Virus record (IMG/VR): IMGVR_UViG_3300031718_000010
Coordinates: 1-62,291 of that record
Strand: one strand, 5' to 3'
Length of the DNA stretch: 62,291 nt
From: a virus
Shown in pieces: positions 1 to 62,291 of the stretch. Made by a program: the position numbers and the translations under genes. Numbering within the stretch: the first letter of the stretch is position 1; every line of letters begins with the position of its first letter. The notes beneath the pieces were generated by a model. It did not search any database and was not told the origin of the DNA. It saw nothing but the letters and a program-made list of their open reading frames with translations.

Positions 1-127
1 CTCTCTCATCCCCTATAGCATCAATTATCCGTCTATAAGCCTTATGTTGGCTCCATTTTCTACTCTCAGGAGTCAATAATACGATAAACAAGCTATCAGG
101 CCTATCCTCAGGACAATACCCCTGCCC
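1..127. repeat. 127-bp terminal direct repeat, left copy
   Basis: Identical base for base to 62165-62291. It shows that the sequence closes into a circle of about 62,164 bp. Either the DNA is circular or circularly permuted and the assembler left a k-mer-sized overlap, or the genome has short direct terminal repeats. The exact length of 127, the largest common assembler k-mer, favours the first reading. The repeat lies inside a minus-strand gene that is intact only when the ends are joined. Confidence 0.97.
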
Positions 128-220
128 TTGGCATCTCTCACCTAACGCTAATATAGCTTTAATCCTTATTTCCCTTGCCCATTTATCCTTAGCAGCCTTT
201 ACACTAGCTGGATTCCTCAT
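1..220 (-). CDS. HNH-fold-like zinc protein, N-terminal part (gene crosses the circle join)
   Basis: ATG at 220 follows a Shine-Dalgarno AAGGA 6 nt upstream. The frame runs off the window at base 1 and continues, through the terminal repeat, in the frame ending at 61998, giving a 128-residue protein. The order of elements (basic helix, C-x5-C, a hydrophobic strand, then C-x2-C) copies the HNH endonucleases of this genome (11164-11745, 15746-16228). However, the strand where they carry the catalytic His-His reads LLTP here, so it is probably a non-catalytic zinc-binding relative. A TTGACA-17-TAGTAT promoter lies upstream at 276-304. Confidence 0.75.
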   Translation of the reverse strand, partial: MRNPASVKAAKDKWAREIRIKAILALGERCQGQGYCPEDRPDSLFIVLLTPESRKWSQHKAYRRIIDAIGDER

Positions 221-249
221 TTTAATTCCTTTATTATCATAATAATATG

Positions 250-290
250 GTATCTAATTTTACCCTCTAATATCCATACTATTAGATACG
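250..290. repeat. Inverted repeat GTATCTAAT / ATTAGATAC (operator-like), pair 1
   Basis: Perfect 9-bp arms at 250-258 and 281-289, 22 nt apart. The same motif forms a second pair at 440-478. The pair overlaps a minus-strand promoter, so it may be a repressor or activator site; an origin iteron is an alternative. Confidence 0.6.
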
Positions 291-304
291 CTTAAATTTG
301 TCAA
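276..304 (-). promoter_or_regulatory. sigma70-type promoter for the gene crossing the join
   Basis: On the minus strand, TTGACA (304-299), a 17-nt spacer and TAGTAT (281-276). It points at the ATG at 220. One ATTAGATAC motif (281-290) lies inside the spacer and its inverted partner (250-258) lies just past the expected start site, the arrangement expected of a repressed promoter. Confidence 0.6.
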
Positions 305-439
305 TAATAATTTATAAGTCCCTTATTATCAGTATTTCCATAATGCTAAACATCATCAATAAGGCCTCACAAGGGAGTTGTCTCCATATATCACTCCCTC
401 GCCTACGGCTCGGTCGCTGATATGCGATTTCCAACTCGC

Positions 440-478
440 ATTAGATACGGTAATATCTATATAGCTCTCGTATCTAAT
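440..478. repeat. Inverted repeat ATTAGATACG / CGTATCTAAT (operator-like), pair 2
   Basis: Perfect 10-bp arms at 440-449 and 469-478 with a 19-nt AT-rich centre. The half-site matches the pair at 250-289. Four exact copies of a 9-mer within 230 bp of non-coding DNA are unlikely to be chance. Confidence 0.6.
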
Positions 479-595
479 AGGCTTTTTGAAAACAGCCAAT
501 CGATAATAAAGGACTTAATCAATAAGCATAAGTGGTTATTGTCTCGCTCGTATAGCTCGTATTATACAGATATATAAGGAGATATAAAATAACAC

Positions 596-625
596 TTGAC
601 AAGTAATAAATCAATATGTTACACT
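596..625 (+). promoter_or_regulatory. sigma70-type promoter
   Basis: TTGACA at 596-601, 18-nt spacer, TACACT at 620-625, preceded by TGT (extended -10-like). No gene follows directly. The expected transcript would run through the 675-693 hairpin and converge on the minus-strand gene at 716-904, so it may make a short RNA. Confidence 0.45.
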
Positions 626-674
626 CGCACCCGGAATAATCTAATAATAGAAATTATGTATTATATTATGGTCT

Positions 675-693
675 CCCCCTAGAACCTTGGGGG
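675..693 (+). terminator. GC hairpin, possible terminator
   Basis: CCCCC (675-679) pairs with GGGGG (689-693), with two further pairs inside the stem. A moderately T-rich stretch follows. It lies about 45 nt past the expected start of the 596-625 promoter and just before the end of a convergent gene. The U-tract is weak, so an attenuator or short structured RNA is equally possible. Confidence 0.35.
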
Positions 694-715
694 TGGCTTA
701 TTGTTTCAACTTTAT

Positions 716-904
716 TTAGGGTGTAACTGGCTTAGGGGAGAACTTATCAGTCATATTGCATGCTTGCTCATGTCTATCGCATAGTAGGCAGTAGATAGAT
801 TCGGGGGTTGCAAAGTTACGAGGAGAATCAAGCAAGTCCCTATTACAAGAGGGACACTTCTTAATCGTCTTGGTGGGATTATCCACATTTGGATGATAGC
901 TCAT
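716..904 (-). CDS. Small zinc-ribbon protein
   Basis: A 62-residue product with CPSC and CLLC pairs about 25 residues apart, a typical zinc ribbon. I chose the ATG at 904; an in-frame start at 967 would run into the divergent promoter. No clear ribosome site is visible. It is divergent from the gene at 973 across a 68-bp promoter region and is one of many tiny zinc-ribbon genes in this genome. Function unknown. Confidence 0.55.
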   Translation of the reverse strand: MSYHPNVDNPTKTIKKCPSCNRDLLDSPRNFATPESIYCLLCDRHEQACNMTDKFSPKPVTP

Positions 905-937
905 TTTAATCAAAAAGTCAACTAAAAAAAATAATCC

Positions 938-966
938 TTGACGAAACAAAGGGCTTACTGTATACA
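938..966 (+). promoter_or_regulatory. sigma70-type promoter producing a probably leaderless mRNA
   Basis: TTGACG (938-943), exactly 17 nt, then TATACA (961-966). The ATG of the next gene starts 7 nt after the -10 box, where +1 is expected, so the transcript should have no 5' leader. The promoter at 61621-61649 has the same geometry. It is the only strong promoter seen ahead of the rightward structural genes. Confidence 0.65.
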
Positions 967-972
967 ATAAGC

Positions 973-1164
973 ATGGTTGCTTCTTTAACCGAACAGCAAT
1001 TAGCTGCTATCACTTATCCTGACTGTCCAACGTGTGGGTATAGGATGCAGCTATTAATGGCTAATCAAGTTGTTACCCAATTCGTCTGTTATAGACATGA
1101 CCAGCCTTATTATATCAATAAGCACTCTGGCATTTGTCTAGGGCCTAATGGGAGGATAGCATAA
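973..1164 (+). CDS. Small zinc-ribbon protein, first gene of the rightward operon
   Basis: 63 residues with CPTC near residue 18 and a later Cys/His pair, consistent with a small zinc-binding domain. The ATG coincides with the predicted transcription start, and no ribosome site exists upstream. It is separated by one base from the gene at 1166. Function unknown; an early DNA- or protein-binding role is only a guess. Confidence 0.6.
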   Translation: MVASLTEQQLAAITYPDCPTCGYRMQLLMANQVVTQFVCYRHDQPYYINKHSGICLGPNGRIA

Positions 1165-1165
1165 T

Positions 1166-1390
1166 ATGTCATACGGACCAGTTAGTTCATCGGATATCTC
1201 CCAGGCTATCTCTAACCATCTAGCTAAACTAAGGATGGATAATATGAAAAGAGAACGTAAATGTCCATCCTGTGGCTTCCCAAACAGGGTATGGATGGAC
1301 TCTAGGTGGCGTTGTTATAGTAACTTTTGCACAGTTATAACTAGTATTATTAATATTAAGTATGCTGAAATGGGGTATAATAATGGCTAA
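1166..1390 (+). CDS. Small zinc-finger protein
   Basis: 74 residues; CPSC at about 34-37 and a C-x4-C pair (CYSNFC) form a likely zinc site after a basic stretch. GGAGG precedes the ATG. The end overlaps the next start by 8 nt, so the two are translationally coupled. No family recognised. Confidence 0.6.
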   Translation: MSYGPVSSSDISQAISNHLAKLRMDNMKRERKCPSCGFPNRVWMDSRWRCYSNFCTVITSIINIKYAEMGYNNG

Positions 1391-1613
1391 ACTAGGTCAA
1401 CTTGGATGTAGTGGCCCTGAAGCCAGGGCTAGATTAGTCAGGATATTAGATATGGGCCTAGCTGATTTAGTATCCAACAATAGCGCCCCTTTAACTAGTA
1501 GAGAGGCTAAATTTATCAAAGATATGCAGGAGGCCGTTGAAAATAACCCTAACTTTGAGCCATCTTATGGCCAAGTTACATGGCTTGAGGACCTAAAGGA
1601 GAAGTACCTGTGA
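1383..1613 (+). CDS. Hypothetical protein
   Basis: 76 residues from the ATG at 1383, which overlaps the previous gene; an in-frame start 21 nt upstream is less likely. Mostly helical, with no zinc motif. The stop TGA overlaps the GTG start of the next gene (GTGA). Function unknown. Confidence 0.55.
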   Translation: MAKLGQLGCSGPEARARLVRILDMGLADLVSNNSAPLTSREAKFIKDMQEAVENNPNFEPSYGQVTWLEDLKEKYL

Positions 1614-2068
1614 TATGGACAATAACCCTCAAATGGATGACCAAACTAACAGGTTGGATACAACAGAAGGCAGCAATAGAGCAAATGGCCAAGACCAAAC
1701 AGAAGCACAAAGTAGTAATAACAATGCTAGCCCCTTCCCAACCGCTGACGAACTCCTTGCCACCCTCCATAAACGTCAGCAAGCAGCTGGGAGGGCAGGT
1801 GGGCTATCCCGCTCATTCGCAAAAAGGGAAGCCACTAAGCGAAACATCGCCAAAGCTAGACAAAGCAGATGGCCAGGAAGAGAACAAGCTAATAGAGCAC
1901 GGGCTGAGGGAAATCAACCAAATAGTAGCCAAGGTGAACGAGAGACAGAGGAGCCTAACAACAGCTGATATACAAAATGAGGCTAATTGGCAGCTTGATA
2001 ATTATCTAGCGAATTATGATAATATTAGCCCTAGTCTAAGGGAGATTGAAAAATGCCCCGAGGAGTAA
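1610..2068 (+). CDS. Hypothetical protein, long frame containing an overprinted gene
   Basis: 152 residues from a GTG at 1610, with an excellent AAGGAG 7 nt upstream. The last ~33 residues use codons typical of the genome, but bases 1615-1968 are also covered by a second open frame on the same strand that looks just as protein-like. In that stretch this frame has atypical composition, as expected where two frames constrain each other. The end overlaps the next gene by 16 nt. No family recognised. Confidence 0.5.
   Translation: MIWTITLKWMTKLTGWIQQKAAIEQMAKTKQKHKVVITMLAPSQPLTNSLPPSINVSKQLGGQVGYPAHSQKGKPLSETSPKLDKADGQEENKLIEHGLREINQIVAKVNERQRSLTTADIQNEANWQLDNYLANYDNISPSLREIEKCPEE
1615..1968 (+). 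CDS. Basic, disordered protein encoded wholly inside another gene
   Basis: 117 residues in a different frame of 1610-2068. The N-terminal half is acidic and N/Q-rich. A segment near residues 43-85 (TADELLATLHKRQQAAGRAG followed by a basic helix) resembles the small basic phage proteins seen beside terminases. It shares the AAGGAG of the 1610 start (12-nt spacing). It may be the better translated of the two; both probably exist. Confidence 0.5.
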   Translation: MDNNPQMDDQTNRLDTTEGSNRANGQDQTEAQSSNNNASPFPTADELLATLHKRQQAAGRAGGLSRSFAKREATKRNIAKARQSRWPGREQANRARAEGNQPNSSQGERETEEPNNS

Positions 2069-2523
2069 TAGCCCCACCTAAAACTATAGCTGAACAGGCT
2101 ATAATTAAGGCTAAATTAGACGCTATAGGTGCTCCTAGATTGGATAAGATAACTGGCCTTAATCAAATTAAGTATAAAGAGAAAAAGGGCCATCCACAAA
2201 AGCTGTTTCGTCATCAACCACCTGAGGTAGCTAAGCTGGCTGCTATCCATTTAGCCAAACTATTAGATAAGCATAAACGTAAAATGGAGATGAAATCTCC
2301 TAAGGGTAGAAATGGTTATTATGGTATCCTAGTTGGGGTGGCGACAGGTATGGCTAGGAAGGAATTAGGCTTATCTAAAAGCTGGGAAGCGATGAGGAGG
2401 TCAGGTATCCCCTCTAAGACCATGAAAAAGAAATATAAAAAGTCCCTTGGTATCATCGTCCCTTATCAACCTGAACCTGGACCTGTAGGACAAGTTAAGC
2501 AAGGTGATTTAACTGGAATATAA
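2053..2523 (+). CDS. Basic hypothetical protein (possible small-terminase candidate)
   Basis: 156 residues, strongly basic, with a helix-rich centre and a helix-turn-helix-like stretch near residues 105-130 (LGLSKSWEAMRRSGIPSKTM). Its position a few genes before the large terminase and its DNA-binding look make it a candidate small terminase subunit, but no diagnostic motif is visible. It overlaps the previous gene by 16 nt. Confidence 0.5.
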   Translation: MPRGVIAPPKTIAEQAIIKAKLDAIGAPRLDKITGLNQIKYKEKKGHPQKLFRHQPPEVAKLAAIHLAKLLDKHKRKMEMKSPKGRNGYYGILVGVATGMARKELGLSKSWEAMRRSGIPSKTMKKKYKKSLGIIVPYQPEPGPVGQVKQGDLTGI

Positions 2524-2524
2524 T

Positions 2525-2779
2525 ATGTCTAAACCCCTTCCTCCATGCTTGAATAGAAGCTGTCCTAAATATAAGTCTAATGAGATGATGGCTGTTATTA
2601 AATATGACGATACATCTGTCACCTTCTATTGTAAATCATGCCAAGGTATCCATGTTCGCACCATAGACTGGCGTAGGGCTACTCAGGAAAATAAATATAG
2701 AACATATGGCAGGCCTGAGTATGCTAGGAATAAAGCATTCTTTTTTCAAGGTAGAAATAAAATAGATAGGAGCCATTAA
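2525..2779 (+). CDS. Zinc-ribbon hypothetical protein
   Basis: 84 residues; C-x4-C near the N-terminus (CLNRSC) and CKSC at 36-39 make a zinc ribbon with a strand between, like TFIIS-type ribbons. The rest is basic. It abuts its neighbours: 1 base after the previous stop and an overlapping stop/start at 2779. Confidence 0.6.
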   Translation: MSKPLPPCLNRSCPKYKSNEMMAVIKYDDTSVTFYCKSCQGIHVRTIDWRRATQENKYRTYGRPEYARNKAFFFQGRNKIDRSH

Positions 2780-3393
2780 TGCCCTCAGTTCAAGTTAAAG
2801 GTCAGCCAGTTCCAGCAGCTAATCAAGTTCAAGCTAAATTAATAGTCCCTGAACCTATTAAGGATGAACCAACTCCTTTACCAGCTACATTAGCTAAAGT
2901 TGAACCTGAACCAGCTATCCCCGTTGACCAGCTGCCAGTTAAATCACAAGATGAACTAGCAGCTATATCTATAGCCACCCAAACTATATCTCAACGTAAA
3001 AATATGACCCCATCAACCGAACCAGCTAAACCTGAACTAACCCATGAGGATAGGGTTAAACAGGCTAAGTTAGCTGCTGAAACTAGATGGAGTAAACGCT
3101 ATAACTGGGAAGATAGCCCTATTGAGGATGCCCTTGAATATCTAGCTGAGATTAGATTAGAAGTTGAACGTGGGGGGCTAGTGTTACAGCGTAGGGTAAG
3201 TGATATGAGAGTTGAAAAGGTTAAATGCTTCGGTTGTGATAATATTATAAACGTAAGCGAAGGTAGGTGGGCTACATATCGTACTCGTAATAATTATAAC
3301 ACTGGTATCCCTGAGACTCAATATGCCTGTTCAGCTGCTTGTGCGTTAAAGCTAAATAAGGAATTTGTCCATCCAACTAATAATAGAGGATAA
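2779..3393 (+). CDS. Hypothetical protein with C-terminal zinc site
   Basis: 204 residues. The N-terminal ~95 residues are P/E/V-rich and probably disordered. A basic helical block (about 98-115) and a helical region follow, then CFGC and C-x3-C (CSAAC), a probable zinc-binding domain. Such linker-plus-zinc proteins can bind nucleic acid, but I recognise no family. Confidence 0.55.
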   Translation: MPSVQVKGQPVPAANQVQAKLIVPEPIKDEPTPLPATLAKVEPEPAIPVDQLPVKSQDELAAISIATQTISQRKNMTPSTEPAKPELTHEDRVKQAKLAAETRWSKRYNWEDSPIEDALEYLAEIRLEVERGGLVLQRRVSDMRVEKVKCFGCDNIINVSEGRWATYRTRNNYNTGIPETQYACSAACALKLNKEFVHPTNNRG

Positions 3394-3408
3394 AAGGGGG
3401 ATAAGGTT

Positions 3409-3963
3409 ATGAAAGGTCATTTCGCGTATATATCAGGTTATCTAATCTGTGGAGGGTGTGGCTCATCCTTATGTCCATATAACCCTCAAACACCAATAGA
3501 TAATGAATATACCTATAGGGTATATTGTACCAACCCAAGTTGTGCTTGTTATCTTGAAGTATATGAGCCGACTGATAAAATCAAAGTAGGCCTAATCCCA
3601 ACTAAGTTAAGGGCACCTGACCCTAATGCTGTTGCTCAACAACAGCAACAGGCACAAGTTAGGTTAGCAGGTGAGATAGCCAATCAACGGACTGGGATAG
3701 GTGCAACTGGACATGATGACCGTATTGTGGCTGTTAATGTCCCAGGTACATTTCAAGTGACGGACCCAAGGGAATGGACACAGTTAACTAATATTGAGGC
3801 TCCTCCGCTCCCTAGGAATATAGCTGAACGGGAAGCACAAGTTATTAGGAATGCTCAACTCGTTACCGAGACTCCACGTTTATTAACTCGTGAGGAAGTT
3901 GAACAAAGGTATCCAACAAACCCTAACCAAGCTGAAACTCCTGGAGGCCTAATACGTCGCTAG
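3409..3963 (+). CDS. Zinc-ribbon hypothetical protein preceding terminase
   Basis: 184 residues starting with a strand-rich domain with CGGC, a second C and a later C-x4-C, consistent with a zinc ribbon. A Q/A-rich linker and an extended tail follow. The final codons contain CTGGAGG (3941-3947), which looks like the ribosome site for the terminase. Confidence 0.55.
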   Translation: MKGHFAYISGYLICGGCGSSLCPYNPQTPIDNEYTYRVYCTNPSCACYLEVYEPTDKIKVGLIPTKLRAPDPNAVAQQQQQAQVRLAGEIANQRTGIGATGHDDRIVAVNVPGTFQVTDPREWTQLTNIEAPPLPRNIAEREAQVIRNAQLVTETPRLLTREEVEQRYPTNPNQAETPGGLIRR

Positions 3964-3995
3964 ACCTTGATAGGGCTACTCTATTACTTAGCAAA

Positions 3996-5828
3996 TTGCC
4001 CATAATAGACAGAGAAAGTGGAGCTAAGTGTAACTTTCGCTTTCGTTATAATCAATGGCTATTAAAGGAACAGTTAAAGGTTCATCAAAAAAAGATAGGT
4101 GGTAAAATTAGAGGAGTCAGCGTTAAAGCTAGACGTGTAGGTGTTAGCAGCGAGATAGATGGTTTCGCTACTTGTCATATCGCAGGTTCCCCAAATGCCA
4201 GGGCTAAGATAGTAGCCTGCTTAGCTGATACCTCTAAGGAATTATTTGATGTCCCAGTTAACCTAATCAGAGCATGGCCCTTCCCCTTACCTGAACCCCT
4301 CGCAACCAAAATCACCTATCCCCATAAAGCAGGTGACTCAACACTAGTCATAATGACCGCCCAAACCGCCATAGCTGGCCGTGGTGGACGTTGTACATTT
4401 CTCCATTTATCTGAAGCAGCCTTCTTCCCAGTGGGTGGGGGTTCATTTACCTCACTATTTCCAAGCGTCCCAGACGACCCAGATACAGGTATATTCGTTG
4501 AGTCCACCGCCTACGGTAAAGTAGGAATAGGCCAAGCCTTCTGGGAGTTTTGGGAAGCCGCTGTTAATGGTGATACTGAATTCTTCCCCTCATTCCTCAC
4601 ATGGTTAGATGACCCTATTTGTTTTCGTGTTCCTGAAGATATTGATATAACTAAACTAAACACAGATGAGAAGGATATCCTAGCAATAGCCGCTATCCAT
4701 TGCTCATCTAAGTGTGGTAGGTGTGAACATTGTTATGATGCTTTAGGTCGTATTGCTTGGAGACGATGGGCTATCCCTAACCTCTGTCAAGGTAAAGTAG
4801 ACAAATTCAGACAGGAATATCCAATAACCGCAGAGGAGGCCTTCTATGCTTCAACCGCCCAAGCCTTTGAACCAGACGAGCGTAGATACGCTAGAGAATG
4901 TGTTAACGCTGGACCTACCCCTCAATACGGACGCCTTACCCAACTCCTCGACGCTTATGGAAATCCAGTCAAAGATAGAGCAGTCTTTAGCCCTGACGAG
5001 CGTTCCAGTCTTGTTATATGGCGTCATCCTAACCCTCTTTACAACTATTATCTCGGCGTTGACTGTGCAAGAGGTGTTGAAAGTACAGATGACTATAGAA
5101 TTAGAGAAGGGAAAGACTACGCTGCTATTGCAGGGTATTGTGGCCAAACAGGGGAACAAGTCTGTAGGTATACATCTAAAATTGGCTCCGAAGCCTTAGC
5201 CTCTCTATTATTCGTAATGGGGAAATATTATAATAACGCAATGGTGGCTATTGAGCTAACTGGTAATTTAGGCTTATGGGTTCAATCAGTATTAAGGACC
5301 AGATATAAGTATACCAATTTCTATCGTTGGAAGGGCAGGGATGATAGGATGCCTAATGGTTATTCTATCTCTGCTTCTATTGGCTTTGAGATGAACGCTA
5401 GAACTAGGCCAATGATACTTGAATCCTTTAGAGGTGGATTATATACTAAACGCTGCATCCCGCGTGACCCATTATTATTACAACAAATGGAAGCTGCTGA
5501 GATGATAGCTGGGGCTTGGGAGGTTCCTGCTAGAATACATGATGATGCTTTAGTATCAAATATGGTAGCCTGGATTTGTAAAGAACAATGGTTTCATAAT
5601 CTCCCTATCAGTACAGGTAATAAATATCTATTAGGTGAGGAAACTCAATTAGAAAAAGGTGAGATGGAATCAGCTAAAGTAGCTATCTCATCAGCCAAAT
5701 CAGACGTTGAAATGCAAGTTAAACAACATTGGAATATGATGTTAAAAAAGATAAAAGCAGCTGGGCAATATAATGAGTTAACTAGTCCTAATAGCGGTGA
5801 GAACCCAGATAGATTAGCTGGAATTTAG
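3996..5828 (+). CDS. terL: Terminase large subunit
   Basis: ATP-driven DNA packaging motor and headful/cos nuclease. From the TTG at 3996: a variant Walker A near residues 44-52 (KARRVGVSS), Walker B FLHLSE at about 135-140, and the RNase H-like nuclease with GVDCARG (~352), VAIELTGN (~417) and HDD (~515). The TTG has no ribosome site. The frame is open upstream, and ACG at 3954 sits 6 nt after GGAGG (3943-3947). Starting there adds SLDLDRATLLLSKL, a better terminase N-terminus, so the true start may be a near-cognate codon. Confidence 0.93.
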   Translation: MPIIDRESGAKCNFRFRYNQWLLKEQLKVHQKKIGGKIRGVSVKARRVGVSSEIDGFATCHIAGSPNARAKIVACLADTSKELFDVPVNLIRAWPFPLPEPLATKITYPHKAGDSTLVIMTAQTAIAGRGGRCTFLHLSEAAFFPVGGGSFTSLFPSVPDDPDTGIFVESTAYGKVGIGQAFWEFWEAAVNGDTEFFPSFLTWLDDPICFRVPEDIDITKLNTDEKDILAIAAIHCSSKCGRCEHCYDALGRIAWRRWAIPNLCQGKVDKFRQEYPITAEEAFYASTAQAFEPDERRYARECVNAGPTPQYGRLTQLLDAYGNPVKDRAVFSPDERSSLVIWRHPNPLYNYYLGVDCARGVESTDDYRIREGKDYAAIAGYCGQTGEQVCRYTSKIGSEALASLLFVMGKYYNNAMVAIELTGNLGLWVQSVLRTRYKYTNFYRWKGRDDRMPNGYSISASIGFEMNARTRPMILESFRGGLYTKRCIPRDPLLLQQMEAAEMIAGAWEVPARIHDDALVSNMVAWICKEQWFHNLPISTGNKYLLGEETQLEKGEMESAKVAISSAKSDVEMQVKQHWNMMLKKIKAAGQYNELTSPNSGENPDRLAGI

Positions 5829-5838
5829 AGGGGATATA

Positions 5839-6345
5839 ATGAATCAACCTTATATAGTTAAACTACTAACTTTATTCGTTAAGCGTAATAAAGGTCCTAT
5901 TCGTATATCCTGTAACGAGCTAATGGACTCAGATGTAGGCCAAGGTATTAGAGTTTGGTGGGATAGTGAAACTAGAGAGCTAGTAGTAGACTTTATGCCC
6001 TCAGGTTCAAAAGTCTATGTAATAGAGGAAAATAAATCATGGCTACAGAACCAATTAATCCCTCAGGAGTCATTGAACAATCCCAAATTACCCCAATCGA
6101 GAGAGGAGCTAATATCCAAGGCGTGGACGGACTCAGCAGCAACTCCCTCGAATCAGGAGTTGTTAAACGCACGCGTGGAAAGGGCAGGCAAAAACAGGAA
6201 CCTGAAACTAGAGGACCAGGACCTAGCCCTAGCGGAAGCGGAACGGGAGAAACGCAGAATAATGAAGTCAATCGAGTCGTTCAGCAGCCCGTCGCCAGCG
6301 GTAGAAACCCTTTCAAGGATTCCGCCAACATTCTTCAAGCAATAG
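5839..6345 (+). CDS. Hypothetical protein whose 3' half overlaps the next gene
   Basis: 168 residues, good AGGGG 6-7 nt before the ATG. The N-terminal ~67 residues form a compact beta-rich domain with codon usage like its neighbours. From 6039 to its end it is read in a different frame from the gene 6039-6731 over 307 nt. In that half it encodes a charged helix (from SREELISKAW on). Without this gene there would be a 200-nt hole after the terminase, so I take both as real. Confidence 0.6.
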   Translation: MNQPYIVKLLTLFVKRNKGPIRISCNELMDSDVGQGIRVWWDSETRELVVDFMPSGSKVYVIEENKSWLQNQLIPQESLNNPKLPQSREELISKAWTDSAATPSNQELLNARVERAGKNRNLKLEDQDLALAEAEREKRRIMKSIESFSSPSPAVETLSRIPPTFFKQ

Positions 6346-6731
6346 CAGACCGTTTCGTAGATGCTCGTAAACATCAGAAAGCAGCCGCATGGCGTCAACT
6401 CCAAGTTGACCTAATGCACGCTTCTCCTTTCATTTGCCCAGTTATCATCCCGTATAAGGACCTAATTAGCATTGTAAGTGATATAGAAAAAGAGATAAAA
6501 GGAGCAACCGAGCAAGTAGGTAAGTCAAATGAAGAGATAATGGCCTCGTTCCTAAGTGGTGAAGGAAGCCTAGTTGTGGCTGAAATGAACATAGCCCCTG
6601 ACATGACTCATGGTAAATCTATTGACAGCCATGATATTATCAAATCAGATGGAGGAGAAGATGGTCCCGTCAAGGATATACCCCTGTCCGTTGACCCTTC
6701 TATCCCGCCAATCTCTCCTCCATCTAGTTGA
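6039..6731 (+). CDS. Hypothetical protein preceding portal; overprinted 5' third
   Basis: 230 residues with GAGG 9-10 nt before the ATG. Residues 1-100 are low-complexity (P/G/S/T/R-rich) and coincide with the dual-coded stretch 6039-6345. The rest is helical and then acidic. It ends right at the portal start. Position between terminase and portal suggests a head or packaging accessory protein, but no family is recognised. Confidence 0.6.
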   Translation: MATEPINPSGVIEQSQITPIERGANIQGVDGLSSNSLESGVVKRTRGKGRQKQEPETRGPGPSPSGSGTGETQNNEVNRVVQQPVASGRNPFKDSANILQAIADRFVDARKHQKAAAWRQLQVDLMHASPFICPVIIPYKDLISIVSDIEKEIKGATEQVGKSNEEIMASFLSGEGSLVVAEMNIAPDMTHGKSIDSHDIIKSDGGEDGPVKDIPLSVDPSIPPISPPSS

Positions 6732-6748
6732 TTCTATTATGGATAACT

Positions 6749-8494
6749 ATGGCTTGGACAGTTAGGACCGAACGTAAGTCATCTGAGAACTATGATATGG
6801 ACCCTAGAGCTAGGGCCATTGATGAGTTACAACGGTTAAGTCGTGATATTAGAGATGATTTCCTAGGTGATGATTGGGCTGAGAATGCTCGTAAGTTCTA
6901 TCATTGTGAAGGAGTTATAGGTAAGGTTCCATCCTTTCGTCCTCAAGTTCAAATCCCTCAATTACAAGTTTTATCTATTAGTGAAGCTACTGAATTATCA
7001 GACCTAAGTCCTAAAGTCTATATATACGATAAAACTAATGGTTCAGTGGATAAGGATAGGTCTAAATCATTCCAAGAAGAGTGGAATAGCCTCTGGATAA
7101 ACTATCATACCCTGTTTAGTAGCCTCTGGGCACAATTAACAGGCATTGGCTTCATCCAACTAGGGTATGACCCATTTGCTGACCTTGGTTTTGGTAAGAT
7201 ATGGTGCCGTCATTTACCGGCTGATGCTTTAGATTGGGATTATAACGCTAATTGTGCTTCTGATGCTACATATGTCATCAAGGAAGATAGACTCTACCCA
7301 GACCAAGTAGCCTATTATTGGCCCGAAACAGGTGCAGGTATCAAGGCTGAAGCCGCTGCCCCTGGCCTTGGAGCTAGGTCAAGTCCAGCCTCAGTTGGCA
7401 CACTCCCGCCTAAGATGAGGTTCCCAGATGGGCCAATGCGTCAGTTTGATGGCCCAGTTGAAGGTGAATCAGTTGAGGCTGATGGTAGACTACGTGTCCG
7501 CTATTTATTTATAGATGATAGAACAGTTGAGATGGTCAAACAGGAAGCAGGGGGGGATGCGGCTAAAATTATCAGCATCGCCCAGCAAACTGGCTCAAGG
7601 GGAGAGCGTGTCCGCCGTCTCAAATACCCTAATAAAAGGCTTATTGTCTGTGTATCTGGGCGTACTAGTCGTTGTGTAGCTGATGGGGATAATCCAACTC
7701 CAGCTGGAAAGTATCCGTTTATCCCTATCTATGGCCTCCCTCCGCTTAAGGGATTTTACCCTCCGCCACCAACTCGTTATACCCGAGATTTACAAGCCTT
7801 AGCTGAGCGTATCCTAACCCAAGTGTTTGAAAATGTGGTTAGAACTAATAACGCTGTATGGTTTATTGATAAAAATAGTGAAATAGACCTTAATGAGTTT
7901 CGCGGCCTCCCAGCTGAGGTTGTTGAATATAATGGCCAGACTGGTAAACCTCCAACAGCTGAATATCCCAACGCTATCCAGGATAGTGTTATCAAGCTAG
8001 TAGACTGGATGCTCAACACCCAAAAGGACTTACAAGGATTCAACGAAAGTAGGCAAGGTCAACCTAGTCAAGGTAATATATCAGCTGACTTATATGAGGC
8101 ATCTATATTTCAATCTAAGGCCCTAACTAGGTGTAGGGCTAGGTTACTTGCTCATTCAATGTATGAAACAGCTTCTCTTCTATATGATATGATGTCTACT
8201 TATTATAGAAAAGAGAGAGCTTACGCCTCAACTGAAGGGGGATTCAGCACTGTAACATGGAAACCTTATATGGGTGCCGCTCAACAAAATAATAGATTAC
8301 ACATAGACCCAGCTAGCTTATTACCAATTAGTCAAGCTGCAATGAGGCAGATAGCTCCAATGCTCGCGGAGCAAGGGAAGATTGATACTGAGACACTATT
8401 AGAGAGCTTAGGTATACCTGATGCCGCTGGTATCGCTCAACGCGCTACCCGTGAATTATCACTTGCCGCGCTCCAAAAGATGAAGAGGAGATAA
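6749..8494 (+). CDS. Portal protein
   Basis: About 581 residues from ATG 6749; a TTG at 6728 overlapping the previous stop is the alternative. Forms the dodecameric DNA gateway of the head. Size, position after the terminase, an N-terminal helical wing, a W-rich central core (EEWNSLWINYHTLFSSLWAQ) and a long helical C-terminus match phage portals. A repeat of N/Q-rich helix and a barrel-like C-terminus suggest the podovirus kind. Ends one base before the next gene. Confidence 0.85.
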   Translation: MAWTVRTERKSSENYDMDPRARAIDELQRLSRDIRDDFLGDDWAENARKFYHCEGVIGKVPSFRPQVQIPQLQVLSISEATELSDLSPKVYIYDKTNGSVDKDRSKSFQEEWNSLWINYHTLFSSLWAQLTGIGFIQLGYDPFADLGFGKIWCRHLPADALDWDYNANCASDATYVIKEDRLYPDQVAYYWPETGAGIKAEAAAPGLGARSSPASVGTLPPKMRFPDGPMRQFDGPVEGESVEADGRLRVRYLFIDDRTVEMVKQEAGGDAAKIISIAQQTGSRGERVRRLKYPNKRLIVCVSGRTSRCVADGDNPTPAGKYPFIPIYGLPPLKGFYPPPPTRYTRDLQALAERILTQVFENVVRTNNAVWFIDKNSEIDLNEFRGLPAEVVEYNGQTGKPPTAEYPNAIQDSVIKLVDWMLNTQKDLQGFNESRQGQPSQGNISADLYEASIFQSKALTRCRARLLAHSMYETASLLYDMMSTYYRKERAYASTEGGFSTVTWKPYMGAAQQNNRLHIDPASLLPISQAAMRQIAPMLAEQGKIDTETLLESLGIPDAAGIAQRATRELSLAALQKMKRR

Positions 8495-8764
8495 ATGGCC
8501 ACCCTACCCATAACCTTTGCCTTCTCAAATTGGTATACCCTTAAGTTTATAGCCTCTCGTTTAGGTAAATCATTAAGGACAGTCCAATATTGGAACGAAC
8601 GTGGCTTATTTCATCGTATGGGGCTTAAAGTGATAACTGTTCATATTAAACCTAGTCCTGCTAGAGGGATAACTTGGATTCAAATACCCATAACCAGCAA
8701 ACACGCAATGTTTAGTAAAGTCCATCTTGACATCCCTCCTATCAACCATTCACAATCCAAATGA
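8495..8764 (+). CDS. Small protein with MerR/excisionase-like helix-turn-helix
   Basis: 89 residues. Residues ~13-42 (WYTLKFIASRLGKSLRTVQY, then W) read as a winged helix-turn-helix of the MerR/excisionase type, normally DNA-binding. The rest is beta-rich. It lies directly between portal and head genes, where a regulatory or assembly role are both possible. Overlaps the next gene by 4 nt. Confidence 0.6.
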   Translation: MATLPITFAFSNWYTLKFIASRLGKSLRTVQYWNERGLFHRMGLKVITVHIKPSPARGITWIQIPITSKHAMFSKVHLDIPPINHSQSK

Positions 8765-9030
8765 TGAAAGGTCTAAGCAAGGGAGTTGAGTTACTCCATT
8801 TCGATAAAGACCCGGCGGATAGCGAATGGTACGTCGCTCAACTAGCTTGTAATGGGACCTTAGGGATAGCGTTTAGTATTCCAACTCCCTCTGTTATAGA
8901 CTTACTAAAACAAGGTGAGGAATATCTAGGCAGCTATTTAGAGAGACAAGCAGTAGAGATGATAAATAGATATGGGGATGCCCGTGACACTCGCCCGGAC
9001 CCAGTATTAACTGGTGAAGCAAGGATATAA
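8761..9030 (+). CDS. Hypothetical protein
   Basis: 89 residues, mixed alpha/beta, acidic; starts with an ATGATG overlapping the previous stop. No motif recognised. Part of a run of six small genes between portal and scaffold, probably head accessory proteins. Confidence 0.55.
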   Translation: MMKGLSKGVELLHFDKDPADSEWYVAQLACNGTLGIAFSIPTPSVIDLLKQGEEYLGSYLERQAVEMINRYGDARDTRPDPVLTGEARI

Positions 9031-9041
9031 GGGAGATTAAA

Positions 9042-9149
9042 ATGGCTAAAAAGGAACATGAATCCAAGGCCGAAATGAAGCGCGAGGAGATGAAGAAGGA
9101 ACATAAAAAGGCAGGGCGGCATCATTCCCGTCATGGTGGAAAAAAGTAA
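9042..9149 (+). CDS. Very small K/E/H-rich protein
   Basis: 35 residues, almost a single charged helix (repeats of MKxE/KKE) ending HHSRHGGKK. GGGAG lies 7 nt before the ATG. Stop and next start overlap as TAATG. Small, highly charged proteins of this sort often sit in phage head operons; function unknown. Confidence 0.55.
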   Translation: MAKKEHESKAEMKREEMKKEHKKAGRHHSRHGGKK

Positions 9150-9256
9150 TGGCCAAGGGTGGGGATAGACAAGCTAAACAAGCAGCTAAGAATGGTATGC
9201 CCTTAGCTCCTAAAGGTTCAGGTAAAAGGATTAGCAGTAGAAAGGGAGGGAAATAA
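9149..9256 (+). CDS. Very small basic protein
   Basis: 35 residues, lysine-, glycine- and alanine-rich, coupled to the previous gene through TAATG and followed 2 bases later by the next start. No motif. The similar size to its predecessor suggests a pair of small head-associated proteins. Confidence 0.5.
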   Translation: MAKGGDRQAKQAAKNGMPLAPKGSGKRISSRKGGK

Positions 9257-9258
9257 AA

Positions 9259-9522
9259 ATGGGTAAGCCGACTGAAAATACAAAGGTATCTGAGAACACA
9301 GCCGAAGAGGGATTTGAGCACGGTGGGGGTATGGAGATTTTAAGCCCATTAACCTATGAAGGCCGTGGTGGTGGGAATCCCGATAGTCCGCACATCACAG
9401 GTGTTAACCCCAACCCGCATAGTGAGGAACCTATTGAGCCTAAAGACCCTATGGGTATCTTATCCACCATCACTGGTGGAGCTACAGGTCGTGGCAAGCG
9501 TGGTGGAGCATACGGTAAGTAA
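9259..9522 (+). CDS. Hypothetical protein, Gly/Pro-rich
   Basis: 87 residues, G/P/E/N-rich and probably unstructured, ending in a G-R-G-K-R tail. It shares a theme with the next gene (…ILSPLTYEGRGG here, …VISPLSFQNNSG there), so the two may be diverged duplicates. Likely a virion accessory protein. Confidence 0.5.
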   Translation: MGKPTENTKVSENTAEEGFEHGGGMEILSPLTYEGRGGGNPDSPHITGVNPNPHSEEPIEPKDPMGILSTITGGATGRGKRGGAYGK

Positions 9523-9756
9523 ATGGCTAAATCAGTTAAAATAGCGGGTGAAGGATTCGGGGACCCTGGTATCACCGGAAATGAGGGTGCTGAGCAGGTT
9601 ATTAGCCCTCTCAGTTTTCAAAATAACAGTGGTCAAACTGTAACTGAACGCAACACCCCCGAATGGCCCTGTCAACTTGAGGATGAAGGTGAACCATACC
9701 CAATCCCTCAAGATACCCTTGGATTCATCCCTAAGGTTCACGGTGGGAAAAAGTAA
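9523..9756 (+). CDS. Hypothetical protein, paralogue-like of the preceding gene
   Basis: 77 residues, directly adjacent to the previous stop and overlapping the next start (TAATG). Shares a 'SPL-aromatic' segment and a G/K-rich C-terminal end with the product of 9259-9522. Acidic, no known motif. Confidence 0.5.
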   Translation: MAKSVKIAGEGFGDPGITGNEGAEQVISPLSFQNNSGQTVTERNTPEWPCQLEDEGEPYPIPQDTLGFIPKVHGGKK

Positions 9757-10196
9757 TGGGAGCAAACCCCTTAATGGCCGCTTTAGCCCCTATGCTTATG
9801 GCAAGGTTATCAGGGGGTGGTTCGGGTGGAGGTCCCCCAGGTGGTCCGGGTACAGGACCCGCTTCATCCCCCGCAGACATGGCTCAGTCCGCTAGTTATG
9901 GTAGGGAGCTATCATCTGCTAGACAAGCCGACCCTGCTGCATTAGGCCAAAAGATAATGCAGATTAAAAGTATGATAGGTGAGATTATCACTCAAACTTT
10001 ACATAGCAGCCCAGGTGTAGCTAGGGCTATGTCTAAGACATTACAAGGTTTAGATGCAGCTATGAAGGAAGCCGCTGAGAATGCCGCTACCCTTCAGATG
10101 GCTCAACCATTACAGGCATCAGCAGCACAAGGTGCCCCAGGTTCAGGAGGCCCAATGCCTTCACCAGTTGGAACGCCTGGAATGGGGCAGATGTAA
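9756..10196 (+). CDS. Gly/Pro-rich virion or assembly protein
   Basis: 146 residues: a hydrophobic start, a G/P linker (about 20-38), a helical middle (ELSSARQADPAALGQKIMQI), and an A/Q/G/P-rich tail ending GMGQM. Placed just before the scaffold, so it may be a minor head protein or co-scaffold. No family recognised. Confidence 0.55.
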   Translation: MGANPLMAALAPMLMARLSGGGSGGGPPGGPGTGPASSPADMAQSASYGRELSSARQADPAALGQKIMQIKSMIGEIITQTLHSSPGVARAMSKTLQGLDAAMKEAAENAATLQMAQPLQASAAQGAPGSGGPMPSPVGTPGMGQM

Positions 10197-10221
10197 TTAA
10201 CTAAGTCAAAGGGATAATCAT

Positions 10222-11112
10222 ATGCCTACACTTAAAGAAGTATTAGCTGACAAAGCCAAATATCAAGACAGCCTATTATGGAAATTTGATGATACAACTT
10301 CAGTCACATTAGGTCAACTTAGACAATTATCTGATGAAAAGCAAGCTCAACTCAGTAAGCAGGAAACTGATATGCTTAAGCGTCAAACTGAGCTAGATGC
10401 CGCTGATAGAAAACTTAAAGATAGCCAAATCCAAACAGCTAATGTATTCACCTCCTTAAATAGCGCAATGGAAGCTATCAAGGCTGGCAGGTTAAACGAC
10501 CCTGCTGTTACCAGTTTATTTGGGAATAATGGCGTCCCTGGTGTAGGTCCAACTGGACCAGCTGACCCCTTTGCTGAATTATCTCGGCTTGAATCTGATA
10601 GCTTAATGGGGCCATTGGTTAAAGTATTAAAGGTAGTCAATGACCGTGCCCAAAAAGCCGAGCAAGCCGTAGCTAATAACATAAAAGTCCAGCAAACTAT
10701 GGCTACCCACTATCTAAATGGCACCTTAGAAGATAGATACGATAGACTCGTCCCGGCTGATAAGCAGGATAAAATCACCCTAGAAGCCCTAATTAGGGAC
10801 GCGGTAGCCCATAACGAGCTTAGAACAGATAGCACCCCTGATATTCGTAAGGCTTATATTCGTGCAACCGCAGCTGATACTCAGGCTGAGCATGATAAAC
10901 AGGTAGCTGAAGCAGCTATCAAAAAATACCAAGAGGAACATCCAGACAGCAATAACGCAATCAACGTACCCCCTACCTCTAGCTTTTTCGGCTTAGACGT
11001 GCATAATAGGGGTGGTGACGCAGCCAAACCATTTAAGAACCTAGATGAGGCATTTGCCGCTGCTGCGAAGGACAAAGATATCTGGTCATCTGTTGACCAA
11101 ATGAAGAATTAG
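10222..11112 (+). CDS. Capsid scaffolding protein
   Basis: 296 residues, acidic, strongly helical with coiled-coil heptads at about 40-75 and 140-160, a flexible G/P stretch at ~105-115 and a helical end. Located immediately ahead of the major capsid gene, the standard place for a scaffold. Assignment rests on position and composition rather than a diagnostic motif. Confidence 0.65.
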   Translation: MPTLKEVLADKAKYQDSLLWKFDDTTSVTLGQLRQLSDEKQAQLSKQETDMLKRQTELDAADRKLKDSQIQTANVFTSLNSAMEAIKAGRLNDPAVTSLFGNNGVPGVGPTGPADPFAELSRLESDSLMGPLVKVLKVVNDRAQKAEQAVANNIKVQQTMATHYLNGTLEDRYDRLVPADKQDKITLEALIRDAVAHNELRTDSTPDIRKAYIRATAADTQAEHDKQVAEAAIKKYQEEHPDSNNAINVPPTSSFFGLDVHNRGGDAAKPFKNLDEAFAAAAKDKDIWSSVDQMKN

Positions 11113-11163
11113 TTCGTTGACTTAAATAGCAAAGTATGTCATCCTTCTTAACTGAAGGGTGAT

Positions 11164-11745
11164 ATGCCTAAAAAGTTTGATAGTTTAGAGGAAAAGCGTG
11201 AGTATCAGCGCAATATACAAGCTAACTGGAGAGCAGCCAATCCAGATAAAGTGGAGGCTGCTAAATCTGCTGCTGCGGAAAGAACAGCTAAATGGCGTGA
11301 GGAGCGTACTCCAGAAGAACGTGAAGCTGGGAGGCTTCAAGTTGCCAAATGGCGGGCTGATTTTAAGAAACGTGACCCCGAAGGTTATAGAAAATACGAA
11401 AACGAACGTAATAAGCGGGAAAGGGACAAACTTAAGGCTGAAGTCATTGCTGAATATGGGGGAAAATGTACCTGTTGTGGCGTTACAGGACCAGAATTTC
11501 TTACTATCCACCACATCGCAGGGGATGGAGCAGCACATAGAGCCTTATTATTCCCTAGTCAAGCCTCAAATCGTGGAGGCGGGGGATATAGATTTTGGCT
11601 CTGGCTCAAACGTAATAAATGGCCTAAAGACAATTTTGCGCTTCATTGTTATAACTGTAACTGTTCTAAGGGATTCTATGGCTACTGTCCGCATGAGCGT
11701 GCTGGGGATGATATACCAGCACCTCTCGGCGTAGCAGGAGGGTAG
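11164..11745 (+). CDS. HNH homing endonuclease
   Basis: 193 residues: a basic helical DNA-binding arm (1-95), then C-x2-C (CTCC), the catalytic strand LTIHHI and a closing CYNCNCSKGFYGYCPHE. This is a beta-beta-alpha-metal nuclease with structural zinc. It sits between scaffold and capsid genes and is closely similar in layout to the product of 15746-16228. The last codons and the following bases (19-mer at 11736-11754) are repeated after the LAGLIDADG gene at 13301-13319. Confidence 0.88.
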   Translation: MPKKFDSLEEKREYQRNIQANWRAANPDKVEAAKSAAAERTAKWREERTPEEREAGRLQVAKWRADFKKRDPEGYRKYENERNKRERDKLKAEVIAEYGGKCTCCGVTGPEFLTIHHIAGDGAAHRALLFPSQASNRGGGGYRFWLWLKRNKWPKDNFALHCYNCNCSKGFYGYCPHERAGDDIPAPLGVAGG

Positions 11746-11754
11746 CTATATCGC
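11736..11754 (+). repeat. 19-bp repeat at the 3' end of a homing endonuclease, copy 1
   Basis: AGGAGGGTAGCTATATCGC is identical at 13301-13319. In both places it contains the endonuclease stop codon, supplies a Shine-Dalgarno, and is followed by an open frame read in the same register into the next virion gene (GGT AGC TAT ATC GCN). It marks a shared insertion boundary or a duplicated translation-start element. Confidence 0.8.
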
Positions 11755-11767
11755 TGGCGTCATAGGA

Positions 11768-12748
11768 ATGGGACTCCAAAATCCGCCGTTGGTTTTGGTG
11801 AACACAATGAATAGTATTTCAGCTAAGTACGTTATACCCACGTTAGGGGACACAATATTTATCCCTTCCCCTACATGGTGGGCAATGACCCGTAATGGGA
11901 AGAAGTTTGGTATGGGTGAAATTGTCTACCCTGAAATCTTCCAGGAAGAACAGACTGGTGGGGCTTATTTTGGTGACCAGCTTCTTGACACGGCAGTAGT
12001 GGATAGCGTCACCCCAGCTAACCAAGTATGGCGCTTCTACCGCCAATCTATGGCCATCCCCATCACTGATATTATCCTCAACCGTGGGGGTTATCTCAAC
12101 CTAGTTAAGACTAAGTATGAGATAGCATCAGCCTCATTCCTTCAAAAGTTAAGCCGTGCAATCTGGGGTACTAGCCCTCAGAATACAGCATTAGACGTTG
12201 ATAGCATCCCTACTTGGTTAAATAGCCAAACCAACACTGTTGCCGGGATTAATAGAACCACAGCTGCAAATGCTTTCTGGCGTCCACAGGCTGCTGTTGC
12301 TCTTGCTGGCACCGTGTTACCTAGCCAACTTGAAACTGGTTATCAGAACACTGTATTTGGTTATGATGAACCTGATGTCCTTACTTTAACCAATGCCTGC
12401 TACGCCTCTTTTAAGTCTAACTATATCCCAACCTCAGCAGCTAACGTAGGCGTAATCCGTTTCGGTAGGGATAGCCAGCAGGAACAAGTCCCCCAGGGTT
12501 CCATCCGTAATCACTTCATGTTTAATAATGCCTTAGTGCTCCCTGACCGCTTTAATCCAGCTAACACTCTTAGCTTGATTAACACTAAGTATATGTATCC
12601 TGTGTTCCATGAGTCTGATTACTTTACCGTGGACCCATTTATTAAGCCTAGTAACCAGCGTGTTGTTGTCTCGACAATGTATGTGACTTGGCAATTAATT
12701 AATCGTAGTCCTAGGATGGGAGTTACGTTCACGGGCGCGCCAGCTTAA
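11768..12748 (+). CDS. Major capsid protein
   Basis: 326 residues from ATG 11768. The position after the scaffold, the size, and the strand-rich sequence with loops such as GEIVYPEIFQEEQTGG match an HK97-fold capsid subunit. The start is uncertain. The ATG has no proper ribosome site. The frame is open back through 11741, with ATC at 11750 placed 8 nt after GGAGG, and an alternative ATG at 11810 has GGTGA 5 nt upstream. A short ATG-led frame at 11136-11153 could be a 5' exon if the endonuclease lies in an intron. Confidence 0.85.
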   Translation: MGLQNPPLVLVNTMNSISAKYVIPTLGDTIFIPSPTWWAMTRNGKKFGMGEIVYPEIFQEEQTGGAYFGDQLLDTAVVDSVTPANQVWRFYRQSMAIPITDIILNRGGYLNLVKTKYEIASASFLQKLSRAIWGTSPQNTALDVDSIPTWLNSQTNTVAGINRTTAANAFWRPQAAVALAGTVLPSQLETGYQNTVFGYDEPDVLTLTNACYASFKSNYIPTSAANVGVIRFGRDSQQEQVPQGSIRNHFMFNNALVLPDRFNPANTLSLINTKYMYPVFHESDYFTVDPFIKPSNQRVVVSTMYVTWQLINRSPRMGVTFTGAPA

Positions 12749-12791
12749 ACAAAATAAAGGACTTATACGGTTTGAGGTAAAGAAAAAGCGA

Positions 12792-13310
12792 ATGGAAATA
12801 ACAGCCCAATACCTAGCAGGTTTCGTAGATGGAGAAGGCTGCATCTATGTAAGAACCTGTAATTATAGGACTAAAGGACTTGCTAAACTTGCTAATAAAA
12901 TAGTTAGAAGCAAACGGGTTAAGGCGAGATTAACTATAGTTAATGTTCATCTTCCTACCTTACAGCTAATTGCTGAACAGTGGGGAGGAAAGATATACGC
13001 CAGGATTCATGGTAAGTATTATGAGGGACGCAAGATTAGGCAAAGTTGGCAGCTAAATTGGGACAAGCAAGAGGAGCTACTTAAAGTTTTAGTAGCTATT
13101 CAGCCTTACCTTATCCAGAAGCGTCCACAGGTAGATTATTTCTTGTCTGAATGGGTACCTACAATGCGTGATATACGTGGTGGAGGGTATCACCTTACAG
13201 ATGAGGAGTATAATAAGCGCCTTGAGGTTGGAACTAAACTCAAGGAACTTAAACATGAAGAGTTTGTGGCTACACGCCCTAATATGAGGGCAGAAAGCCT
13301 AGGAGGGTAG
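12792..13310 (+). CDS. LAGLIDADG homing endonuclease
   Basis: 172 residues with one LAGLIDADG-type helix at about 8-17 (YLAGFVDGEGCIYV; the acidic D/E ends are the metal ligands), so it should act as a homodimer. Placed directly after the capsid gene. It ends in the same 19-bp sequence as the HNH gene before the capsid. Free-standing as it appears; an intron host cannot be excluded. Confidence 0.88.
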   Translation: MEITAQYLAGFVDGEGCIYVRTCNYRTKGLAKLANKIVRSKRVKARLTIVNVHLPTLQLIAEQWGGKIYARIHGKYYEGRKIRQSWQLNWDKQEELLKVLVAIQPYLIQKRPQVDYFLSEWVPTMRDIRGGGYHLTDEEYNKRLEVGTKLKELKHEEFVATRPNMRAESLGG

Positions 13311-13319
13311 CTATATCGC
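13301..13319 (+). repeat. 19-bp repeat at the 3' end of a homing endonuclease, copy 2
   Basis: Exact match to 11736-11754. It carries the TAG stop of the LAGLIDADG gene and AGGAGG for the next gene. The two endonucleases are unrelated families, so the shared end is not explained by common ancestry of the proteins. Confidence 0.8.
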
Positions 13320-13344
13320 CATTGTAAACAAATTGACTACGCTT

Positions 13345-13713
13345 ATGCCTGCGTTTGGTGCGCCAACTGAATATATAACCCTATTAGGCCAAGCTGTGGT
13401 TAACACAGCCACCACTACCAATTATGTCCTGACTGGATTTATCAACTATGTCCGGTCAGGTAGGGTTAGATTTAAGATTATCCCCCCTGCTGGTGCGGCT
13501 GGTCAAATCACAGCCATTGTCATCACTGGTACTGATGGCACTACCACCGTTACCCTTTACCAAGACGCCGTTGCTAGAACCGCTGGCACTAACCTTGATT
13601 TCCTATATAGCTTCATTAGCGAACTTAACCTTACCACTGTAACTGTAGCTGTAACCACAGCCGCCGCTGGTGCGGCCTCAACCGCTGACCTTGAAATTAC
13701 AGGTAACCCGTAA
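13345..13713 (+). CDS. Virion protein (capsid decoration or head-fibre candidate)
   Basis: About 122 residues, almost entirely T/A/V/G strand-forming, with regular beta segments and no Cys. The next downstream position after a capsid gene is typical for decoration proteins. Start: ATG 13345 lacks a ribosome site; TTG 13333 and ATC 13315 (8 nt after GGAGG) are in frame upstream. Confidence 0.6.
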   Translation: MPAFGAPTEYITLLGQAVVNTATTTNYVLTGFINYVRSGRVRFKIIPPAGAAGQITAIVITGTDGTTTVTLYQDAVARTAGTNLDFLYSFISELNLTTVTVAVTTAAAGAASTADLEITGNP

Positions 13714-13740
13714 TCAGATTATAATCAGGAGGCTTAGGAG

Positions 13741-13950
13741 ATGGCGGTGCCCCTATCCACTACTGGAGTAGCTGTTAAGGCTGCTATTACTTTACGTCTA
13801 GTTGAATTGGGCCACGCGTTATCCCCTAGTCATATTGCTGCTTTAACTGCTGATATCATGACTACTATCAACGCTAATTCTGGAACGGTAGTAGCTGATG
13901 CTGCCATGGATACACTAGGCTATCAGCCTCCAGCACATGGGAAATTTTGA
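13741..13950 (+). CDS. Small virion protein, duplicated family member 1
   Basis: 69 residues, GGAG 3 nt and GGAGG further upstream. Aligns along its length with the next gene, sharing TINANSGTV and an L-x-GH-x-L core. Two short helices and a loop. Position between capsid and head-tail genes suggests a connector or head accessory protein; family not recognised. Confidence 0.6.
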   Translation: MAVPLSTTGVAVKAAITLRLVELGHALSPSHIAALTADIMTTINANSGTVVADAAMDTLGYQPPAHGKF

Positions 13951-13998
13951 TATGTTATATAGCGTGATAAATAGTATGCTAAATAGGGTAGGTGTAAC

Positions 13999-14205
13999 AT
14001 GCCTGTCGCTTCAGCCACTAGGGTAGCATTGTTAGCTATCTGTCAGACAAGATTAGCTAACCAAGGACATTTATTAGATAGTAGCCAGCTAGGTGCTTTA
14101 GTAGATGACATCGAGTTTACGATTAACGCTAATAGTGGCACGGTATTAAGTGATGTAGGGGTAGACCTAGGCTTATGGCCGGACCCGACCCAAGGGGGAA
14201 ATTAA
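13999..14205 (+). CDS. Small virion protein, duplicated family member 2
   Basis: 68 residues, paralogue of the previous gene (shared TINANSGTV motif near residues 38-46 and similar flanking pattern). The intervening 48 bp hold only a ribosome-site region. Tandem duplication is visible in the protein but not obvious at DNA level, so it is old. Confidence 0.6.
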   Translation: MPVASATRVALLAICQTRLANQGHLLDSSQLGALVDDIEFTINANSGTVLSDVGVDLGLWPDPTQGGN

Positions 14206-14206
14206 G

Positions 14207-14455
14207 ATGGCTACTATTGATACATCTAAGGTATTTGAAACCGTTAAACAAATAGCCTTAGACGAACTTAGAGCTAAGGGTTATGCACCTAACTCCGCTG
14301 ATGTCGTTGGTATAGCTAAGTTATCAGCTGCGTTAGTTATAGCAGAAGTGGAGAAGGCTATGGCTGAAGTTTCAACAGCTAGTCAGCCTAAGACGTTTCC
14401 TTCAACGTCTAGCTCAGTTGTTCCACCTACAGAGCTAACAAAGCCTCCCGTCTAA
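14207..14455 (+). CDS. Small virion protein, possible third family member
   Basis: 82 residues; the N-terminal ~50 residues have the same helical spacing (LRAKGYAPNSADVVGIAKLS) as the two preceding products. The tail is S/T/P-rich. The similarity is weak. The end carries AAAGGAGG (14454-14461), the ribosome site for the next gene. Confidence 0.5.
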   Translation: MATIDTSKVFETVKQIALDELRAKGYAPNSADVVGIAKLSAALVIAEVEKAMAEVSTASQPKTFPSTSSSVVPPTELTKPPV

Positions 14456-14526
14456 AGGAGGCTCCCATTCTAGTCGGTGATATAATCATTGAATCCCGTG
14501 AGTTAATCCCTGACCTACCTCAGGTC

Positions 14527-15735
14527 ATGGGTCCTCCCTTCCTTAATCCAACCTCAGCTGGGACTAACATAGCCGGGGGTAACATAGCTCCAGGAAGCTA
14601 TATTATCGTAATCACTAATACTAACGCTTGGGGGGAATCCCTTCCATCAGCCCAAGTAACTGTAGTAGTTGCCCCAGGCCAAAATGCCATAAATCTATTA
14701 TATAATGGTGCTCCTGGAAATACAGGGAACGGTAAGGTATATGTATTAAATGGAGCCTTGGGAGTCCCTAATAATCAAGCTATAGTTATCCCATTCTCTG
14801 ACCCTACGTTCTCTGGTGTTATTCCTATCCTTAATGTAACATCTAGCCCTAATAGTGCAGGATTACCCCCATCTCGTTCATCTGCCTTTCTCCCTGATAC
14901 AGATGGTAGGTTTGCATCAGTTGGGACATTATATCGTTGGCTTAATTCAGCCTTAAACACAGCAGCCTATATCTGTAAAGGTATCCCTGACACAAGCGGT
15001 ATCCAAATGGTCCAGCAACAAGGCATGTATACCATGCCGGGAATATGGGAAAAGATTGAGAATATGTGGTTTGACGGTTATCCCCTTGCTGCTGACTCAA
15101 GGGGTGGGGGATTCTATCGTAACGTCCTAACTGGTATCAGTTTTATAATCATATTACAAACAAATAGTGATAGACAGATAATCGAACTCCAACCTCAACC
15201 AGATAGAACAGGTGGCTCAACAACCTTAAGTGTAGAGGCTGGGATAAATGATACCCAATTTAGCCTTGCATCCAGCGCGTCAATAGGCTTATCCCTAGGA
15301 ATGGCTCAAGTAGGCACAGAGGTAATCAGCTATGGGACATTAGCTGGTCCTGGGTTTATAGGCTGTGCCAGGGGATTAGGGGGGACACAACAGCAGGCAT
15401 GGCCTGTTGGTACGCCTGTCACTGAGCTTAATTTTAGGTTTGGCGGCTTGCGTCTAAATCAACAAGTCCAATATCTCCCTGGGCAATCTAACATCAGCTT
15501 ACAAGTCCCTCCAGGCTGGCGTCCAGCCTTAGTTGATTATATCATAGGTAAGGCCCGTGAAGGAGAAAGAAAGGGGCCTGAGGCTAAGGAATATTTACAA
15601 AAATTCACTAGTTTTCTTAAAGACTATATGAGAGGGACTAGACAAACAGCTGGCCCTAGACAACTTGGAAGCGTAACTCCTGCGGGTGACGGATATCCTA
15701 GTGCGAGTTCCGGGGGCCGAATAATAGTTCCTTAG
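14527..15735 (+). CDS. Head-tail connector/adaptor-type protein
   Basis: 402 residues from the ATG at 14527. The N-terminal third is an Ig/fibronectin-like strand-rich domain. The middle (VGTLYRWLNSALNTAAYICK) is a helical segment like phage adaptor proteins, and the C-terminus has helices with KAREGERKGPEAKEYLQKF. The frame is open upstream without ATG/GTG/TTG. ATT at 14467 lies 5 nt after AAAGGAGG and gives LVGDIIIESRELIPDLPQV, which looks like a genuine N-terminus, so a non-standard start is likely. Confidence 0.65.
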   Translation: MGPPFLNPTSAGTNIAGGNIAPGSYIIVITNTNAWGESLPSAQVTVVVAPGQNAINLLYNGAPGNTGNGKVYVLNGALGVPNNQAIVIPFSDPTFSGVIPILNVTSSPNSAGLPPSRSSAFLPDTDGRFASVGTLYRWLNSALNTAAYICKGIPDTSGIQMVQQQGMYTMPGIWEKIENMWFDGYPLAADSRGGGFYRNVLTGISFIIILQTNSDRQIIELQPQPDRTGGSTTLSVEAGINDTQFSLASSASIGLSLGMAQVGTEVISYGTLAGPGFIGCARGLGGTQQQAWPVGTPVTELNFRFGGLRLNQQVQYLPGQSNISLQVPPGWRPALVDYIIGKAREGERKGPEAKEYLQKFTSFLKDYMRGTRQTAGPRQLGSVTPAGDGYPSASSGGRIIVP

Positions 15736-15745
15736 GAGCTAAGTT

Positions 15746-16228
15746 GTGTCGAATCAATACTTTAGTAGCTTATATTGTAAGAATGGCCATCTTTTACTTG
15801 GGGATAATATAAGGCGTACCGCATTTACTATTGCTAGAAATATGAGACAATGTAAGCTGTGTTGGTCTGCCTATATGAAGAAGCTGAGGAATAATAACCT
15901 CGAAAAATTTAGAGCTAAAGAAAAGAGGATAACTACTAATCGCTGTCAGCGTTATAAGCAGATGATATTTGAGGCTTACGGTAGAGTGTGTGAATGCTGC
16001 GGAGAGACACACGAAGCGTTTCTTACTCTTCACCATAAAAAGGATAATGGAGCAGAACATAGAAGATTACGCAGAGGAGCTAAACTATGGTACCTAGATG
16101 TAATTCGTGCTGGGTTCCCTAAAGACGAATATGGTTTACTTTGTATGAATTGTAATTACGCTCGTCGTTGGGGTAAACAGTGTCCTCACGAACTCGAACG
16201 TAGACAATCTCAAATAGCTGCTGACTAA
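15746..16228 (+). CDS. HNH homing endonuclease
   Basis: 160 residues from a GTG with AGGAG 7 nt upstream. Has an N-terminal C-x2-C (CKLC), then CECC, the His-His strand LTLHHK and CMNCNYARRWGKQCPHE. Same type as the endonuclease at 11164-11745; the conserved spacing from CxxC to CPHE shows they are relatives. Inserted between the connector and the large tail gene without disrupting either. Confidence 0.88.
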   Translation: MSNQYFSSLYCKNGHLLLGDNIRRTAFTIARNMRQCKLCWSAYMKKLRNNNLEKFRAKEKRITTNRCQRYKQMIFEAYGRVCECCGETHEAFLTLHHKKDNGAEHRRLRRGAKLWYLDVIRAGFPKDEYGLLCMNCNYARRWGKQCPHELERRQSQIAAD

Positions 16229-16229
16229 T

Positions 16230-19022
16230 ATGCCTCTCAAATCCATCCCATTTACCTCCTTCCTTAAAGGACTTAACTCCTCAACCACTCGTACTAACCA
16301 ACCTCAAGGGACAGTTCCTAGGTTAAATAACATGGTCCTAACCCGTAGAGGAGGGCTAGTAACCTGTGATGGAAGCCAAATAGTTAACGCATTCAATGAT
16401 ATCCCAATCGCTAATCGCGGTAGGGCTATGTGTGAGGTTTTATTCTCCCCAACTAGTGTCCTTCCATATTATATGAGAATAATGAAGGCTCTTGATATCC
16501 CTCTAGGCCCTCCATTAAATCTAACCTTAACCACAGCAGGTGGAGGTAGCCTAGCTGCTGGTAACTATTTCTATAAAGTAACAGCAATAGATAACGTAGG
16601 AGGAGAGACAATAGCCTCTAATGAGGCTAATATCGCAACTGGAGCTAATGGCTCTAACACCCTAACTTGGAATATCGTCCCCAATGCCCAAGGATATAAC
16701 ATATATAGGGGAACAGCAAGTGGAGGAGAGACATTATTAAGTGGGGCTGGATTACCTGTTCCTCAGGTTGGAGTAGGCAATTTAACAGCCTCATTTATAG
16801 ATACTGGGGCATCAACCTCAGGGGCTATGAATATAGTTGATGCTATACATGGGGTGGCATCACCTAATGTAATTTGGCTCATGCCTAATCCTATAAATGT
16901 TAATATAGGAACCCAAATATTAGTCGCTGGAACAGGTATCGTCCTTCCTCCAACAGGAACATTAGATGGGTTACATATAGTAACAGCTGTCTATTCCCCT
17001 ACATCGTTTGCTACAGCTAATTTATTAGGTGTTAATAGTTATGGCTCTATAGTTGGGACGGTAACTGTAGTATCCCCTCCTCCAGCTGTTGATACAACTC
17101 AACAAACTGGCTTATATAAAATGCCATCATCTATTGGAGGGATAGCGTATAATAATAGTAATTTAGTGGCCTTATTCCCGGCTGATGTCAGGCCAGCCCC
17201 AGGTGTTGGTGGTGGAGGAGGTGGTGGTGGGGGAACAGGTAGTGGAACAGGAGGAGCAGGTGGTCCTCAAAACTCTACTCCATCTGGAGGTGTCCCAGGT
17301 AATGTGTCCCTTATCCCTCAGATGGTTCAGTTTAATAATCAAATAGCTATAGCTTTAGGTAATACATTACCCCCTCAAGTCTATAGAGATGCAACCGGAA
17401 CTGTAACCAACCCAGCTAATATCTCAGGCATAACAGCTATATCCGTTGATGCTAATGGTGTTGTGACTATAACTGCTGCCCATAACCTTGTAGCTAGTCA
17501 AACAGGTGGGTCAATTATAGTGTCTGGTGTCCCTCTTGGTCCATATAACGGGACATTTGTTACCATATCAGTTAGCCCTGGGACTATTAAAGTTTATAAC
17601 CATTTAGCCATTGGTCAAGCTGCCTCAGCAGGTGGATTTGTGACCATTACCACAACGCCTATTATATCCACTTTCACAACTGCTTATCCAACATGGGCTA
17701 CAGGTATAACCTATTTAGTTGGAGATATCGTAACCCCTACCGTATCTAATGGCCATTATTATAAATGTATCCAAGGTGGGATATCAGGTGCTACCCAACC
17801 TACATTTCCAACTGTAACTGGTCAACAGGTAACAGATGCCACCGTTATCTGGCAAGAAGCTGGCCTAACCAACACAACCGCTCCTCCACCCCCCGGCTGT
17901 GGCCATTTCACAGTTTATTCAGGCTCACTATGGGCATGGAATACATGGTATACTAATACAACTAACGGCTTAGATGGTCCAACAGCCCTTAGGATGTGTG
18001 ATAGTGGTAATATAAACAGCTGGAACCCAGTTAATCAAGCCTTCATTGATAAAGATGATGGGTCTGAAGGGATGGGGCTTGGAGCGTTTACCATAACTGG
18101 ATTTGGTATCCCACCTGAAGGCTCATTAATTGCCTTCAAAAATTATAGTGGATATCAAATCGTTGGAGTATTTGGCTCATCTAATTTCCTTATTCAACGT
18201 ATTAAATCTGATTTAGGCTGCACGGCTCCTCGTACTATTCAATTCCTAACTGGTTATGGTTTGATTAGATTTAGTCATCTAGGCTTTACCTTATTTGATG
18301 GGATAAATGATAAGGTAATGAGTGAGGATATTAAGGATTTTATCTTCCCGACTAATGATACTGATACATTAGATATCACATCTATAGACTTCAACTGGGT
18401 ATCAATAAGCTGGGCTAGCCAAACCGTCTACCCTCCTATGTATGTATGTGCTGTTCCAGTTGGTAACAGTAATGGTAAGCTAACTGAGATAGTATGCTTT
18501 GACCTTGTTCTTAAATGCTGGGCTGGGATAGTCACCCCACCATTTGCTATCTCAACCTTATATCAAGCTAGGTCAACCACAACAACAGCTGTTACATTAA
18601 TGGGTACATTTGACGATGGCTGCTTACATCGCTGTTTCGCAGGTGATTCAACGTGGGATAATAGCATTGACACTCCCGGCCCATCTCCCGTTAATTGGTC
18701 TGTTGAAACCCCTGAGGTAATTAATAAAGAAGCCCCTGAGTCTAGGTTCTATTGTAAACAGCTATCTATTAGGGGTAAATTCTATAACCCAACTAGTCAA
18801 CTAGGGGACATTGGTATAGTAATCCAAGATGAGATATCATATGATGATAATCCTAATGTCTATCCAATAGGCTCAACTGGATTATTTGTAGCTATATTAG
18901 CTATCAATCAATCAGGGATAAGTATCCATTGTGATATAGAAGGTAGTGGGCCAGTTGAGATTGATAGTTTCGATTATGGGATTGACCCAACTGATTCAGT
19001 TGTTCCACCAAGGTTGACTTGA
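16230..19022 (+). CDS. Large tail hub / tail-tube-like protein
   Basis: 930 residues. Begins KSIPFTSFLKGLNSSTTRTN, has a fibronectin-like module (about 95-190), a glycine-rich linker near 325-350, and a long strand-rich C-terminal half with repeated 'GS…W…' blades. The opening and the propeller-like repeats resemble podovirus tail-tube or P22 gp10-type hub proteins. Codon usage is even along the gene. Assignment is by architecture and position. Confidence 0.6.
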   Translation: MPLKSIPFTSFLKGLNSSTTRTNQPQGTVPRLNNMVLTRRGGLVTCDGSQIVNAFNDIPIANRGRAMCEVLFSPTSVLPYYMRIMKALDIPLGPPLNLTLTTAGGGSLAAGNYFYKVTAIDNVGGETIASNEANIATGANGSNTLTWNIVPNAQGYNIYRGTASGGETLLSGAGLPVPQVGVGNLTASFIDTGASTSGAMNIVDAIHGVASPNVIWLMPNPINVNIGTQILVAGTGIVLPPTGTLDGLHIVTAVYSPTSFATANLLGVNSYGSIVGTVTVVSPPPAVDTTQQTGLYKMPSSIGGIAYNNSNLVALFPADVRPAPGVGGGGGGGGGTGSGTGGAGGPQNSTPSGGVPGNVSLIPQMVQFNNQIAIALGNTLPPQVYRDATGTVTNPANISGITAISVDANGVVTITAAHNLVASQTGGSIIVSGVPLGPYNGTFVTISVSPGTIKVYNHLAIGQAASAGGFVTITTTPIISTFTTAYPTWATGITYLVGDIVTPTVSNGHYYKCIQGGISGATQPTFPTVTGQQVTDATVIWQEAGLTNTTAPPPPGCGHFTVYSGSLWAWNTWYTNTTNGLDGPTALRMCDSGNINSWNPVNQAFIDKDDGSEGMGLGAFTITGFGIPPEGSLIAFKNYSGYQIVGVFGSSNFLIQRIKSDLGCTAPRTIQFLTGYGLIRFSHLGFTLFDGINDKVMSEDIKDFIFPTNDTDTLDITSIDFNWVSISWASQTVYPPMYVCAVPVGNSNGKLTEIVCFDLVLKCWAGIVTPPFAISTLYQARSTTTTAVTLMGTFDDGCLHRCFAGDSTWDNSIDTPGPSPVNWSVETPEVINKEAPESRFYCKQLSIRGKFYNPTSQLGDIGIVIQDEISYDDNPNVYPIGSTGLFVAILAINQSGISIHCDIEGSGPVEIDSFDYGIDPTDSVVPPRLT

Positions 19023-19026
19023 TATT

Positions 19027-19482
19027 ATGTTAGAAGTATTACAGCTATTACATCAACAGTCTGAGTCAATCCCAGCTTATTGTGGGTCATATTATATTAG
19101 AACATTAATCAAAGGTGAGGCATTACCAGACCTAGGACAACAAATCCCAGACAGCCATTTAATCCAACATGACTGGATATGGTTAGCCTATAATAGATAT
19201 AATGATAAGCCGGTAGCTATGTTTGTCACAGCCCCCGCTCATGGGATAGTCATCCTACTTAGGATATACGCAATTAAATCAGCTCCCAAGACAGTTTTAG
19301 TAGGTCTATTTAGGAAAAGCCTTGCAGCTATGTCTAGTCGTGGTTATACTAGATACGCCAGCTTCCTAGATGAGTCACGTCCAGCTGAGGCTAGCCTTAT
19401 TGATATATTAAAAAAAGCTGGGGGAATATCAGCTGGAGGGTGTCATATTATGGTAACTGGGCCTACAGCTATTAAATGGTAA
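19027..19482 (+). CDS. GNAT-like internal or tail-associated protein
   Basis: 151 residues with an alternating strand/helix pattern; residues ~75-140 (a central strand, then a helix, then SRGYTRYASFLDESRP) look like a GNAT acetyltransferase core. Podoviruses often carry such a protein at this place among internal virion genes. The acetyl-CoA loop is not clear, so enzymatic activity is uncertain. Confidence 0.45.
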   Translation: MLEVLQLLHQQSESIPAYCGSYYIRTLIKGEALPDLGQQIPDSHLIQHDWIWLAYNRYNDKPVAMFVTAPAHGIVILLRIYAIKSAPKTVLVGLFRKSLAAMSSRGYTRYASFLDESRPAEASLIDILKKAGGISAGGCHIMVTGPTAIKW

Positions 19483-19498
19483 GGTGGATAGATAAGAG

Positions 19499-19885
19499 AT
19501 GCCATTTATAGTTCCATTTATCCCTTTAATCGCTGCTGGCGTAACGGCAGGGACATCTATTGGCCTTGATTTATCTAATCAGCCATCTAGCCCTCAACAA
19601 CAGACACCTGCTCAGATTAGTCAAAACGCCGTTCAACAAGCCACCCAACAACGCCAACAACAAGCACAAGGGGCCGCTCAATTATTACCTAACCTACAAT
19701 ATGATACAGGAGGAGGGTTAAGCCCAGATGCCTATTCAACTTTATCATCTACATTTAGCGGCAATCCAGGTATAGGTAATAGTCAACAACTACAGCAACT
19801 AGTCCAACAGTTCTTAGGACAAGGTAATAACACCTTTGGTGGGACAAGTGGATTTGGTTCCCCTAGTCCAGGCTTGACAGGATAA
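19499..19885 (+). CDS. Q-rich virion protein with hydrophobic N-terminus
   Basis: 128 residues; the first ~22 are hydrophobic (FIVPFIPLIAAGVTAG), followed by Q-rich (about 32-60) and S/G/N-rich stretches. Resembles small internal or ejection proteins that insert in the membrane. First of four consecutive genes of this style. Confidence 0.55.
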   Translation: MPFIVPFIPLIAAGVTAGTSIGLDLSNQPSSPQQQTPAQISQNAVQQATQQRQQQAQGAAQLLPNLQYDTGGGLSPDAYSTLSSTFSGNPGIGNSQQLQQLVQQFLGQGNNTFGGTSGFGSPSPGLTG

Positions 19886-19887
19886 AT

Positions 19888-20580
19888 ATGGATGCTATAA
19901 CATCAGCTTTCTCTAACTTAGCTAATAGTGGGGATAATGGCGGTGGACTAGCTGGCTTCCTTAAAGGGATAGCTCCATACGCTGGCCTTGGGACCGCTGG
20001 CGCTGGTTTAATTGGTAATATCCAAGCTAATAACGCTAGGAATAGTGTATTAAGTGCTGAAGTAAATAGGATGAATGCCTATAATAACCTAACCCCTGGA
20101 CAGGTAGCTAGCCAGATAACCCAGCTTGAACAACCCTTATCATCTAATTTAATTAATAGCGTTGGAAATGTAGTCCAAGGGAATCTAGCTCAACGTGGGT
20201 TATCCCAAGCCCCTGGCATCCAAGCTGAAGCCTTAGCTCAAGGGTTAGCTCCTTACCAATTACAAGAACAACAAATGGCTCAACAGGCTTTATTCCAAAA
20301 ATTAGGGCTACCTATCCAAGCTCAGCCTAGTCCATTTGGCCCATATCCACAGACGACTAATATGAATCAGTTGTTTCAAGCCTTATCCAGAACATTTATG
20401 AACCCTACTAACCCTAATTCAAGTGGGCAGCCATTTATTAACTATGGCCCATTCCAGCCAACTGGGGATACCAGCACTCAGGCTCCTATCTCAGGTGGTT
20501 CAGGCTCAGATATAAATGGTATAATGGGTAATCTAATGCAGCAATTCACAGGCAGCGGGTTAACTGGAGGAGGGCAATAG
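19888..20580 (+). CDS. Internal virion (ejection) protein
   Basis: 230 residues: a glycine-rich hydrophobic segment (GTAGAGLIGN region), then a helical A/Q/L-rich block (about 60-150) and a P/N/G-rich tail. Composition resembles the small ejection proteins of podoviruses. Between similar genes, with 2-base spacing. Confidence 0.55.
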   Translation: MDAITSAFSNLANSGDNGGGLAGFLKGIAPYAGLGTAGAGLIGNIQANNARNSVLSAEVNRMNAYNNLTPGQVASQITQLEQPLSSNLINSVGNVVQGNLAQRGLSQAPGIQAEALAQGLAPYQLQEQQMAQQALFQKLGLPIQAQPSPFGPYPQTTNMNQLFQALSRTFMNPTNPNSSGQPFINYGPFQPTGDTSTQAPISGGSGSDINGIMGNLMQQFTGSGLTGGGQ

Positions 20581-20582
20581 AT

Positions 20583-21590
20583 ATGGGAGCCTTCCAAGCT
20601 ATCGCATCTGGACTAGGTGAAACTGGCGAACAAGCAGGTCAGGGGATTAATCAAGCCCTTAACGAGGCCTTAAAAGTCAGACAACAGAACTTTGTCGAAC
20701 AAAACGCCGCTAGGGAGATGGAATTTCGTTATAATCAACTTCAACAGCAAGGGTCATTAGAAGGCCAACGTAATGATATCTATCGTCAGCAGATATTACA
20801 ATCTGGCTGGAAGGACCTTGGCTTAACTATAGACCCTAAGACTAATCTATATAGTCGTACTTTCTATAATGACCAACTCCCTGAAGGGCAGAATAAACGT
20901 GTTGTCCCTATAACTGGTACACCCCCTGATAGTTTAGAAGCACAGATGGCTCGTTATCAAACTTTAATTAATGAGAAAAAAGATGACGGTAGCCCTATGT
21001 TTACCTCTACCCAAGCCAAGCAGATAGTATTCAAAATGACCAAGGACTATCAAGGTGGGGCTGACCAGATGCGTGGCTTTCTTGACCTAGCCCATGATGA
21101 ATATGGATTAGAGGGACAAGCAGCTATTAAGAAGGCTGAACAGTTATATGGGGAGACAGTTGGACGTGGGGGATATTTTAGATATGCAAGTGGACTAGGT
21201 AATCCAAAAGACCTAACTGGTCTAACCCCAGGGGAGATGAGGGATTATAACGCTCAGGTTGGTCCATTAAAGGCTCAATATAATGGATTATTAGGCTTAA
21301 TGAAAGCGGAGATGGCTAACGCCCTTACCCCAGAGCAGCAGCAAGCTATATCTCAACGCTATATGCCTAATATAATGGATATCCAATCCCAGGAACAAGC
21401 TATATTAGCTCAGATTAGACAACGGCGTAATCCTAATTCCATAACCCCTGTTAGCCCAACTAAGCCATCGGCTAATATTAATCAAGGGGATATGGTCCCT
21501 GTTATCTCCCCTCAAGGTGTTATGGGCATGGTGCCTAAGGCTAATTTACCAGCAGCTTTATCTCAAGGGTATAAGCAAGCTCCACAGTAA
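20583..21590 (+). CDS. Internal virion (ejection) protein
   Basis: 335 residues, helical and Q-rich at the N-terminus (NEALKVRQQNFVEQNAAREM), a mixed middle, and a C-terminal region ending in a strand pair (PVISPQGVMGMVPKANLPAA). Fits an internal core or ejection protein; it is followed 8 nt later by the giant ejection protein. Confidence 0.55.
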   Translation: MGAFQAIASGLGETGEQAGQGINQALNEALKVRQQNFVEQNAAREMEFRYNQLQQQGSLEGQRNDIYRQQILQSGWKDLGLTIDPKTNLYSRTFYNDQLPEGQNKRVVPITGTPPDSLEAQMARYQTLINEKKDDGSPMFTSTQAKQIVFKMTKDYQGGADQMRGFLDLAHDEYGLEGQAAIKKAEQLYGETVGRGGYFRYASGLGNPKDLTGLTPGEMRDYNAQVGPLKAQYNGLLGLMKAEMANALTPEQQQAISQRYMPNIMDIQSQEQAILAQIRQRRNPNSITPVSPTKPSANINQGDMVPVISPQGVMGMVPKANLPAALSQGYKQAPQ

Positions 21591-21598
21591 GGTAAATT

Positions 21599-24500
21599 AT
21601 GGCCGATGATATCGGATTTGTCCCATCTAAGCCTGATGTTGGGTTTGTCCCTGGGATACAGGCTCAAGGGGCTGATATTGGATTTGTCCCTTCTAAACCG
21701 GATAGTTTAGCTGATAAATCTAAAGATATTATCCACGAATATTATAACCCTCCACAGGATACTAAACCTTATCCACAATGGTTTGAGTCAGCCCTTGAGA
21801 ATACATACCACTATGCCATAGCTCCATTTAATAAAGCAGGGGCAAAGGGAACTGAATTAGCTAGGGATTACTTTGAAGCAATGTATGGGATGGGTGATAA
21901 GCCAGTGGGTGGCCCATCTCAACTTACACCTGAAGGTAGAATACCAGAACAAGAAAGGTCAGTTGTTAGCGGTGTAATGAGTGGTATAGGAGGGACATTA
22001 GGTGGAGCGGTAGCCGACCCGCGTAACTGGCCATTCTTTGGTAAAGCAGCCCTTAGTCCTATATTTGAGAAGCTAATGAGTGCTGGTTTTGCTACCCAAA
22101 TGGGTGCTGGGACTATTCAAAACTTATCTAACCTAATAAATAACTGGGATAACCTAACTCCACCTGATAGGGCTGAAGGCCTAACATCAACTGGCCTTGG
22201 AGCCTTAATGACAACAATAGCCGCTCATGGGGCTATGGCTGGGCATCCAGATAATCTATCTATCCAAGATAGGGCTGATTTACATGATATAGTTAATAAT
22301 CACCTTGAACAATCTGTTAAAACAGGTGACCTACAAGGGGTGCAGGATGCCCATGATGTATCCAGGGAGCTAATTAAAACTCCAGGAGATAGACTATTAG
22401 CTAATATATCAGCTATAGCTGATAAACTAGAGGAGAGAAAGAATGATAGGACCAACATCCGGCCTTCAGCTACCGAAGCTGAGACGAATCCTATTACACA
22501 GCAAGGGGCTAATACTACAGGACCAATCCCAACCTCCCCAAGCCAGATTGAGCAACCTACTCAAACACCGCTCATTGCAGAAGAAAATCTTCGGGACAAT
22601 AGCGGAAATACCGGGGGAGAAGGAACAACTGGAGCAGCTGCAAGCACAGGTCCCGTCAACACGGGAGATGAGGGGCCTGCCAGCCAAGGAATCCTCGACG
22701 CCTCTCTAGACCAGCTTAAGGCTATCTACCCTCAATATGCCCATATTATAGGAGGTGGTGAAGGGACGGCACCTGCAAGTCTGGAGCAACCTTCCAGGGA
22801 AGTTACACTTGGCGCAACGGAAGAACCGGAAGGCGCAGGTGCCCCAGCCCCGCCTGTTATATCTAGAGTTATTGATAATGATATGGCTGAGACAGGTGGG
22901 ATACATATAGTAGAAAAGGGTAAGGATATATCATTATTAAGCAGATGGCTAGGTGGGTTAGCTGAAACAGCTAGACAGCTGAATAATAGCGGTCATCCAC
23001 TTGGGCCTATTCTAACTAGTATAGCAGCTAAGATGAGTGATGTATCCAAGGCTATTGTCCAAAATCAGATGGATACAATGGCTGATTATGTATCAGGGGC
23101 TAAGAAATATGTAAGTAGGGATGAATGGTCTAATAAAGTTGTCCCATTACTTGATAATCCTGAAATAACCCCTGATAATATCCCTGCTGATACCCCTTCT
23201 AATATTAAACAAGCCTACCTTAAATCAAGGGAAATATTAGATAGACAGAGAATGGGGATAATCCAAGCTAAGCGTCAGGAGTTATTAAATAGAGGTATAA
23301 GCCCTGAAAAGGCAGCTGAATGGGTCCCGGATGATTGGGGTAAGCAAACAGGTTATTATCATCATGCTTTCCCTGGTACATGGGTTATATCTAAGTTAGT
23401 TGATGTAGATGAACGTGGAAATGAGACATATGAGCTTATTGAAACAGGCTGGCGTGCAGAGTCTAGAAATGAGGCTAACGATAAGGCTATCCAATATCTA
23501 AAAGATAATCCATCTGCTCAAATTAGAATCCAGCAGGACACCGTCACCCTCCCTGGTAAAAACCTAGCTGATAGACAAAGATTAATGGACCTAACAAAGG
23601 AGATTAAGGAAGCAGGTGAGACGGTTGTTAGAGGTGGTGACCCTGAGGATATACTTAAACAATTATATGCTGACGCTGGAGCTAAGGCATTTGGGCCTAG
23701 ACAAATTGCAAGTAGACAATTAGCCGCAGCCTTACCTAGAAAGAGCAATCTAGCTGGCTTTGCAACTGATAGGGATAACTTTGAAGCTAGCCTATTAGCT
23801 ACTGAAAGATATATCCAACTAGCCCCCGCTCGTCAACTATTAATGAAAGCCAGGAATGCAATAGCCAACCTAGCAGGTATGCCAGCTGCTCAACGTATGT
23901 CTGAGTTTCCATCTCTAGTTGACTATTGGAGTGCTAAGCAATATGGGAACATACTAGCCCGTGTTGATAGCGCAATAGAAGGGTTAGAAGGCAAACCCGG
24001 AGCAACTGACGCCGCTATACGTTATACCCTTAACCAATTAGGCTGGGACCCTAATACTATTAATAATATCTATAAGCCTATACAATCTATAATGGCCCTT
24101 GTTAAACTTGGATTTAACCCAGCTAGGGTATTAAGTCATGGACTACAATCATTATGGGGGGTTTATCCCGTATTAGGTGAAGTAGACACATTAAGGGGAA
24201 TGGCCCATAGTTATGATAGTCATTATGATAGCCTAATCAAGGACCTAGGCATAACCCACGGGGTCAACGCAACTGAGATAGAAGGTATCCGTAGTTATGC
24301 TGGTAACTATTTTGGTCATGGTTCAACTCCAATAGATTGGGCTAAAGGGACTGGTTCTATATTACGTGATGTAGGCCTATTCCCATTCACAACAGGGATT
24401 GAGTTCACTCGTAGGACAGCCGCTATTGGTGCCTTCCTTCAAGGGATAGATAGAGGTTATACGCCTGAAGGCGCACGTAACTATGCTAGGGATGTAATGG

Positions 24501-25465
24501 ATAGGACAACAGGTAATTATACCCCATCTGATAACGCATCATTCCTTCGCCAGTTACCAGGACCAGTATCTCAATTTAAGAACTTCATGCTTAAGACTAT
24601 GCAATTTACCACTGGCTTGCGCGGACCTGAAATCGCTCGTTTCATGGCTGCTATTGGCGTAATAGGCTTCACTGGCTTTCCAATGTTAAGGTCATTATTA
24701 AACCTAGCTTATAATATAACAGGTGAGGATGTAGAAACTGATATCAAACGTAAATTTCCAATAGCATCTAGGGGAGTATTTGGCTTACTGGGAATGGATG
24801 TCCCATCAGGCGTTGGATTAGGTGACCTATCAATAAGCAGGGATAAAACCCCATTAGGTGGCTTAGGTGGGCCTGCGTTATCAGATGCAATAGCAATGGG
24901 GAATGCGTTAGCTCAAAAGGTAATTAAGGGTCCATCTCGTGAAGCACAGGATACCTTAGATACAGCTATTCGTAATATATCCCCTGAGGCCCGTAGAGTA
25001 TATGACGAGGCAACTAGGCTATCTACAGGTAGACCATATCTAATTGACCCCCGCACAGGTGCGGTTATACTATCAGACCTATCAACTCAAGAACGGGCTG
25101 AGTTATTAGCTGGTATCACCCCATTAAGGGTAGCTAGGGAACGTGACGCTCATGAGTATATACGAAATCAGGTAGAACAAGCCAAAGATAAAAGAGGTTT
25201 CTTTGTGGACAGGCTGGCTGAACTACAAGTAAACTTAACTCAACCTAATCTGTCAGAAGCAGACAGAATGGAGATATTACGTCAAACATCAGCTTATATC
25301 CAGCAAGCTCAGGATTATGGCTTATCTCATCAATTAACTAGGGCTGTGTTACAAAGGGCAAAGGAGATGCAGTTAGAACGCCTGTCACGAGATATCAAGC
25401 TAGCTCCTAAACCACAAAGATTAGGAGCATATCAAGAGCAGCAAAGGTTTAAGGGTGAGCAATAA
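21599..25465 (+). CDS. Giant internal virion/ejection protein
   Basis: 1,288 residues. Starts with three 'GFVP' repeats (GFVPSKPD twice). Then come a helical region with a hydrophobic GVMSGIGGTLGGAVA stretch, a disordered low-complexity segment (about 285-425), and a long helical C-terminal domain with a probable membrane-interacting segment near 1015-1040. Size and position match the largest ejection protein of podoviruses. No lysozyme or protease motif seen. The disordered segment coincides with a second open frame at 22443-22709. Confidence 0.65.
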   Translation: MADDIGFVPSKPDVGFVPGIQAQGADIGFVPSKPDSLADKSKDIIHEYYNPPQDTKPYPQWFESALENTYHYAIAPFNKAGAKGTELARDYFEAMYGMGDKPVGGPSQLTPEGRIPEQERSVVSGVMSGIGGTLGGAVADPRNWPFFGKAALSPIFEKLMSAGFATQMGAGTIQNLSNLINNWDNLTPPDRAEGLTSTGLGALMTTIAAHGAMAGHPDNLSIQDRADLHDIVNNHLEQSVKTGDLQGVQDAHDVSRELIKTPGDRLLANISAIADKLEERKNDRTNIRPSATEAETNPITQQGANTTGPIPTSPSQIEQPTQTPLIAEENLRDNSGNTGGEGTTGAAASTGPVNTGDEGPASQGILDASLDQLKAIYPQYAHIIGGGEGTAPASLEQPSREVTLGATEEPEGAGAPAPPVISRVIDNDMAETGGIHIVEKGKDISLLSRWLGGLAETARQLNNSGHPLGPILTSIAAKMSDVSKAIVQNQMDTMADYVSGAKKYVSRDEWSNKVVPLLDNPEITPDNIPADTPSNIKQAYLKSREILDRQRMGIIQAKRQELLNRGISPEKAAEWVPDDWGKQTGYYHHAFPGTWVISKLVDVDERGNETYELIETGWRAESRNEANDKAIQYLKDNPSAQIRIQQDTVTLPGKNLADRQRLMDLTKEIKEAGETVVRGGDPEDILKQLYADAGAKAFGPRQIASRQLAAALPRKSNLAGFATDRDNFEASLLATERYIQLAPARQLLMKARNAIANLAGMPAAQRMSEFPSLVDYWSAKQYGNILARVDSAIEGLEGKPGATDAAIRYTLNQLGWDPNTINNIYKPIQSIMALVKLGFNPARVLSHGLQSLWGVYPVLGEVDTLRGMAHSYDSHYDSLIKDLGITHGVNATEIEGIRSYAGNYFGHGSTPIDWAKGTGSILRDVGLFPFTTGIEFTRRTAAIGAFLQGIDRGYTPEGARNYARDVMDRTTGNYTPSDNASFLRQLPGPVSQFKNFMLKTMQFTTGLRGPEIARFMAAIGVIGFTGFPMLRSLLNLAYNITGEDVETDIKRKFPIASRGVFGLLGMDVPSGVGLGDLSISRDKTPLGGLGGPALSDAIAMGNALAQKVIKGPSREAQDTLDTAIRNISPEARRVYDEATRLSTGRPYLIDPRTGAVILSDLSTQERAELLAGITPLRVARERDAHEYIRNQVEQAKDKRGFFVDRLAELQVNLTQPNLSEADRMEILRQTSAYIQQAQDYGLSHQLTRAVLQRAKEMQLERLSRDIKLAPKPQRLGAYQEQQRFKGEQ
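22443..22709 (+). CDS. Candidate overprinted small protein inside the ejection gene
   Basis: 88 residues in another frame of 21599-25465, with a purine-rich GAGGAGAG 6-8 nt before the ATG. Basic, with a helical centre (LSNLLKHRSLQKKIFGTIAE). Base composition rises exactly here and the enclosing protein becomes low-complexity, as in the other dual-coded stretches of this genome. It could still be a by-product of composition. Confidence 0.35.
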   Translation: MIGPTSGLQLPKLRRILLHSKGLILQDQSQPPQARLSNLLKHRSLQKKIFGTIAEIPGEKEQLEQLQAQVPSTREMRGLPAKESSTPL

Positions 25466-25644
25466 TGCCAGCTACATCACAAGCCCAACAAACAGCTATG
25501 GCAATAGCTGAACATAATCCAAGTAAGCTAAATAGTAAGAACAAAGGCTTATTAAAGATGAGCCACAAGCAGTTACATGAGTTTGCAAGTACCCCTCGTA
25601 AGGGGTTACCGAAGAGAGCAAAAAGTAGAAAGGCAGGTAGATAA
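25465..25644 (+). CDS. Small DUF3008-like protein
   Basis: 59 residues; its start overlaps the previous stop (TAATG). The pattern (small residues and Q near the start, a K-rich middle, then HEFASTPRKGLPKR) matches the DUF3008 family of short phage-associated proteins known for a 'FAST..KGLP' ending. Role unknown; often found among virion genes. Confidence 0.65.
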   Translation: MPATSQAQQTAMAIAEHNPSKLNSKNKGLLKMSHKQLHEFASTPRKGLPKRAKSRKAGR

Positions 25645-25645
25645 T

Positions 25646-26005
25646 ATGGGATTTGGCCCTCCAGACTGGTCAATCAATAGCACCCCAGCCGCATCAGCCC
25701 AAGCCACTTGTACTAAGGCTGCCAATGCTGCCTTTGCTCACGTTTGCACATCTATTTCAGCTACCTTATCAGCTGTTACTGGACAGACCTTAATCCAGCT
25801 TAACTTAAGGGATGGAGCAAGTGGAGCAGGGACTATATTATGGTCTAAGCAAGTTGTCCTGCCAGCGGGTGCAATATGGGAAGTTAACCTAACTAATCTA
25901 TTAATTAGAGGAACAAACGGTAATGCTATGACGCTTGAGTTTAGTGGAGCACCTGTAGCAACTAACGTGGAAGCTGTATCAATGACTGGATATGACGCTG
26001 CCTAA
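25646..26005 (+). CDS. Strand-rich virion protein (fibre or decoration candidate)
   Basis: 119 residues from ATG 25646; an in-frame start at 25577 would overlap the previous gene. T/A/S/L-rich beta sequence ending VSMTGYDAA. Precedes the fibre gene, so it may be a tail accessory or fibre-attachment protein. Confidence 0.6.
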   Translation: MGFGPPDWSINSTPAASAQATCTKAANAAFAHVCTSISATLSAVTGQTLIQLNLRDGASGAGTILWSKQVVLPAGAIWEVNLTNLLIRGTNGNAMTLEFSGAPVATNVEAVSMTGYDAA

Positions 26006-26013
26006 TTATAAAT

Positions 26014-29000
26014 ATGAAAAAGCTAATCTATCTAGCTATCCTATTACTAAGCCTATCTGATATAACCAAGGCTCAAAACGGCTATGTTACAATCGTAGCC
26101 ACAGTTAAAGACCCTACTGGAGCCTTATATGTCAATAGCCAAGTAGGTGCAACATTTCAGGACCCAGGTACAAGTGGTAAATTACCCTTATTATATGGTT
26201 CAACCTTTCAAACTAACCTAACTGGATATGGGACCGATAGCTTTGCTCATTTCTCATTAAGTGTAGCTGATAACCAACAAATTGGGGCTAGCAGCGGAGC
26301 TACTGGGACTAGTTGGCGTTTTACTATATTATATCAAGATAGAGCTACTTCATTCACATATCAATCTCCAATAGACTGTATTGATAACATACCCGTAACC
26401 TGTAATAGCGGGGTAATGGATATCTCAGCCCCGTTGCAAGCCGCAGCAGCCTTGTTACCTAATCAATCTGGGGGTGGGGCGTTTGTCCCTATAACAGTAT
26501 CAGGCTCAGCCACTCCAGTATTTAACTCTAATTCCAATACCACCTTTACCTATACCCTAAATCAACCAGTTACAGCCTCCACTTTTATAACAGTCCCTAA
26601 GCCTAATACCACTAATATATTTCAATTTAACATATGTCAAAATTCAACTGGCAACTACCCAATGGTATGGCCAGCTAATGTTACTCTCCCGTCTAATTAT
26701 TCCTTTAACCTTAACCCTAATGCTTGTTCACCTGTTGCATTTGTCTATAGTCCAGCATTAAACTTATGGACCCCTTGGGAAGGCGCAGGCTCAGCATCAG
26801 GTGGGATAGTTAACGTTGCCGTACCCCCAACTGGAGTTTGTGTAGCTGGCTCAACTCCTCAACAAGTTATTAGCACTGGGACATTATATACCTGTCAAGC
26901 TGGGGTATGGGGTGCCGTTGCCAGCCCCTCAGGTTGCACCACATCAGGTAATCAAGGGACAGTACAAGCCTCAGGAGCTAGTGCTGGGACCTGTCAGCCT
27001 ACAAATATAGTTGAGTTATCTAATGGCCTAACCATAAATGAGGATATCCCAGCCTCAAAGGGACCAAACCCATATGTAGATATAACTAGCTTTGGTGCTG
27101 TAGCCTTGAATACATCATTTACACCTTATCTCCCTGGAATAACCGCTACAGCTACAGCAGGGAATCCAGCCTTATCTATTTCCGCTGCTTCTACCTTTGT
27201 AAAAGGGCAAGGAGTCCAAGTTATAGGTGCTGGTCCAACGAACACAATGGCAACTCCCAGCGCCCCAGTTGTTACTTGTGTGCTTGCTGCTGGCCCGACA
27301 GGAACAGGGATTGTCGTCCCGTGTCCTGCTGGAGGCTCTGAGACTACCTGTTATACTCTCACAGGCATAGACAAAGGCTATGGAATCACAGCAGCTAGCC
27401 CTGAAACTTGTGTAACTGGACAAACAAGGGGACCTCAATCTAACACCTTAAATAACTGTGTTCGTAGCCTTAATACTCTTATTACTTGCCAAACAACAGC
27501 AGCCCATACATTGGCTCCTGGGGCTGAGATTGATATCCGTAATACCACACTTGACTCTGAATATGGGGGTTCACACGTTGTAGTTTCAACTCCTGATAAT
27601 ACTCATTTCACTTACCAGTTTCAACGAGATACTAGAACAGGTGCTTCATCTGTAACAGCTACAGGTGGGACAGTCAGCTACAAGCAAGGGAATCACATCG
27701 TAATAGCAGGCCAATCTCCTCCAGCTGGAGTTTGGCAATATGCAATCCATAGAGGCTCCTCTGGCGCTGAGACTTATGTAGACCTATCTGGGATGGTGGT
27801 TTCAGGCAATCTAGATGTCTGGTACATGACATGGGATGATTGGGGGACTAGTTATACTACAGCCTCTAATAGACCGTTTTATATCCCTAATACTCCTCCT
27901 AATGCTGCTGTAAATGATTCATTAATCACAACCATCTGTGCTGGTGCTGGGACAACTTCCCTTACCCTTTGCCTTGCACCAAGTAACTCTACAACATCTA
28001 GCACTATCGTAGCTGATAACACAGCTAATTATCTCGCCGCCTTCACCTTTGCTGCTGCTAATCACGGGAAGGTTCATGTCCCTGCTGTAGCCTCTAGTAA
28101 TTTCGCCACTAACTCTATACTTGATATCTCTCCATTTAACGGGACAGGCTTATTGATATCCTCAGACCCATACTTTGGAGGCACAGTTCTAACCAATGGG
28201 AATGTTATAGATGGGGATACAACATTTGTATCTTGTACATCATTCTCCCTTGAATGCCTAATAAATATTACCTTTAATAGCGCAAAGCCTGGAATATGGG
28301 GGCGTAACCCTGTATTTCGTAAACTTTCCCTCAATCCATTAGGGACTAATACCCAAGCCTTATTTATCACTGGAGGCGTCCCAACTGGGATATTAGAGGA
28401 TATCGCACTCCTTGGAGCCTCGGCAGGGAATGATTTTACCTCTACTCCATTAAGGTTATTAACACAAGCCCAAGCTGGCGCATCAGCCGCCGGGATAGTA
28501 ATGAATAGAATCTTCACTAAAGGAGTCTCTCAAGGAACAACTCCCTTAATTATTAGTAATAATTATGGTGAAGTTAATATTGACACTTTAATGGGAGCAG
28601 GGCGAGGATTCGCATTCCTTAATTGTCCTACATGTACTATAACGGGTGTATCTGTCACCCAGAAACTAGAGAACCAAGCTGCGTCTATGTCCCTTTTTAC
28701 TACAAGAGGGACAGTAGGATTAAATGTAATTGGGATTATCGAGGACACTGGTGCTCAGCCAATAGTAACCCACCTTGGGCAAGGGTTCTTACAGTTAGGT
28801 ATTAGTGCAAGTACCCCCTCAAGCGGAATACCTCAAATTACAGGAACAAGCATTCTTGTAACTAATGGCCTTAATCCTGGCCCTCAACAGGGTGTCAATA
28901 CAAGTTATGTCGCCCAGGGAAATGGCCTTATTAATGATGGGACATATAACTCTAATCAGGGCCTTCAACAGTTTTACATGCAGACAGATTTAGGTCCTGG

Positions 29001-31137
29001 GTATTCATTCTTTACTGACCCTAGTATTGGTGGGCCTATTGCCGCTCCTACCTGCGCGGTTATAACTGCTGGCCCACCCTTCCCTTCTGCTGGAGCACAT
29101 AGCTTCTCTTACTCGGCTATTTATCCTAATGGAGGGCAGAGTTTAGTATCACCTATTTCTAATTCCTGTACGGTAGATGGCGCAACACAGCAAATTAATA
29201 TTAGTATTCCTGCGTTAGTTTCTGACGCTAGTTATAATTGGTATTTTGATGGCAACAACCTTCCAGAAGTAAATGGCGTAAGCTGTGTCCATACCACTCC
29301 TGCTGGGACTCTAACCTGGACGTGGCAAGGACAAACTTGCGGGTTTAATAGTCAACCTAACCTAGCTGGGGGTGGGTTAGCTGGAGTTAAAAATAACTTC
29401 TTGTGGAGTGATATATATCTTCTAGGGAAATATGCTGATATCTTCGAAACCCCTACTCCAGCTAATCCAACCTCAGGGTTTGAGCGTTGGTTTGCTAATT
29501 CTGCTACTCATCAATTATCCTGTATATTACCTTCAGGAGCATCATGCGTTAACACTGGCATTGGAACAGGGACGCAAAACTGCTTAACTGATTGGCCTAC
29601 GACTAGCTCACTAGGCTCAGTATGTAGCTCTATAGCTGGTCAAGTGCCCGTTGCTAATAATGGCTCCGCTCCATCATTCCTATCTCCATCAATGGTTGAT
29701 AGCCCTAATTCTCCTGTATCCACTACTCCTTATCTAATAGCTTGTGATACATCCTCATCTATAATAGATAGAACTAAGACTATTAGATTCCAATCTGGTG
29801 CATCAGCTATAACTATCCCATTATCCTCCGCTACCGGATGTAATGGATTAGTCACAACAATATTTGATGATGGAGCAGGGACGTTAACTTTAACTAGGTC
29901 AGGTAGTGATACTATAACCATAGTTAATGGGTCAACTAACCTGGACGCTCAGACATCATTTACCTTAACCAATGGGCAATACGTTACTTTATCCCAAAAT
30001 GCAACGGGTCTATGGTTAGCTAGAATAGCTATTGGAGCATCAGCAGGTGTTTCATCTTTTTCAGGTGACGGGGCTTTATTATGTAATAGTGCATCAGCTG
30101 GGGCCGTTACAGCTTCTATATGTGGTTCTACTGGGGCACATAAGTATTGGGGAAATCCATCAGGTGTGGCGGGAGCAGCTGGGTTTAATAGTTTAGTAGT
30201 AGCTGACCTTCCCACAAATATCCCTAATGCCAATCTAGCTAATCCATCTACGACGGTTAACACTCAAACTTGTACATTAGGCTCATCTTGCACCATAACA
30301 TATGCTAATATCCCAGCTGGGGCTATAGCTAACACTACAACAGCTACTACTCAATCTGCTGGAGATAGCACAACTGATGTAGCCACTGATGCCTTTGTGA
30401 CAACAGCAGTTAATAACGCTATAGCAGCTGTCAACCCAGCTGTAGCTGTATTAGCTGCAACAACAGGCTCTAACCTAACTGGAACATACAGTAATGGGGC
30501 ATCAGGTATAGGGGCTACATTCACAATAACTACAACCGGAGCCTTTACCTTAGATGGGATAGCAATTAACACGGTTGGGCAGAGAGTCCTATTAAAAGAC
30601 CAGACATCAGCCTTTCAAAACGGTGTATATACAGCTACAGTAGTAGGAGCAACTGGCATATCCCCTGTATTCACTCGCGCCCTTGATTATGACCAACCAT
30701 CAGATATCAACACAACAGGGGCAATCCCAGTACAAAGCGGGACAGTTAATGCCTCAACCTCATGGCTATTAACCTCAACAGTTAATACAATAGGAACAGA
30801 TGCATTAACATATGTTCAATTTACTATCGCTCCGTCTAATATAGCAACTAAGATAGCTAGCGGCACAGCAGCAATGGGGACTTCAGCCATAACCTCGGGC
30901 TCTTGTGCTACAGTTGTAACTGTATCCGCTACAGGAGTGTTAACGACTGATATTCTAACAACTAGCTTTAACGGTGACCCGACAGCTATAACAGGCTATG
31001 GGGCCAGTGCAACTGGAGCGGTGTTAACAATATACCCCTATCCGACAGCTAATAATGTCAACTTTAAGGTTTGTAATTCAACCGCTAGCTCTATAACTCC
31101 TAGCCCCTTAACCCTAAACTGGAAGGTTGTAAGATGA
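26014..31137 (+). CDS. Giant tail fibre/spike-like protein with signal peptide
   Basis: 1,707 residues. Residues 1-20 (KKLIYLAILLLSLSDITKAQ) are a classic Sec signal with an A-x-A-like site, unexpected in a virion protein. Then come strand-rich domains, a beta-helix region starting near 350 (ITSFGAV, the pectate-lyase/tailspike style) and a C-terminal fibre domain with the VGQRVLLKDQTSAFQNGVYT motif typical of tail fibres. Many Cys pairs, as in exported proteins. Likely the receptor-binding protein, but its export signal leaves a secreted role open. Confidence 0.65.
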   Translation: MKKLIYLAILLLSLSDITKAQNGYVTIVATVKDPTGALYVNSQVGATFQDPGTSGKLPLLYGSTFQTNLTGYGTDSFAHFSLSVADNQQIGASSGATGTSWRFTILYQDRATSFTYQSPIDCIDNIPVTCNSGVMDISAPLQAAAALLPNQSGGGAFVPITVSGSATPVFNSNSNTTFTYTLNQPVTASTFITVPKPNTTNIFQFNICQNSTGNYPMVWPANVTLPSNYSFNLNPNACSPVAFVYSPALNLWTPWEGAGSASGGIVNVAVPPTGVCVAGSTPQQVISTGTLYTCQAGVWGAVASPSGCTTSGNQGTVQASGASAGTCQPTNIVELSNGLTINEDIPASKGPNPYVDITSFGAVALNTSFTPYLPGITATATAGNPALSISAASTFVKGQGVQVIGAGPTNTMATPSAPVVTCVLAAGPTGTGIVVPCPAGGSETTCYTLTGIDKGYGITAASPETCVTGQTRGPQSNTLNNCVRSLNTLITCQTTAAHTLAPGAEIDIRNTTLDSEYGGSHVVVSTPDNTHFTYQFQRDTRTGASSVTATGGTVSYKQGNHIVIAGQSPPAGVWQYAIHRGSSGAETYVDLSGMVVSGNLDVWYMTWDDWGTSYTTASNRPFYIPNTPPNAAVNDSLITTICAGAGTTSLTLCLAPSNSTTSSTIVADNTANYLAAFTFAAANHGKVHVPAVASSNFATNSILDISPFNGTGLLISSDPYFGGTVLTNGNVIDGDTTFVSCTSFSLECLINITFNSAKPGIWGRNPVFRKLSLNPLGTNTQALFITGGVPTGILEDIALLGASAGNDFTSTPLRLLTQAQAGASAAGIVMNRIFTKGVSQGTTPLIISNNYGEVNIDTLMGAGRGFAFLNCPTCTITGVSVTQKLENQAASMSLFTTRGTVGLNVIGIIEDTGAQPIVTHLGQGFLQLGISASTPSSGIPQITGTSILVTNGLNPGPQQGVNTSYVAQGNGLINDGTYNSNQGLQQFYMQTDLGPGYSFFTDPSIGGPIAAPTCAVITAGPPFPSAGAHSFSYSAIYPNGGQSLVSPISNSCTVDGATQQINISIPALVSDASYNWYFDGNNLPEVNGVSCVHTTPAGTLTWTWQGQTCGFNSQPNLAGGGLAGVKNNFLWSDIYLLGKYADIFETPTPANPTSGFERWFANSATHQLSCILPSGASCVNTGIGTGTQNCLTDWPTTSSLGSVCSSIAGQVPVANNGSAPSFLSPSMVDSPNSPVSTTPYLIACDTSSSIIDRTKTIRFQSGASAITIPLSSATGCNGLVTTIFDDGAGTLTLTRSGSDTITIVNGSTNLDAQTSFTLTNGQYVTLSQNATGLWLARIAIGASAGVSSFSGDGALLCNSASAGAVTASICGSTGAHKYWGNPSGVAGAAGFNSLVVADLPTNIPNANLANPSTTVNTQTCTLGSSCTITYANIPAGAIANTTTATTQSAGDSTTDVATDAFVTTAVNNAIAAVNPAVAVLAATTGSNLTGTYSNGASGIGATFTITTTGAFTLDGIAINTVGQRVLLKDQTSAFQNGVYTATVVGATGISPVFTRALDYDQPSDINTTGAIPVQSGTVNASTSWLLTSTVNTIGTDALTYVQFTIAPSNIATKIASGTAAMGTSAITSGSCATVVTVSATGVLTTDILTTSFNGDPTAITGYGASATGAVLTIYPYPTANNVNFKVCNSTASSITPSPLTLNWKVVR

Positions 31138-31895
31138 TTAGATTTATTATCTTATCTATTATCTTATTAACTCAAGGGCCGTCCCTCCCTGGACCTGGGC
31201 CTGTGCGTTCGAGCGGTGGAGGAGGGACAATATCTGTTATTGGTACAAAGTCATTTGATAGCGGAACAGCTAGCCCCATCGGGCCACTTGATTTCGGTTC
31301 AGCTATCAGTTCAACCAGCCTCATCGTCCTTAGTGTAACAACAGGAGGCGACGGGGGCACTATTGTATCAAGTATTTGTGATAGTACAACCAATGCGACA
31401 TGTAGTAGTTCCGCGAGCACATGGTCATCATTGACGAAGCTAGCATCAGGGGGGTCACCTAACACACAGTTTTGGTATACCTGCAATGCTGCGGCGAGTA
31501 CACGTTTCTTCACAGTAACTCTAAATGGGGCAGAAGATGAAACGGTCACAATCAGCGCGTTCAATCATTCAGTCACATCAAGCTGTGCTGATGCCCATCC
31601 AACGGGGATTACAGGAACGGCTGGTGCAACGCTTACCTCTAATACATATTCAACCGCAGTTGCGAATGAAGTAGCTTTATCCTCGATGGCAGATGATACA
31701 AATTGTGGTCCTTCATGGACAGGTTCAGCAGGTAGTGGATTCACTCTAGCTAACATCGCTAGTGCGTGTAGTTCAATGCTTGGGGCCACAGAGTATAAGA
31801 TATACACAACAACGCAATCCTCGGTGACTTCAACTCTAACGACAGGCAACAGCAGCGGGAATACAGTTGCCTTCGACACGGCGACATTCAAATGA
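31134..31895 (+). CDS. Exported strand-rich protein
   Basis: 253 residues; hydrophobic N-terminus (IRFIILSIILL) followed by a P/G/S linker, then an Ig/jelly-roll-like T/S-rich domain with several Cys pairs. Start overlaps the fibre stop (ATGA). Codon choice is richer in G/C than in its neighbours, suggesting recent acquisition. Probably secreted or fibre-associated. Confidence 0.55.
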   Translation: MIRFIILSIILLTQGPSLPGPGPVRSSGGGGTISVIGTKSFDSGTASPIGPLDFGSAISSTSLIVLSVTTGGDGGTIVSSICDSTTNATCSSSASTWSSLTKLASGGSPNTQFWYTCNAAASTRFFTVTLNGAEDETVTISAFNHSVTSSCADAHPTGITGTAGATLTSNTYSTAVANEVALSSMADDTNCGPSWTGSAGSGFTLANIASACSSMLGATEYKIYTTTQSSVTSTLTTGNSSGNTVAFDTATFK

Positions 31896-34800
31896 GACGA
31901 CTACTCTTATTATTCCTATTCCCTATTAGCCTAATGGCACAAGTTATCAACTTTGAGAACTTTTCACATGGTACAGTCGGCTCTGCTCCTACACCTACTG
32001 ATATGGGCAACGCCCTATATGGGACACTAGGGACCTGTTGCTTCTCAGGTCAGACGCCATTTACAGCTATATCCAATAGCAACTCCACATTAACCTATTC
32101 AAACGCTACAGTAGCAACTGATGGAGGCCCTCCAGCCTCTATGCACTCCGGCTTATTGCTTGATTATTCTACAACACAGGGTAATGGTCAAGGTAATCAG
32201 ATTATCTTCCTGCGTAGTCCAAACGAGGTAGGCACGCTTACGATGGGGTCATTTTGGTTTACATCTAATATCCCTGTTACTGATGCATTTGGGACATCAA
32301 ATGACTTCCTTCAAGTAATAGGAGGTAATTCACGTCTAGCTAATTATAACTCAAATAATGGGACGACACAGAATTTCGGTATTGAGGCCTGTACTGGCCC
32401 CTGCCAGGGAACAATCCCATATACCCCAGGGCATACAGTCCTAATAGCATGGCAGCATTTAGTTGGGGCAGCTTGTGTTAATTCTAATCACACTGATTGT
32501 GTTCGTCTAGCTGTCTATGACCGTAATCTTAATCTAATTGGTGAAGAGGATTCCAGTGTCCCTGCTGGGGCATCCATCGCTTACGAAACTTTAGGTAACG
32601 GCAATGCAGCAGCCCTCTCATCTGGTCACCATATGCAATTCTCAGACATATGGACATGCTGGATTGGATGTACCGCGAGTATGTTTCCATTACTACCAAA
32701 TAGCCCAGAACTCGGGCTTATCACCTCTGGGCGTTATACCGACTGGACGAAGGCAGGATTCACTATCCCTTCAGCTTCATGGACTCAATGCGGGTCAACT
32801 ATTGCTGCTTATACCGGGACAGCAGCTACTATTAATAATGCTCTAGCTGCTTGTGGAGCTAATCAGTATGTGCTCCTAGGTCCGGGGACATTTTCATTAA
32901 GCACTGGTATTTCATATCCAACTGGCTTAAATAAATTAGCTCTTAGGGGGAGCGGAGCAAACAGCACCTTCCTAACCTTCACCGGAAGTCCGGGTGTGTC
33001 CTGTGGTAATTTTGGACCATCACTAGTTTGTATGAAGGGAGGCACTCCATCAGGGAATGCTGGGACACAGACAACAACATGGACAAGTGGCTTCCCCCAA
33101 GGCTCAACAACTATTGGTGTTGGTAGCTCAACTGGAATTACAACCACTACAGCCCTTCTATTAAACGTGGCTGATACTGGATACTCCGGTGACCCTGCTA
33201 GCGGCTGTGCTATAGACAACAGTCAATGGTTCAATACAGGTGACGCATATTCAACATCAGGTTGTAATAACCCAAATGGCTTATCACAAGACGGAGGAAA
33301 TGGATTCAACACAGGTAGGCAGCAGGTTCAACTCGTTGCTGTAACTAATATCTCAGGGACAAACTTAACCATTACCCCTCCTATTATTCCAACCAATATC
33401 CCTGTATCTAATACTCCTGATGTCTATGCTTATACACCAGCTGTACAGCTAGGATTAGAGAATCTATCTATAGATGGAACAGGTGTTACCACACCAGTCG
33501 GGGTTGCAGCAGTTGGTGTCTATCAAGGTTGGACAAGTGGAGTTAAGATAGCTAATACATTTACTTATGGCTTTAATGGGGCTTATCTCCTTAATTATGA
33601 CGTTCAGGATAGCTATGTTTATCATATTGGAGGAAGTGCTAATCCTTATGGGATACGTTGCTTTGTATGCTCATCAGCTAAGATTCAAAATAATATCATC
33701 CAACAGGTATTGACACCATTTAGCTTTGATGGTCCAGCAGTTGGGAGTGTCGTTGGCTATAATACCTGTCTACAGGCTACGCCTACATCAAATCTATTTC
33801 AAGAGTGCTATAACGAGCATGGCCCATCTGACCATAATATATTTGATGGAAATTATGGTAATTCAATAGCCGCTGCTGATGGGATTCATAACTCATCCTT
33901 CGCGCCTACGCTATTTAGAAATTTCCTAACCTCCACAGTATCCGCTCCACCTACGCTTGCTGAATCTCCAACACAGATGGCTATTTTACATTCTTATGGT
34001 TCGCGTGGAGCTAATGACATTGCTAACATAACAGGCACGCCAGCGTTCCCAACTAACACTTATCAATATACAACATCCTGCTCTCCTGCATCGAACCACA
34101 TTTATATCTTTCAAATCGGCGTTAGCTGTCAAGGTAACGTAGGCTCAATACCTAATGACACCCTCTCTGGCACATCCCTTGTCCGCTATGGTAATTGGGA
34201 CTCTATAACCAATGCAACTCGCTGGTGCGGTAATAGTCTAAATACTAACTTCACTAGCGCAGGGAATTGTAACTCAATATCTGAGGCCGCGCCTTCGTTC
34301 TCAACCTATCCTGGATTTGTCCCAGTAGTAGGAGACACAACAGCAGGTCAGCCACCACTTCCTCCCTCTCTATATTTAGGTAACACAAGGCCTGCGTGGT
34401 GGAATGTATCCATTCCTTATCCGGCAGTCGGCCCTGATGTGTCTAGTGGTAACGTAGGCTATTGCACAGGAACGTGGAATACCACAGGACAAATGGCAGG
34501 AGTTCCCGTTACAGCAGGCTCACAATGCCCAGTCAGTGGAACTATGACAACAGGATGGGCGGGACATGTAGCTGCTATCCCATCTCTTGCTTATTATCTA
34601 TCAAAGGGAGGAGCAGCAGACGGTAGTGGCCCTAGCATATCGTTTAATGCTGCGGATTACTACGGAACTCCAAGCTCTCCAATCGCTACATTCACTCCTC
34701 CATCTCCTATTAACTTTGGCCAAGTTCAAGTAGGAAATAATAAGGTAATAGGTGTCACCCTTCAAAACACAGGGACAGCTAATCTAGTTGTATTAACAGT

Positions 34801-35110
34801 TAGTCTAGGTAGTGTTGTATTCTCGCTTATAAATAATACTTGTGGCTCACCATCTACAATTACAAATGGCATCCCTGGCACAGGTTTCACGTTAACTCCT
34901 GGGCAATCTTGTACTTTTAACGCTAGTTATACACCAGCAGTTGTTGGTAGTAATGACTCAGTATCAGTTTTCTTCTCACCTGGGGCTAATAATCCCGACC
35001 AATTACAGCTTAGCGGACAAGCCATAGCACGTATATCCCCTACAGGTCCAGCATTAACCATATTCTCAGGAATTATAGTTACAAATGGAGTATCAAATGA
35101 AGCTCATTAA
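31892..35110 (+). CDS. Exported beta-helix protein with SPD-2/Hydin-type domain
   Basis: 1,072 residues with a signal peptide (RRLLLLFLFPISLMAQ). A LamG/jelly-roll-like N-terminal domain is followed by a right-handed beta-helix in the middle. A C-terminal ASPM-SPD-2-Hydin domain follows at about 940-1045 (INFGQVQVGNNKVIGVTLQN then TGTANL). The last domain is common in secreted proteins of Acidobacteriota, which hints at the host. Fibre-like depolymerase or a host-derived surface protein. Confidence 0.6.
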   Translation: MRRLLLLFLFPISLMAQVINFENFSHGTVGSAPTPTDMGNALYGTLGTCCFSGQTPFTAISNSNSTLTYSNATVATDGGPPASMHSGLLLDYSTTQGNGQGNQIIFLRSPNEVGTLTMGSFWFTSNIPVTDAFGTSNDFLQVIGGNSRLANYNSNNGTTQNFGIEACTGPCQGTIPYTPGHTVLIAWQHLVGAACVNSNHTDCVRLAVYDRNLNLIGEEDSSVPAGASIAYETLGNGNAAALSSGHHMQFSDIWTCWIGCTASMFPLLPNSPELGLITSGRYTDWTKAGFTIPSASWTQCGSTIAAYTGTAATINNALAACGANQYVLLGPGTFSLSTGISYPTGLNKLALRGSGANSTFLTFTGSPGVSCGNFGPSLVCMKGGTPSGNAGTQTTTWTSGFPQGSTTIGVGSSTGITTTTALLLNVADTGYSGDPASGCAIDNSQWFNTGDAYSTSGCNNPNGLSQDGGNGFNTGRQQVQLVAVTNISGTNLTITPPIIPTNIPVSNTPDVYAYTPAVQLGLENLSIDGTGVTTPVGVAAVGVYQGWTSGVKIANTFTYGFNGAYLLNYDVQDSYVYHIGGSANPYGIRCFVCSSAKIQNNIIQQVLTPFSFDGPAVGSVVGYNTCLQATPTSNLFQECYNEHGPSDHNIFDGNYGNSIAAADGIHNSSFAPTLFRNFLTSTVSAPPTLAESPTQMAILHSYGSRGANDIANITGTPAFPTNTYQYTTSCSPASNHIYIFQIGVSCQGNVGSIPNDTLSGTSLVRYGNWDSITNATRWCGNSLNTNFTSAGNCNSISEAAPSFSTYPGFVPVVGDTTAGQPPLPPSLYLGNTRPAWWNVSIPYPAVGPDVSSGNVGYCTGTWNTTGQMAGVPVTAGSQCPVSGTMTTGWAGHVAAIPSLAYYLSKGGAADGSGPSISFNAADYYGTPSSPIATFTPPSPINFGQVQVGNNKVIGVTLQNTGTANLVVLTVSLGSVVFSLINNTCGSPSTITNGIPGTGFTLTPGQSCTFNASYTPAVVGSNDSVSVFFSPGANNPDQLQLSGQAIARISPTGPALTIFSGIIVTNGVSNEAH

Positions 35111-35456
35111 ATATGTCCTTATATCTATAGCCTTATTATTAGTATATAATATAGGGAAGACTAAGGCTCAGGTATCTCCATCTACGGTTAGCTTTCTAGC
35201 TGTACCATCTACAGCTTTAGCAGTTAATTGTCCAACCCCAACAACTGGTTATACAATCTATTGTGAGGCTTATGATAAATATCAAGTGTCAACTAATGGG
35301 GCTGCTTATGTAGTCATATGGCCTGTTTCACCTACTATAACAGGAGTCACATCCATCACAGTTAATGGTGGAACAGCCCAAACAGGGCCAGTAGCCTTAA
35401 CTATCCCATCTAAGGTTATATTAAATCCAATCACCCCGACAGGAGTCATTCAATGA
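35097..35456 (+). CDS. Small exported protein
   Basis: 119 residues from ATG 35097 (GGAG 6 nt upstream, overlapping the previous gene by 14 nt). Signal peptide with cleavage near TKAQ, like the fibre gene; then a strand-rich domain with one Cys pair. Fourth signal-bearing product in a row. Confidence 0.55.
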   Translation: MKLIKYVLISIALLLVYNIGKTKAQVSPSTVSFLAVPSTALAVNCPTPTTGYTIYCEAYDKYQVSTNGAAYVVIWPVSPTITGVTSITVNGGTAQTGPVALTIPSKVILNPITPTGVIQ

Positions 35457-35701
35457 CTTGGTTTACTAACTTCATCCATTGGCATCCATACCTAGCTGGG
35501 GCACTAGCTATGTGGTTGTTCTCCAACTTTGTAGCCACAATGCCCACTCCAAGGGCTAATGCTAGTCAGTTTTACGAATGGATGTTTGGATTTCTCCATG
35601 CCCTTGGCGCTGGATTACCTAGGATAATAGCAACATTCGCACCTCAATACGCTAAATTTGTAGGAGCAGGACAAGTTAACGAGACTAAATCTACCACTTA
35701 A
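35453..35701 (+). CDS. Small membrane protein, possible holin
   Basis: 82 residues with an aromatic start, one clear transmembrane helix (PYLAGALAMWLFSNFVATM) and a second weaker one; polar C-terminus. At the border of virion and lysis genes, so a holin is plausible. Confidence 0.5.
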   Translation: MTWFTNFIHWHPYLAGALAMWLFSNFVATMPTPRANASQFYEWMFGFLHALGAGLPRIIATFAPQYAKFVGAGQVNETKSTT

Positions 35702-35730
35702 TATATGCCACATCTAATAGGAGCGACATA

Positions 35731-36234
35731 ATGAGTGGTGATGCTATCCTTGGGGCTGTAGTTGGGGCTGTAGCAGCTGTGGCGGCCAGTTGGTTATTGA
35801 TAAGGCAATCTAACTTTGAACGCGAACTAGCTGATGAGAGATGGAAGGGGAAGATAGAGCAACAGGTAAACATGATATGGCAGTTCCTTATGAGAAAGGG
35901 CGTAAATGAAGCTCTCATTACAGGTCTAGTAGAAAGAGGCTCACCGTTGCACGTTAACGTAGCTAAACTTGAGAGGCATAATGACTTCATCCAAGATGTC
36001 AAAAAGTGGTATAATACAACTGGCTCTAAGTTAGATGATATCCAGTTATTTATAGCTATAGAAAATCAGTTTCATCTTGAACTACAACATATGTGTGAAA
36101 CTGAAGGGTTGATGGCTGGAGGGGCGGTTGCGGCTGTTCTATTTATAATCAGGCCAGATGCACAAATGTTTAGGCAATATGATACAGCTGATTGGCATAA
36201 ACCGCTTACTGAGGATAATCAACAACAAGGTTAA
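35731..36234 (+). CDS. Membrane-anchored helical protein
   Basis: 167 residues: one N-terminal membrane helix (AILGAVVGAVAAVAASWLLI) then a long charged helical domain with coiled-coil character and a second hydrophobic stretch near 130. Last gene of the rightward operon; its end overlaps the convergent endolysin by 29 nt. Could be an inner-membrane spanin or lysis regulator. Confidence 0.5.
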   Translation: MSGDAILGAVVGAVAAVAASWLLIRQSNFERELADERWKGKIEQQVNMIWQFLMRKGVNEALITGLVERGSPLHVNVAKLERHNDFIQDVKKWYNTTGSKLDDIQLFIAIENQFHLELQHMCETEGLMAGGAVAAVLFIIRPDAQMFRQYDTADWHKPLTEDNQQQG

Positions 36235-36679
36235 CCATATCCCAAACAGCCTGTAATCCAGAGCTAGCCATTATATCCCTCATATTATCATCCGGGTCAG
36301 CAGGGCACTCAACTGGGTATAGATGAGGTTCATCAGGGAAGGTACGCCACTTAGCTCCTTCAGCTAAGCCACAGCTAGGGGCTTTAGCTAATATCTCAGC
36401 CCACTTACTATCCTTCCCATCCCAATCTATCTTAAAGCCATCTGTAGGAGCTACATCAACAGCAAGGCCGAAATTATGCATTGAATATCCAGCATCGGCA
36501 TCAGTTACCTTTGGCCCAGGGAGTGAACGTCCTTGCATATATAAGCTATGCTGTTGAGGCCATGTCCTTAATCCTTGAGTTACAATAATAGGAAAGGATA
36601 ACATATCAACTAGTTGATGGATTCTAGCTGCTAGAATAGGATGGACAGCAGCTAATCTAGCCTCACTATTGGCGTCCAT
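36206..36679 (-). CDS. Endolysin, M15 family peptidase
   Basis: 157 residues. Cleaves peptidoglycan cross-bridges (L,D- or D,D-peptidase type). Zinc ligands H68 and D75 in SMHNFGLAVDVAP, and H119 in DEPHLYP with E117 as the catalytic base, are all present. An N-terminal substrate loop includes QGLRTWPQQHSLYMQGR. No signal peptide, so it needs a holin. Convergent with the rightward operon. Confidence 0.9.
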   Translation of the reverse strand: MDANSEARLAAVHPILAARIHQLVDMLSFPIIVTQGLRTWPQQHSLYMQGRSLPGPKVTDADAGYSMHNFGLAVDVAPTDGFKIDWDGKDSKWAEILAKAPSCGLAEGAKWRTFPDEPHLYPVECPADPDDNMRDIMASSGLQAVWDMVNLVVDYPQ

Positions 36680-36680
36680 T

Positions 36681-36923
36681 TTAGTTAGAACCTGTCTTTA
36701 GCCAGTTGATATAATGAGGATTATGATACCTAACAAGGAAATGAATCCATAGCCAAGTTAGAAAGGGCATGGTTATATACCAAGGGATATATCTAACTGT
36801 AGCCTGAGTCAACATAGGGATATCCTTAGCCCCCATGTTTTCAAACCCAGCATATGTCTCCCATAGGACAAAGGCAAATACCCATATTATCCAATAGGCT
36901 ATGGGCCAAAATTCCCATTTCAT
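36681..36923 (-). CDS. Small membrane protein, holin candidate
   Basis: 80 residues with two transmembrane helices (about 5-25 and 46-66) separated by a short polar loop, W-rich, with a charged C-terminus. Lies directly before the endolysin in the same operon, the usual holin place. Confidence 0.6.
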   Translation of the reverse strand: MKWEFWPIAYWIIWVFAFVLWETYAGFENMGAKDIPMLTQATVRYIPWYITMPFLTWLWIHFLVRYHNPHYINWLKTGSN

Positions 36924-36925
36924 AG

Positions 36926-37147
36926 TTAACTTTGCTCCCCTGGTAGCTTAGGTGTTATCCCTGGAACCTCTAATACAGGTAAGGTATTAATCTTCCTAGC
37001 GTGTAATATAGCCATAGATGCAGCAGCAGACCCTCCAACTATAATATTAAATGGCGGGGGGAGCCAAGGTCCAGCTGAGGCCCCTACAGCTACTACACCT
37101 AAGCCTATATGTCCAGCTATGTGGCCTACCTTATGCCAGAATTTCAT
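36926..37147 (-). CDS. Small membrane protein, second holin-like
   Basis: 73 residues with one or two hydrophobic segments (IAGHIGLGVVAVGASAGPWL and a second, weaker one) and a polar tail. Two-base spacing to its neighbours places it in the lysis cassette. Could be an antiholin. Confidence 0.5.
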   Translation of the reverse strand: MKFWHKVGHIAGHIGLGVVAVGASAGPWLPPPFNIIVGGSAAASMAILHARKINTLPVLEVPGITPKLPGEQS

Positions 37148-37149
37148 AT

Positions 37150-37734
37150 TTAATATCCATTAGCTACAGCTATATGCCTAAGGTTAACTGGGAGATTATC
37201 AATAACCTTAGCTTGGAATTGATTAATATCAACTTGGATATCAGCCGTAACAGGAGCAACAGTAGGCACAGCCACCTGTCCAGCCTTAAATGCAGCTAAT
37301 CCAATATTAACAGCAGCCACAATAGCTGCTACATATGCTTGAGCCTTAGATTGCCCCTTAGCACTAACAACGTGTAATAAGGCTAATGTCTGAGGGCTAG
37401 ATAAGCTAGTAGCAAATACCCCTAAGCAGTCAACGAACTTACTACTAGTAGTTAGCATTGTATTCTGAGCGTTATTAATGCAACTCTCATAATTGCCATT
37501 AAATGTAATAGCTAGCCCGACAAAGTTAGATAACGCAGTCTCATCAGCTTGACTAATAGCCCCTACACTTACTAATAAGGGTAATTCCCCTTGAGCAAGG
37601 TTAAGGGCTATGTTAGCTACCGTGTAAACATTTTGAGCAGTTTGGAAATTAGAAGTTGTACATCCAGATAAGGTAATTGAGCTAGATGTGATTAGAACTA
37701 ATGAGAGTAAAAGTGAGGTTATAGAACGCTTCAT
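37150..37734 (-). CDS. Lipoprotein of the lysis cassette
   Basis: 194 residues with a lipoprotein signal: hydrophobic run, then LSGC with Cys at 25. The rest is helical, A/V-rich, with Cys near 80 and 100. Its place before the small membrane proteins suggests an outer-membrane spanin or superinfection-exclusion lipoprotein. It is much longer than usual o-spanins, so the function is open. AGGGG lies 6-7 nt before the ATG. Confidence 0.6.
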   Translation of the reverse strand: MKRSITSLLLSLVLITSSSITLSGCTTSNFQTAQNVYTVANIALNLAQGELPLLVSVGAISQADETALSNFVGLAITFNGNYESCINNAQNTMLTTSSKFVDCLGVFATSLSSPQTLALLHVVSAKGQSKAQAYVAAIVAAVNIGLAAFKAGQVAVPTVAPVTADIQVDINQFQAKVIDNLPVNLRHIAVANGY

Positions 37735-37789
37735 AACACCCCTTTAGATAGAGTTAAGGATTGCTAAACAAAGCTAATAGGATGATAGC

Positions 37790-37803
37790 ATGGTTACGGA
37801 TAA
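37790..37803 (-). promoter_or_regulatory. 14-bp motif shared with 61456-61469
   Basis: ATGGTTACGGATAA (plus strand) is identical at 61456-61469. Here it is about 56 bp upstream of the lipoprotein ATG, in the 77-bp gap that must hold the lysis promoter. There it precedes the long structured region read leftward. Related CGTAACC cores occur in the minus-strand gaps near 57280 and 59061. Candidate binding site for a phage regulator. Confidence 0.4.
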
Positions 37804-37811
37804 GTGTCAAG

Positions 37812-38474
37812 TTATTTCGCGTTCTCCCCCTTCAGCGGCGCGGCGGGCGCAAATCCCAGTATTTCACTGTCGAATGGCGTGTAGTCGGGTGCTCCCGAGG
37901 CTGCGGGTGTGGCGGGCGCAAGCACTTTCCCGCACGTGCAGGTGAACATGATTTTCCTGTTAGGGTCCATTGCTGCTGCGGTGCACATCGGAAGCGTTGC
38001 TTGGCGCAATTCGCAATCGTCCGCATGACCTTCAAGAGACTGCTGAAATTCGTTGGAACTCATGGCCGTTACGGTCAGTGGTGGCGGCACCTTCTCCGCT
38101 TCTCCGGTGAGCAGGGCGTCGGCATTCAATTCCTGCCAGCGTTTCTTTATCCACGCCATCAGGTCAGCAGAAGTTCCCGTGAAGATGGCCTCTCGCCACA
38201 ACACGGCTTCACTTACCCGCACCTGCTCCGCCGATAGCTGTGGCCGCTCGGCTGGCTTCTCCGCGGCACATAACTCCAAAAGCCTGTCCACGGTCGCTTC
38301 CAAATCGGGGACGCCGGGTTGCTTTAGGTGCTCCATCATTTGCCGCTGCAACGCTTCCAACCCGCCCGCTGCTGGTGAGGTCGCGACTGCCTTTTCATTC
38401 TTTGGGTGACGTGAACACTCTTCACCATGCCCACCTCGCGCATCACGCCCACATTCTCCGCATTCGATGCTCAT
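37812..38474 (-). CDS. GC-rich cassette protein with zinc motif
   Basis: 220 residues from ATG 38474 (MSIECGECGRD); an in-frame start at 38561 would cut into the next gene. CGECG and later Cys/His form a zinc site; a helical middle and a second CTCG near 200 follow. Codons are G/C-ending, unlike the rest of the genome. Function unknown. Confidence 0.6.
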   Translation of the reverse strand: MSIECGECGRDARGGHGEECSRHPKNEKAVATSPAAGGLEALQRQMMEHLKQPGVPDLEATVDRLLELCAAEKPAERPQLSAEQVRVSEAVLWREAIFTGTSADLMAWIKKRWQELNADALLTGEAEKVPPPLTVTAMSSNEFQQSLEGHADDCELRQATLPMCTAAAMDPNRKIMFTCTCGKVLAPATPAASGAPDYTPFDSEILGFAPAAPLKGENAK

Positions 38475-38701
38475 TTGCTGGCCTCCAGGGCGGCATAGAT
38501 ACCGCAATACTTCCCATACGGCTTTAGCCCATTGACCGTGGAATAGCTGCAAGTCTCGCACTCGCTAAGGTGTTGCGCCAGTCGCACGGCCCGAAACTCT
38601 GCGGCAAGCGTCCGCAACTCCTCTTCGTTGAAACTCGGGTCCCACTCCATCAGCCACGCCCGCGCCCTCTCCAAGTCCACGTCCGGCTTGTCAGCCACCA
38701 C
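38471..38701 (-). CDS. GC-rich cassette protein with Cys cluster
   Basis: 76 residues from GTG 38701 (AAAGG 6 nt upstream); ATGs at 38722/38725 are alternatives and would overlap the preceding gene by about 30 nt. Acidic helices, then HLSECETC and a later Cys. Overlaps the next gene by 4 nt. Same foreign codon usage. Confidence 0.55.
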   Translation of the reverse strand: MVADKPDVDLERARAWLMEWDPSFNEEELRTLAAEFRAVRLAQHLSECETCSYSTVNGLKPYGKYCGIYAALEASK

Positions 38702-38897
38702 ACACCGCCTTTCCCCACCCATCATAGGTTCCATCGTCTTTGTTGAAATAGTGGTCTGTTCCATTAGCATCGTGCAGGTGAAACATCCCAAATTTGTTGT
38801 CGCTGGCCGAATCGGAAACCGTGAAGGGTAGGGCAATCTCTAGTAGCCACTGCTCGCCATCACGCATCGTCGCCAGAATCTTAATCTCGCTTGCCAT
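38691..38897 (-). CDS. GC-rich cassette hypothetical protein
   Basis: 68 residues from ATG 38897, with AGGAGG about 9 nt upstream inside the previous small gene. Strand-rich (EIKILATMRDGEQWLLEIAL). No motif recognised. Overlaps both neighbours slightly, as in a compact transferred cassette. Confidence 0.55.
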   Translation of the reverse strand: MASEIKILATMRDGEQWLLEIALPFTVSDSASDNKFGMFHLHDANGTDHYFNKDDGTYDGWGKAVCGG

Positions 38898-38991
38898 CCT
38901 TTTTCCTCCTCGCACAAAGTTGCGCGTGATTCGCCCAGCGATTCACGTTTTTATACAGCCTTCCACATGTCGGACACTTAAGTACGGCCAT
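38881..38991 (-). CDS. Tiny C2HC zinc-finger protein
   Basis: 36 residues: VLKCPTCGRLY, then NHAQLC and a K/R-rich tail, giving a C-x2-C … H-x4-C zinc finger. First gene of the GC-rich cassette. Its end overlaps the start of the next gene and carries that gene's ribosome site. Confidence 0.6.
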   Translation of the reverse strand: MAVLKCPTCGRLYKNVNRWANHAQLCARRKKDGKRD

Positions 38992-39083
38992 CGCTCACCT
39001 CGCTCCCGCCCGAAAAATTCCTGTTTAGCTCAACCCTTAAGCCCTTTTCCACTTGGCGCGCGCCAGCATTCATTTTGGAATTT

Positions 39084-39293
39084 TCAGGAGCTAATCTTAT
39101 CCTCAACCACAACAGGCAACATCCCAATATGATTAAACACCTGTTCATGTATATGTCCCGGTCCATATTCCCTTCCTGCCCCACAATTCCAACAATTAAA
39201 CGCTTGTGGAGCGGATTCCCCTGGGAATAGTTTAACTGTATCCTTGTTATCACACTTCTGACATTGATATTCAATATAGATAACAGCACTCAT
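39084..39293 (-). CDS. Zinc-ribbon protein
   Basis: 69 residues with CQKC and CWNC about 20 residues apart, a canonical zinc ribbon. AT-rich like the rest of the phage, so it lies outside the GC-rich cassette. An AT-rich palindrome and TATAAT-like boxes lie upstream (39320-39357). Confidence 0.6.
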   Translation of the reverse strand: MSAVIYIEYQCQKCDNKDTVKLFPGESAPQAFNCWNCGAGREYGPGHIHEQVFNHIGMLPVVVEDKISS

Positions 39294-39341
39294 TTTAGTT
39301 CTCCCTTTAATTTAATATACTATAGTAATTATAATGATTAT

Positions 39342-39357
39342 AAATAACGTGTTATTT
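39342..39357. repeat. 16-bp palindrome, operator-like
   Basis: AAATAAC-GT-GTTATTT, perfect 7-bp arms. It lies in the gap ahead of the zinc-ribbon gene, just upstream of two TATAAT-like boxes on the minus strand, so it is a candidate operator. Confidence 0.45.
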
Positions 39358-39381
39358 ACTCGGATGCGATATCCCCCGAGG

Positions 39382-39435
39382 CTAAACCATTGCCATAAAT
39401 AGGAACGACAATGCTATCCGGTTCTTGGCTGCCAT
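39382..39435 (-). CDS. Possible 17-residue leader peptide
   Basis: ATG preceded by AAGGAGG at ideal distance; 17 mostly hydrophobic residues ending in TAG, followed at once by a hairpin CTCGG…CCGAG. This looks like a leader peptide with a downstream hairpin, or a relic of a lost gene. Length alone cannot prove coding. Confidence 0.3.
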   Translation of the reverse strand: MAAKNRIALSFLFMAMV

Positions 39436-39449
39436 TAGCACCTCCTTAT

Positions 39450-40820
39450 CTATAGCCATTTGCTTACTGAAGGGTCTATCTTTACTCTACTACCCAGTAA
39501 AGCAGGGCTACCTACTATTCTCAAACCTTGTGGAGACTTACATCTAGATAGCGCAACATAACACATAGACGGGGCGGACATAAAATTCTGGTTTAGGTCA
39601 ACTTGTATCCTGTCAAGGGTAAGTCCTTGGGTTTTATGAACAGTAGATGCATAAGCCAACCTAAGAGGCATAAACGTCACACATCCAGTCACCCAAGCCC
39701 CTTCCCTTCCATGACTACTATCCCATCTAGGTTGACCAGCTTGATAGTCACCATATTTCTCCCTTAGGTCATCCTCACTTACGTCTGGATTAGCCATTAA
39801 TATCTCGTCAGGGGGTTCCTTTTGGGTTTCCTTACGTTGGATACGACCTATCTCAACCTCCTCTAGATTTCTAATTAATCTAATAGTCGCAACCTGCCTA
39901 ACGCTATCAAACTTAACAATATGCCCACAATCCCCATTACAATAACTAAACTCCCCTGTTGGACTGGTATCATTAGCTAATATCATAACTAATGCATTAT
40001 CCTTCAATTTCAATTCACCTGGGATATTATCCCAATCCTTAGGCATCCTCCTACCATTCATCATCCATCTATCAGATTTAATAATGTATGGAACTCCAGG
40101 AACCTTACTAAGGCATAGCCAGTTAAAATTGTCCACAGCATCATTTTTAGCAATAATAGTCGTACCGTTAAATCGTTGGTCGGTGACCTTGGTAAACTCA
40201 ACGCCAAGCTGCGCCAACAATGTAGCGCCCACCATGCCTCTGCCAGCCCTAATATGGTTAATAGCATCCAGAAATTTGGCGTCACTCTGCCTCCAGACTT
40301 TTGTTAGTTTCTCTGTGGCAGCGTCGAACAGACTCCAGCATTCGGCTTCAAAGGCCCACTTTGCCCGGATAGGAGGTAATTGCGCGAAGTCACCCGTGAG
40401 ATATAATCCAATAGGAGGCTTACCCATCTCAGCTAGGGATTCGTTAACTTGCTTAGTAGACTGATATATGATATCTAATTGTTCAGCAGCCATCATGGAG
40501 ACTTCATCTACGACAAGCCACTTATAACCATCCTTAGCTAGCTTTAATAGTCTCTGCTGCACCCATCCGTTCATAAATGCTTCAGAGAGACTAGCTGTAT
40601 CGAAATATTTAAGTAGGCTATTAATAGTGATAGCTCCTAGATTAATCGCGGCGATGCCTGTCGTGGCACAGAGTAAACCGTACTTAGAGTCATTAGCTAT
40701 AGCCTGTTTAACATTAAATGTTTTACCTGTTCCGGCGGCCCCACAGACATATTTAAGTGGGGTGACAATATCCCCTTTACCTCGTTCATAGAACTCCATA
40801 GCTTCTAGTTTATTCGTCAT
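39450..40820 (-). CDS. SF1 DNA helicase (Pif1/RecD-like)
   Basis: 456 residues from ATG 40820. Walker A GAAGTGKT at 27-34, motif Ia ATTGIAAINLGA, Walker B VVDEVSMM, motif III LTGDFAQLPP, motif IV-like VWRQSD, and motifs V/VI ASTVHKTQGLTLDRIQ and YVALSRCK. Complete set for a 5'-3' SF1B helicase of the Pif1/RecD2 style. Probably the replicative or repair helicase, next to the polymerase. Confidence 0.88.
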   Translation of the reverse strand: MTNKLEAMEFYERGKGDIVTPLKYVCGAAGTGKTFNVKQAIANDSKYGLLCATTGIAAINLGAITINSLLKYFDTASLSEAFMNGWVQQRLLKLAKDGYKWLVVDEVSMMAAEQLDIIYQSTKQVNESLAEMGKPPIGLYLTGDFAQLPPIRAKWAFEAECWSLFDAATEKLTKVWRQSDAKFLDAINHIRAGRGMVGATLLAQLGVEFTKVTDQRFNGTTIIAKNDAVDNFNWLCLSKVPGVPYIIKSDRWMMNGRRMPKDWDNIPGELKLKDNALVMILANDTSPTGEFSYCNGDCGHIVKFDSVRQVATIRLIRNLEEVEIGRIQRKETQKEPPDEILMANPDVSEDDLREKYGDYQAGQPRWDSSHGREGAWVTGCVTFMPLRLAYASTVHKTQGLTLDRIQVDLNQNFMSAPSMCYVALSRCKSPQGLRIVGSPALLGSRVKIDPSVSKWL

Positions 40821-41013
40821 ATATTTCAACTATCCTCATTATCGTTACTCTAACCTTTGGGGCTTTGGGACCCTTACTTTTATTAAGTGATGTTGCTGTT
40901 ATTTTAGCAGAAATACAAGCGCCTGTCAACTTGTTTATTGTTGGACCTAATAGATAGTGGCGTCCCTCACCATGAGAGATAACTTTTATATATTTCCCTT
41001 TCTCTAATATCAT
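40810..41013 (-). CDS. Small hypothetical protein between polymerase and helicase
   Basis: 67 residues, basic, mostly strands. Overlaps the polymerase gene by 4 nt at its start and the helicase gene at its end. No motif recognised; presumably a replication accessory. Confidence 0.55.
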   Translation of the reverse strand: MILEKGKYIKVISHGEGRHYLLGPTINKLTGACISAKITATSLNKSKGPKAPKVRVTIMRIVEIYDE

Positions 41014-43667
41014 ATATTAACCTCATTCATCCCATTCTTATTATCATCATCCATAGGAGCTAGATTACTCCCAACCTTAATCTCAAATCCAATATCTAAT
41101 CCCCCAAGCTCAGCAATAGGCTTATTAAACTGCCTAGCCATACACTCAATAGCACTATCCACAAGATGATTGGGCGTCTCGAATACGAGTGAGTCGTAAG
41201 TTGGTAGACGCATAAGGTTGCCAATATTAGGGATAACAGACAAGGCAAGGATGTCCTCACGTTGAATAGCCGCTCCATCACTCTGCGGCCTAAACGCAAT
41301 AGCCCGTTTCGCATCCCCTTCATGGTCTACCTCCCATTTATTAGCTCGTTTATTCATCTTATATATAGGGCCATAGAAATAATGTCTATATTGAAAGCTA
41401 TTATCTAGATATTTCTTACCCCAGACTTCTTCTAATGTAGCTTTGTGATAACTTCTAATAGCCTGTCCAGCTGGGCTACCGAACAGGATATCCTGAACCT
41501 TCTGAGCACTATACTCAGTAGGGAAATACTCTTCATATTCGTCATGCATACCATAGGGTGACAATAGATATGACGAACCATGTACACACCGTTTCCATCC
41601 TTCATAGTCATCACCTCCTCTTTTCTTAAACTGTTTAAGTAACTTTTTAAGTTCAGGTAATGGGGTATCTCTAATAACAGCCCAAGGGACTTCATCCCCT
41701 AATACAATCGAACCAAGATAACTATGAACCCCAGCCTTAGCTAGTTTGATATATTCAGGACTCTTAGCCCAATAACCAACTAATACAGCCTCTAATCCAC
41801 TTCTATCTATCTCAATTAGCTTACATCCTTCTTCTGCGATGATAGTCCTACGAAATAAACGAGCTAAATCATTTCGTTTGGGGATATTACCAAGATTTAC
41901 ATTTCTACTTGAGCTTCTCCACGTTGAGGGATGGAACCCATACTGGCTGTGTGCTCTGTCATTCTCATCTAAAGGCCAATTATATGTTGATAAGAACTTT
42001 AATTTCTGCTTGTAAGAAACGCAATGACGAAATATGGGATGCTTAGTTAACCTTTTGAGATACTTAGCTTCAGTTGATTCTCTATCATCACCCCTCGCTT
42101 TTGGGATTTTAACCTTTAACTCCCTCATTAGGTCTAATAAGTCAGGCCTGCTATTAGGATTAAACGGTTTAGTCCTAATCCAAATAGGCCTCATTACTTG
42201 TCCACCAGCTATAACTAATGACCCATCCTTAGTCTTAGCAGGGGCCTCACCAGATACTGTCTTAGTAGCTTCAATATATATACGTTTGGATATAGGGGTA
42301 TTAGGGCCAGCTATGGACTTTTTAAGTGGCTTGAATGATTGCTCTATTTTAATTAATTTAGCTGGCAATAACTCTTGAACCTTATTAAACTCAACCTTAG
42401 CATCAGTTTCCATTGCAGCCATAAATGGAACCCTAGCTTCCTTATCAACCTTTACACCCGCAACACCCATATTTACATAAATAGGGTCAACCTTAACGCA
42501 ATGACTCCAAAACCTATCCCATCTACCATCCTTAATTAACTGTGCCTTGGTCCCTTCATATACTCCCATCTGTACGGCGTTATCCATTCCATTATAAAAC
42601 GCAGGACGTTGGCTATGTAGATGCTTCCACGGTTTACCAGAATAGAAGAACGGGGCTGCGAAGTTGAGGGCTTTTGGTAGGTCTGAGTATAACCAGTGCC
42701 ACGCCCACATAGCGTCAACAATCTGAACATCCGGGTGTAACTCGAACCCATTACTCTTGAGCCTAGGTAAGTCGTAGTTTTTATTCCAGAAGGAGATAAC
42801 TCTAGCTTTACGGATAAGCTCTTTAGCTCGTCGGATGTAATCCCCATCAAACGGGAAAGATACGCCTTCCCACTGTCTGATAGAGAATCCCATACGTAGT
42901 ATTTGATAAGATGGGTCATCCTCACTTTCCTCCTCGTTCTTCCCTTGTAATGACCTAGGAGTTTCAATATCACACATTAGAAAGGGGATATCCCCTCTAC
43001 CTGGGAAGTTGATATAAGCTGGAGGGGGGTCCTCTATTATCTTAGTCTCAGTTGGCTTATATGAGCCATTAGCTATCTCAACAGCCCTAGCTAGAGAGAG
43101 GATGAAAGCAATAGTATACTTCCAATTCCCTTGTATTATAGATGACGGATGGAAGGTAGGGACCGCAGGTATTCCCTCGTAAACCGATGGGATGACATAG
43201 GCGTGATTGCCTTCAATTCCCTCGAAACCTGTGAGCCTCCGTAGGGCCACGTTTCCAAGCGCAATAAACACCTTAGGCACACGTTTGGCGACAAGGTTAT
43301 CCAGGTACGGCTTACACTGTTTCTGTGCATATTCGGCTTCTGGATATTTCCAAGGCTCATCATTCATCCCTAGTGCTGGAGGAGAGCACCAATAGCTATT
43401 AGTAACAGTAAACTCCTCCCTTGTCAATCCTCTTTTAGATAATATAGTATCAAGCCATCTGCCACTAGCACCACTAAAATTGCGATTAGCCAATATCTCC
43501 TCTTTCCAAGGAGAATCCCCAACGATACATATACCATTAGAGCCGCTACCATCAGGCTCAATCCTACGCCCACCAGTATGTTGGTAATGGCATTTATCAC
43601 AATAAGGCCCTTGGACTAGGGGATTACCTTGATTAAAGATAGGTAATTCAACTTTAACTTTAGCCAT
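41010..43667 (-). CDS. DNA polymerase, family A, with N-terminal uracil-DNA-glycosylase-like domain
   Basis: 885 residues in three parts. Residues ~20-200: a UDG superfamily fold (VGDSPWKEE for motif 1 and TFHPSSII for the HPS motif) with a Cys/His cluster at the front. About 228-400: 3'-5' exonuclease (CDIETPRS, NKNYDLPRL, DAMWAWHWLYSDLPKALNF). About 560-870: polymerase with motif A EIDRSGLEA (~615), motif B KRCVHGSSYLLSPYG (~690) and motif C YDSLVFE (~824, Y-D-S in place of the usual H-D-E). Main replicase. Confidence 0.88.
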   Translation of the reverse strand: MAKVKVELPIFNQGNPLVQGPYCDKCHYQHTGGRRIEPDGSGSNGICIVGDSPWKEEILANRNFSGASGRWLDTILSKRGLTREEFTVTNSYWCSPPALGMNDEPWKYPEAEYAQKQCKPYLDNLVAKRVPKVFIALGNVALRRLTGFEGIEGNHAYVIPSVYEGIPAVPTFHPSSIIQGNWKYTIAFILSLARAVEIANGSYKPTETKIIEDPPPAYINFPGRGDIPFLMCDIETPRSLQGKNEEESEDDPSYQILRMGFSIRQWEGVSFPFDGDYIRRAKELIRKARVISFWNKNYDLPRLKSNGFELHPDVQIVDAMWAWHWLYSDLPKALNFAAPFFYSGKPWKHLHSQRPAFYNGMDNAVQMGVYEGTKAQLIKDGRWDRFWSHCVKVDPIYVNMGVAGVKVDKEARVPFMAAMETDAKVEFNKVQELLPAKLIKIEQSFKPLKKSIAGPNTPISKRIYIEATKTVSGEAPAKTKDGSLVIAGGQVMRPIWIRTKPFNPNSRPDLLDLMRELKVKIPKARGDDRESTEAKYLKRLTKHPIFRHCVSYKQKLKFLSTYNWPLDENDRAHSQYGFHPSTWRSSSRNVNLGNIPKRNDLARLFRRTIIAEEGCKLIEIDRSGLEAVLVGYWAKSPEYIKLAKAGVHSYLGSIVLGDEVPWAVIRDTPLPELKKLLKQFKKRGGDDYEGWKRCVHGSSYLLSPYGMHDEYEEYFPTEYSAQKVQDILFGSPAGQAIRSYHKATLEEVWGKKYLDNSFQYRHYFYGPIYKMNKRANKWEVDHEGDAKRAIAFRPQSDGAAIQREDILALSVIPNIGNLMRLPTYDSLVFETPNHLVDSAIECMARQFNKPIAELGGLDIGFEIKVGSNLAPMDDDNKNGMNEVNI

Positions 43668-43689
43668 TAGTTATCCTAATAGATAAAAT

Positions 43690-43719
43690 AAAAGGGGCTG
43701 GCATGAGCGACCAACCCCT
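43690..43719 (-). terminator. Intrinsic terminator
   Basis: On the minus strand GGGGTTGG (43718-43711), a 9-nt loop and CCAGCCCC (43701-43694), followed by TTTTATTTTAT. It follows the AT-hook gene and precedes the polymerase gene. The best intrinsic terminator in the window. Confidence 0.75.
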
Positions 43720-43757
43720 CTCCTACAACCTAATCATTCCCCCAACCTGCAAAATGA

Positions 43758-44057
43758 TTAAGCCGAGATTGCTCTAGGTCTACCTGGACCACGATGCTCA
43801 GTAGCCTCAGTAGGCTGAGAAACAGGCTCATTGGCTACAGCTGTTGCTACAGCTTCACCTGCTTGGGTACCCTCAGTCTTAGGCTTCCTAGCTTTACGTG
43901 CCTTAGATAACCGTTCACCAATTTCCTGTCGCTTTTCGATTCGTGCGTTCAACCTACTAGTCACAAGCTGATGAGTGAGATTAGCAAGGTCAATATCCGC
44001 ATCCTCGAAAAACTCAATTACATCTTCATAATTTACTTTTGTCTTAGCCACTTTCAT
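43758..44057 (-). CDS. Small protein with AT-hook
   Basis: 99 residues: a helical N-terminal half, a basic segment (RLSKARKARKPK) and a C-terminal GPGRPR AT-hook, which binds the minor groove of AT-rich DNA. Fits an AT-rich genome; perhaps a nucleoid-like or regulatory protein. A terminator follows. Confidence 0.6.
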   Translation of the reverse strand: MKVAKTKVNYEDVIEFFEDADIDLANLTHQLVTSRLNARIEKRQEIGERLSKARKARKPKTEGTQAGEAVATAVANEPVSQPTEATEHRGPGRPRAISA

Positions 44058-44122
44058 TCTCCTTATCCCATGTTGGGATTGTTATATCTTAGCCCCTTAT
44101 TGATGACGTGTCAAATGGGAAA

Positions 44123-44169
44123 GGGATGGCCGGGTTACGAACCCGTTGCTCCCATGTCAGCACCATCCC
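44123..44169 (-). ncRNA. tRNA-like element lacking a D-arm
   Basis: Minus strand: a 7-bp stem GGGATGG/CCATCCC closes two arms. One is TGCT-loop-AGCA with CAT in the loop; the other is CGGG-TTCGTAA-CCCG, which looks like a T-arm. Total 47 nt, with no D-arm and no CCA. It may be a decayed or minimal tRNA. It could equally be a bifurcated terminator, as it is followed by TTT. Confidence 0.4.
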
Positions 44170-44175
44170 ATAGAA

Positions 44176-44829
44176 CTATCCCGCAGCTGCTTCCGTAGCC
44201 TGAGCAGGCATATGTACCCTAACCACCTCAGCATATCCATATGCCTTCTCCCCTGTTTGAGGGTTAACAGCCATTAGTTCAGGATTCCCTTGTGCATCCC
44301 GAGGCCAAGGTAATTCACCCTTTTTCTTCTTAGGGGCTGTTGATACCGTTGTGCTAGTTGACTTGAAAAAGGCCCTCCAGACAACCTCAGCTTCATCAAT
44401 TATCCCCTTACCATCTAGTTGAACTAAGGTTGACTCTAGCTGAGTCCTAAGGTCAATCCCACTAACCCCCATAGCTCTAAGTAATTCACCTAAGCTATGT
44501 AATTGCATACTAGGGTGTAGATAGGTGCTAACCTTCTGTGGTCCTAGCTGAATCTGCTCCCCTGATTCAGGTACAGCAATAGGCCTACCTTGAGCATCAG
44601 CGATAACCTTAGGCTGATAGTGAACCTCTAGAATCTTACGCTTAGGTTGACCTTTAACTACTTCACGTTCCTCAACACTAAACCAACTGTCTTTGTCCTC
44701 AACCATGCAGAAAAGAAGTTTGTAGGTTCCGGGGTATATTGGAGGAGGCGTCTTTCCAGACTCCGGGGCATCCCAGTCAATTTGGGGAAACGCATCCTCT
44801 GTTAATCCTAAACTTGCCAAGTCGGGCAT
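44176..44829 (-). CDS. Possible single-strand DNA-binding/recombination accessory protein
   Basis: 217 residues from ATG 44829. A strand-rich domain (PGTYKLLFCMVEDKDSWFSV and following) then helices and a K-rich linker. It has the look of phage SSB-like DUF669-type proteins that travel with a P-loop recombinase, as here (45778-47292). No diagnostic motif, so tentative. Confidence 0.45.
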   Translation of the reverse strand: MPDLASLGLTEDAFPQIDWDAPESGKTPPPIYPGTYKLLFCMVEDKDSWFSVEEREVVKGQPKRKILEVHYQPKVIADAQGRPIAVPESGEQIQLGPQKVSTYLHPSMQLHSLGELLRAMGVSGIDLRTQLESTLVQLDGKGIIDEAEVVWRAFFKSTSTTVSTAPKKKKGELPWPRDAQGNPELMAVNPQTGEKAYGYAEVVRVHMPAQATEAAAG

Positions 44830-44842
44830 AATCTGTTCTCCT

Positions 44843-45310
44843 TTATAAGTTATCAAAAGTCTTAACTATCTTTCTACAGCGTTCTACAAACTCATCTAAT
44901 GACATATCTGACTTCATATAGTTACAGTCTCCACAACAAGATAGCAGGTTGTCTACCGTGTAACCCTTAGAGCTATCTATCCTATCCAGGCCTATAGTTT
45001 TTATGGATTCTCCGCAATAGGCACATGGCCAGCCCCAAAAAGACTTAAACTGCTCTAAAGTTAAGTCAAAGTAAATATGACGTGCCTTAGCTTGAGCCTT
45101 TAATGTAGAAAATCTATAGCCTTCTGTTCCGTAGCGAACTTTCTCCAGTTTAGAAACACATAATTTGCACCATCCATTGTATCCACCTTTGATACTCTTA
45201 TTCTTCGCAAATTCACTAAAGGACTTAGGAGTTTGGCATTTAGGGCACCACTTTAATCCCTTACTTCTAATATCCTTATTACTATAATTAAATCTTTTTA
45301 GTCGTGTCAT
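44843..45310 (-). CDS. HNH endonuclease with N-terminal zinc motif
   Basis: About 155 residues from ATG 45310. An N-terminal CPKC…CKLC pair precedes the catalytic domain: CAYCG, then IGLDRIDSSKGYTVDNLLSC, then CGDCNYMKSD, the standard HNH pattern of phage homing endonucleases. Its start overlaps the upstream gene by 23 nt. Inserted between recombination genes. Confidence 0.85.
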   Translation of the reverse strand: MTRLKRFNYSNKDIRSKGLKWCPKCQTPKSFSEFAKNKSIKGGYNGWCKLCVSKLEKVRYGTEGYRFSTLKAQAKARHIYFDLTLEQFKSFWGWPCAYCGESIKTIGLDRIDSSKGYTVDNLLSCCGDCNYMKSDMSLDEFVERCRKIVKTFDNL

Positions 45311-45518
45311 GCTTTGGTTCACTAATAACAGCTTCTATCGTCACAACATGTAATCCATGTACCCTAGTTGCATACATAGCTGCATTTATAACTTGTTCCC
45401 TAGTTAGATATGTTTGTCTGTCCCCAGGGGTATCAGTCATAATAGTTGTTACTTTCCATGTTCTAGGTGGAGCTATAGACTTAGCTATAGGGTCCATATC
45501 TTTAGTTAGCACTTTCAT
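45288..45518 (-). CDS. Hypothetical protein
   Basis: 76 residues, an alpha/beta mix (TWKVTTIMTDTPGDRQTYLT then a helix with ALHVVTIEAVIS-like strand). Overlaps both neighbours by 17-23 nt. Family not recognised. Confidence 0.5.
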   Translation of the reverse strand: MKVLTKDMDPIAKSIAPPRTWKVTTIMTDTPGDRQTYLTREQVINAAMYATRVHGLHVVTIEAVISEPKHDTTKKI

Positions 45519-45666
45519 AGTCCTTAATTACCCTATTGAAACAGGATATATAATCCGCTATATCTGGATTACGTTTAACCCTATCCTGCATACCATAGGT
45601 TAGTTGTTTAGCTGCCTTGGCTAATAGGATAATTAACTCCTCCCTAGTTAACTTATGATTATCCAT
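45502..45666 (-). CDS. Small helical protein
   Basis: 54 residues (MDNHKLTREELIILLAKAAK start), fully helical and charged. ATG 45666 follows the previous stop by 1 base. Overlaps the next gene by 17 nt. No motif. Confidence 0.5.
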   Translation of the reverse strand: MDNHKLTREELIILLAKAAKQLTYGMQDRVKRNPDIADYISCFNRVIKDYESAN

Positions 45667-45667
45667 C

Positions 45668-45781
45668 CTATTTTTTCCTTCTCCAAGCCTCTATTATACC
45701 TTGAATAGGAGAGAAGAAGCCTTCAATTAATAAGACCATAATCAATCCACCTACTATAGCCTCAACTATATCCTTATTCAT
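45668..45781 (-). CDS. Tiny membrane protein
   Basis: 37 residues: acidic start, one hydrophobic helix (IVGGLIMVLLIEGFF) and a basic tail. ATGA overlap with the preceding P-loop ATPase gene. Function unknown. Confidence 0.5.
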   Translation of the reverse strand: MNKDIVEAIVGGLIMVLLIEGFFSPIQGIIEAWRRKK

Positions 45782-47292
45782 TTTTTACCTACTGGCTGGA
45801 TAGATACAGGTCCAACTGGCTTTTTAGGTAAACTAAGGCTAGAAGGTAATGAAGAGGCTGCTCCCTTCCCAGTTACAGCCCCTCCTTCTATACCTGCGCC
45901 ATTAGGGAGTTGAGTCGCTCCATTAGTTCCAGGTTGACCAGGAACCTTGGTAGTATTAACAACTCCCGTTGTAGCAGGGACGGAAATTATTGGCTTAAGT
46001 AACTTAGCTGCTTTGGCTCGCTTCTCCATATTCTCAACTTCAGCCTTCTTAGCAGCTATGGCTCGTTCCATTAATCTTTCCTTAAGGCCTGATATCTCAT
46101 TTAGCTTACTAACTGATTGAGTCTCCTGCTTAGCATATAAACTATCCAATAATCTATAAGCATCAGCTACCGAACCTGACTGTAGATAATTAGGGACTTC
46201 AGATACATAAGCCTTAGGTGCCCTAATCTTACAGGGAAAGGGAATCATAGTTAACGGGTCAATATGGGTCTTGATAAATAGAACGTGCTTAGCTTCAGTT
46301 AATAATTGACCTGTAGCAACATCCTTCTTACTTTCCCCTGCTATAATATCCATATGAAATACATTAAGGAACCATCCTCCAGCCTTACCTGTTGCCTTCT
46401 TCCCACCAATCATAGGGCCATATACCTTAGACCCACCTTGGTCGTCACCTTTTGATTCCTGTCCAGTCCATAAGACTTTCTCATATTTCAATAGGTGAGA
46501 TATAGCTACCTCACGTTGGAGGTTATCTTGCATAAAGCCATAATAGGACATATTACCACCGCTGAAATCAACTCCATCTTGGGTCCAAGTATAGCTAGGG
46601 TCTTGGCTAAGGCTAGCCTTCTCCTCCTTAAGATTAGCTAACATCATATCACCAAAGCTAGTTAATCCTTCAAACGCCCCAAATCCGTAGACCTCCCATG
46701 TTCCTGCATCTGGAGGAACCAAGGGGGATTCGGGGTCATCCAATCGTAGAGGCCAGTAGCCTCTGACAGCTTTATGTAAAGCAGCAACAGGATACTTCCA
46801 AGCACCGATAGCCCAGTATTCGATTTGTCCGGCTTTAACCAATCCTCCAAGGGGGCCGAATCCTCCTCCGTCAGCCGACACCATACGTGTAAGTTTACCC
46901 CAACGCTGAAGGACATAATCACTAACCTCACCTATGTTAACTGTCTTACCCGAACCAGTGGCCCCATAGATTAAATCAGCCTTAGGTTCAATAAAGCTAG
47001 CAGGCTCTAATTCCCCTATAACCTTAACAATAGAAGGGGATGGACTACCTACCAAGGCTGCCGTCGCATCCCCCTTGGCTTCCACAGCCGCGCTATCCTG
47101 CCCCACAGCCTCCTGAGCAGGAATATCAATAGGCTTATCAATAGCATCAAACATATTAGGTTCGCTCATTTTAATTTTCCAATAACCCCTTTTATATGCT
47201 TCCTTGGCTTGTTTGCTATGACTACGAACATGATAAGCAAGTATAGTAAGACTAGAACTAGAATTATCTCCACAAAGAAGGCATCTATACAT
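45778..47292 (-). CDS. P-loop ATPase (Sak4/AAA_24-like) with N-terminal C2H2 zinc finger
   Basis: 504 residues. Residues 4-25 are a textbook C2H2 finger (C4, C7, H21, H25). Then come a linker, Walker A GATGSGKT at 110-117 and a RecA-like core (SADGGGFGPLGGL, later KVLWTGQESKGDD). A coiled helix (~400-430) and a P/G tail follow. RecA-core phage proteins of this size are often annealing recombinases. An internal ATG (47169) would drop the finger; the finger's quality makes me prefer the long form. Confidence 0.6.
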   Translation of the reverse strand: MYRCLLCGDNSSSSLTILAYHVRSHSKQAKEAYKRGYWKIKMSEPNMFDAIDKPIDIPAQEAVGQDSAAVEAKGDATAALVGSPSPSIVKVIGELEPASFIEPKADLIYGATGSGKTVNIGEVSDYVLQRWGKLTRMVSADGGGFGPLGGLVKAGQIEYWAIGAWKYPVAALHKAVRGYWPLRLDDPESPLVPPDAGTWEVYGFGAFEGLTSFGDMMLANLKEEKASLSQDPSYTWTQDGVDFSGGNMSYYGFMQDNLQREVAISHLLKYEKVLWTGQESKGDDQGGSKVYGPMIGGKKATGKAGGWFLNVFHMDIIAGESKKDVATGQLLTEAKHVLFIKTHIDPLTMIPFPCKIRAPKAYVSEVPNYLQSGSVADAYRLLDSLYAKQETQSVSKLNEISGLKERLMERAIAAKKAEVENMEKRAKAAKLLKPIISVPATTGVVNTTKVPGQPGTNGATQLPNGAGIEGGAVTGKGAASSLPSSLSLPKKPVGPVSIQPVGKK

Positions 47293-47299
47293 CCCAAGA

Positions 47300-47545
47300 T
47301 TAATTAGCCCCCGGCCCAGGTGGAATAGGTATAGGTTGCCTACTAGCTGGCCTAGTCTCGTTTTCTTCCTCCCATTGAATCACTCCACTTCTAATACTAC
47401 AACCATCCCCTATATCCTTTAACCCTTGAATTGGAATACGAGATGCTTCCATTGTCCTACGAATCCAAGTTTCAGTCCCATGATACTCAAGGACGCGGAC
47501 AACCGACACTAGGGCCTCACCCTTAGAATTAACTTTATCAGCCAT
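47300..47545 (-). CDS. Hypothetical protein
   Basis: 81 residues, strand-rich N-terminal half, then an extended P-rich end (PIPIPPGPGAN). Separated by 7 bp from the P-loop ATPase start, so same operon. No motif recognised. Confidence 0.55.
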   Translation of the reverse strand: MADKVNSKGEALVSVVRVLEYHGTETWIRRTMEASRIPIQGLKDIGDGCSIRSGVIQWEEENETRPASRQPIPIPPGPGAN

Positions 47546-47603
47546 TTAATCCCCTGTCATTTTCACTATAACAAATTTTATAACGAAATGCAAGTGTTTT
47601 CTA

Positions 47604-47975
47604 TCAATCCTTAACATCCCGTTGCATATTATCCGCGAATCCAGCCGCCTCAGCCGCCAGCATAGCTGACCTTTCATCTAATAATCTATCCCTAAAGTTA
47701 GACAATAAGGCCCAATGGGTTTCACTTAATAGTTTAATTGTTGCCCTTTCACTTTCTACTATTCCTCTTGTTATAGCACTATTAGCAGCCGCCCCAGGGC
47801 TAGTACCCTTACATATCACAACCCCTATGAAATTATCCTCAGGGTCTCTGAAGCTGCACCAGAACGGAAAGGTTTCTTTCGGCTTTATATCTTTCCTTTC
47901 TGGCAACATAACAGGCTTTACAGATTCTTTTTCCGGTTGAGGGAATAGTAATGATGTTACCTTCTTCCAAAGCAT
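47604..47975 (-). CDS. Hypothetical protein
   Basis: 123 residues from ATG 47975, preceded by GGAGGGG with good spacing; a longer in-frame start (48074) lies deep in the upstream gene. Short strand region (FWCSFRDPEDNFIGVVICKG) then long helices. Its first 137 nt overlap the end of the HNH gene in another frame. Confidence 0.55.
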   Translation of the reverse strand: MLWKKVTSLLFPQPEKESVKPVMLPERKDIKPKETFPFWCSFRDPEDNFIGVVICKGTSPGAAANSAITRGIVESERATIKLLSETHWALLSNFRDRLLDERSAMLAAEAAGFADNMQRDVKD

Positions 47976-48321
47976 GACCCCTCCAACAATGAGATTGCAA
48001 TCTTCTAGGCCTTCTATTATTAGCCTGTTCCTTAGGTGTAGCCCATTTACAATTATTAGGTTCGTAATTACCATTATTATCGTTGCGTTCTAATCTCGTT
48101 CCTTCAGGACGTTCTCCCATATCAGCCAAGAAGTTACGAAAACTATTCCAACGTTCACATATAGTTATCCCTCGTCCCCCGTAATAGTTATATGTTTCGT
48201 GTTTAGCATACCTAACTCTACGATGCATAGCTCTCCAAGAGTTAAATGTTGGAGTTCCTTTACGCCTCCCGCAAGGAAGAAATATCTCAAGGTACTTGTC
48301 AGGCTTTCTTATCCTGCTCAT
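47839..48321 (-). CDS. HNH-type (AP2-like) homing endonuclease
   Basis: 160 residues, AGAGG before the ATG. Typical order: FNSWRAMHRRV, YNYYGGRGITICERW, RLERNDNNGNYEPNNCKWAT (the catalytic block), and a C-terminal zinc motif HCWRGH…CKAC with an R/K-rich end. The C-terminal 45 codons are read out of frame over the next gene, so both share 137 nt. Confidence 0.85.
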   Translation of the reverse strand: MSRIRKPDKYLEIFLPCGRRKGTPTFNSWRAMHRRVRYAKHETYNYYGGRGITICERWNSFRNFLADMGERPEGTRLERNDNNGNYEPNNCKWATPKEQANNRRPRRLQSHCWRGHALEEGNIITIPSTGKRICKACYVARKERYKAERNLSVLVQLQRP

Positions 48322-48329
48322 TTTTCCTC

Positions 48330-48935
48330 TTAACTTGGCTTGATTGGTAACTTCCTAATTGGCTTTGATTCTTGGGCAACTTGCCTAACTGGTCCACCTG
48401 CTGGGACTCTAACCCTATTGGGATTTGGTCTAGAGACAAGTTTGAATGAGCCTTGGGTCCCTGCTGGCTGTTCCACCACTGTTTGATTCTCTCTTGGACC
48501 TTGTTCAGTTTGAACACCTAACTCCTCCTGTAGTTTAGCTAATACAGTCCTACCATAATCTACCTCAGGTTCAATAGAAGGGACATTTATAACCTTAGGT
48601 AATTCAACTGGCTTATCAGTAGGCTTAGCGTCAGCTGGAGCACCACAACTAAAACAAAATCTATCGGTAGGCTCTCTTCCAATCCCACAAATGTTACATG
48701 CCAAACTTGAGAGCCTTGCTCCGTCTATACGACAGAAAGTTTCTATAAAGGGACGTTTGGCTCCACAAACAGGGCAACTTTTTTCAGGTCCAGCTTCTAT
48801 CTGTTCTTGTTGTACTACTTGAGGCTTATGGCAAGAGCAGTTACAGCGTGGATTATGGCAATCTGGGTGGTCGTTCATTAAGCAGGTTTCGCTTACCCCG
48901 CCTGGAACTCCAGGTTTATCAAGCGATGGAGGCAT
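48330..48935 (-). CDS. Double zinc-ribbon protein
   Basis: 201 residues. An N-terminal Cys/His block (CHNPRCNCSCH), then two zinc ribbons (CPVCG … C and CNICG … CFSCGAP) of the 'DZANK' style at about 52-98, then a long disordered, Q/P/V-rich tail ending K/P. Such ribbon pairs act as adaptor modules. Position upstream of the HNH gene; role unknown. Confidence 0.6.
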   Translation of the reverse strand: MPPSLDKPGVPGGVSETCLMNDHPDCHNPRCNCSCHKPQVVQQEQIEAGPEKSCPVCGAKRPFIETFCRIDGARLSSLACNICGIGREPTDRFCFSCGAPADAKPTDKPVELPKVINVPSIEPEVDYGRTVLAKLQEELGVQTEQGPRENQTVVEQPAGTQGSFKLVSRPNPNRVRVPAGGPVRQVAQESKPIRKLPIKPS

Positions 48936-48990
48936 TTCGCATCCCTATTGTTCTTCCTTTAGAATCTCTAATTACCTTTATATCATACAT
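48919..48990 (-). CDS. Possible 23-residue peptide
   Basis: ATG 48990 directly follows the stop of the RecB/Cas4-like gene (TAGATG), with GAGG 8 nt upstream. 23 residues, overlapping the start of the double zinc-ribbon gene. Real translation is uncertain. Confidence 0.3.
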   Translation of the reverse strand: MYDIKVIRDSKGRTIGMRNASIA

Positions 48991-50367
48991 CTACTTAACC
49001 TCAGTTAAATTGGTGGGCTGGCTAGGATTTGAACCTAGGACCGTCGGCTTATGAGGCCGCTCCTCTGACCTCTGAGGTACCAGCCCTTCTAGTTCAGCTG
49101 GATGGTTGGGAACCCTTGCACGCCACTTAGATTCATCTGTAGGGTCGCTACTGCCCCAGCATATATCTGAATAGGTACAATTATAACAATCCCATCCAGT
49201 TGTCATTGGAAAACTATAATCCAAAGCCTCAAACGCCCCTTGTTTATTATTATCAAGGAAATAGCCATCAACATAAGCAGCCATATCTTGTCTAACCTTC
49301 TCAGTTATTAATGTTTGCCTTTTCCATCTCTCAACCTGATAGGCATCCCTAGTTATAGGTGGGAGCGAGAGGAAATAACTTTCCAGCGTTGATATATCAT
49401 TCCTGACAAGATAATCAATCCAGCCATAAACTCCACCAGGATAACAATCTCTAACGGCCCTTTTACGGAACCCTTTACCAAGTGTATGATTTCTATTACC
49501 AGGGCACTTAGCGCCATTACCCATAACGTGAGGAGCAGTACAAGTGTAATCCCACGATGTAGCATACTCTAATCCTCCCTGTTCACCTGGAAGGCTAACA
49601 TCAGTATTATCCTTGACCCAAGCATAGATAAGCATATTATTATACTGATAGTATCCAGACCCCTTAGGCCATTCGGTCTTATTCCCTTTAACTAGCCCTT
49701 CAATTATAACACCATCTACTTTCATGCCCAGACGGGATTCAACAGCAATAGCCTCAGTTAAGGTTTGCATATCCACTTGGAATGACTGTCTCCATTGCTC
49801 GTTTGGATTAGAGGTAGACTTGAAGTTAATAACCATAGCCATTCCACTAGCCTTGGACCTAGCTAATAGGTCTGTTCGGGTTAATAATCTAACCTCAGCC
49901 TTATCATTATCATCCCCAATCAACCATCCAATAGATTCCTCTTGCTCAATCCCTCCCTCGACAGGGATATAATTAGCTAATAACCTAGGATAACCAACAA
50001 GACTCCAGCCATATACCAGCCCTTTAACAAGGTCAATCTCTTGTAATAACTCGAATTGTAACCTCGCCATTAATTCAGGTTGGATATTAGAGTCAGATAC
50101 AATAGGGAAATATTCCTCATAATATTGTTTCGCTGCCAAATCAGCTGATTCCTTTGCTGATTTACCTAATATAATCCCCTCTATCCCTTCATGGATGAAT
50201 CTACCTGTTATGAATGGCCAATATGGATTGATATCCCTTACTTTAACTATCCCTATCCCTAGGAATCCATAGTTCCAATAGTATTTACGGGCACACTCTC
50301 CTGCACACTCAAGCCTTGAACGGTCAAAATGATACAATGGAAGGCCACCACTATTTTTGCTTATCAT
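48991..50367 (-). CDS. Cas4/RecB-like PD-(D/E)XK nuclease
   Basis: 458 residues. Starts SRLECAGECARKYYW (first Cys ligand), then GRFIHEGIEG, the active site RTDLLAR … MVINFKSTS (D and E/K of the PD-(D/E)XK motif), and a C-terminal Cys set (YNCTYSDIC with earlier CYPGG) that could hold an iron-sulfur cluster, as in Cas4/AddB exonucleases. Probably a recombination exonuclease. Its last ~30 codons run through a tRNA gene. Confidence 0.72.
   Translation of the reverse strand: MISKNSGGLPLYHFDRSRLECAGECARKYYWNYGFLGIGIVKVRDINPYWPFITGRFIHEGIEGIILGKSAKESADLAAKQYYEEYFPIVSDSNIQPELMARLQFELLQEIDLVKGLVYGWSLVGYPRLLANYIPVEGGIEQEESIGWLIGDDNDKAEVRLLTRTDLLARSKASGMAMVINFKSTSNPNEQWRQSFQVDMQTLTEAIAVESRLGMKVDGVIIEGLVKGNKTEWPKGSGYYQYNNMLIYAWVKDNTDVSLPGEQGGLEYATSWDYTCTAPHVMGNGAKCPGNRNHTLGKGFRKRAVRDCYPGGVYGWIDYLVRNDISTLESYFLSLPPITRDAYQVERWKRQTLITEKVRQDMAAYVDGYFLDNNKQGAFEALDYSFPMTTGWDCYNCTYSDICWGSSDPTDESKWRARVPNHPAELEGLVPQRSEERPHKPTVLGSNPSQPTNLTEVK
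49011..49086 (-). tRNA. tRNA-Met (CAT)
   Basis: 76 nt with encoded CCA. Acceptor GGGCTGG/CCAGCCC (7 bp), D-arm CCTC…GAGG, anticodon loop CTCATAA, T-arm CTAGG-TTCAAAT-CCTAG. The CAT anticodon could also be a lysidine-type tRNA-Ile. It lies entirely inside the 3' end of the nuclease gene on the same strand. Confidence 0.92.
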
Positions 50368-50542
50368 TGTAATCCTTCAATATTTGCTCAAACCTATCAA
50401 GCCAGTTATTCATCTCTAGTCTATGCCTAGATAATGATTCCTCTATCCAAGTTGCAGCTTGTTTCATCTCAGCGGCAGCGGAACACATATTATGTCCTGC
50501 TCCGCTAACCGCTTCAGAACCCATTAATGTCATGTATTCCAT
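50351..50542 (-). CDS. Small helical protein
   Basis: 63 residues, helical (EEMKQAATWIEESLSR region), overlapping the nuclease start by 17 nt. No motif. Possibly an accessory of the nuclease. Confidence 0.5.
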   Translation of the reverse strand: MEYMTLMGSEAVSGAGHNMCSAAAEMKQAATWIEESLSRHRLEMNNWLDRFEQILKDYNDKQK

Positions 50543-50544
50543 AA

Positions 50545-50736
50545 CTATTGTTGATTATCCCCCCTCTCCGCTCTAGATAATAACTCTAATCCCCTTTTTA
50601 TACGGTCACGCTGCCTAACCTTCCTAGCCTTATCCGCATGTTTAGGACAACAATAGATATTCCAATATACCTTAGGGTCAAATATATTATTACATCCATC
50701 TAATGCACATTTACGTGGTTCAAGTGTAGTTTCCAT
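50545..50736 (-). CDS. Small zinc-finger protein
   Basis: 63 residues: KCALDGCNNIF … YCCPKHADKAR, a C-x4-C … C-C-x2-H zinc site like the short phage 'CHY/zinc-hook' proteins, followed by a basic helix. First protein gene after the tRNA-Leu. Confidence 0.55.
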   Translation of the reverse strand: METTLEPRKCALDGCNNIFDPKVYWNIYCCPKHADKARKVRQRDRIKRGLELLSRAERGDNQQ

Positions 50737-50746
50737 AAGATTAAAA

Positions 50747-50835
50747 TGGTGCGGGAGGTGAGAGTCGAACTCACAAGGGGATTGCTCCCAACTGATTTTA
50801 AGTCAGTCTCCTCCGTCCAATCGGGATGCTCCCGC
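50747..50835 (-). tRNA. tRNA-Leu (TAA)
   Basis: 89 nt with encoded CCA, class II with a long variable arm. Acceptor GCGGGAG/CTCCCGC, anticodon stem ACTGA/TCAGT around CTTAAAA (anticodon TAA), T-arm GTGAG-TTCGACT-CTCAC. TTA is a natural codon to supply for an AT-rich genome. Starts 3 nt after the closing stem of the 199-nt structured RNA. Confidence 0.95.
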
Positions 50836-50838
50836 AAT

Positions 50839-51037
50839 CTCGGACGCTGCTATTCCACGCTCTTAAAGGCGGTCGCCGGGTAACTCAGCAGCCGCTTAGG
50901 GCGGTAGAGAGTATGTACCCCGCTGTGCGCCAATAGGCGGCAGTACACCCCGCGTGTTCTCAAAGCAGCACAGTAGGCAGCCTAGCCAGATGCAGCAGAC
51001 TGTGAAGGCGGTTCCCGGTGAAACCCCAGCGTCCGAG
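50839..51037 (-). ncRNA. Structured ~199-nt non-coding RNA
   Basis: Closed by a perfect 11-bp stem CTCGGACGCTG (51037-51027 on the minus strand) with CAGCGTCCGAG (50849-50839). Inside are CCGGG/CCCGG, CACAGT/ACTGTG, TGTAC/GTACA and CCGC/GCGG helices. A sigma70 promoter starts transcription at the 5' edge of the closing stem. GC-rich against an AT-rich genome, no reading frame. It is not a tRNA, tmRNA or RNase P RNA by any signature I know; size is like 6S RNA, but the fold is branched. Confidence 0.7.
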
Positions 51038-51042
51038 TTCGG

Positions 51043-51071
51043 TATAATACCACCGTCACGGATGCGTGTCA
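51043..51071 (-). promoter_or_regulatory. sigma70 promoter of the structured RNA and tRNA-Leu
   Basis: Minus strand TTGACA, 17 nt, TATTAT; the -10 ends about 6-7 nt before the closing stem of the structured RNA. The -35 is a perfect match. Probably drives the RNA and tRNA-Leu. Confidence 0.75.
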
Positions 51072-51112
51072 ACCCTCATTTTTCATCAAAAATCCCTTGC
51101 ATTTTCAATCAA

Positions 51113-51225
51113 ATATGATATCATCCAAAATCACCACCAATGCACCATACCTAATAGAGAGAGCGGACAGGGGGGCTTGATTGCTGCAATCAATCAACCC
51201 TCCTTAATCCCATTGCAGGGGATAA
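51113..51225 (+). promoter_or_regulatory. 5' leader hairpin of the AAA ATPase gene
   Basis: A perfect stem TTGATTG-CTG-CAATCAA (51177-51193) flanked by a G-run and CCCTCC lies between a promoter-like TTGCAT-16-TATCAT (just before 51125) and the ATG at 51226. A leader of about 90 nt with one strong hairpin suggests attenuation or protein-mediated control. Confidence 0.45.
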
Positions 51226-52521
51226 ATGGCTACTTTACCAATTAATTCAATTAGGAGAGATAATGAACAAGCCGTTACGGATGCACAAGCCGGAACGAGT
51301 CAACAAACCTCTTCCCAAAATAGACCAATCTCTATTCAAAATGAAATCACCAACGCTTGGAACGATTACACTAGACACCTTAACGACTATTTCTACAACC
51401 CAGACACAGAAGCAGTTGAAATAGTTCTATCAGTTATCGCTAGTCATTTTCATAAGGATTGTGACCCTATTTGGCTTTTCATTAATGGTCCAAGTGGTGG
51501 AGATAAATCAAGCATATGTATCAACTCAACCTTAGATATCCCTAATGTTCACATGCAAGGGATAATAACAGCTAAGACATTTCTATCAGGTTATACAGGG
51601 ACAGCTAATGCCTCTCTATTACACAAAATTGGTTCGGGTATATTAGCCTTTAAGGATTTCACAACCTTCCTATCCCAAAGTAAAGAGGAACAAGCCCAAA
51701 TCCAATCGCAATTAAGGGAAATATATGATGGCTCATTCGTAAAAGAAACAGGTAAAGGGCTACCATTAAAATGGAAAGGGAAGATAACAGTTATAGCAGC
51801 TGTTACCCCAGCATTAGAGAGAGAGTGGGGAACTAGACGAGATTTAGGTGAGAGATTTATTCAAATTAGAATTAGCCGTAAAAAAGGGATAGAACAGGCT
51901 GAGTCAGCCCAGCGTCAAAGGGGATTAGAGACATTTATAAGTGATAGGATGAAGCAACTAGCCCTTAAATTCTTTCAACTCAACCCCCCTATAACCAACC
52001 CTCCACCTAAATTATCTATAAATCAAATGACAAGGGTTGCTGCAATGGCTGAGTTAGTCGCCCATGCTAGAGGGCATGTTCCAGTCAACCCATTAACAGG
52101 AGCAATAACAGGATTAGCTGAGATTGAAAATAGTGGAAGAATGGCTAAGTGTATAGCTGGTATTATAAGCAATCATGCGGCTTTATTTCGTAGAACAGCT
52201 ATAGATGAATCAGATATGGAGATAGGTAAACGAGTAGCCCTTAACTCAATCCCATCTAATAGGGCATTAATAATAGACATAATCCCATTAGATGGATTCC
52301 TAACAACTAGCCAATTAGTAGCTCAGGTTGGATTACCTAAATCAACTATAACATTCCTTACCGACCATTTGGAGTCATTAGGAGTGTTACGGATACAGCG
52401 TAACGAGCAGATTGATAATAATTACGCTTTAACAGGATTAGCTAAGGGGCTGTGGAATAAGGCATTTAGCCCCCTAGCTGAGACTACGGTAAACGGAACA
52501 GATAGGGGTTTGGCTCACTAA
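51226..52521 (+). CDS. AAA-type ATPase with C-terminal winged helix (helicase/primase-like)
   Basis: 431 residues. A variant P-loop GPSGGDKS at 88-95, then ILAFKDFTTFL (Walker B-like) and a sensor region VIAAVTPALEREWGTRRDLG with arginines, as in phage D5-type/SF3-like ATPases. A winged helix at about 365-400 (TSQLVAQVGLPKSTITFLTD). The only plus-strand gene in a 25-kb minus-strand arm. Its end overlaps the convergent zinc-ribbon gene by 38 nt. Confidence 0.65.
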   Translation: MATLPINSIRRDNEQAVTDAQAGTSQQTSSQNRPISIQNEITNAWNDYTRHLNDYFYNPDTEAVEIVLSVIASHFHKDCDPIWLFINGPSGGDKSSICINSTLDIPNVHMQGIITAKTFLSGYTGTANASLLHKIGSGILAFKDFTTFLSQSKEEQAQIQSQLREIYDGSFVKETGKGLPLKWKGKITVIAAVTPALEREWGTRRDLGERFIQIRISRKKGIEQAESAQRQRGLETFISDRMKQLALKFFQLNPPITNPPPKLSINQMTRVAAMAELVAHARGHVPVNPLTGAITGLAEIENSGRMAKCIAGIISNHAALFRRTAIDESDMEIGKRVALNSIPSNRALIIDIIPLDGFLTTSQLVAQVGLPKSTITFLTDHLESLGVLRIQRNEQIDNNYALTGLAKGLWNKAFSPLAETTVNGTDRGLAH

Positions 52522-52708
52522 CTGGGTCAGTTCCATTATACCTAACCCAGCTTTCATTACCACAATTAGGGCATGTATGTTCACTAGTCACCCCAGCACA
52601 GTTATCAGAGTGCTGCCATACATGCCCACAGTTGTTACATTTATGCTTATGGATATCCTCCTCCTTAATTGGTATTCCCAGTAGGTTCCTGAGATGCTTG
52701 GCTACCAT
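52484..52708 (-). CDS. Zinc-ribbon protein, probable near-cognate start
   Basis: 74 residues if started at ATG 52708, which lies inside the upstream gene and has no ribosome site. A strong AAGGAGGAGG follows that gene's stop, and the only in-frame codon at the right distance is ATC at 52654. That would give 56 residues opening with HKHKCNNCGHVW and a second CPNCG, a clean zinc ribbon. Last gene downstream of the ubiquitin-like cluster. Confidence 0.55.
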   Translation of the reverse strand: MVAKHLRNLLGIPIKEEDIHKHKCNNCGHVWQHSDNCAGVTSEHTCPNCGNESWVRYNGTDPVSEPNPYLFRLP

Positions 52709-53087
52709 CCACGGCATTAGGTTCCTCCTGAGATTCCACCGGAGCATTATCACACATACCCTCATGGGCAAAGGATTGATTACAGTGAGGGTTACTACAT
52801 TTCCGTTCTACAACCTGACCTAATGCCTCAGTTACTGGGTCACTTGTCATAGTAACTGTAGAAGGCAAGCTAGTCTGTTCACCTGAGATAACCTCAACAA
52901 CCTCATTTTGAACCTGTAATGTAAATATCCCATTCGCCAACCGTCTACCCTTTAACTCCCCACTCCGCTTAATAGCCAAAGCCCCCTTTCTAAGGGCAGA
53001 TTGCCAGTTAGGGGCTATGACTAAAACAGCCACCTCACCTTCAACCCTTGGAAATGTCCCAGCTACACGCCATTGTCTATTTGCCAT
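52665..53087 (-). CDS. Hypothetical protein with zinc knuckle, beside the JAMM gene
   Basis: 140 residues. Strand-rich N-terminal domain (QWRVAGTFPRVEGEVAVLVI), then CSNPHCNQSF … C, a short Cys/His motif, and an acidic disordered tail. Starts 3 bases after the JAMM protease stop, so it is co-translated with the ubiquitin-like system. Function unknown. Confidence 0.55.
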   Translation of the reverse strand: MANRQWRVAGTFPRVEGEVAVLVIAPNWQSALRKGALAIKRSGELKGRRLANGIFTLQVQNEVVEVISGEQTSLPSTVTMTSDPVTEALGQVVERKCSNPHCNQSFAHEGMCDNAPVESQEEPNAVDGSQASQEPTGNTN

Positions 53088-53090
53088 TTT

Positions 53091-54500
53091 CTAATTACCT
53101 CCATTAGTATGCATACTATCAGCCATCTCAGCTAGTCTAACCTTTCCTAGCTGACTTAATCCATCTCCTCCACAAGCGGGACATATCCTTGTAACTGATA
53201 CCTTAGCTCCCGTTCTATACATAAGCTCAGTAACATACTTATCCCCTTCACATACCTCACATGTCTCCTCAGACAAGGTATCATCAGGGTCATCAGATAC
53301 TTGACTAGTTATAATCCCCTCACCTGAAGGAAATGTAAGTTGTTTAGGTTCATTACCCTTAGCTGACTCAGCTATCCTTTCCAACTCAGTTAATACTCTA
53401 GCCTCTGTACTGGTTATCCCTGGAGCCTCCCAAAACGATTGACACTGGCAGTTATCATCTAAGCACATCCCTGCTAGATTGCCCTTAGGGAAATTAGACT
53501 TTTGATAATCAGTCCTATAATGGTCCCCAAAGGTATGGCCACATTTACACATCTTACTATTCCTACCATCCTCCCCAGTTGAGCCAGTCGTCTGGGTCGT
53601 AGTCGTCGGTTGGCTTGTATCCGTTTGAGTAGGTTGAATACCCTTTGTATTGTCCTGGGGCGGGGTAGATACATTTAGATTGGGAGTATGAGCCTTCACC
53701 CTGCCCTGTTCTAACATACTCCCTTGCTGGAAAGCAAGTTCAAGCGCCTCAGTTGCCTTAGACTTAGGCATGACTCCATCAGTATAAACTGTAGCGTCAT
53801 ACTTAGCATACTCCCCACACTTTAGCTTAAGTCTGGAGACAGCTTTATACTCAGCCCTATTATTAATCACAATCTCAACAGGCCAGTTGCTATGTGCGAT
53901 ATCTGTCCCTGAGAAGAAAACACCCATTCCAACATGAGAATGAATAGCCCCGATAGTCCCAGCCTTAGGCGTCACACCTGTTGGGATATCAACATGCGCC
54001 CCACCTGCTGTCTGAGGGGGATGATAATAGCTTTCAATAAGATAAACTGGCTCATTTTTATCATCAACCGTCAGCTTACCCTTTAATAGAGCAATCCATT
54101 CAGTGTTAATATCCTTAGCTAGTTTAAGGAATGTCTGCCACATCAATACAGGAACAAGGACATAAGGAACCTTAGGATTAAGGGGACACTTATCAGTTAT
54201 TTCCTTATTCTCAGCACAGACGAATACATGCTCATCCTTAGGATTAACTACCCTAAAGCTATAGGGGTTACTGTTATCCTTATGACTATGGCCATTAGGT
54301 CTAGCTGTAACAGTTACACCTAATGTATGATTAGATGAGCGAGACTCACCTGTATAGCCATTAGCCCCATTAGCCTCCCTTCTCATCCTTTCAATCATAT
54401 CCATATCCCTAACGGTAGCCTTACCATTAGCGAATCTAAGTAAAGCAGCGTTATATTGATTATTAGCTTTACGTAACTTACGCTCACTAGACTTGCTCAT
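53091..54500 (-). CDS. JAMM/MPN-type metalloprotease (deubiquitinase-like) with zinc ribbon
   Basis: 469 residues from ATG 54500 (GGAGG 8 nt upstream); the ATG at 54506 is too close to it. The catalytic set is complete: E134 (NTEWIALLKG), H187 and H189 (HSHVGMGVFFSGTD), S197 and D200, i.e. E…H-x-H-x7-S-x2-D. Residues ~300-345 hold a Cys cluster (CKCG…CLDDNCQC) and ~420-460 a DnaJ-style CEVC…CPACGG. In such operons the enzyme matures or removes the ubiquitin-like tag. Overlaps the E1-like gene by 14 nt. Confidence 0.85.
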   Translation of the reverse strand: MSKSSERKLRKANNQYNAALLRFANGKATVRDMDMIERMRREANGANGYTGESRSSNHTLGVTVTARPNGHSHKDNSNPYSFRVVNPKDEHVFVCAENKEITDKCPLNPKVPYVLVPVLMWQTFLKLAKDINTEWIALLKGKLTVDDKNEPVYLIESYYHPPQTAGGAHVDIPTGVTPKAGTIGAIHSHVGMGVFFSGTDIAHSNWPVEIVINNRAEYKAVSRLKLKCGEYAKYDATVYTDGVMPKSKATEALELAFQQGSMLEQGRVKAHTPNLNVSTPPQDNTKGIQPTQTDTSQPTTTTQTTGSTGEDGRNSKMCKCGHTFGDHYRTDYQKSNFPKGNLAGMCLDDNCQCQSFWEAPGITSTEARVLTELERIAESAKGNEPKQLTFPSGEGIITSQVSDDPDDTLSEETCEVCEGDKYVTELMYRTGAKVSVTRICPACGGDGLSQLGKVRLAEMADSMHTNGGN

Positions 54501-55560
54501 CTTCATTTACCTCCTCTGTTTCTATATAATCATTCTCAGGAAGATTAAGGCTTCTCTCAAACTCAGGGTCAGTCTCGGCAATCTGGTCATGTAAGGTATT
54601 AGCATCTGAACTTAGATAAGACATATGCTCCTCTAATACCTTCTCTTCTTCCTCATTTAACGGTAATGGAGTAGCCTTAGCAATTAACTCCTCCGCTATA
54701 GGTTTAGCCTCAGCTAATCCTAGATTAGGGTAGCAATGCCTTAAATGTCTAATTAGATTAATCAAATTACCCTCAACTAATCTATGACACTTAGGATTAG
54801 GACAGCTAATCATAGGATATCTAGGCTTAACTTGATTGCCTTCAGCCATACTAGCTATCTTAAGGAAGCCGAATACCTCAGCTATATTATTATAAACTGG
54901 CCCCTTATCCCAGTCTACTAGATGGCTAACAGATGGAACGGTATTATGTAATATATAATAGCTAGCTACTGAACCCGCCATCATACAAGGGCCAACATGA
55001 ACAGGAACAGTTTGATAACCTGGATTATCCTCTAGCTCAGTTGAGAACTCAGGTGGGGCTGGGGATAATGTCCACCTCTCCCCATCTGCCCCTACTTCTA
55101 GATATTTAATCCCCCCATCCTTAGCCCACTGATAGCACATCTTCCTAGACTTAAGGCTATCAGTACAACAAACAAGCCACTCAACCCTATTTTCATTAGC
55201 TGAGCCAATAGATGGGTCAAACATCCCCCTAGCATTGATATTATCAGCCTTTGGCCTTAGTAATCTAAGCCATTTAGCTAATGCAACAGACTTTAACTCT
55301 CCAACACTAGACTCAGGTAAGGGAAAACGATTAAGATTATGAATAGATATAGTATCCCCATCATATATAGTTAAATCCTCAACCCCACCTAATGTAAGGG
55401 CTAAGGCTACCCAACATCCTACTCCACCTGCTCCTATTAACATGACAGATGGCTTAGATAATCCTAAACTAGATTGCCTCTCATATAATGGGTCTATCCC
55501 TTGTTCAACCTCAGCTATATTAGCTGTGTCAACATCAGGTAATACAAACTCATCAGGCAT
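54487..55560 (-). CDS. E1-like (ThiF/MoeB/UBA) adenylating enzyme
   Basis: 357 residues. Nucleotide-binding GAGGVG at 43-48 in a Rossmann fold, D67/D69 in IYDGDT, the arginine motif HNLNR (R78) and G-x2-K (K90), the E1 adenylation signature. VGPCMMAG holds a candidate catalytic Cys. A C-terminal CPNPKC…HLRHC finger and acidic tail follow. It should adenylate the C-terminus of a ubiquitin-like protein, encoded two genes upstream. Lies between the E2-like and JAMM genes with 13-bp and -14-bp spacing. Confidence 0.85.
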   Translation of the reverse strand: MPDEFVLPDVDTANIAEVEQGIDPLYERQSSLGLSKPSVMLIGAGGVGCWVALALTLGGVEDLTIYDGDTISIHNLNRFPLPESSVGELKSVALAKWLRLLRPKADNINARGMFDPSIGSANENRVEWLVCCTDSLKSRKMCYQWAKDGGIKYLEVGADGERWTLSPAPPEFSTELEDNPGYQTVPVHVGPCMMAGSVASYYILHNTVPSVSHLVDWDKGPVYNNIAEVFGFLKIASMAEGNQVKPRYPMISCPNPKCHRLVEGNLINLIRHLRHCYPNLGLAEAKPIAEELIAKATPLPLNEEEEKVLEEHMSYLSSDANTLHDQIAETDPEFERSLNLPENDYIETEEVNEDEQV

Positions 55561-55573
55561 GTTATCCCCTTAT

Positions 55574-57118
55574 CTATCCCCTAGCTGTAGCTGGGACATT
55601 AAACGTATAATTCAACTCCTCCGCATCACTTTCAATCCTATCCCAACTAATCCTAGGATTATTCGCAGGCCTACCCTCATTAGACCTAATTAGATATTGT
55701 TCAGGTGTGGTAGTAGCATCTGGATTAGGATAGCTAGCATTCCCAGTTATTAGGTTCTTAACCATATCTGGTAATTGTTCAGCATATAATGGATAGAAGA
55801 CATTAAGAGCATGAGATAACGGGCTATTAAAATTAATAACCCTCATCCCCCTGGATATCCCTCTTTCCACAGCTACTAGATTATCCATATTAATAACCCT
55901 AGCTGGCATACCTTGTAATTCCATGCATGTTCCAGTTGTAGTATTATGAACAGTATGCCAGATATCCCCTCTAACCTCATTAACAGCATATCTCCCATCA
56001 GTGGATAACCTAAGCCACATCTGCATTGGCCTACTACTATAATAAGCCTCATCCCTACCTGGGATACGAATAGGATTCCAATGAACCGTCCCCCTCCACC
56101 TATCAACCCTATATCTAATATCCTCTAGATATGTGCTAACCCTTAAGCCAATCCACCATCTCTCATCCATTAGCTTAATAGGCCTACCAGATTGTCTAGC
56201 CCACTCAGGCGCTTGATTAACCATGCTAGCCCTAAGTTGCTCAACTTCCCTTCTAATTGTCTCAACCCTCCCCTGTGCCTCACTAACCATAATCCTAGCA
56301 TCCGTTTGGGCCTTATCCAATTTAGCCTGTACCTCAATCTGAGCTATCCCTTTAGCCTTATCCCTAATATGCCTATAGATATTAGTATTATCCCTCTCAC
56401 CTGTTGGGACTAGCTTAAATGACTTCCCACCTACAAATATAGTAGCTGGTTGTGCCCTTAATAGAAAGCTATCATCCTGTGATTGAGGAACAGGTGCCTC
56501 ACTACTCGCTTCAGCTGTAGCCCTAACCCAGGTGAATGCCCATGCTTGGAGGGTGTCGTGTAATACCTGTGTTGGTAGCCCTTGCTCTAATGCTTGTTGG
56601 AGATAATAATCCGTCCTACGCCTACGGCTATGCCTACCACCTAATATCCTTTTCCACTCAGGAGGTAATAGGGATTTAATTACATTAATCTCAGGTAGGG
56701 CCATATTAGAGTTATTACGAGTAACCCTAATATACCATAAGCCATAATTATCCCTACGAACTATGACTTGGATAACATCAGTTGGTGGCTCAGGCTGCCT
56801 AAGCTCATTAGCTAATTGATTCGTATCAAGAGTAGCCATATTTCCTCTCCATTCCCCATTAATAAACTGATAAGCTGCAACCTGTCTATTAGCAGTTCCT
56901 TCTCTTATTATAACCCTATCTATATCATCTAGCCTTGTGACTTCCTCTATCCCTCTAGTCTCAGGGTTATACCTAAATTGTCTACGATTAGTCACTATAT
57001 TAAACTCTCTTGTATTAGGTAATGCAAATACCTGTAATGTATCTAACTCCTCAGGTAGCATCCCTCTAGAGATTAACATCTGCCTAATATTATCTACTGT
57101 AGTCATTCTCTCAAGCAT
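55574..57118 (-). CDS. Large protein with putative E2-like domain
   Basis: 514 residues (57106 is an alternative start). A strand-rich N-terminal region, then helices, a coiled coil at 255-300, and a C-terminal part (~320-450) with the strand LRLSTDGRYAVNEVRG followed by WHTVHNTTTGTCMEL: an H-x2-H…C arrangement (H388, H391, C398) like the 'HPHV…C' active site of prokaryotic E2-like proteins. By position, between Ubl and E1 genes, the E2 role is expected. Sequence evidence alone is moderate. Confidence 0.5.
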   Translation of the reverse strand: MLERMTTVDNIRQMLISRGMLPEELDTLQVFALPNTREFNIVTNRRQFRYNPETRGIEEVTRLDDIDRVIIREGTANRQVAAYQFINGEWRGNMATLDTNQLANELRQPEPPTDVIQVIVRRDNYGLWYIRVTRNNSNMALPEINVIKSLLPPEWKRILGGRHSRRRRTDYYLQQALEQGLPTQVLHDTLQAWAFTWVRATAEASSEAPVPQSQDDSFLLRAQPATIFVGGKSFKLVPTGERDNTNIYRHIRDKAKGIAQIEVQAKLDKAQTDARIMVSEAQGRVETIRREVEQLRASMVNQAPEWARQSGRPIKLMDERWWIGLRVSTYLEDIRYRVDRWRGTVHWNPIRIPGRDEAYYSSRPMQMWLRLSTDGRYAVNEVRGDIWHTVHNTTTGTCMELQGMPARVINMDNLVAVERGISRGMRVINFNSPLSHALNVFYPLYAEQLPDMVKNLITGNASYPNPDATTTPEQYLIRSNEGRPANNPRISWDRIESDAEELNYTFNVPATARG

Positions 57119-57445
57119 GATTATCTAACTCTCAAGGATTCTAGTTTAATTTTCGACCTTAGGGGCTACTACCACAGTGAAGTCCTAAGCCCTCACCGTT
57201 GTTAAACTAGAATCCATGACAATTAAATAATAAGGGGATACTTAGCCCATCTATCCGTACTGTTTCAGACTACAGACAGGTTACGAGATAAACAGTAATC
57301 ACCACTAATGCATCCCCTTACCTAATACTCTCTACTCTCTAATATTGATACCTGTCTTATATGACTAAGACGAGATAGCCCATAATAAAAGAGAGTAGAG
57401 TATCATCAAAGGAACCGTTGTAAACTCCCGTAAGTTATTGATAAC
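57119..57445 (-). ncRNA. Three tandem large hairpins in the Ubl-E2 gap
   Basis: This 327-bp gap holds no gene but three successive stem-loops. H1, 57136-57215: perfect 14-bp arms, inner CTTAGG/CCTAAG. H2, 57231-57320: 9-bp arms, inner ACTGTTT/AAACAGT. H3, 57330-57400: 11-bp arms, inner GTCTT/AAGAC. Each is 71-90 nt with an outer stem, an internal loop and an inner stem. They could be separate small RNAs processed from the operon mRNA or control elements for the E2-like gene. Confidence 0.65.
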
Positions 57446-57454
57446 TCAGGAGTT
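57423..57454 (-). other. Hairpin over the stop codon of the Ubl gene
   Basis: AACTCC…GGAGTT encloses GTTAT-TG-ATAAC, spanning the Ubl stop codon (57446-57448). No U-tract follows, so it is not a standard terminator; possibly an mRNA stabiliser or processing site. Confidence 0.45.
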
Positions 57455-57733
57455 GCCGCGGGTGTCCTTTGCGAACACTTCAAGGCTATGTGCCCCTGCC
57501 AACGAACCCGCAGCCTCAGTAGCCGTAACCGGGACACCGTTGACGCGAACAGAATATGACTTCAACCCAGCATCCCGCGCCAAAGCCATAGCCGCGTCAC
57601 CAATGGTTCCAGTTGCAGCAATCTGGCCAGTAACCTGACCATTGACGATTGTCTTAACCTGTGCCGGAGCCGCAGCCTGTCTAGGAGTAGCTGTCCGCCC
57701 AGCTGCCTTGCTAACTTTCTTCTTAGTTGCCAT
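57446..57733 (-). CDS. Ubiquitin-like beta-grasp protein
   Basis: 95 residues: a K/A/P-rich flexible N-terminus (1-25) then a compact beta-grasp pattern. Strands VKTIVN and QVTGQIAATG, helix TIGDAAMALARDAGL (43-57), strands YSVRVNGVPV and HSLEVFAKD. Ends TRGNS, so removal of two residues would expose a C-terminal glycine, the usual JAMM/E1 substrate form. GC-richer than its neighbours. It heads the E2-E1-JAMM genes, which makes it the likely conjugated modifier. Confidence 0.72.
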   Translation of the reverse strand: MATKKKVSKAAGRTATPRQAAAPAQVKTIVNGQVTGQIAATGTIGDAAMALARDAGLKSYSVRVNGVPVTATEAAGSLAGAHSLEVFAKDTRGNS

Positions 57734-57774
57734 TATATCATCCCCTTTACCCTTATCCCCTTTGGCTAGGCTGA

Positions 57775-58017
57775 TTAGTGTATATCCCCATTGGAATGAG
57801 GAAACTTATTATCCTTAAACTTATATTTAGCAGATAGCCGATGCAATGAGTTATAGATTAACGTGAAGGCTACTATAACCATAAAGCAAAATAGGAATAG
57901 AATAGCTAATGCCACGGCTAGAGCAATAGCCTCTTGTTTGGATGGTGTGAATAGCGTTACTAGAATAGTATAAAAGGCCCATAAGCATAGGCCCTCTATA
58001 GCTCTCTTTGCTATCAT
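57775..58017 (-). CDS. Small two-helix membrane protein
   Basis: 80 residues with two hydrophobic helices (about 8-25 and 30-55), a short polar turn and a basic end. Located 41 bp before the Ubl gene. Unknown function; membrane partner of the following system is possible but unproven. Confidence 0.55.
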   Translation of the reverse strand: MIAKRAIEGLCLWAFYTILVTLFTPSKQEAIALAVALAILFLFCFMVIVAFTLIYNSLHRLSAKYKFKDNKFPHSNGDIH

Positions 58018-58097
58018 GTAACCCCTGTCTTTGATTGAGCTAACTGGTGGGATACTACAATTACAGGTTAAATGTCAAGCTATAAATGAAATTAAAT

Positions 58098-58250
58098 TTA
58101 TAAACTGAACCATTTAACCCATAAAACCCTGTCAAATAGCCACTTAAGCAAGTTAACCATAATCCAGCCAACTCCATAAGCAATTAAACAGATAGCTATA
58201 ATGGATAGCCAAATAGCTAGTACTAATAGGAAGTTAACTAGAATGACCAT
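58098..58250 (-). CDS. Small membrane protein
   Basis: 50 residues from ATG 58250, which overlaps the end of the upstream gene. Two hydrophobic segments (VNFLLVLAIWLSIIAICLIA region) and an aromatic basic tail. An in-frame ATG at 58286 is less likely. Confidence 0.5.
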   Translation of the reverse strand: MVILVNFLLVLAIWLSIIAICLIAYGVGWIMVNLLKWLFDRVLWVKWFSL

Positions 58251-58446
58251 TAGGCACGCAAGCCTTTCTAAACCCATTCGCATCAAAGCTAAAGTTATCC
58301 CTACTATATGTATCCACTAATTCCTCTATGAAATTATCCCATATAGCCTTTTGTTTAGGATAATCCATAGCTAGCTTATCAACAGGATAGTGTTTACGAA
58401 TAGCGTTACTGACTTGTGTATATTGACGCCTAGAACTAATAGCCAT
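58234..58446 (-). CDS. Hypothetical helical protein
   Basis: 70 residues from ATG 58446 (GGAGG 10 nt upstream). Basic, helical (AIRKHYPVDKLAMDYPKQKA), no motif recognised. Overlaps the membrane-protein gene by 17 nt. Confidence 0.55.
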   Translation of the reverse strand: MAISSRRQYTQVSNAIRKHYPVDKLAMDYPKQKAIWDNFIEELVDTYSRDNFSFDANGFRKACVPNGHSS

Positions 58447-58509
58447 GATAATTAAACCTCCATTGAGCTTAATTAACTCCCAGCTTAGGTTATTGAGGAG
58501 GGGCACTGA

Positions 58510-58698
58510 TTATGTAGTTGTATTATCCCCTTTTAACTGATAGCTAGCTAAATAATTATTCAGCAGCCGCCTTAGAGCCAAGGCTGATTCTAATCCCTCC
58601 TGTTTTATGTCTAAACTTCCGCTCTGGTCTAGTCCGCTTGTCACTATTTCCATGCGGTCTAGGCGTTCCAATCTTATGGCTAGGCTTAGATAGCTCAT
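58510..58698 (-). CDS. Small helical protein overlapping the previous gene out of frame
   Basis: 62 residues from ATG 58698 with AGGGGA about 3-4 nt upstream (MSYLSLAIRLERLDRMEIV start, then a leucine-rich helix). 143 nt are shared with the end of 58556-59002 in another frame. It fills what would otherwise be a gap to 58446. Confidence 0.45.
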   Translation of the reverse strand: MSYLSLAIRLERLDRMEIVTSGLDQSGSLDIKQEGLESALALRRLLNNYLASYQLKGDNTTT

Positions 58699-59002
58699 AT
58701 TCCCCTGGCTCGAATCCTCCCCCTCTATCAAAGCTAACAACCTCACTCCTTACAGATGGAGGCAATTCAAACCGCCTAGCTTGGGTTCCTTTAATCAAAT
58801 AACCCATATTAGCTGATATAATAACTCCATCTAGATGAAACTTACGCTTACACGCCACAGCCATAGCACAGGTCTTATGGCTTTTCTTCTTACTATTAGC
58901 CTCATCAGCCTTCGTAACCTCAATCCTAGCGTTACTTGTAGCATCCTTCACACTCTTAACATTAGGGAAAAACTTCCTAACAACCTGTAATGCTGTAGCC
59001 AT
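58556..59002 (-). CDS. Basic hypothetical protein
   Basis: 148 residues from ATG 59002 with GGAGG 5 nt upstream. A compact N-terminal ~95 residues (helix, strands, CAMAVACKRKF) then a G/P/R/K-rich disordered tail that coincides with the dual-coded part. Possibly nucleic-acid-binding. No family recognised. Confidence 0.55.
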   Translation of the reverse strand: MATALQVVRKFFPNVKSVKDATSNARIEVTKADEANSKKKSHKTCAMAVACKRKFHLDGVIISANMGYLIKGTQARRFELPPSVRSEVVSFDRGGGFEPGEYELSKPSHKIGTPRPHGNSDKRTRPERKFRHKTGGIRISLGSKAAAE

Positions 59003-59115
59003 TATATCCTCCATTGGAATCGTACATCCCCCTTATTATTTAGATTATACAACAAAGAAAGGTTACGAATCCATATTTAAAATAAGAATAGGCTAGGTTA
59101 TCCCTAGCCCATATC

Positions 59116-59361
59116 CTAATCCCCTTTACGCTGTAACTCAGCATCAACCTTACTAACTAACTCCTTCCCCATATCAGTTAGCGTAAGGATATTATTAACC
59201 TGCTTAAGCAATCTAGCCTTAATCAAGCCTTCAATTATCCCACTATAGCTGGAATGGCTAACTCCCTTACTCATCAATCCAGCATATACCACGCCGGATG
59301 GAGCAGAGCCAATATCCTTAACTGTAGCTAGGATAGCATAAACAACATTAGCTGATGTCAT
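59116..59361 (-). CDS. Winged-helix DNA-binding protein
   Basis: 81 residues from ATG 59361 (GGAGG 9 nt upstream). Helix-helix-turn-helix-wing order: VVYAILATVKD, VVYAGLMSKGVSHSSYSGII, LIKARLLKQVNNILTLTDMG. Likely a transcriptional regulator. Coupled to the ART-like gene. Confidence 0.6.
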   Translation of the reverse strand: MTSANVVYAILATVKDIGSAPSGVVYAGLMSKGVSHSSYSGIIEGLIKARLLKQVNNILTLTDMGKELVSKVDAELQRKGD

Positions 59362-59363
59362 AT

Positions 59364-59783
59364 TCAATTACCTCCATTGGGTATTGGTATCACCTCAATT
59401 ACCCTATCAGCAGGGATAGAGCAATAGCAATTATAGGCTGCCTTAGAGCCTATATAATCTGGGTCAGGCTTTAACTCAGCCATCTTATCCTCTGGTATAT
59501 CCACCTTAACTAGGACAGGGGTTATATCCCCATCTAACCTAGGCTGGCCATCCCTACGTTTCCATGAGAAATCAAATAGGTCATATACCTCACCTGGGTT
59601 AACTTGTGAATAGGCTGACCTAATCCAAGCAAAGCTAGTGGCCATATCTTTATCAGGGGTTAGGTATATCCCATGAGGAATAGGGATATCCTTAACACGG
59701 AATGACCTATCAGGCATAGGCTTAATACCCTCAACTAGGATATTATCAGCATAAGCCTTAATCGTCCCATGATACATAATCAT
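59364..59783 (-). CDS. ADP-ribosyltransferase-fold protein
   Basis: 139 residues, GGAGG 7 nt before the ATG. The front, MYHGTIKAYADNILVEGIKP, and GIYLTPDKDMATSFAW match the H-G and Y-L-T-x…A-x2-F-A motifs of ART-fold enzymes (H5, Y40), with strands PVLVKVDIP and CYCSIPADRVIEVIPI closing the fold. Such phage proteins modify host proteins with NAD. It precedes the ubiquitin-like genes, a pairing known from other Ub-type systems. Confidence 0.6.
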   Translation of the reverse strand: MIMYHGTIKAYADNILVEGIKPMPDRSFRVKDIPIPHGIYLTPDKDMATSFAWIRSAYSQVNPGEVYDLFDFSWKRRDGQPRLDGDITPVLVKVDIPEDKMAELKPDPDYIGSKAAYNCYCSIPADRVIEVIPIPNGGN

Positions 59784-59972
59784 AATCTACCCTCCATTGG
59801 GGTTAGGTTATTTAGGTTGCCATCACAATGCAGCAATAAAAGCGAATAGCAGCCCATTAGAGCAACAATCGGCCAGCGGTCACGTCATTGTGCCACCTAA
59901 CGCGATATAATTGCTCTAACGCGCTGCTATTAGCGCGTGATGCCATCTGACATGGCATCCGTGAATCAAATA
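59784..59972 (-). ncRNA. Structured non-coding gap with an 87-nt bipartite hairpin
   Basis: 59845-59931 folds as AATAGCAGC/GCTGCTATT (9 bp), a 3x3 internal loop and TTAGAGCAA/TTGCTCTAA (9 bp), with an inner GGT-CAC…GTG-ACC arm. Alternative stems ACGCGCT/AGCGCGT (59919-59938) and GATGCCAT/ATGGCATC (59939-59959) lie beside it. GCGATATAATT here recurs at 60734-60744, and GCGGTCAC and ATTGTGCCA recur near 61000-61104. No gene in these 189 bp. Confidence 0.65.
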
Positions 59973-60230
59973 TCACCAAATAGTGACAACGCCCGGCCAG
60001 ACATAAAGGCTATCAGCATTAGCCTCAGCCTCTAGTTTGGTAGCAGCCTCAGCTATCCAGCTAGGGCCATGATTGTAAATATGAGAATAATCAGTGGGAT
60101 AAGGTTGACTATCTCCTCTTTCCTCTGGCATTAGGAATGGTATCTCAATTGGCTTTAATGCAGGTGAGATAACCTTAGGCCACGGTTCATATTGCTTCAA
60201 ATTGCGAGTAATACCACAGCTATTATCCAT
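59973..60230 (-). CDS. Hypothetical protein
   Basis: About 85 residues from ATG 60230 (GGAG 8 nt upstream); an ATG 12 nt further up is possible. P/E/Y-rich, ending in a hydrophobic strand. No family recognised. Lies between two structured gaps. Confidence 0.5.
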   Translation of the reverse strand: MDNSCGITRNLKQYEPWPKVISPALKPIEIPFLMPEERGDSQPYPTDYSHIYNHGPSWIAEAATKLEAEANADSLYVWPGVVTIW

Positions 60231-60392
60231 AGTTGTCTCCATTGGACTAACTTGTTTGGGATAAGGGTTTATTCCCCCACTTAGGTAGCTTACTGCTATG
60301 CAGGCTATTCGTGCTGCACTCACGATATCTCTAAATGAGAGAATAAACCCATTGAATAGGCCCTTTAGTATCCTCAGGGCCTATCTATTGGC
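60231..60392 (-). ncRNA. Structured gap with an 86-nt hairpin and a second hairpin
   Basis: 60265-60350: perfect 10-bp arms GGGTTTATTC/GAATAAACCC with inner TGCAG/CTGCA, the same plan as the hair-pins at 57136-57400. 60356-60384: ATAGGCCCT/AGGGCCTAT, 9 bp with an 11-nt loop, just past the stop of the next upstream gene and terminator-like. No gene here. Confidence 0.6.
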
Positions 60393-60611
60393 TTACTCCT
60401 TGACTGACAGTTTAGACCTGTTAGCCTCAATAAAGGCTTTCAGTTCAGGAACATGGGGGAGAAATGCATCCCACTGGCTGACATACAACGTGATTGGGAA
60501 ACGTCCCATCCCATACACACTTACTCCGCCCTTCTCGCTGACCTTAAAGCTAATCTTGCTGCTGTTCTTAGCAGCCAGTTTAGCGTCTAGTTCAGCAATT
60601 CTCGCCTGCAA
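60393..60611 (-). CDS. Hypothetical protein, start unclear
   Basis: 72 residues from TTG 60611, without a ribosome site; the frame stays open up to a TAG near 60678 with no ATG or GTG. N-terminal helix (ARIAELDAKLAAKNSSK), then strands and a second helix (PHVPELKAFIEANRSKL). Probably real, with a non-canonical start or a start affected by the RNA structure upstream. Confidence 0.5.
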   Translation of the reverse strand: MQARIAELDAKLAAKNSSKISFKVSEKGGVSVYGMGRFPITLYVSQWDAFLPHVPELKAFIEANRSKLSVKE

Positions 60612-61377
60612 TTCAGCGATAGTCGGCTCATGCTTGCCATTGGCTGGGCTAGCCTTAGTGGTATCAACAGCCTTAAGCTAGACAAGTTTAACCTATCAGC
60701 AATCTATGTTAGGATGTAACATAGAACATTAATGCGATATAATTACACACTCACTATGACGGTGACATGCGATAGATGTTGCATAAACAACATCTGTTGG
60801 TTATCTCTATCCAAAGGCCCAACGTGACTGACGCTAGGATATGCCGCGTTATAACTGTTATAAACTCAACGCTCACCTTGCTAGCTACCGTCAGCGCCCA
60901 CTCATAGAGGCTAACTAACATTCAATCGCTCATTGCCCTCATCGGCACCTAATCCCCCGGTCGCTGTTCTATCCATTCCCACCGTATGCAGACTATCTTC
61001 GCGGTCACAATGGCGTCTATCAGGGGAGAACATCACGATTGCTGTTGGCTTCCAGCGAGTGACTGACTCGCCGCTGCCGTGCTACTGAACTGCGATTGTG
61101 CCATGTAGCAAACCGCATGCCATGTGTCCCGGCGACATAACTCGTTTGTTATCAATCGTACTAGTAATACCACATGACAATAAATGTCTGGTACTAGCGA
61201 CACAATCGGTCATATTCGTTGCAAACAAATGGTCCTGGTACGACAAAAATTGTCAGCGAACGAAAAACGAATATCCATTCCTTAGCTGGAAACCCTCCTT
61301 AGTCAGGACCCAGTTACGAAGGTCAAGCCACCCCTGGCCCATCTAACCCTCCAGGGAGGGGTCCCACGCACTGACTA
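60612..61377 (-). ncRNA. Long densely folded non-coding region (possible large ornate RNA)
   Basis: No gene in ~700 bp, but consecutive stems. They are AGATGTTG/CAACATCT (60774-60795), CTGACG-CTAG/CTAGC-CGTCAG (60828-60894, with inner GCGTT/AACGC), GCGAGT/ACTCGC (61055-61071), TGCTAC/GTAGCA (61080-61110), CTAGT…ACTAG (61161-61197), ATATTCGTT/AACGAATAT (61212-61274, inner GACAA/TTGTC) and AGTCAG-GACCC/GGGTC-CTGACT (61301-61376, inner CCCTGG/CCAGGG). GC content is above the genome's. A weak minus-strand promoter just above 61377 would start an RNA at the last stem. Confidence 0.55.
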
Positions 61378-61655
61378 GTATATAGAATCCTTACCAAAAC
61401 ACAGTAAGCACCCTTATTGAATGGGTCCTCTTATTATCTAACTATAGTTATAATGATGGTTACGGATAAATACCTAAGTATAATAATAAAGAGAGTATGA
61501 TAAATAATATATTTGTTATAGTACCATTACTAGTAATCATGCTAAGTTTATCAAGGTTTATCAAGCATAGCGGATATATATTCACTATATCGGATATTAT
61601 TTATAGCATATAAAATAGTATTGACATCTAACCTGCTTATTGATATTATATATCA
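61378..61655 (+). promoter_or_regulatory. Control region of the gene at 61656, with direct repeats and palindrome
   Basis: Contains the 14-bp motif shared with 37790-37803 (61456-61469), a perfect palindrome ATTACTAGTAAT (61526-61537), tandem GTTTATCAAG repeats (61546-61565) and a CGGATAT direct repeat (61571-61577, 61591-61597). Then TTGACA (61621-61626), 17 nt and TATTAT (61644-61649). The ATG follows the -10 by 7 nt, so the mRNA should be leaderless. Confidence 0.65.
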
Positions 61656-61997
61656 ATGCCTCCATCATTAAAATTATTAGAGCAAACATATCTATCCTGT
61701 ACTTATGGCTATCAGGAGCCTGATGAACTCTATTGCTCCATAGATATATATGAATGGCTAGCTATGCAAGTAGGCCATAGTCCAGATAATGGATATTGTA
61801 TTAAATTTAATAACTCTAAAGCTATCCCTCGTCTCTCATTACCAACTGGAACATGGATATTTATAAACACCGACCATCCTAGGGAGCCTAGATATCATGG
61901 ATTATTTAGCCTTGATAATTTAGAATGGCAACCTGCCCCGGCTGAGTTGATGCATAAGAAAGTTAAGACTAGATTCCCTGAAGGGGCTGAGTTATAA
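61656..61997 (+). CDS. Hypothetical protein from a leaderless transcript
   Basis: 113 residues, mixed strands and helices (QTYLSCTYGYQEPDELYCSI, later TGTWIFINTDHPREPRYHGL). The ATG lies at the expected transcription start of a near-perfect promoter, without a ribosome site. It abuts the end of the convergent gene at 61998. Function unknown; an early protein by promoter strength. Confidence 0.65.
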   Translation: MPPSLKLLEQTYLSCTYGYQEPDELYCSIDIYEWLAMQVGHSPDNGYCIKFNNSKAIPRLSLPTGTWIFINTDHPREPRYHGLFSLDNLEWQPAPAELMHKKVKTRFPEGAEL

Positions 61998-62291
61998 CTA
62001 ACCATCATATTCGTCATTATACCCTCTAGGCTTATCCACATATTCCCCAGCTATCCAGACTTTTCTACCCTTCTTAACTCTTTTAACCTTATTAGCCTTA
62101 ATCCATTCCTCATTAAACCTAAGCATCTCCCTACAGTTTCGACATAATAGCTTAGCTATTTTAACTCTCTCATCCCCTATAGCATCAATTATCCGTCTAT
62201 AAGCCTTATGTTGGCTCCATTTTCTACTCTCAGGAGTCAATAATACGATAAACAAGCTATCAGGCCTATCCTCAGGACAATACCCCTGCCC
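61998..62291 (-). CDS. HNH-fold-like zinc protein, C-terminal part (continues at window start)
   Basis: C-terminal part of the 128-residue gene starting at 220 (the first 127 bases of the window repeat its middle). Carries LLCRNCREM, the C-x2-C that pairs with the N-terminal C-x5-C, then a basic end. The TTG at 62255 that seems to start it is internal. Confidence 0.75.
   Translation of the reverse strand, partial: GQGYCPEDRPDSLFIVLLTPESRKWSQHKAYRRIIDAIGDERVKIAKLLCRNCREMLRFNEEWIKANKVKRVKKGRKVWIAGEYVDKPRGYNDEYDG
62165..62291. repeat. 127-bp terminal direct repeat, right copy
   Basis: Exact copy of bases 1-127. Joining the two copies makes the minus-strand frame starting at 220 continuous with the one ending at 61998. 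Confidence 0.97.

Follow-up and report, generated by a model that had tools for sequence, protein, structure and literature searches.

Why would a tailed phage carry what reads as a full set of genes for attaching a ubiquitin-like protein (Ubl) to other proteins? The bacterial Ubl conjugation systems known so far are directed against phages, and the phage cases described in the papers searched are tail-assembly pairs of a Ubl and a JAB peptidase without E1 or E2. The question is raised by a complete virus record of 62,291 bases (IMGVR_UViG_3300031718_000010), which is the whole stretch of DNA analysed here and is called the window below. Its tailed-phage genes include the terminase large subunit, a P22-like portal, the major head protein, a UDG-PolA fusion, and a Dda-like helicase. 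Outside the structural block, on the minus strand at 53091 to 57733, lie four genes: Ubl, E2-like, E1, and JAMM. The set resembles the ubiquitin-tagging apparatus of animal and plant cells and adjoins the phage's genes for copying DNA. We put at roughly two in three the probability that this cassette is a system of reversible ubiquitin-like protein tagging, probably aimed at proteins of replication and recombination or at host proteins. The gene content of the cassette, its motifs, the predicted fold of the Ubl, the conservation of the set, and a mostly phage-only E1 clade are established here.

The four open reading frames had been proposed in an earlier note on this DNA, and coordinates and strand match in the window. 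The features of the region are as follows:

57446 to 57733, minus strand: Ubl modifier, 95 aa; beta-grasp in the AF2 model, with Foldseek matches to SUMO, ISG15, and archaeal ubiquitin
57119 to 57445, minus strand: highly structured RNA spacer in the gap between the Ubl and E2-like genes; z -6.6 against dinucleotide shuffles
55574 to 57118, minus strand: E2-like protein, 514 aa; invariant H391 and C398, local profile match to CBASS E2s
54487 to 55560, minus strand: E1-like adenylyltransferase, 357 aa; Pfam ThiF, 2e-22
53091 to 54506, minus strand: JAMM/JAB metalloprotease, 471 aa; catalytic residues align with those of CBASS Cap3 and of a cyanobacterial JAB
52665 to 53087, minus strand: small gene 3 nt past JAMM; a similar gene also lies behind JAMM in the related contig L001
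48991 to 50367, minus strand: PD-(D/E)XK nuclease, downstream of the cassette; PDDEXK_1, 2.2e-8

The JAMM and E1 genes overlap by 20 nt, 13 nt separate the E2-like gene from E1, and the gap between the Ubl and E2-like genes measures 327 nt. This arrangement is more than chance, because four further IMG/VR phage contigs, all divergent (L001, L005, L006, and L007), keep the four genes adjacent and in this order. Protein identity there is 18% to 50%.

The E1-like enzyme has a single ThiF match (residues 34 to 158) and carries the motifs G43AGGVG48 and H74NLNR78 as well as K90. Across an alignment of 14 phage E1s, glycines of the GAGGVG motif, Asn75, Lys90, and Asp134 are kept; the elements expected of an E1 (GxGGxG, the Asn/Arg of an HNLNR-type motif, Lys, and Asp) are thus all present. 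Together with the Pfam match, they bear out the call of an E1-like activator in the earlier note. Cys192, within the sequence VGPC, is a plausible thioester site; it is kept in 13 of the 14 sequences, the exception being L006, which lacks the Cys. The C-terminal extension resembles a zinc finger, and Pfam finds no rhodanese domain on the protein. Related solved structures include those of eukaryotic E1s, ThiF, MoeB, and UBA5. Matches to defence models are mainly of the CBASS Cap2 kind, with the PADLOC E1-E2 (CBASS Cap2) models reaching 4.8e-16.

The modifier was modeled by AF2 from a two-sequence alignment: its core has a pLDDT of 81 to 90 and the order b-b-a-b-b-b. The best Foldseek matches in the PDB are SUMO-2/3, ISG15, and a Caldiarchaeum ubiquitin (probability 0.97 to 1.00, E ~6e-3, TM ~0.5). 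The 95-residue protein thus adopts a beta-grasp in the model; it had been proposed as a Ubl on the understanding that any other fold would refute the idea. Its C-terminus reads ...AKDTRGNS. Among the relatives, the L001 protein stops exactly at ...AKETRG, that of L005 ends in ...AKDVRGN, and that of L006 in ...TKDQRAVWLI, without the Gly; L007 has neither RG nor Gly and continues past VA into a long acidic tail (VA|TEPTAE...). At the end of the beta-grasp, therefore, stand RG in the window, L001, and L005, RA in L006, and VA in L007. A tail that varies right past the beta-grasp is as expected of a trimmed modifier, and the predicted mature C-terminus is ...AKDTRG, after removal of NS.

A candidate protease for such trimming is encoded at the other end of the cassette. 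Its catalytic set (E136, H189, H191, S199, and D202, numbered from the listed ATG) is intact, and the JAMM/MPN+ pattern E...HxH...S..D lines up with the JAB proteins of CBASS (Cap3) and of a cyanobacterium. The JAMM call made earlier holds, with residue numbers that were two too low. Prok-JAB matches at 9e-4, under the Pfam cut-off, as does a DnaJ-like zinc ribbon at the C-terminus (0.0016, also under cut-off); a two-sequence JAMM alignment gave no JAMM match among PDB profiles. In L001 the Ubl stops at RG without any trimming and the JAMM is still kept, suggesting that the protease has a role in deconjugation.

The 514-aa protein is composed of a variable N-terminal part, a coiled coil at ~242 to 301, and a C-terminal candidate UBC domain at ~305 to 460. 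In an alignment from the five phages, H391 and C398 are the sole invariant His and Cys, and C398 is the single Cys of the window's protein; the active-site Cys of an E2, preceded by a His/Asn motif, is thereby represented. The earlier note had pointed to an H-x2-H...C motif. All of its residues are present in the window (H388, H391, and C398), but H388 is not conserved, being Val in L001. L005, L006, and L007 read LPH-x6-C, resembling VPHISGSRFC and WPHAMASGLC in the E2s of plasmid CBASS Cap2 proteins. The best local profile alignment with CBASS E2s places the H and C in register and extends into the next helix; permuted columns scored equally in 6 of 300 and 4 of 200 cases (p ~0.02), and we regard the match as suggestive. 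A two-sequence AF2 model failed (pLDDT 38) and was left out of the fold search; at that low confidence, its secondary structure follows the UBC-like order b-b-b-b-[H..C]-a-a-a.

Family searches give the protein no name. Pfam, NCBIfam, PHROGs, and the PDB yielded no E2 assignment, Prok-E2_B and Prok-E2_D had zero matches in the window, and profile searches of the PDB with the E2-like alignments returned no E2. The outcome that would have undone the proposal, membership in an unrelated virion family, is likewise not seen: the 514-residue protein matches none. The claim of a conjugating protein thus survives in part. An E2-like role is plausible from the invariant His and Cys, the UBC-like order, and the weak profile match to CBASS E2s; the fold, which we infer to be that of a UBC/E2 domain, has neither a confident model nor a family match.

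The set extends well beyond these five phages. A short alignment of the JAMM core retrieved 16 IMG/VR loci, where the first patterns, for E2 alone and JAMM alone, had retrieved zero. In the more distant loci JAMM adjoins E1, and a candidate Ubl and a His/Cys protein lie upstream in those read through. Scans of bacterial genome contigs with E1 and JAMM gave no relative. E1 searches of the phage collection returned ~80 records, among them crAss-like phages including crAss001, Flavobacterium psychrophilum phages, jumbo Xanthomonas phages, and a 595-kb phage. In the E1 tree, 13 of 14 phage sequences form one clade (support 91/93) apart from the sampled CBASS, multiubiquitin, and MoeB/ThiF sequences; the exception is the sequence of the 595-kb phage, on a long branch outside. 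One further apparent relative, L026 (MT835529), was dropped, as it resembles bacterial MoeB contamination.

In crAss001, the region comprises gp79 (Ubl-like), gp78 (E2-like), gp77 (JAMM), and gp76 (E1, annotated "thiamine biosynthesis protein"). From position and motif, gp79 and gp78 are candidates for their roles: the former has a KKIKSGA motif followed by a tail of ~130 aa, and the latter an HSH...C motif with a His/Cys spacing other than that of the window's protein. Profile comparison of gp78 and gp79 with the window's E2-like protein and Ubl gives no link. In this comparison, hhalign found nothing significant between the E2-like proteins and Ubls of group I and those of group II, which includes crAss001, and the group II E2-like profile scored no better than permutations against CBASS E2s. 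A jumbo Xanthomonas phage encodes a Ubl-like protein ending in GG, an HPHM...HGSLCLG protein, and an E1; none of these genes is annotated as a JAMM. Aligned locally with the profile of CBASS E2s, its HPHM...HGSLCLG protein beats 200 of 200 permutations.

The surroundings of the cassette hint at its targets. A PD-(D/E)XK gene lies downstream in 5 of 5 group I phages (L001, L005, and L006 score over the cut-off, L007 just under), a UDG-PolA gene is near the cassette in L006, and an AAA ATPase in L005 and L006. In the crAss-like relatives, the set is surrounded by primase, UDG, Holliday resolvase, and PD-(D/E)XK genes. This neighborhood is why targets in replication and recombination are favored; it is an association and no proof of a replication role. 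Neither an E3 nor degradation machinery was identified beside the cassette. The 327-nt spacer that separates the Ubl gene from the E2-like gene folds at z -6.6 against 100 dinucleotide shuffles, and no other of the window's 16 intergenic regions is as structured. Spacers at the same position in L001 (z -7.1) and L005 (z -3.7) are also structured; the three share no clear sequence conservation, and the window's spacer matches no Rfam family. It may raise the level of the Ubl over that of the enzymes.

These features can be assembled into a cycle of tagging. The JAMM protease would trim the Ubl by the two residues behind its RG. The E1 would then adenylate the exposed C-terminal carboxylate and hand the Ubl, via C192, to the E2-like protein's C398. 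The E2-like protein would join it to lysines of targets, and the JAMM protease could also remove it again; the structured spacer may hold the Ubl in excess of the enzymes. Judged from where the cassette lies, the most likely targets are phage proteins of replication or recombination, or else host proteins that act on the phage's DNA. Counting against this reading are the failed model of the E2-like protein and the lack of any family match naming it an E2, the missing profile link between the group I and group II proteins, the absence of the E1 Cys and the Ubl Gly in L006, the absence of RG in L007, and the fact that neither an E3 nor degradation machinery was identified. A variant that is compatible with it makes the 514-aa protein a phage-specific scaffold or substrate, with conjugation proceeding without an E2, as for archaeal SAMPs. 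The long coiled coil, the strong sequence divergence, and the want of fold or family evidence for an E2 speak for this variant; the invariant His and Cys, their UBC-like spacing, and their register with CBASS E2s in the best local alignment speak against it, and we think it somewhat unlikely.

The main rival, which we judge improbable, is a sulfur carrier: a ThiS/MoaD-like Ubl would be trimmed by JAMM and adenylated by E1, and its thiocarboxylate would thiolate a small molecule, tRNA, or phage DNA. The thioquinolobactin pathway of QbsE, QbsC, and QbsD is such a Ubl/JAMM/E1 route, and some phages modify their own DNA, which also counts for this rival. Bacterial trios of Ubl, E1, and JAMM act in this manner (Iyer 2006, PMC1779556). 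The phage E1 has the compact build of ThiF/MoeB, and the Cys is missing in L006. However, the E1 has no rhodanese domain, no sulfurtransferase or desulfurase was identified next to the cassette, all five phages keep a fourth gene with invariant His and Cys, and L001 retains JAMM although its Ubl already ends at RG. A shade less probable is counter-defence, in which defence proteins of the host receive the Ubl, or host-applied Ubls such as BilA are stripped off by the JAMM protease, shielding virions. Bil operons tag phage particles (Hor 2024, via PMC12660748), and Borg elements are thought to use JAMM proteases in this way. Yet stripping needs JAMM alone, whereas the full conjugating set and its own Ubl are retained, and they are retained across divergent phages, crAss-like ones included, amid replication and recombination genes, which is more core-like than is usual for a sporadic anti-defence gene. 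For the suggestion in the earlier note of a counter-defence or superinfection weapon we find no evidence: the neighborhood is one of DNA replication and recombination in the five phages and in crAss-like phages. We think it very improbable that the cassette descends from type II CBASS or Bil and serves in defence or superinfection exclusion against competing phages. The E1's defence-model matches, mainly to CBASS Cap2 (E1-E2), would fit; no CD-NTase or effector was recognised beside the set, the phage E1s form a clade of their own, and the set occurs in the replication cassette of crAss-like and other phages.

If the preferred reading of reversible protein tagging is correct, phages tag proteins for their own cycle, with a full set in the replication cassette of divergent phages, and a tagging system that serves phages themselves may have escaped notice. 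It would also account for the odd "thiamine biosynthesis protein" and "metalloprotease" labels in crAss-like phages. Cultured crAss001 has a candidate version of the set, as do Flavobacterium phages. More tentatively, and with less than even confidence, we propose a phage-specific lineage of complete conjugation systems, from the crAss-like phages common in the gut to jumbo phages, that reversibly modifies phage replication and recombination proteins and is a viral counterpart of the control that SUMO and ubiquitin exert on DNA replication. In the open-licence papers searched, no earlier account of a complete phage set was found, and an earlier report elsewhere is possible. Yutin 2021 and Iyer 2021 gave no match for the E1 and JAB terms searched; the one relevant ubiquitin passage found in the latter concerns eukaryotic viruses that target host ubiquitination.

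How, then, does the cassette compare with known systems? Type II CBASS (Cap2/Cap3) shares the E1 Rossmann domain and the JAMM motif spacing, and its Cap2 E2 motif resembles the PH-x6-C found here. The window differs in its separate Ubl gene and in the split of E1 and E2-like protein, which are also separate genes in Vibrio L034; in the tree its E1 is placed outside the CBASS sequences. No CD-NTase or effector was recognised among the neighbors scanned, and CBASS membership is rejected. BilABCD has the same gene set of Ubl, E2, JAB, and E1. The kinship with Bil suggested earlier is not supported: BilA has two Ubl domains and the window's 95-aa protein one, BilD has an inactive and an active adenylation domain and the window's E1 a single one, and the set is phage-encoded. 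The CEHH motif of BilB (Cys, Glu at +6, His at +8, His at +13; PMC11354881) is absent, the window reading C398-MELQGMPARVIN. PRTRC (Iyer type 6d) likewise has separate Ubl, E1, E2-like, and JAB genes. Type 6d E2s have a His after the Cys (PMC1779556), whereas the conserved His of the window's protein precedes it; PRTRC_ThiF scores 19.4 bits (5e-4) against a cut-off of 144.75, PRTRC_A matches relatives at 0.056 to 0.075, far under its cut-off, and membership is rejected on these scores. The lambda-like tail-assembly proteins TAPI (Ubl) and TAPK (JAB), the only phage Ubl/JAB case of Iyer 2006 (PMC1779556), also pair a phage-encoded Ubl with a JAB peptidase; they are tail genes without E1 or E2, unlike the window's cassette with its E1, E2-like protein, and non-structural location. 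In crAss001 gp76 to gp79, the order differs (JAMM before E1), gp79 has its long tail, and gp78 has no detectable sequence link. There too Ubl-like, E2-like, JAMM, and E1 genes adjoin in a replication cassette, with an E1 of the same phage clade, and this work links them to such a set.

Two proteins of the putative conjugation cassette carry parts that resemble zinc fingers or zinc ribbons. The E1 of the window (54487-55560) and that of L001 (7974-9005), a divergent IMG/VR phage contig with the same cassette order, each have a C-terminal extension with such a pattern, C-x4-C...H-x3-C in the former and C-x2-C-x12-H-x4-H in the latter. The window JAMM protein (53091-54506) contains a DnaJ-like CxxCxGxG zinc ribbon in its C-terminal part, and this ribbon is present in L001 as well.

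The spacer between the Ubl and E2-like genes (window 57119-57445, minus strand) is strongly structured as RNA, as are the equivalent spacers of L001 (6409-6714) and of a second such contig, L005 (5220-5514); clear sequence conservation was not found among the three, nor was an Rfam match for the spacer RNA. A second structured intergenic region lies at window 59784-59972 (minus strand; z about -5).

Elsewhere in the window, a 139-aa protein (59364-59783, minus strand) weakly matches ADP-ribosyltransferase/RNA 2'-phosphotransferase families, and a family A DNA polymerase is fused to a uracil-DNA glycosylase domain (41010-43667, minus strand), a fusion that recurs in the related contig L006 (12682-15090). 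The phage tRNA genes (n = 2) are:

49011-49086, minus strand, tRNA-Met
50747-50835, minus strand, tRNA-Leu

In Flavobacterium phage Fpv1 (L023:3710-6002), an opposite-strand endonuclease gene separates a short ORF from the JAMM ORF, which begins at MIHSHNTMQVFFSGTD; this arrangement suggests that the JAMM gene was split by insertion. The jumbo Xanthomonas phage PhiXhv-12 (L024:3736-7612) encodes a GG-terminated Ubl-like protein, an 892-aa protein that contains an E2-like motif, and an E1; no JAMM annotation occurs among these genes. In the 595-kb phage LR756511 (L025:5669-7594), a 158-aa JAMM lies close to E1, separated from it by a 214-aa protein.

Follow-up and report, generated by a model that had tools for sequence, protein, structure and literature searches.

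A hairpin-filled gap between the ubiquitin-like and E2-like genes of a phage may set the tag apart from its enzymes

In a phage genome, the gene for a ubiquitin-like protein (Ubl) and the E2-like gene that follows it on the minus strand are separated by a 327-nt gap, the RNA of which folds almost end to end as large hairpins. In the sole independent relative that we found (IMGVR_UViG_3300016270_000031, here L004; 22,207 bp) the genes have the order Ubl, gap, E2, E1, JAB, and the gap, which comprises 306 nt and lies at the same position, is structured in a similar way, with no detectable sequence similarity. We favour the interpretation that this gap forms an RNA domain between cistrons of a polycistronic phage mRNA and uncouples Ubl from the E2-E1-JAB set, with Ubl being in excess, a reading in which we place about as much belief as doubt. 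Differential control of Ubl versus E2 was among the roles proposed in the first-pass annotation of this DNA, and it is the one we retain as favoured.

The window, i.e. the whole stretch of DNA analysed (62,291 bases), is a virus record with terminase and other phage genes, and its DNA polymerase A domain (41010-43667, minus strand) has a uracil-DNA glycosylase domain fused to its N-terminal side. The Ubl gene (57446..57733, minus strand; 95 aa, ubiquitin-like fold) is the cistron upstream of the gap. The gap is followed on the same strand by the E2-like gene (55574..57118; 514 aa), the E1-like (ThiF) gene (54487..55560; Pfam ThiF, 2e-22), located 13 nt downstream of E2, and the gene for a JAB-like peptidase (53091..54506), which overlaps the E1 gene. 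For the AlphaFold model of Ubl (mean pLDDT 77.7) the top PDB matches include SUMO and the ubiquitin of the archaeon Caldiarchaeum (E about 6e-3 to 9e-3, probability about 1), and the E1-like protein matches E1, MoeB and Cap2 in the PDB. The Prok-JAB match of the peptidase has an E value of 9.2e-4 in the window, under the curated Pfam cut-off, and of 3.5e-6 in the relative, above the cut-off. By sequence the E2-like protein has neither a Pfam nor a PDB match, and its AlphaFold model from a two-row alignment is unusable (mean pLDDT 38). The E2-like proteins of window and relative have a Cys motif in common, TG.C (C398, with H391), which we take to resemble that of UBC proteins. Thus, of the earlier statement that the hairpins lie between Ubl and E2-like genes, the Ubl part is borne out by the AlphaFold matches, whereas the E2 label of the 514-aa protein, assigned from position and Cys motif with neither a profile nor a model to confirm it, is unproven. 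At its C-terminus the Ubl of the window ends in ...TRGNS (57446-57460, minus strand) and that of the relative in ...TRG; the two extra residues might be trimmed by the JAB peptidase.

From gene order and strand we infer a single mRNA for Ubl-E2-E1-JAB. Within this unit E2, E1 and JAB follow one another with a spacing of 13 nt or with overlaps, in the window and in the relative, so that their translation is probably coupled, and as these three are tightly packed in both phages it is Ubl alone that is set apart.

On the mRNA the minimum free energy (MFE) structure of the gap starts with a small fold right after the Ubl stop codon (57402..57445, minus strand), which is predicted with low confidence, its details differing between MFE and centroid structure. 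Hairpins W3 (57330..57400, minus strand), W2 (about 57231..57320, minus strand) and W1 (57122..57229, minus strand) follow in this order, the domains being 1, 8 and 0 nt apart, and base pairing involves 71% of the nucleotides in this folded stretch. W3 combines an 11-bp perfect outer arm with an inner stem and W2 a 9-bp perfect arm with a long inner stem. W1 is built on a 14-bp perfect core arm (57136-57149/57202-57215) and has a lower stem that ends beside the E2 ATG (57118); when extended its arms comprise 30 nt each (57120-57149/57202-57231) and are 87% complementary. The lower stem contains GAGAG (57133-57129, minus strand), a weak Shine-Dalgarno-like sequence of E2, in paired form. The whole gap thus consists of four near-abutting domains, the last of which includes the E2 ribosome-binding region. 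The three perfect arms of 14, 9 and 11 bp had been described before (57136-57215, 57231-57320, 57330-57400) and are exact to the base, but they turn out to be part of a larger structure that also comprises the fold at the Ubl stop and the extension of W1 to the E2 start.

An arrangement of this kind is far beyond chance, as had been claimed. In 2000 dinucleotide-preserving shuffles of the 327-nt gap at least one perfect arm was found 236 times and at least two were found 7 times, and three such hairpins never occurred. The comparison of folding energies with shuffles, which had been set beforehand, gave the same picture: the fold of 57120-57415 has -108.9 kcal/mol (z -7.83) on the minus strand, which is the coding strand here, and -79 kcal/mol (z -5.11) on the plus strand, and none of 200 shuffles equalled either value. 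The first-pass annotation had also held that the structure, not the sequence, is repeated, and this view is strengthened by the relative, whose gap is of unrelated sequence and equally structured. The arms are unrelated to each other, and W2 and W3 have only short strings in common (TATCTCGT, ATGGGCTA), which occur elsewhere in the window, too. ATGGGCT, seen by eye in four of eight hairpin units (five from the window, three from the relative), was rejected as a shared core as the window contains 12 copies of it, spread over both strands.

Between window and relative the proteins are 45% (Ubl) and 37% (E2) identical by BLASTP and 50% (E1) and 44% (JAB) in two-row alignments, and the longest word common to both gaps has 7 nt (shuffle mean 8.4). 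The gap of the relative nevertheless has a folding energy of -119.1 kcal/mol and, with z -7.74, is the lowest among 11 gaps (-6.73 for a slightly longer stretch, -6.52 with other shuffles), the genic controls of this contig having a mean z of -0.62 (n=18). In this gap two large hairpins accompany the one located right at the Ubl stop (L004 4409-4427), i.e. in both phages a fold at the Ubl stop is followed by large abutting hairpins and then by the E2 start. L015, a contig from another metagenome, is 100% identical to L004 over 7372 bp and represents the same virus. Both extra contigs are thus one virus, the gap of which cannot be aligned with that of the window. Scans of viral sequences, with Ubl, E2, E1 and JAB as well as fragments and two-row alignments as queries, returned this one virus only, and a genome scan with a JAB fragment gave no matches. 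L012 and L013, genome-scan matches to pieces of E1, were dropped as they are located in a bacterial gene, presumably Mfd-like. A DNA search of 50,697 phage records revealed no near record, and searches with the E2 or JAB protein revealed no near phage record either; the E1 protein matched distant ThiF/MoeB-like genes only.

Strong folding is not a general habit of the phage. With a z of -6.88 the Ubl/E2 gap is the lowest among 17 gaps of the window. The z values of the 17 gaps and of the 11 gaps of the relative are based on a mechanical gene call, on gaps of 60-900 nt between same-strand genes only and on 60 shuffles each, and in the window the genes were limited by us to the dominant strand of each region. 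Only three other gaps are below -3, namely 59784-59972 (z -5.76), 59015-59115 (z -5.72), which contains a terminator-like hairpin with a U tail, and 60324-60392 (z -3.25). Genic controls in the window have a mean z of -0.57 and a minimum of -3.22 (n=41). The strong hairpins of the window are thus clustered at 57-60.4 kb. Gap 59784-59972 contains hairpin W4 (59842..59934, minus strand), intergenic and upstream of the Ubl/E2 gap on the same strand, and hairpin W5 (60265..60350, minus strand) overlaps the GTG-started ORF 59973-60323, for which an SD-like sequence suggests the ATG at 60230 as the likelier start. The relative has a similar element, hairpin L1 (L004 3345-3433, plus strand), with 25-nt arms like window 59842-59934, which is situated in a different gap (3324-3440, z -6.01). 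The genes that precede W4, W5 and L1 are not Ubl genes.

Two further proteins are encoded in the same region on the minus strand. One is a small winged-helix protein (59116-59367; HTH_45 E 3.8e-4, under cut-off), the gene of which precedes the terminator-like hairpin 59112-59088, the other (59364-59783; MIMYHGT...GIYLTPD) matches ART-PolyVal in Pfam weakly (E 0.22), and its motif is presumably ADP-ribosyltransferase-like. Both phages also contain an ORF-poor block of 0.8-0.9 kb (window about 60650-61600, L004 370-1130) upstream of the same small gene, possibly an origin or regulatory region. The window block (about 60.65-61.6 kb), considered as a potential element of the same type, shows no strong folding, its lowest sense z being -3.2. 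The two blocks lack blastn similarity, and short strings common to them, e.g. ACTAGTAC, can be seen by eye.

Several hairpins are thus grouped at 57-60.4 kb, and both strands beat their shuffles, as is the case with any inverted repeat, which would fit DNA-level inverted repeats that have no role as RNA, i.e. remains of mobile elements or signals for recombination or replication. This explanation is very improbable in our view. In all eight hairpin units the fold of the sense strand is the more stable of the two, and G-U pairs account for 43 of 289 pairs in the sense folds versus 11 of 227 in the antisense folds; L2, L3 and all unit edges were chosen by us from folds and repeats, so that the eight units do not constitute a blind sample. 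For the gaps, where z corrects for composition, sense and antisense values are -6.88 versus -4.68 (window) and -7.74 versus -3.63 (relative). Moreover, on the transcribed strand the hairpins are without exception located between genes, the genome has no second copy of them and the 50,697 phage records contain no match. As the bias towards the sense strand in energy and G-U pairs agrees with the composition-corrected z values, the data favour selection acting on RNA. Computation establishes the structure and its RNA-strand preference, a place and general architecture that the two phages have in common without the sequence, and poor accessibility of the E2 start in the window.

The gap yields no known element. 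ARAGORN and the Rfam tRNA model recognise no tRNA in it (the tRNAs of the window are located at 49011-49086 and 50747-50835 only), and of the earlier description of the hairpins as tRNA-sized just the length applies. The covariance models of Rfam 15 have no match in 57100-57450 up to E 5 and none in L004 at gathering score. Neither gap contains a terminator-like site, the nearest one upstream on the minus strand being 59112-59088, and no minus-strand ORF of at least 20 aa lies wholly within the gap of the window. Two short sense ORFs (22 and 35 aa) wholly within the gap of the relative were judged to be due to chance.

The units comprise 71-110 nt, are arranged in tandem and nearly abut, which might suggest that they, together with W4, W5 and L1, are cut from the mRNA as discrete small RNAs of 70-110 nt that act in trans, e.g. 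as regulators, protein-binding RNAs or decoys. In W1 the loop UUAGG may form a pseudoknot with CCUAA further downstream, a result equalled in 1 of 500 permutations. Nevertheless, a notable pseudoknot is present in only one of the eight units and hence is not general, and there is neither a tRNA in the gap nor an Rfam match, nor a core or conserved sequence shared within or between the genomes. We therefore consider small RNAs improbable, and the tandem small RNAs and decoys of the first-pass annotation gain no specific support. A more specific version, in which W1-W5 and L1-L3 would form one family of helix-rich RNAs of 70-110 nt that keep their shape instead of their sequence and act in trans, e.g. 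as ligands of the Ubl machinery or as decoys against a host defence that senses RNA, appears decidedly improbable to us.

The region upstream of the E2 start of the window, taken as the first ATG (57118), has a mean unpaired probability of 0.10-0.14, the lowest among 18 positions, one of which (gene 58234-58506) is not a real start codon. In the relative the corresponding region is not unusual (mean accessibility 0.40-0.42), its AAGGAGG itself being paired. In the MFE structure of the relative CCUCCUUAG, located just after the Ubl stop and the first hairpin, forms a helix with CUAAGGAGG, the Shine-Dalgarno sequence of E2, and this pairing spans about 270 nt and closes the entire domain. Pairing of the ribosome-binding region in the window and of the Shine-Dalgarno sequence in the relative, along with promoter-like matches in both gaps, could also point to an internal promoter or leader of E2 with switch-like control of E2 translation as the main role. 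However, these matches are weak (9/12), promoter-like matches in the region of the window do not exceed shuffles (24 found, 27.0 expected) and a conserved ligand-binding core is lacking, which makes this explanation very unlikely. In the relative a complete sigma-70 match (12/12; TTGACA, 17 nt, TATAAT; L004 3867-3895, plus strand) ends 235 nt upstream of the Ubl start.

In the favoured mechanism, the hairpins right after the Ubl stop would block 3'-5' decay of the Ubl message, an endonuclease, e.g. host RNase III, might in addition cut within or after the hairpins, and the last hairpin would bury the E2 ribosome-binding region, so that less of the enzyme set would be made per transcript. As a result Ubl would be in excess over E2, E1 and JAB. 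Decay protection, cutting and protein ratio are what we infer; the gap itself is the most structured one in both phages, has the same order of elements and no common sequence, and this argues for uncoupling, as do the sense-strand folding bias with its G-U pairs, the E2 start with the lowest accessibility in the window together with the paired Shine-Dalgarno sequence in the relative, the position of Ubl apart from the packed E2-E1-JAB cistrons with no terminator in the gaps, and the sigma-70 match upstream of Ubl in the relative. Differential-decay hairpins being common in E. coli operons argues in the same direction. Among E. coli operons with differential decay, upstream cistrons that are stabilised commonly end in a hairpin lacking a U tract: in 26 of 34 such gene pairs the 3' end of the upstream cistron lies just past a stable hairpin with no U tract (PMC5927463). 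In both phages, too, the hairpins between the cistrons are stable beyond shuffle expectation and, having no U tract, are not terminators. Against uncoupling speak that three or four hairpins exceed what is needed to block an exonuclease, that the mean accessibility of the E2 start is ordinary in the relative, that similar hairpins follow genes other than Ubl and that the weak promoter-like matches in the gaps (9/12) allow for a separate E2 promoter.

Alternatively, the gaps might be RNase III sites like those of T7, i.e. long helices that are cut to split the polycistronic message, with effects on stability and translation being secondary. Both genomes have large sense-strand helices between the cistrons, and long double helices are thus present on the transcribed strand. 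Five T7 control stretches, at positions that we assume to hold RNase III sites, show a similar strand preference, with z from -1.4 to -5.0 in sense and from -0.9 to +0.9 in antisense direction. Yet, besides being shorter, these stretches fold less strongly per nucleotide (-0.24 to -0.33 kcal versus -0.35 and -0.39 here), T7 has one site per gap and three abutting hairpins would be unnecessary for cutting. In T7, cutting of the early mRNA at five sites yields mono- and dicistronic mRNAs (PMC4858673). Taking both sides into account we regard this alternative as rather unlikely, but a cut by RNase III within the helices would be compatible with decay protection, and the two may belong to one process.

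The uncoupling that we favour resembles several known systems. The differential-decay hairpins of bacterial malE-malF, puf and menBCE (PMC5927463) are likewise stable, intercistronic and devoid of a U tract, and the upstream cistron is plausibly needed in larger amount, whereas the phage Ubl gap is filled by three to four nearly abutting hairpins that include the next ribosome-binding region. RNase III sites of T7 early mRNA (PMC4858673) are likewise helices on the sense strand that separate cistrons of a polycistronic phage mRNA, but in T7 each gap has a single helix, shorter and weaker than the several helices of the Ubl gap, where cutting is a possibility. Translational operators and leaders that mask the ribosome-binding site, e.g. 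of T4 gene 43 (PMC3014915), also place a hairpin over or beside this region, but for the Ubl gap no binding protein is known and the pairing partner differs between the two phages. Finally, Ubl-E2-E1-JAB operons of prokaryotes (PMC1779556, table, row 6d) bring together the same four gene types; the part of that paper considered mentions no structured RNA spacer, and the phage E2-like protein differs in having no Pfam family.

Thus, we favour a mechanism of a known kind, and what sets the present case apart is an array of large, nearly abutting hairpins that fills the gap, extends over the next ribosome-binding region and keeps its shape without its sequence at one and the same junction of a phage Ubl operon. 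In open-licence PMC papers we found neither a report of such an array nor an account of how a phage controls the ratio of Ubl to enzymes. As a rule, a ubiquitin-type system is expected to require its tag in large excess over the enzymes. A spacer that is conserved in shape rather than in sequence would, if true, be a simple and testable device to set protein ratios in a phage operon, and it would represent a selected RNA structure that is invisible to sequence searches.
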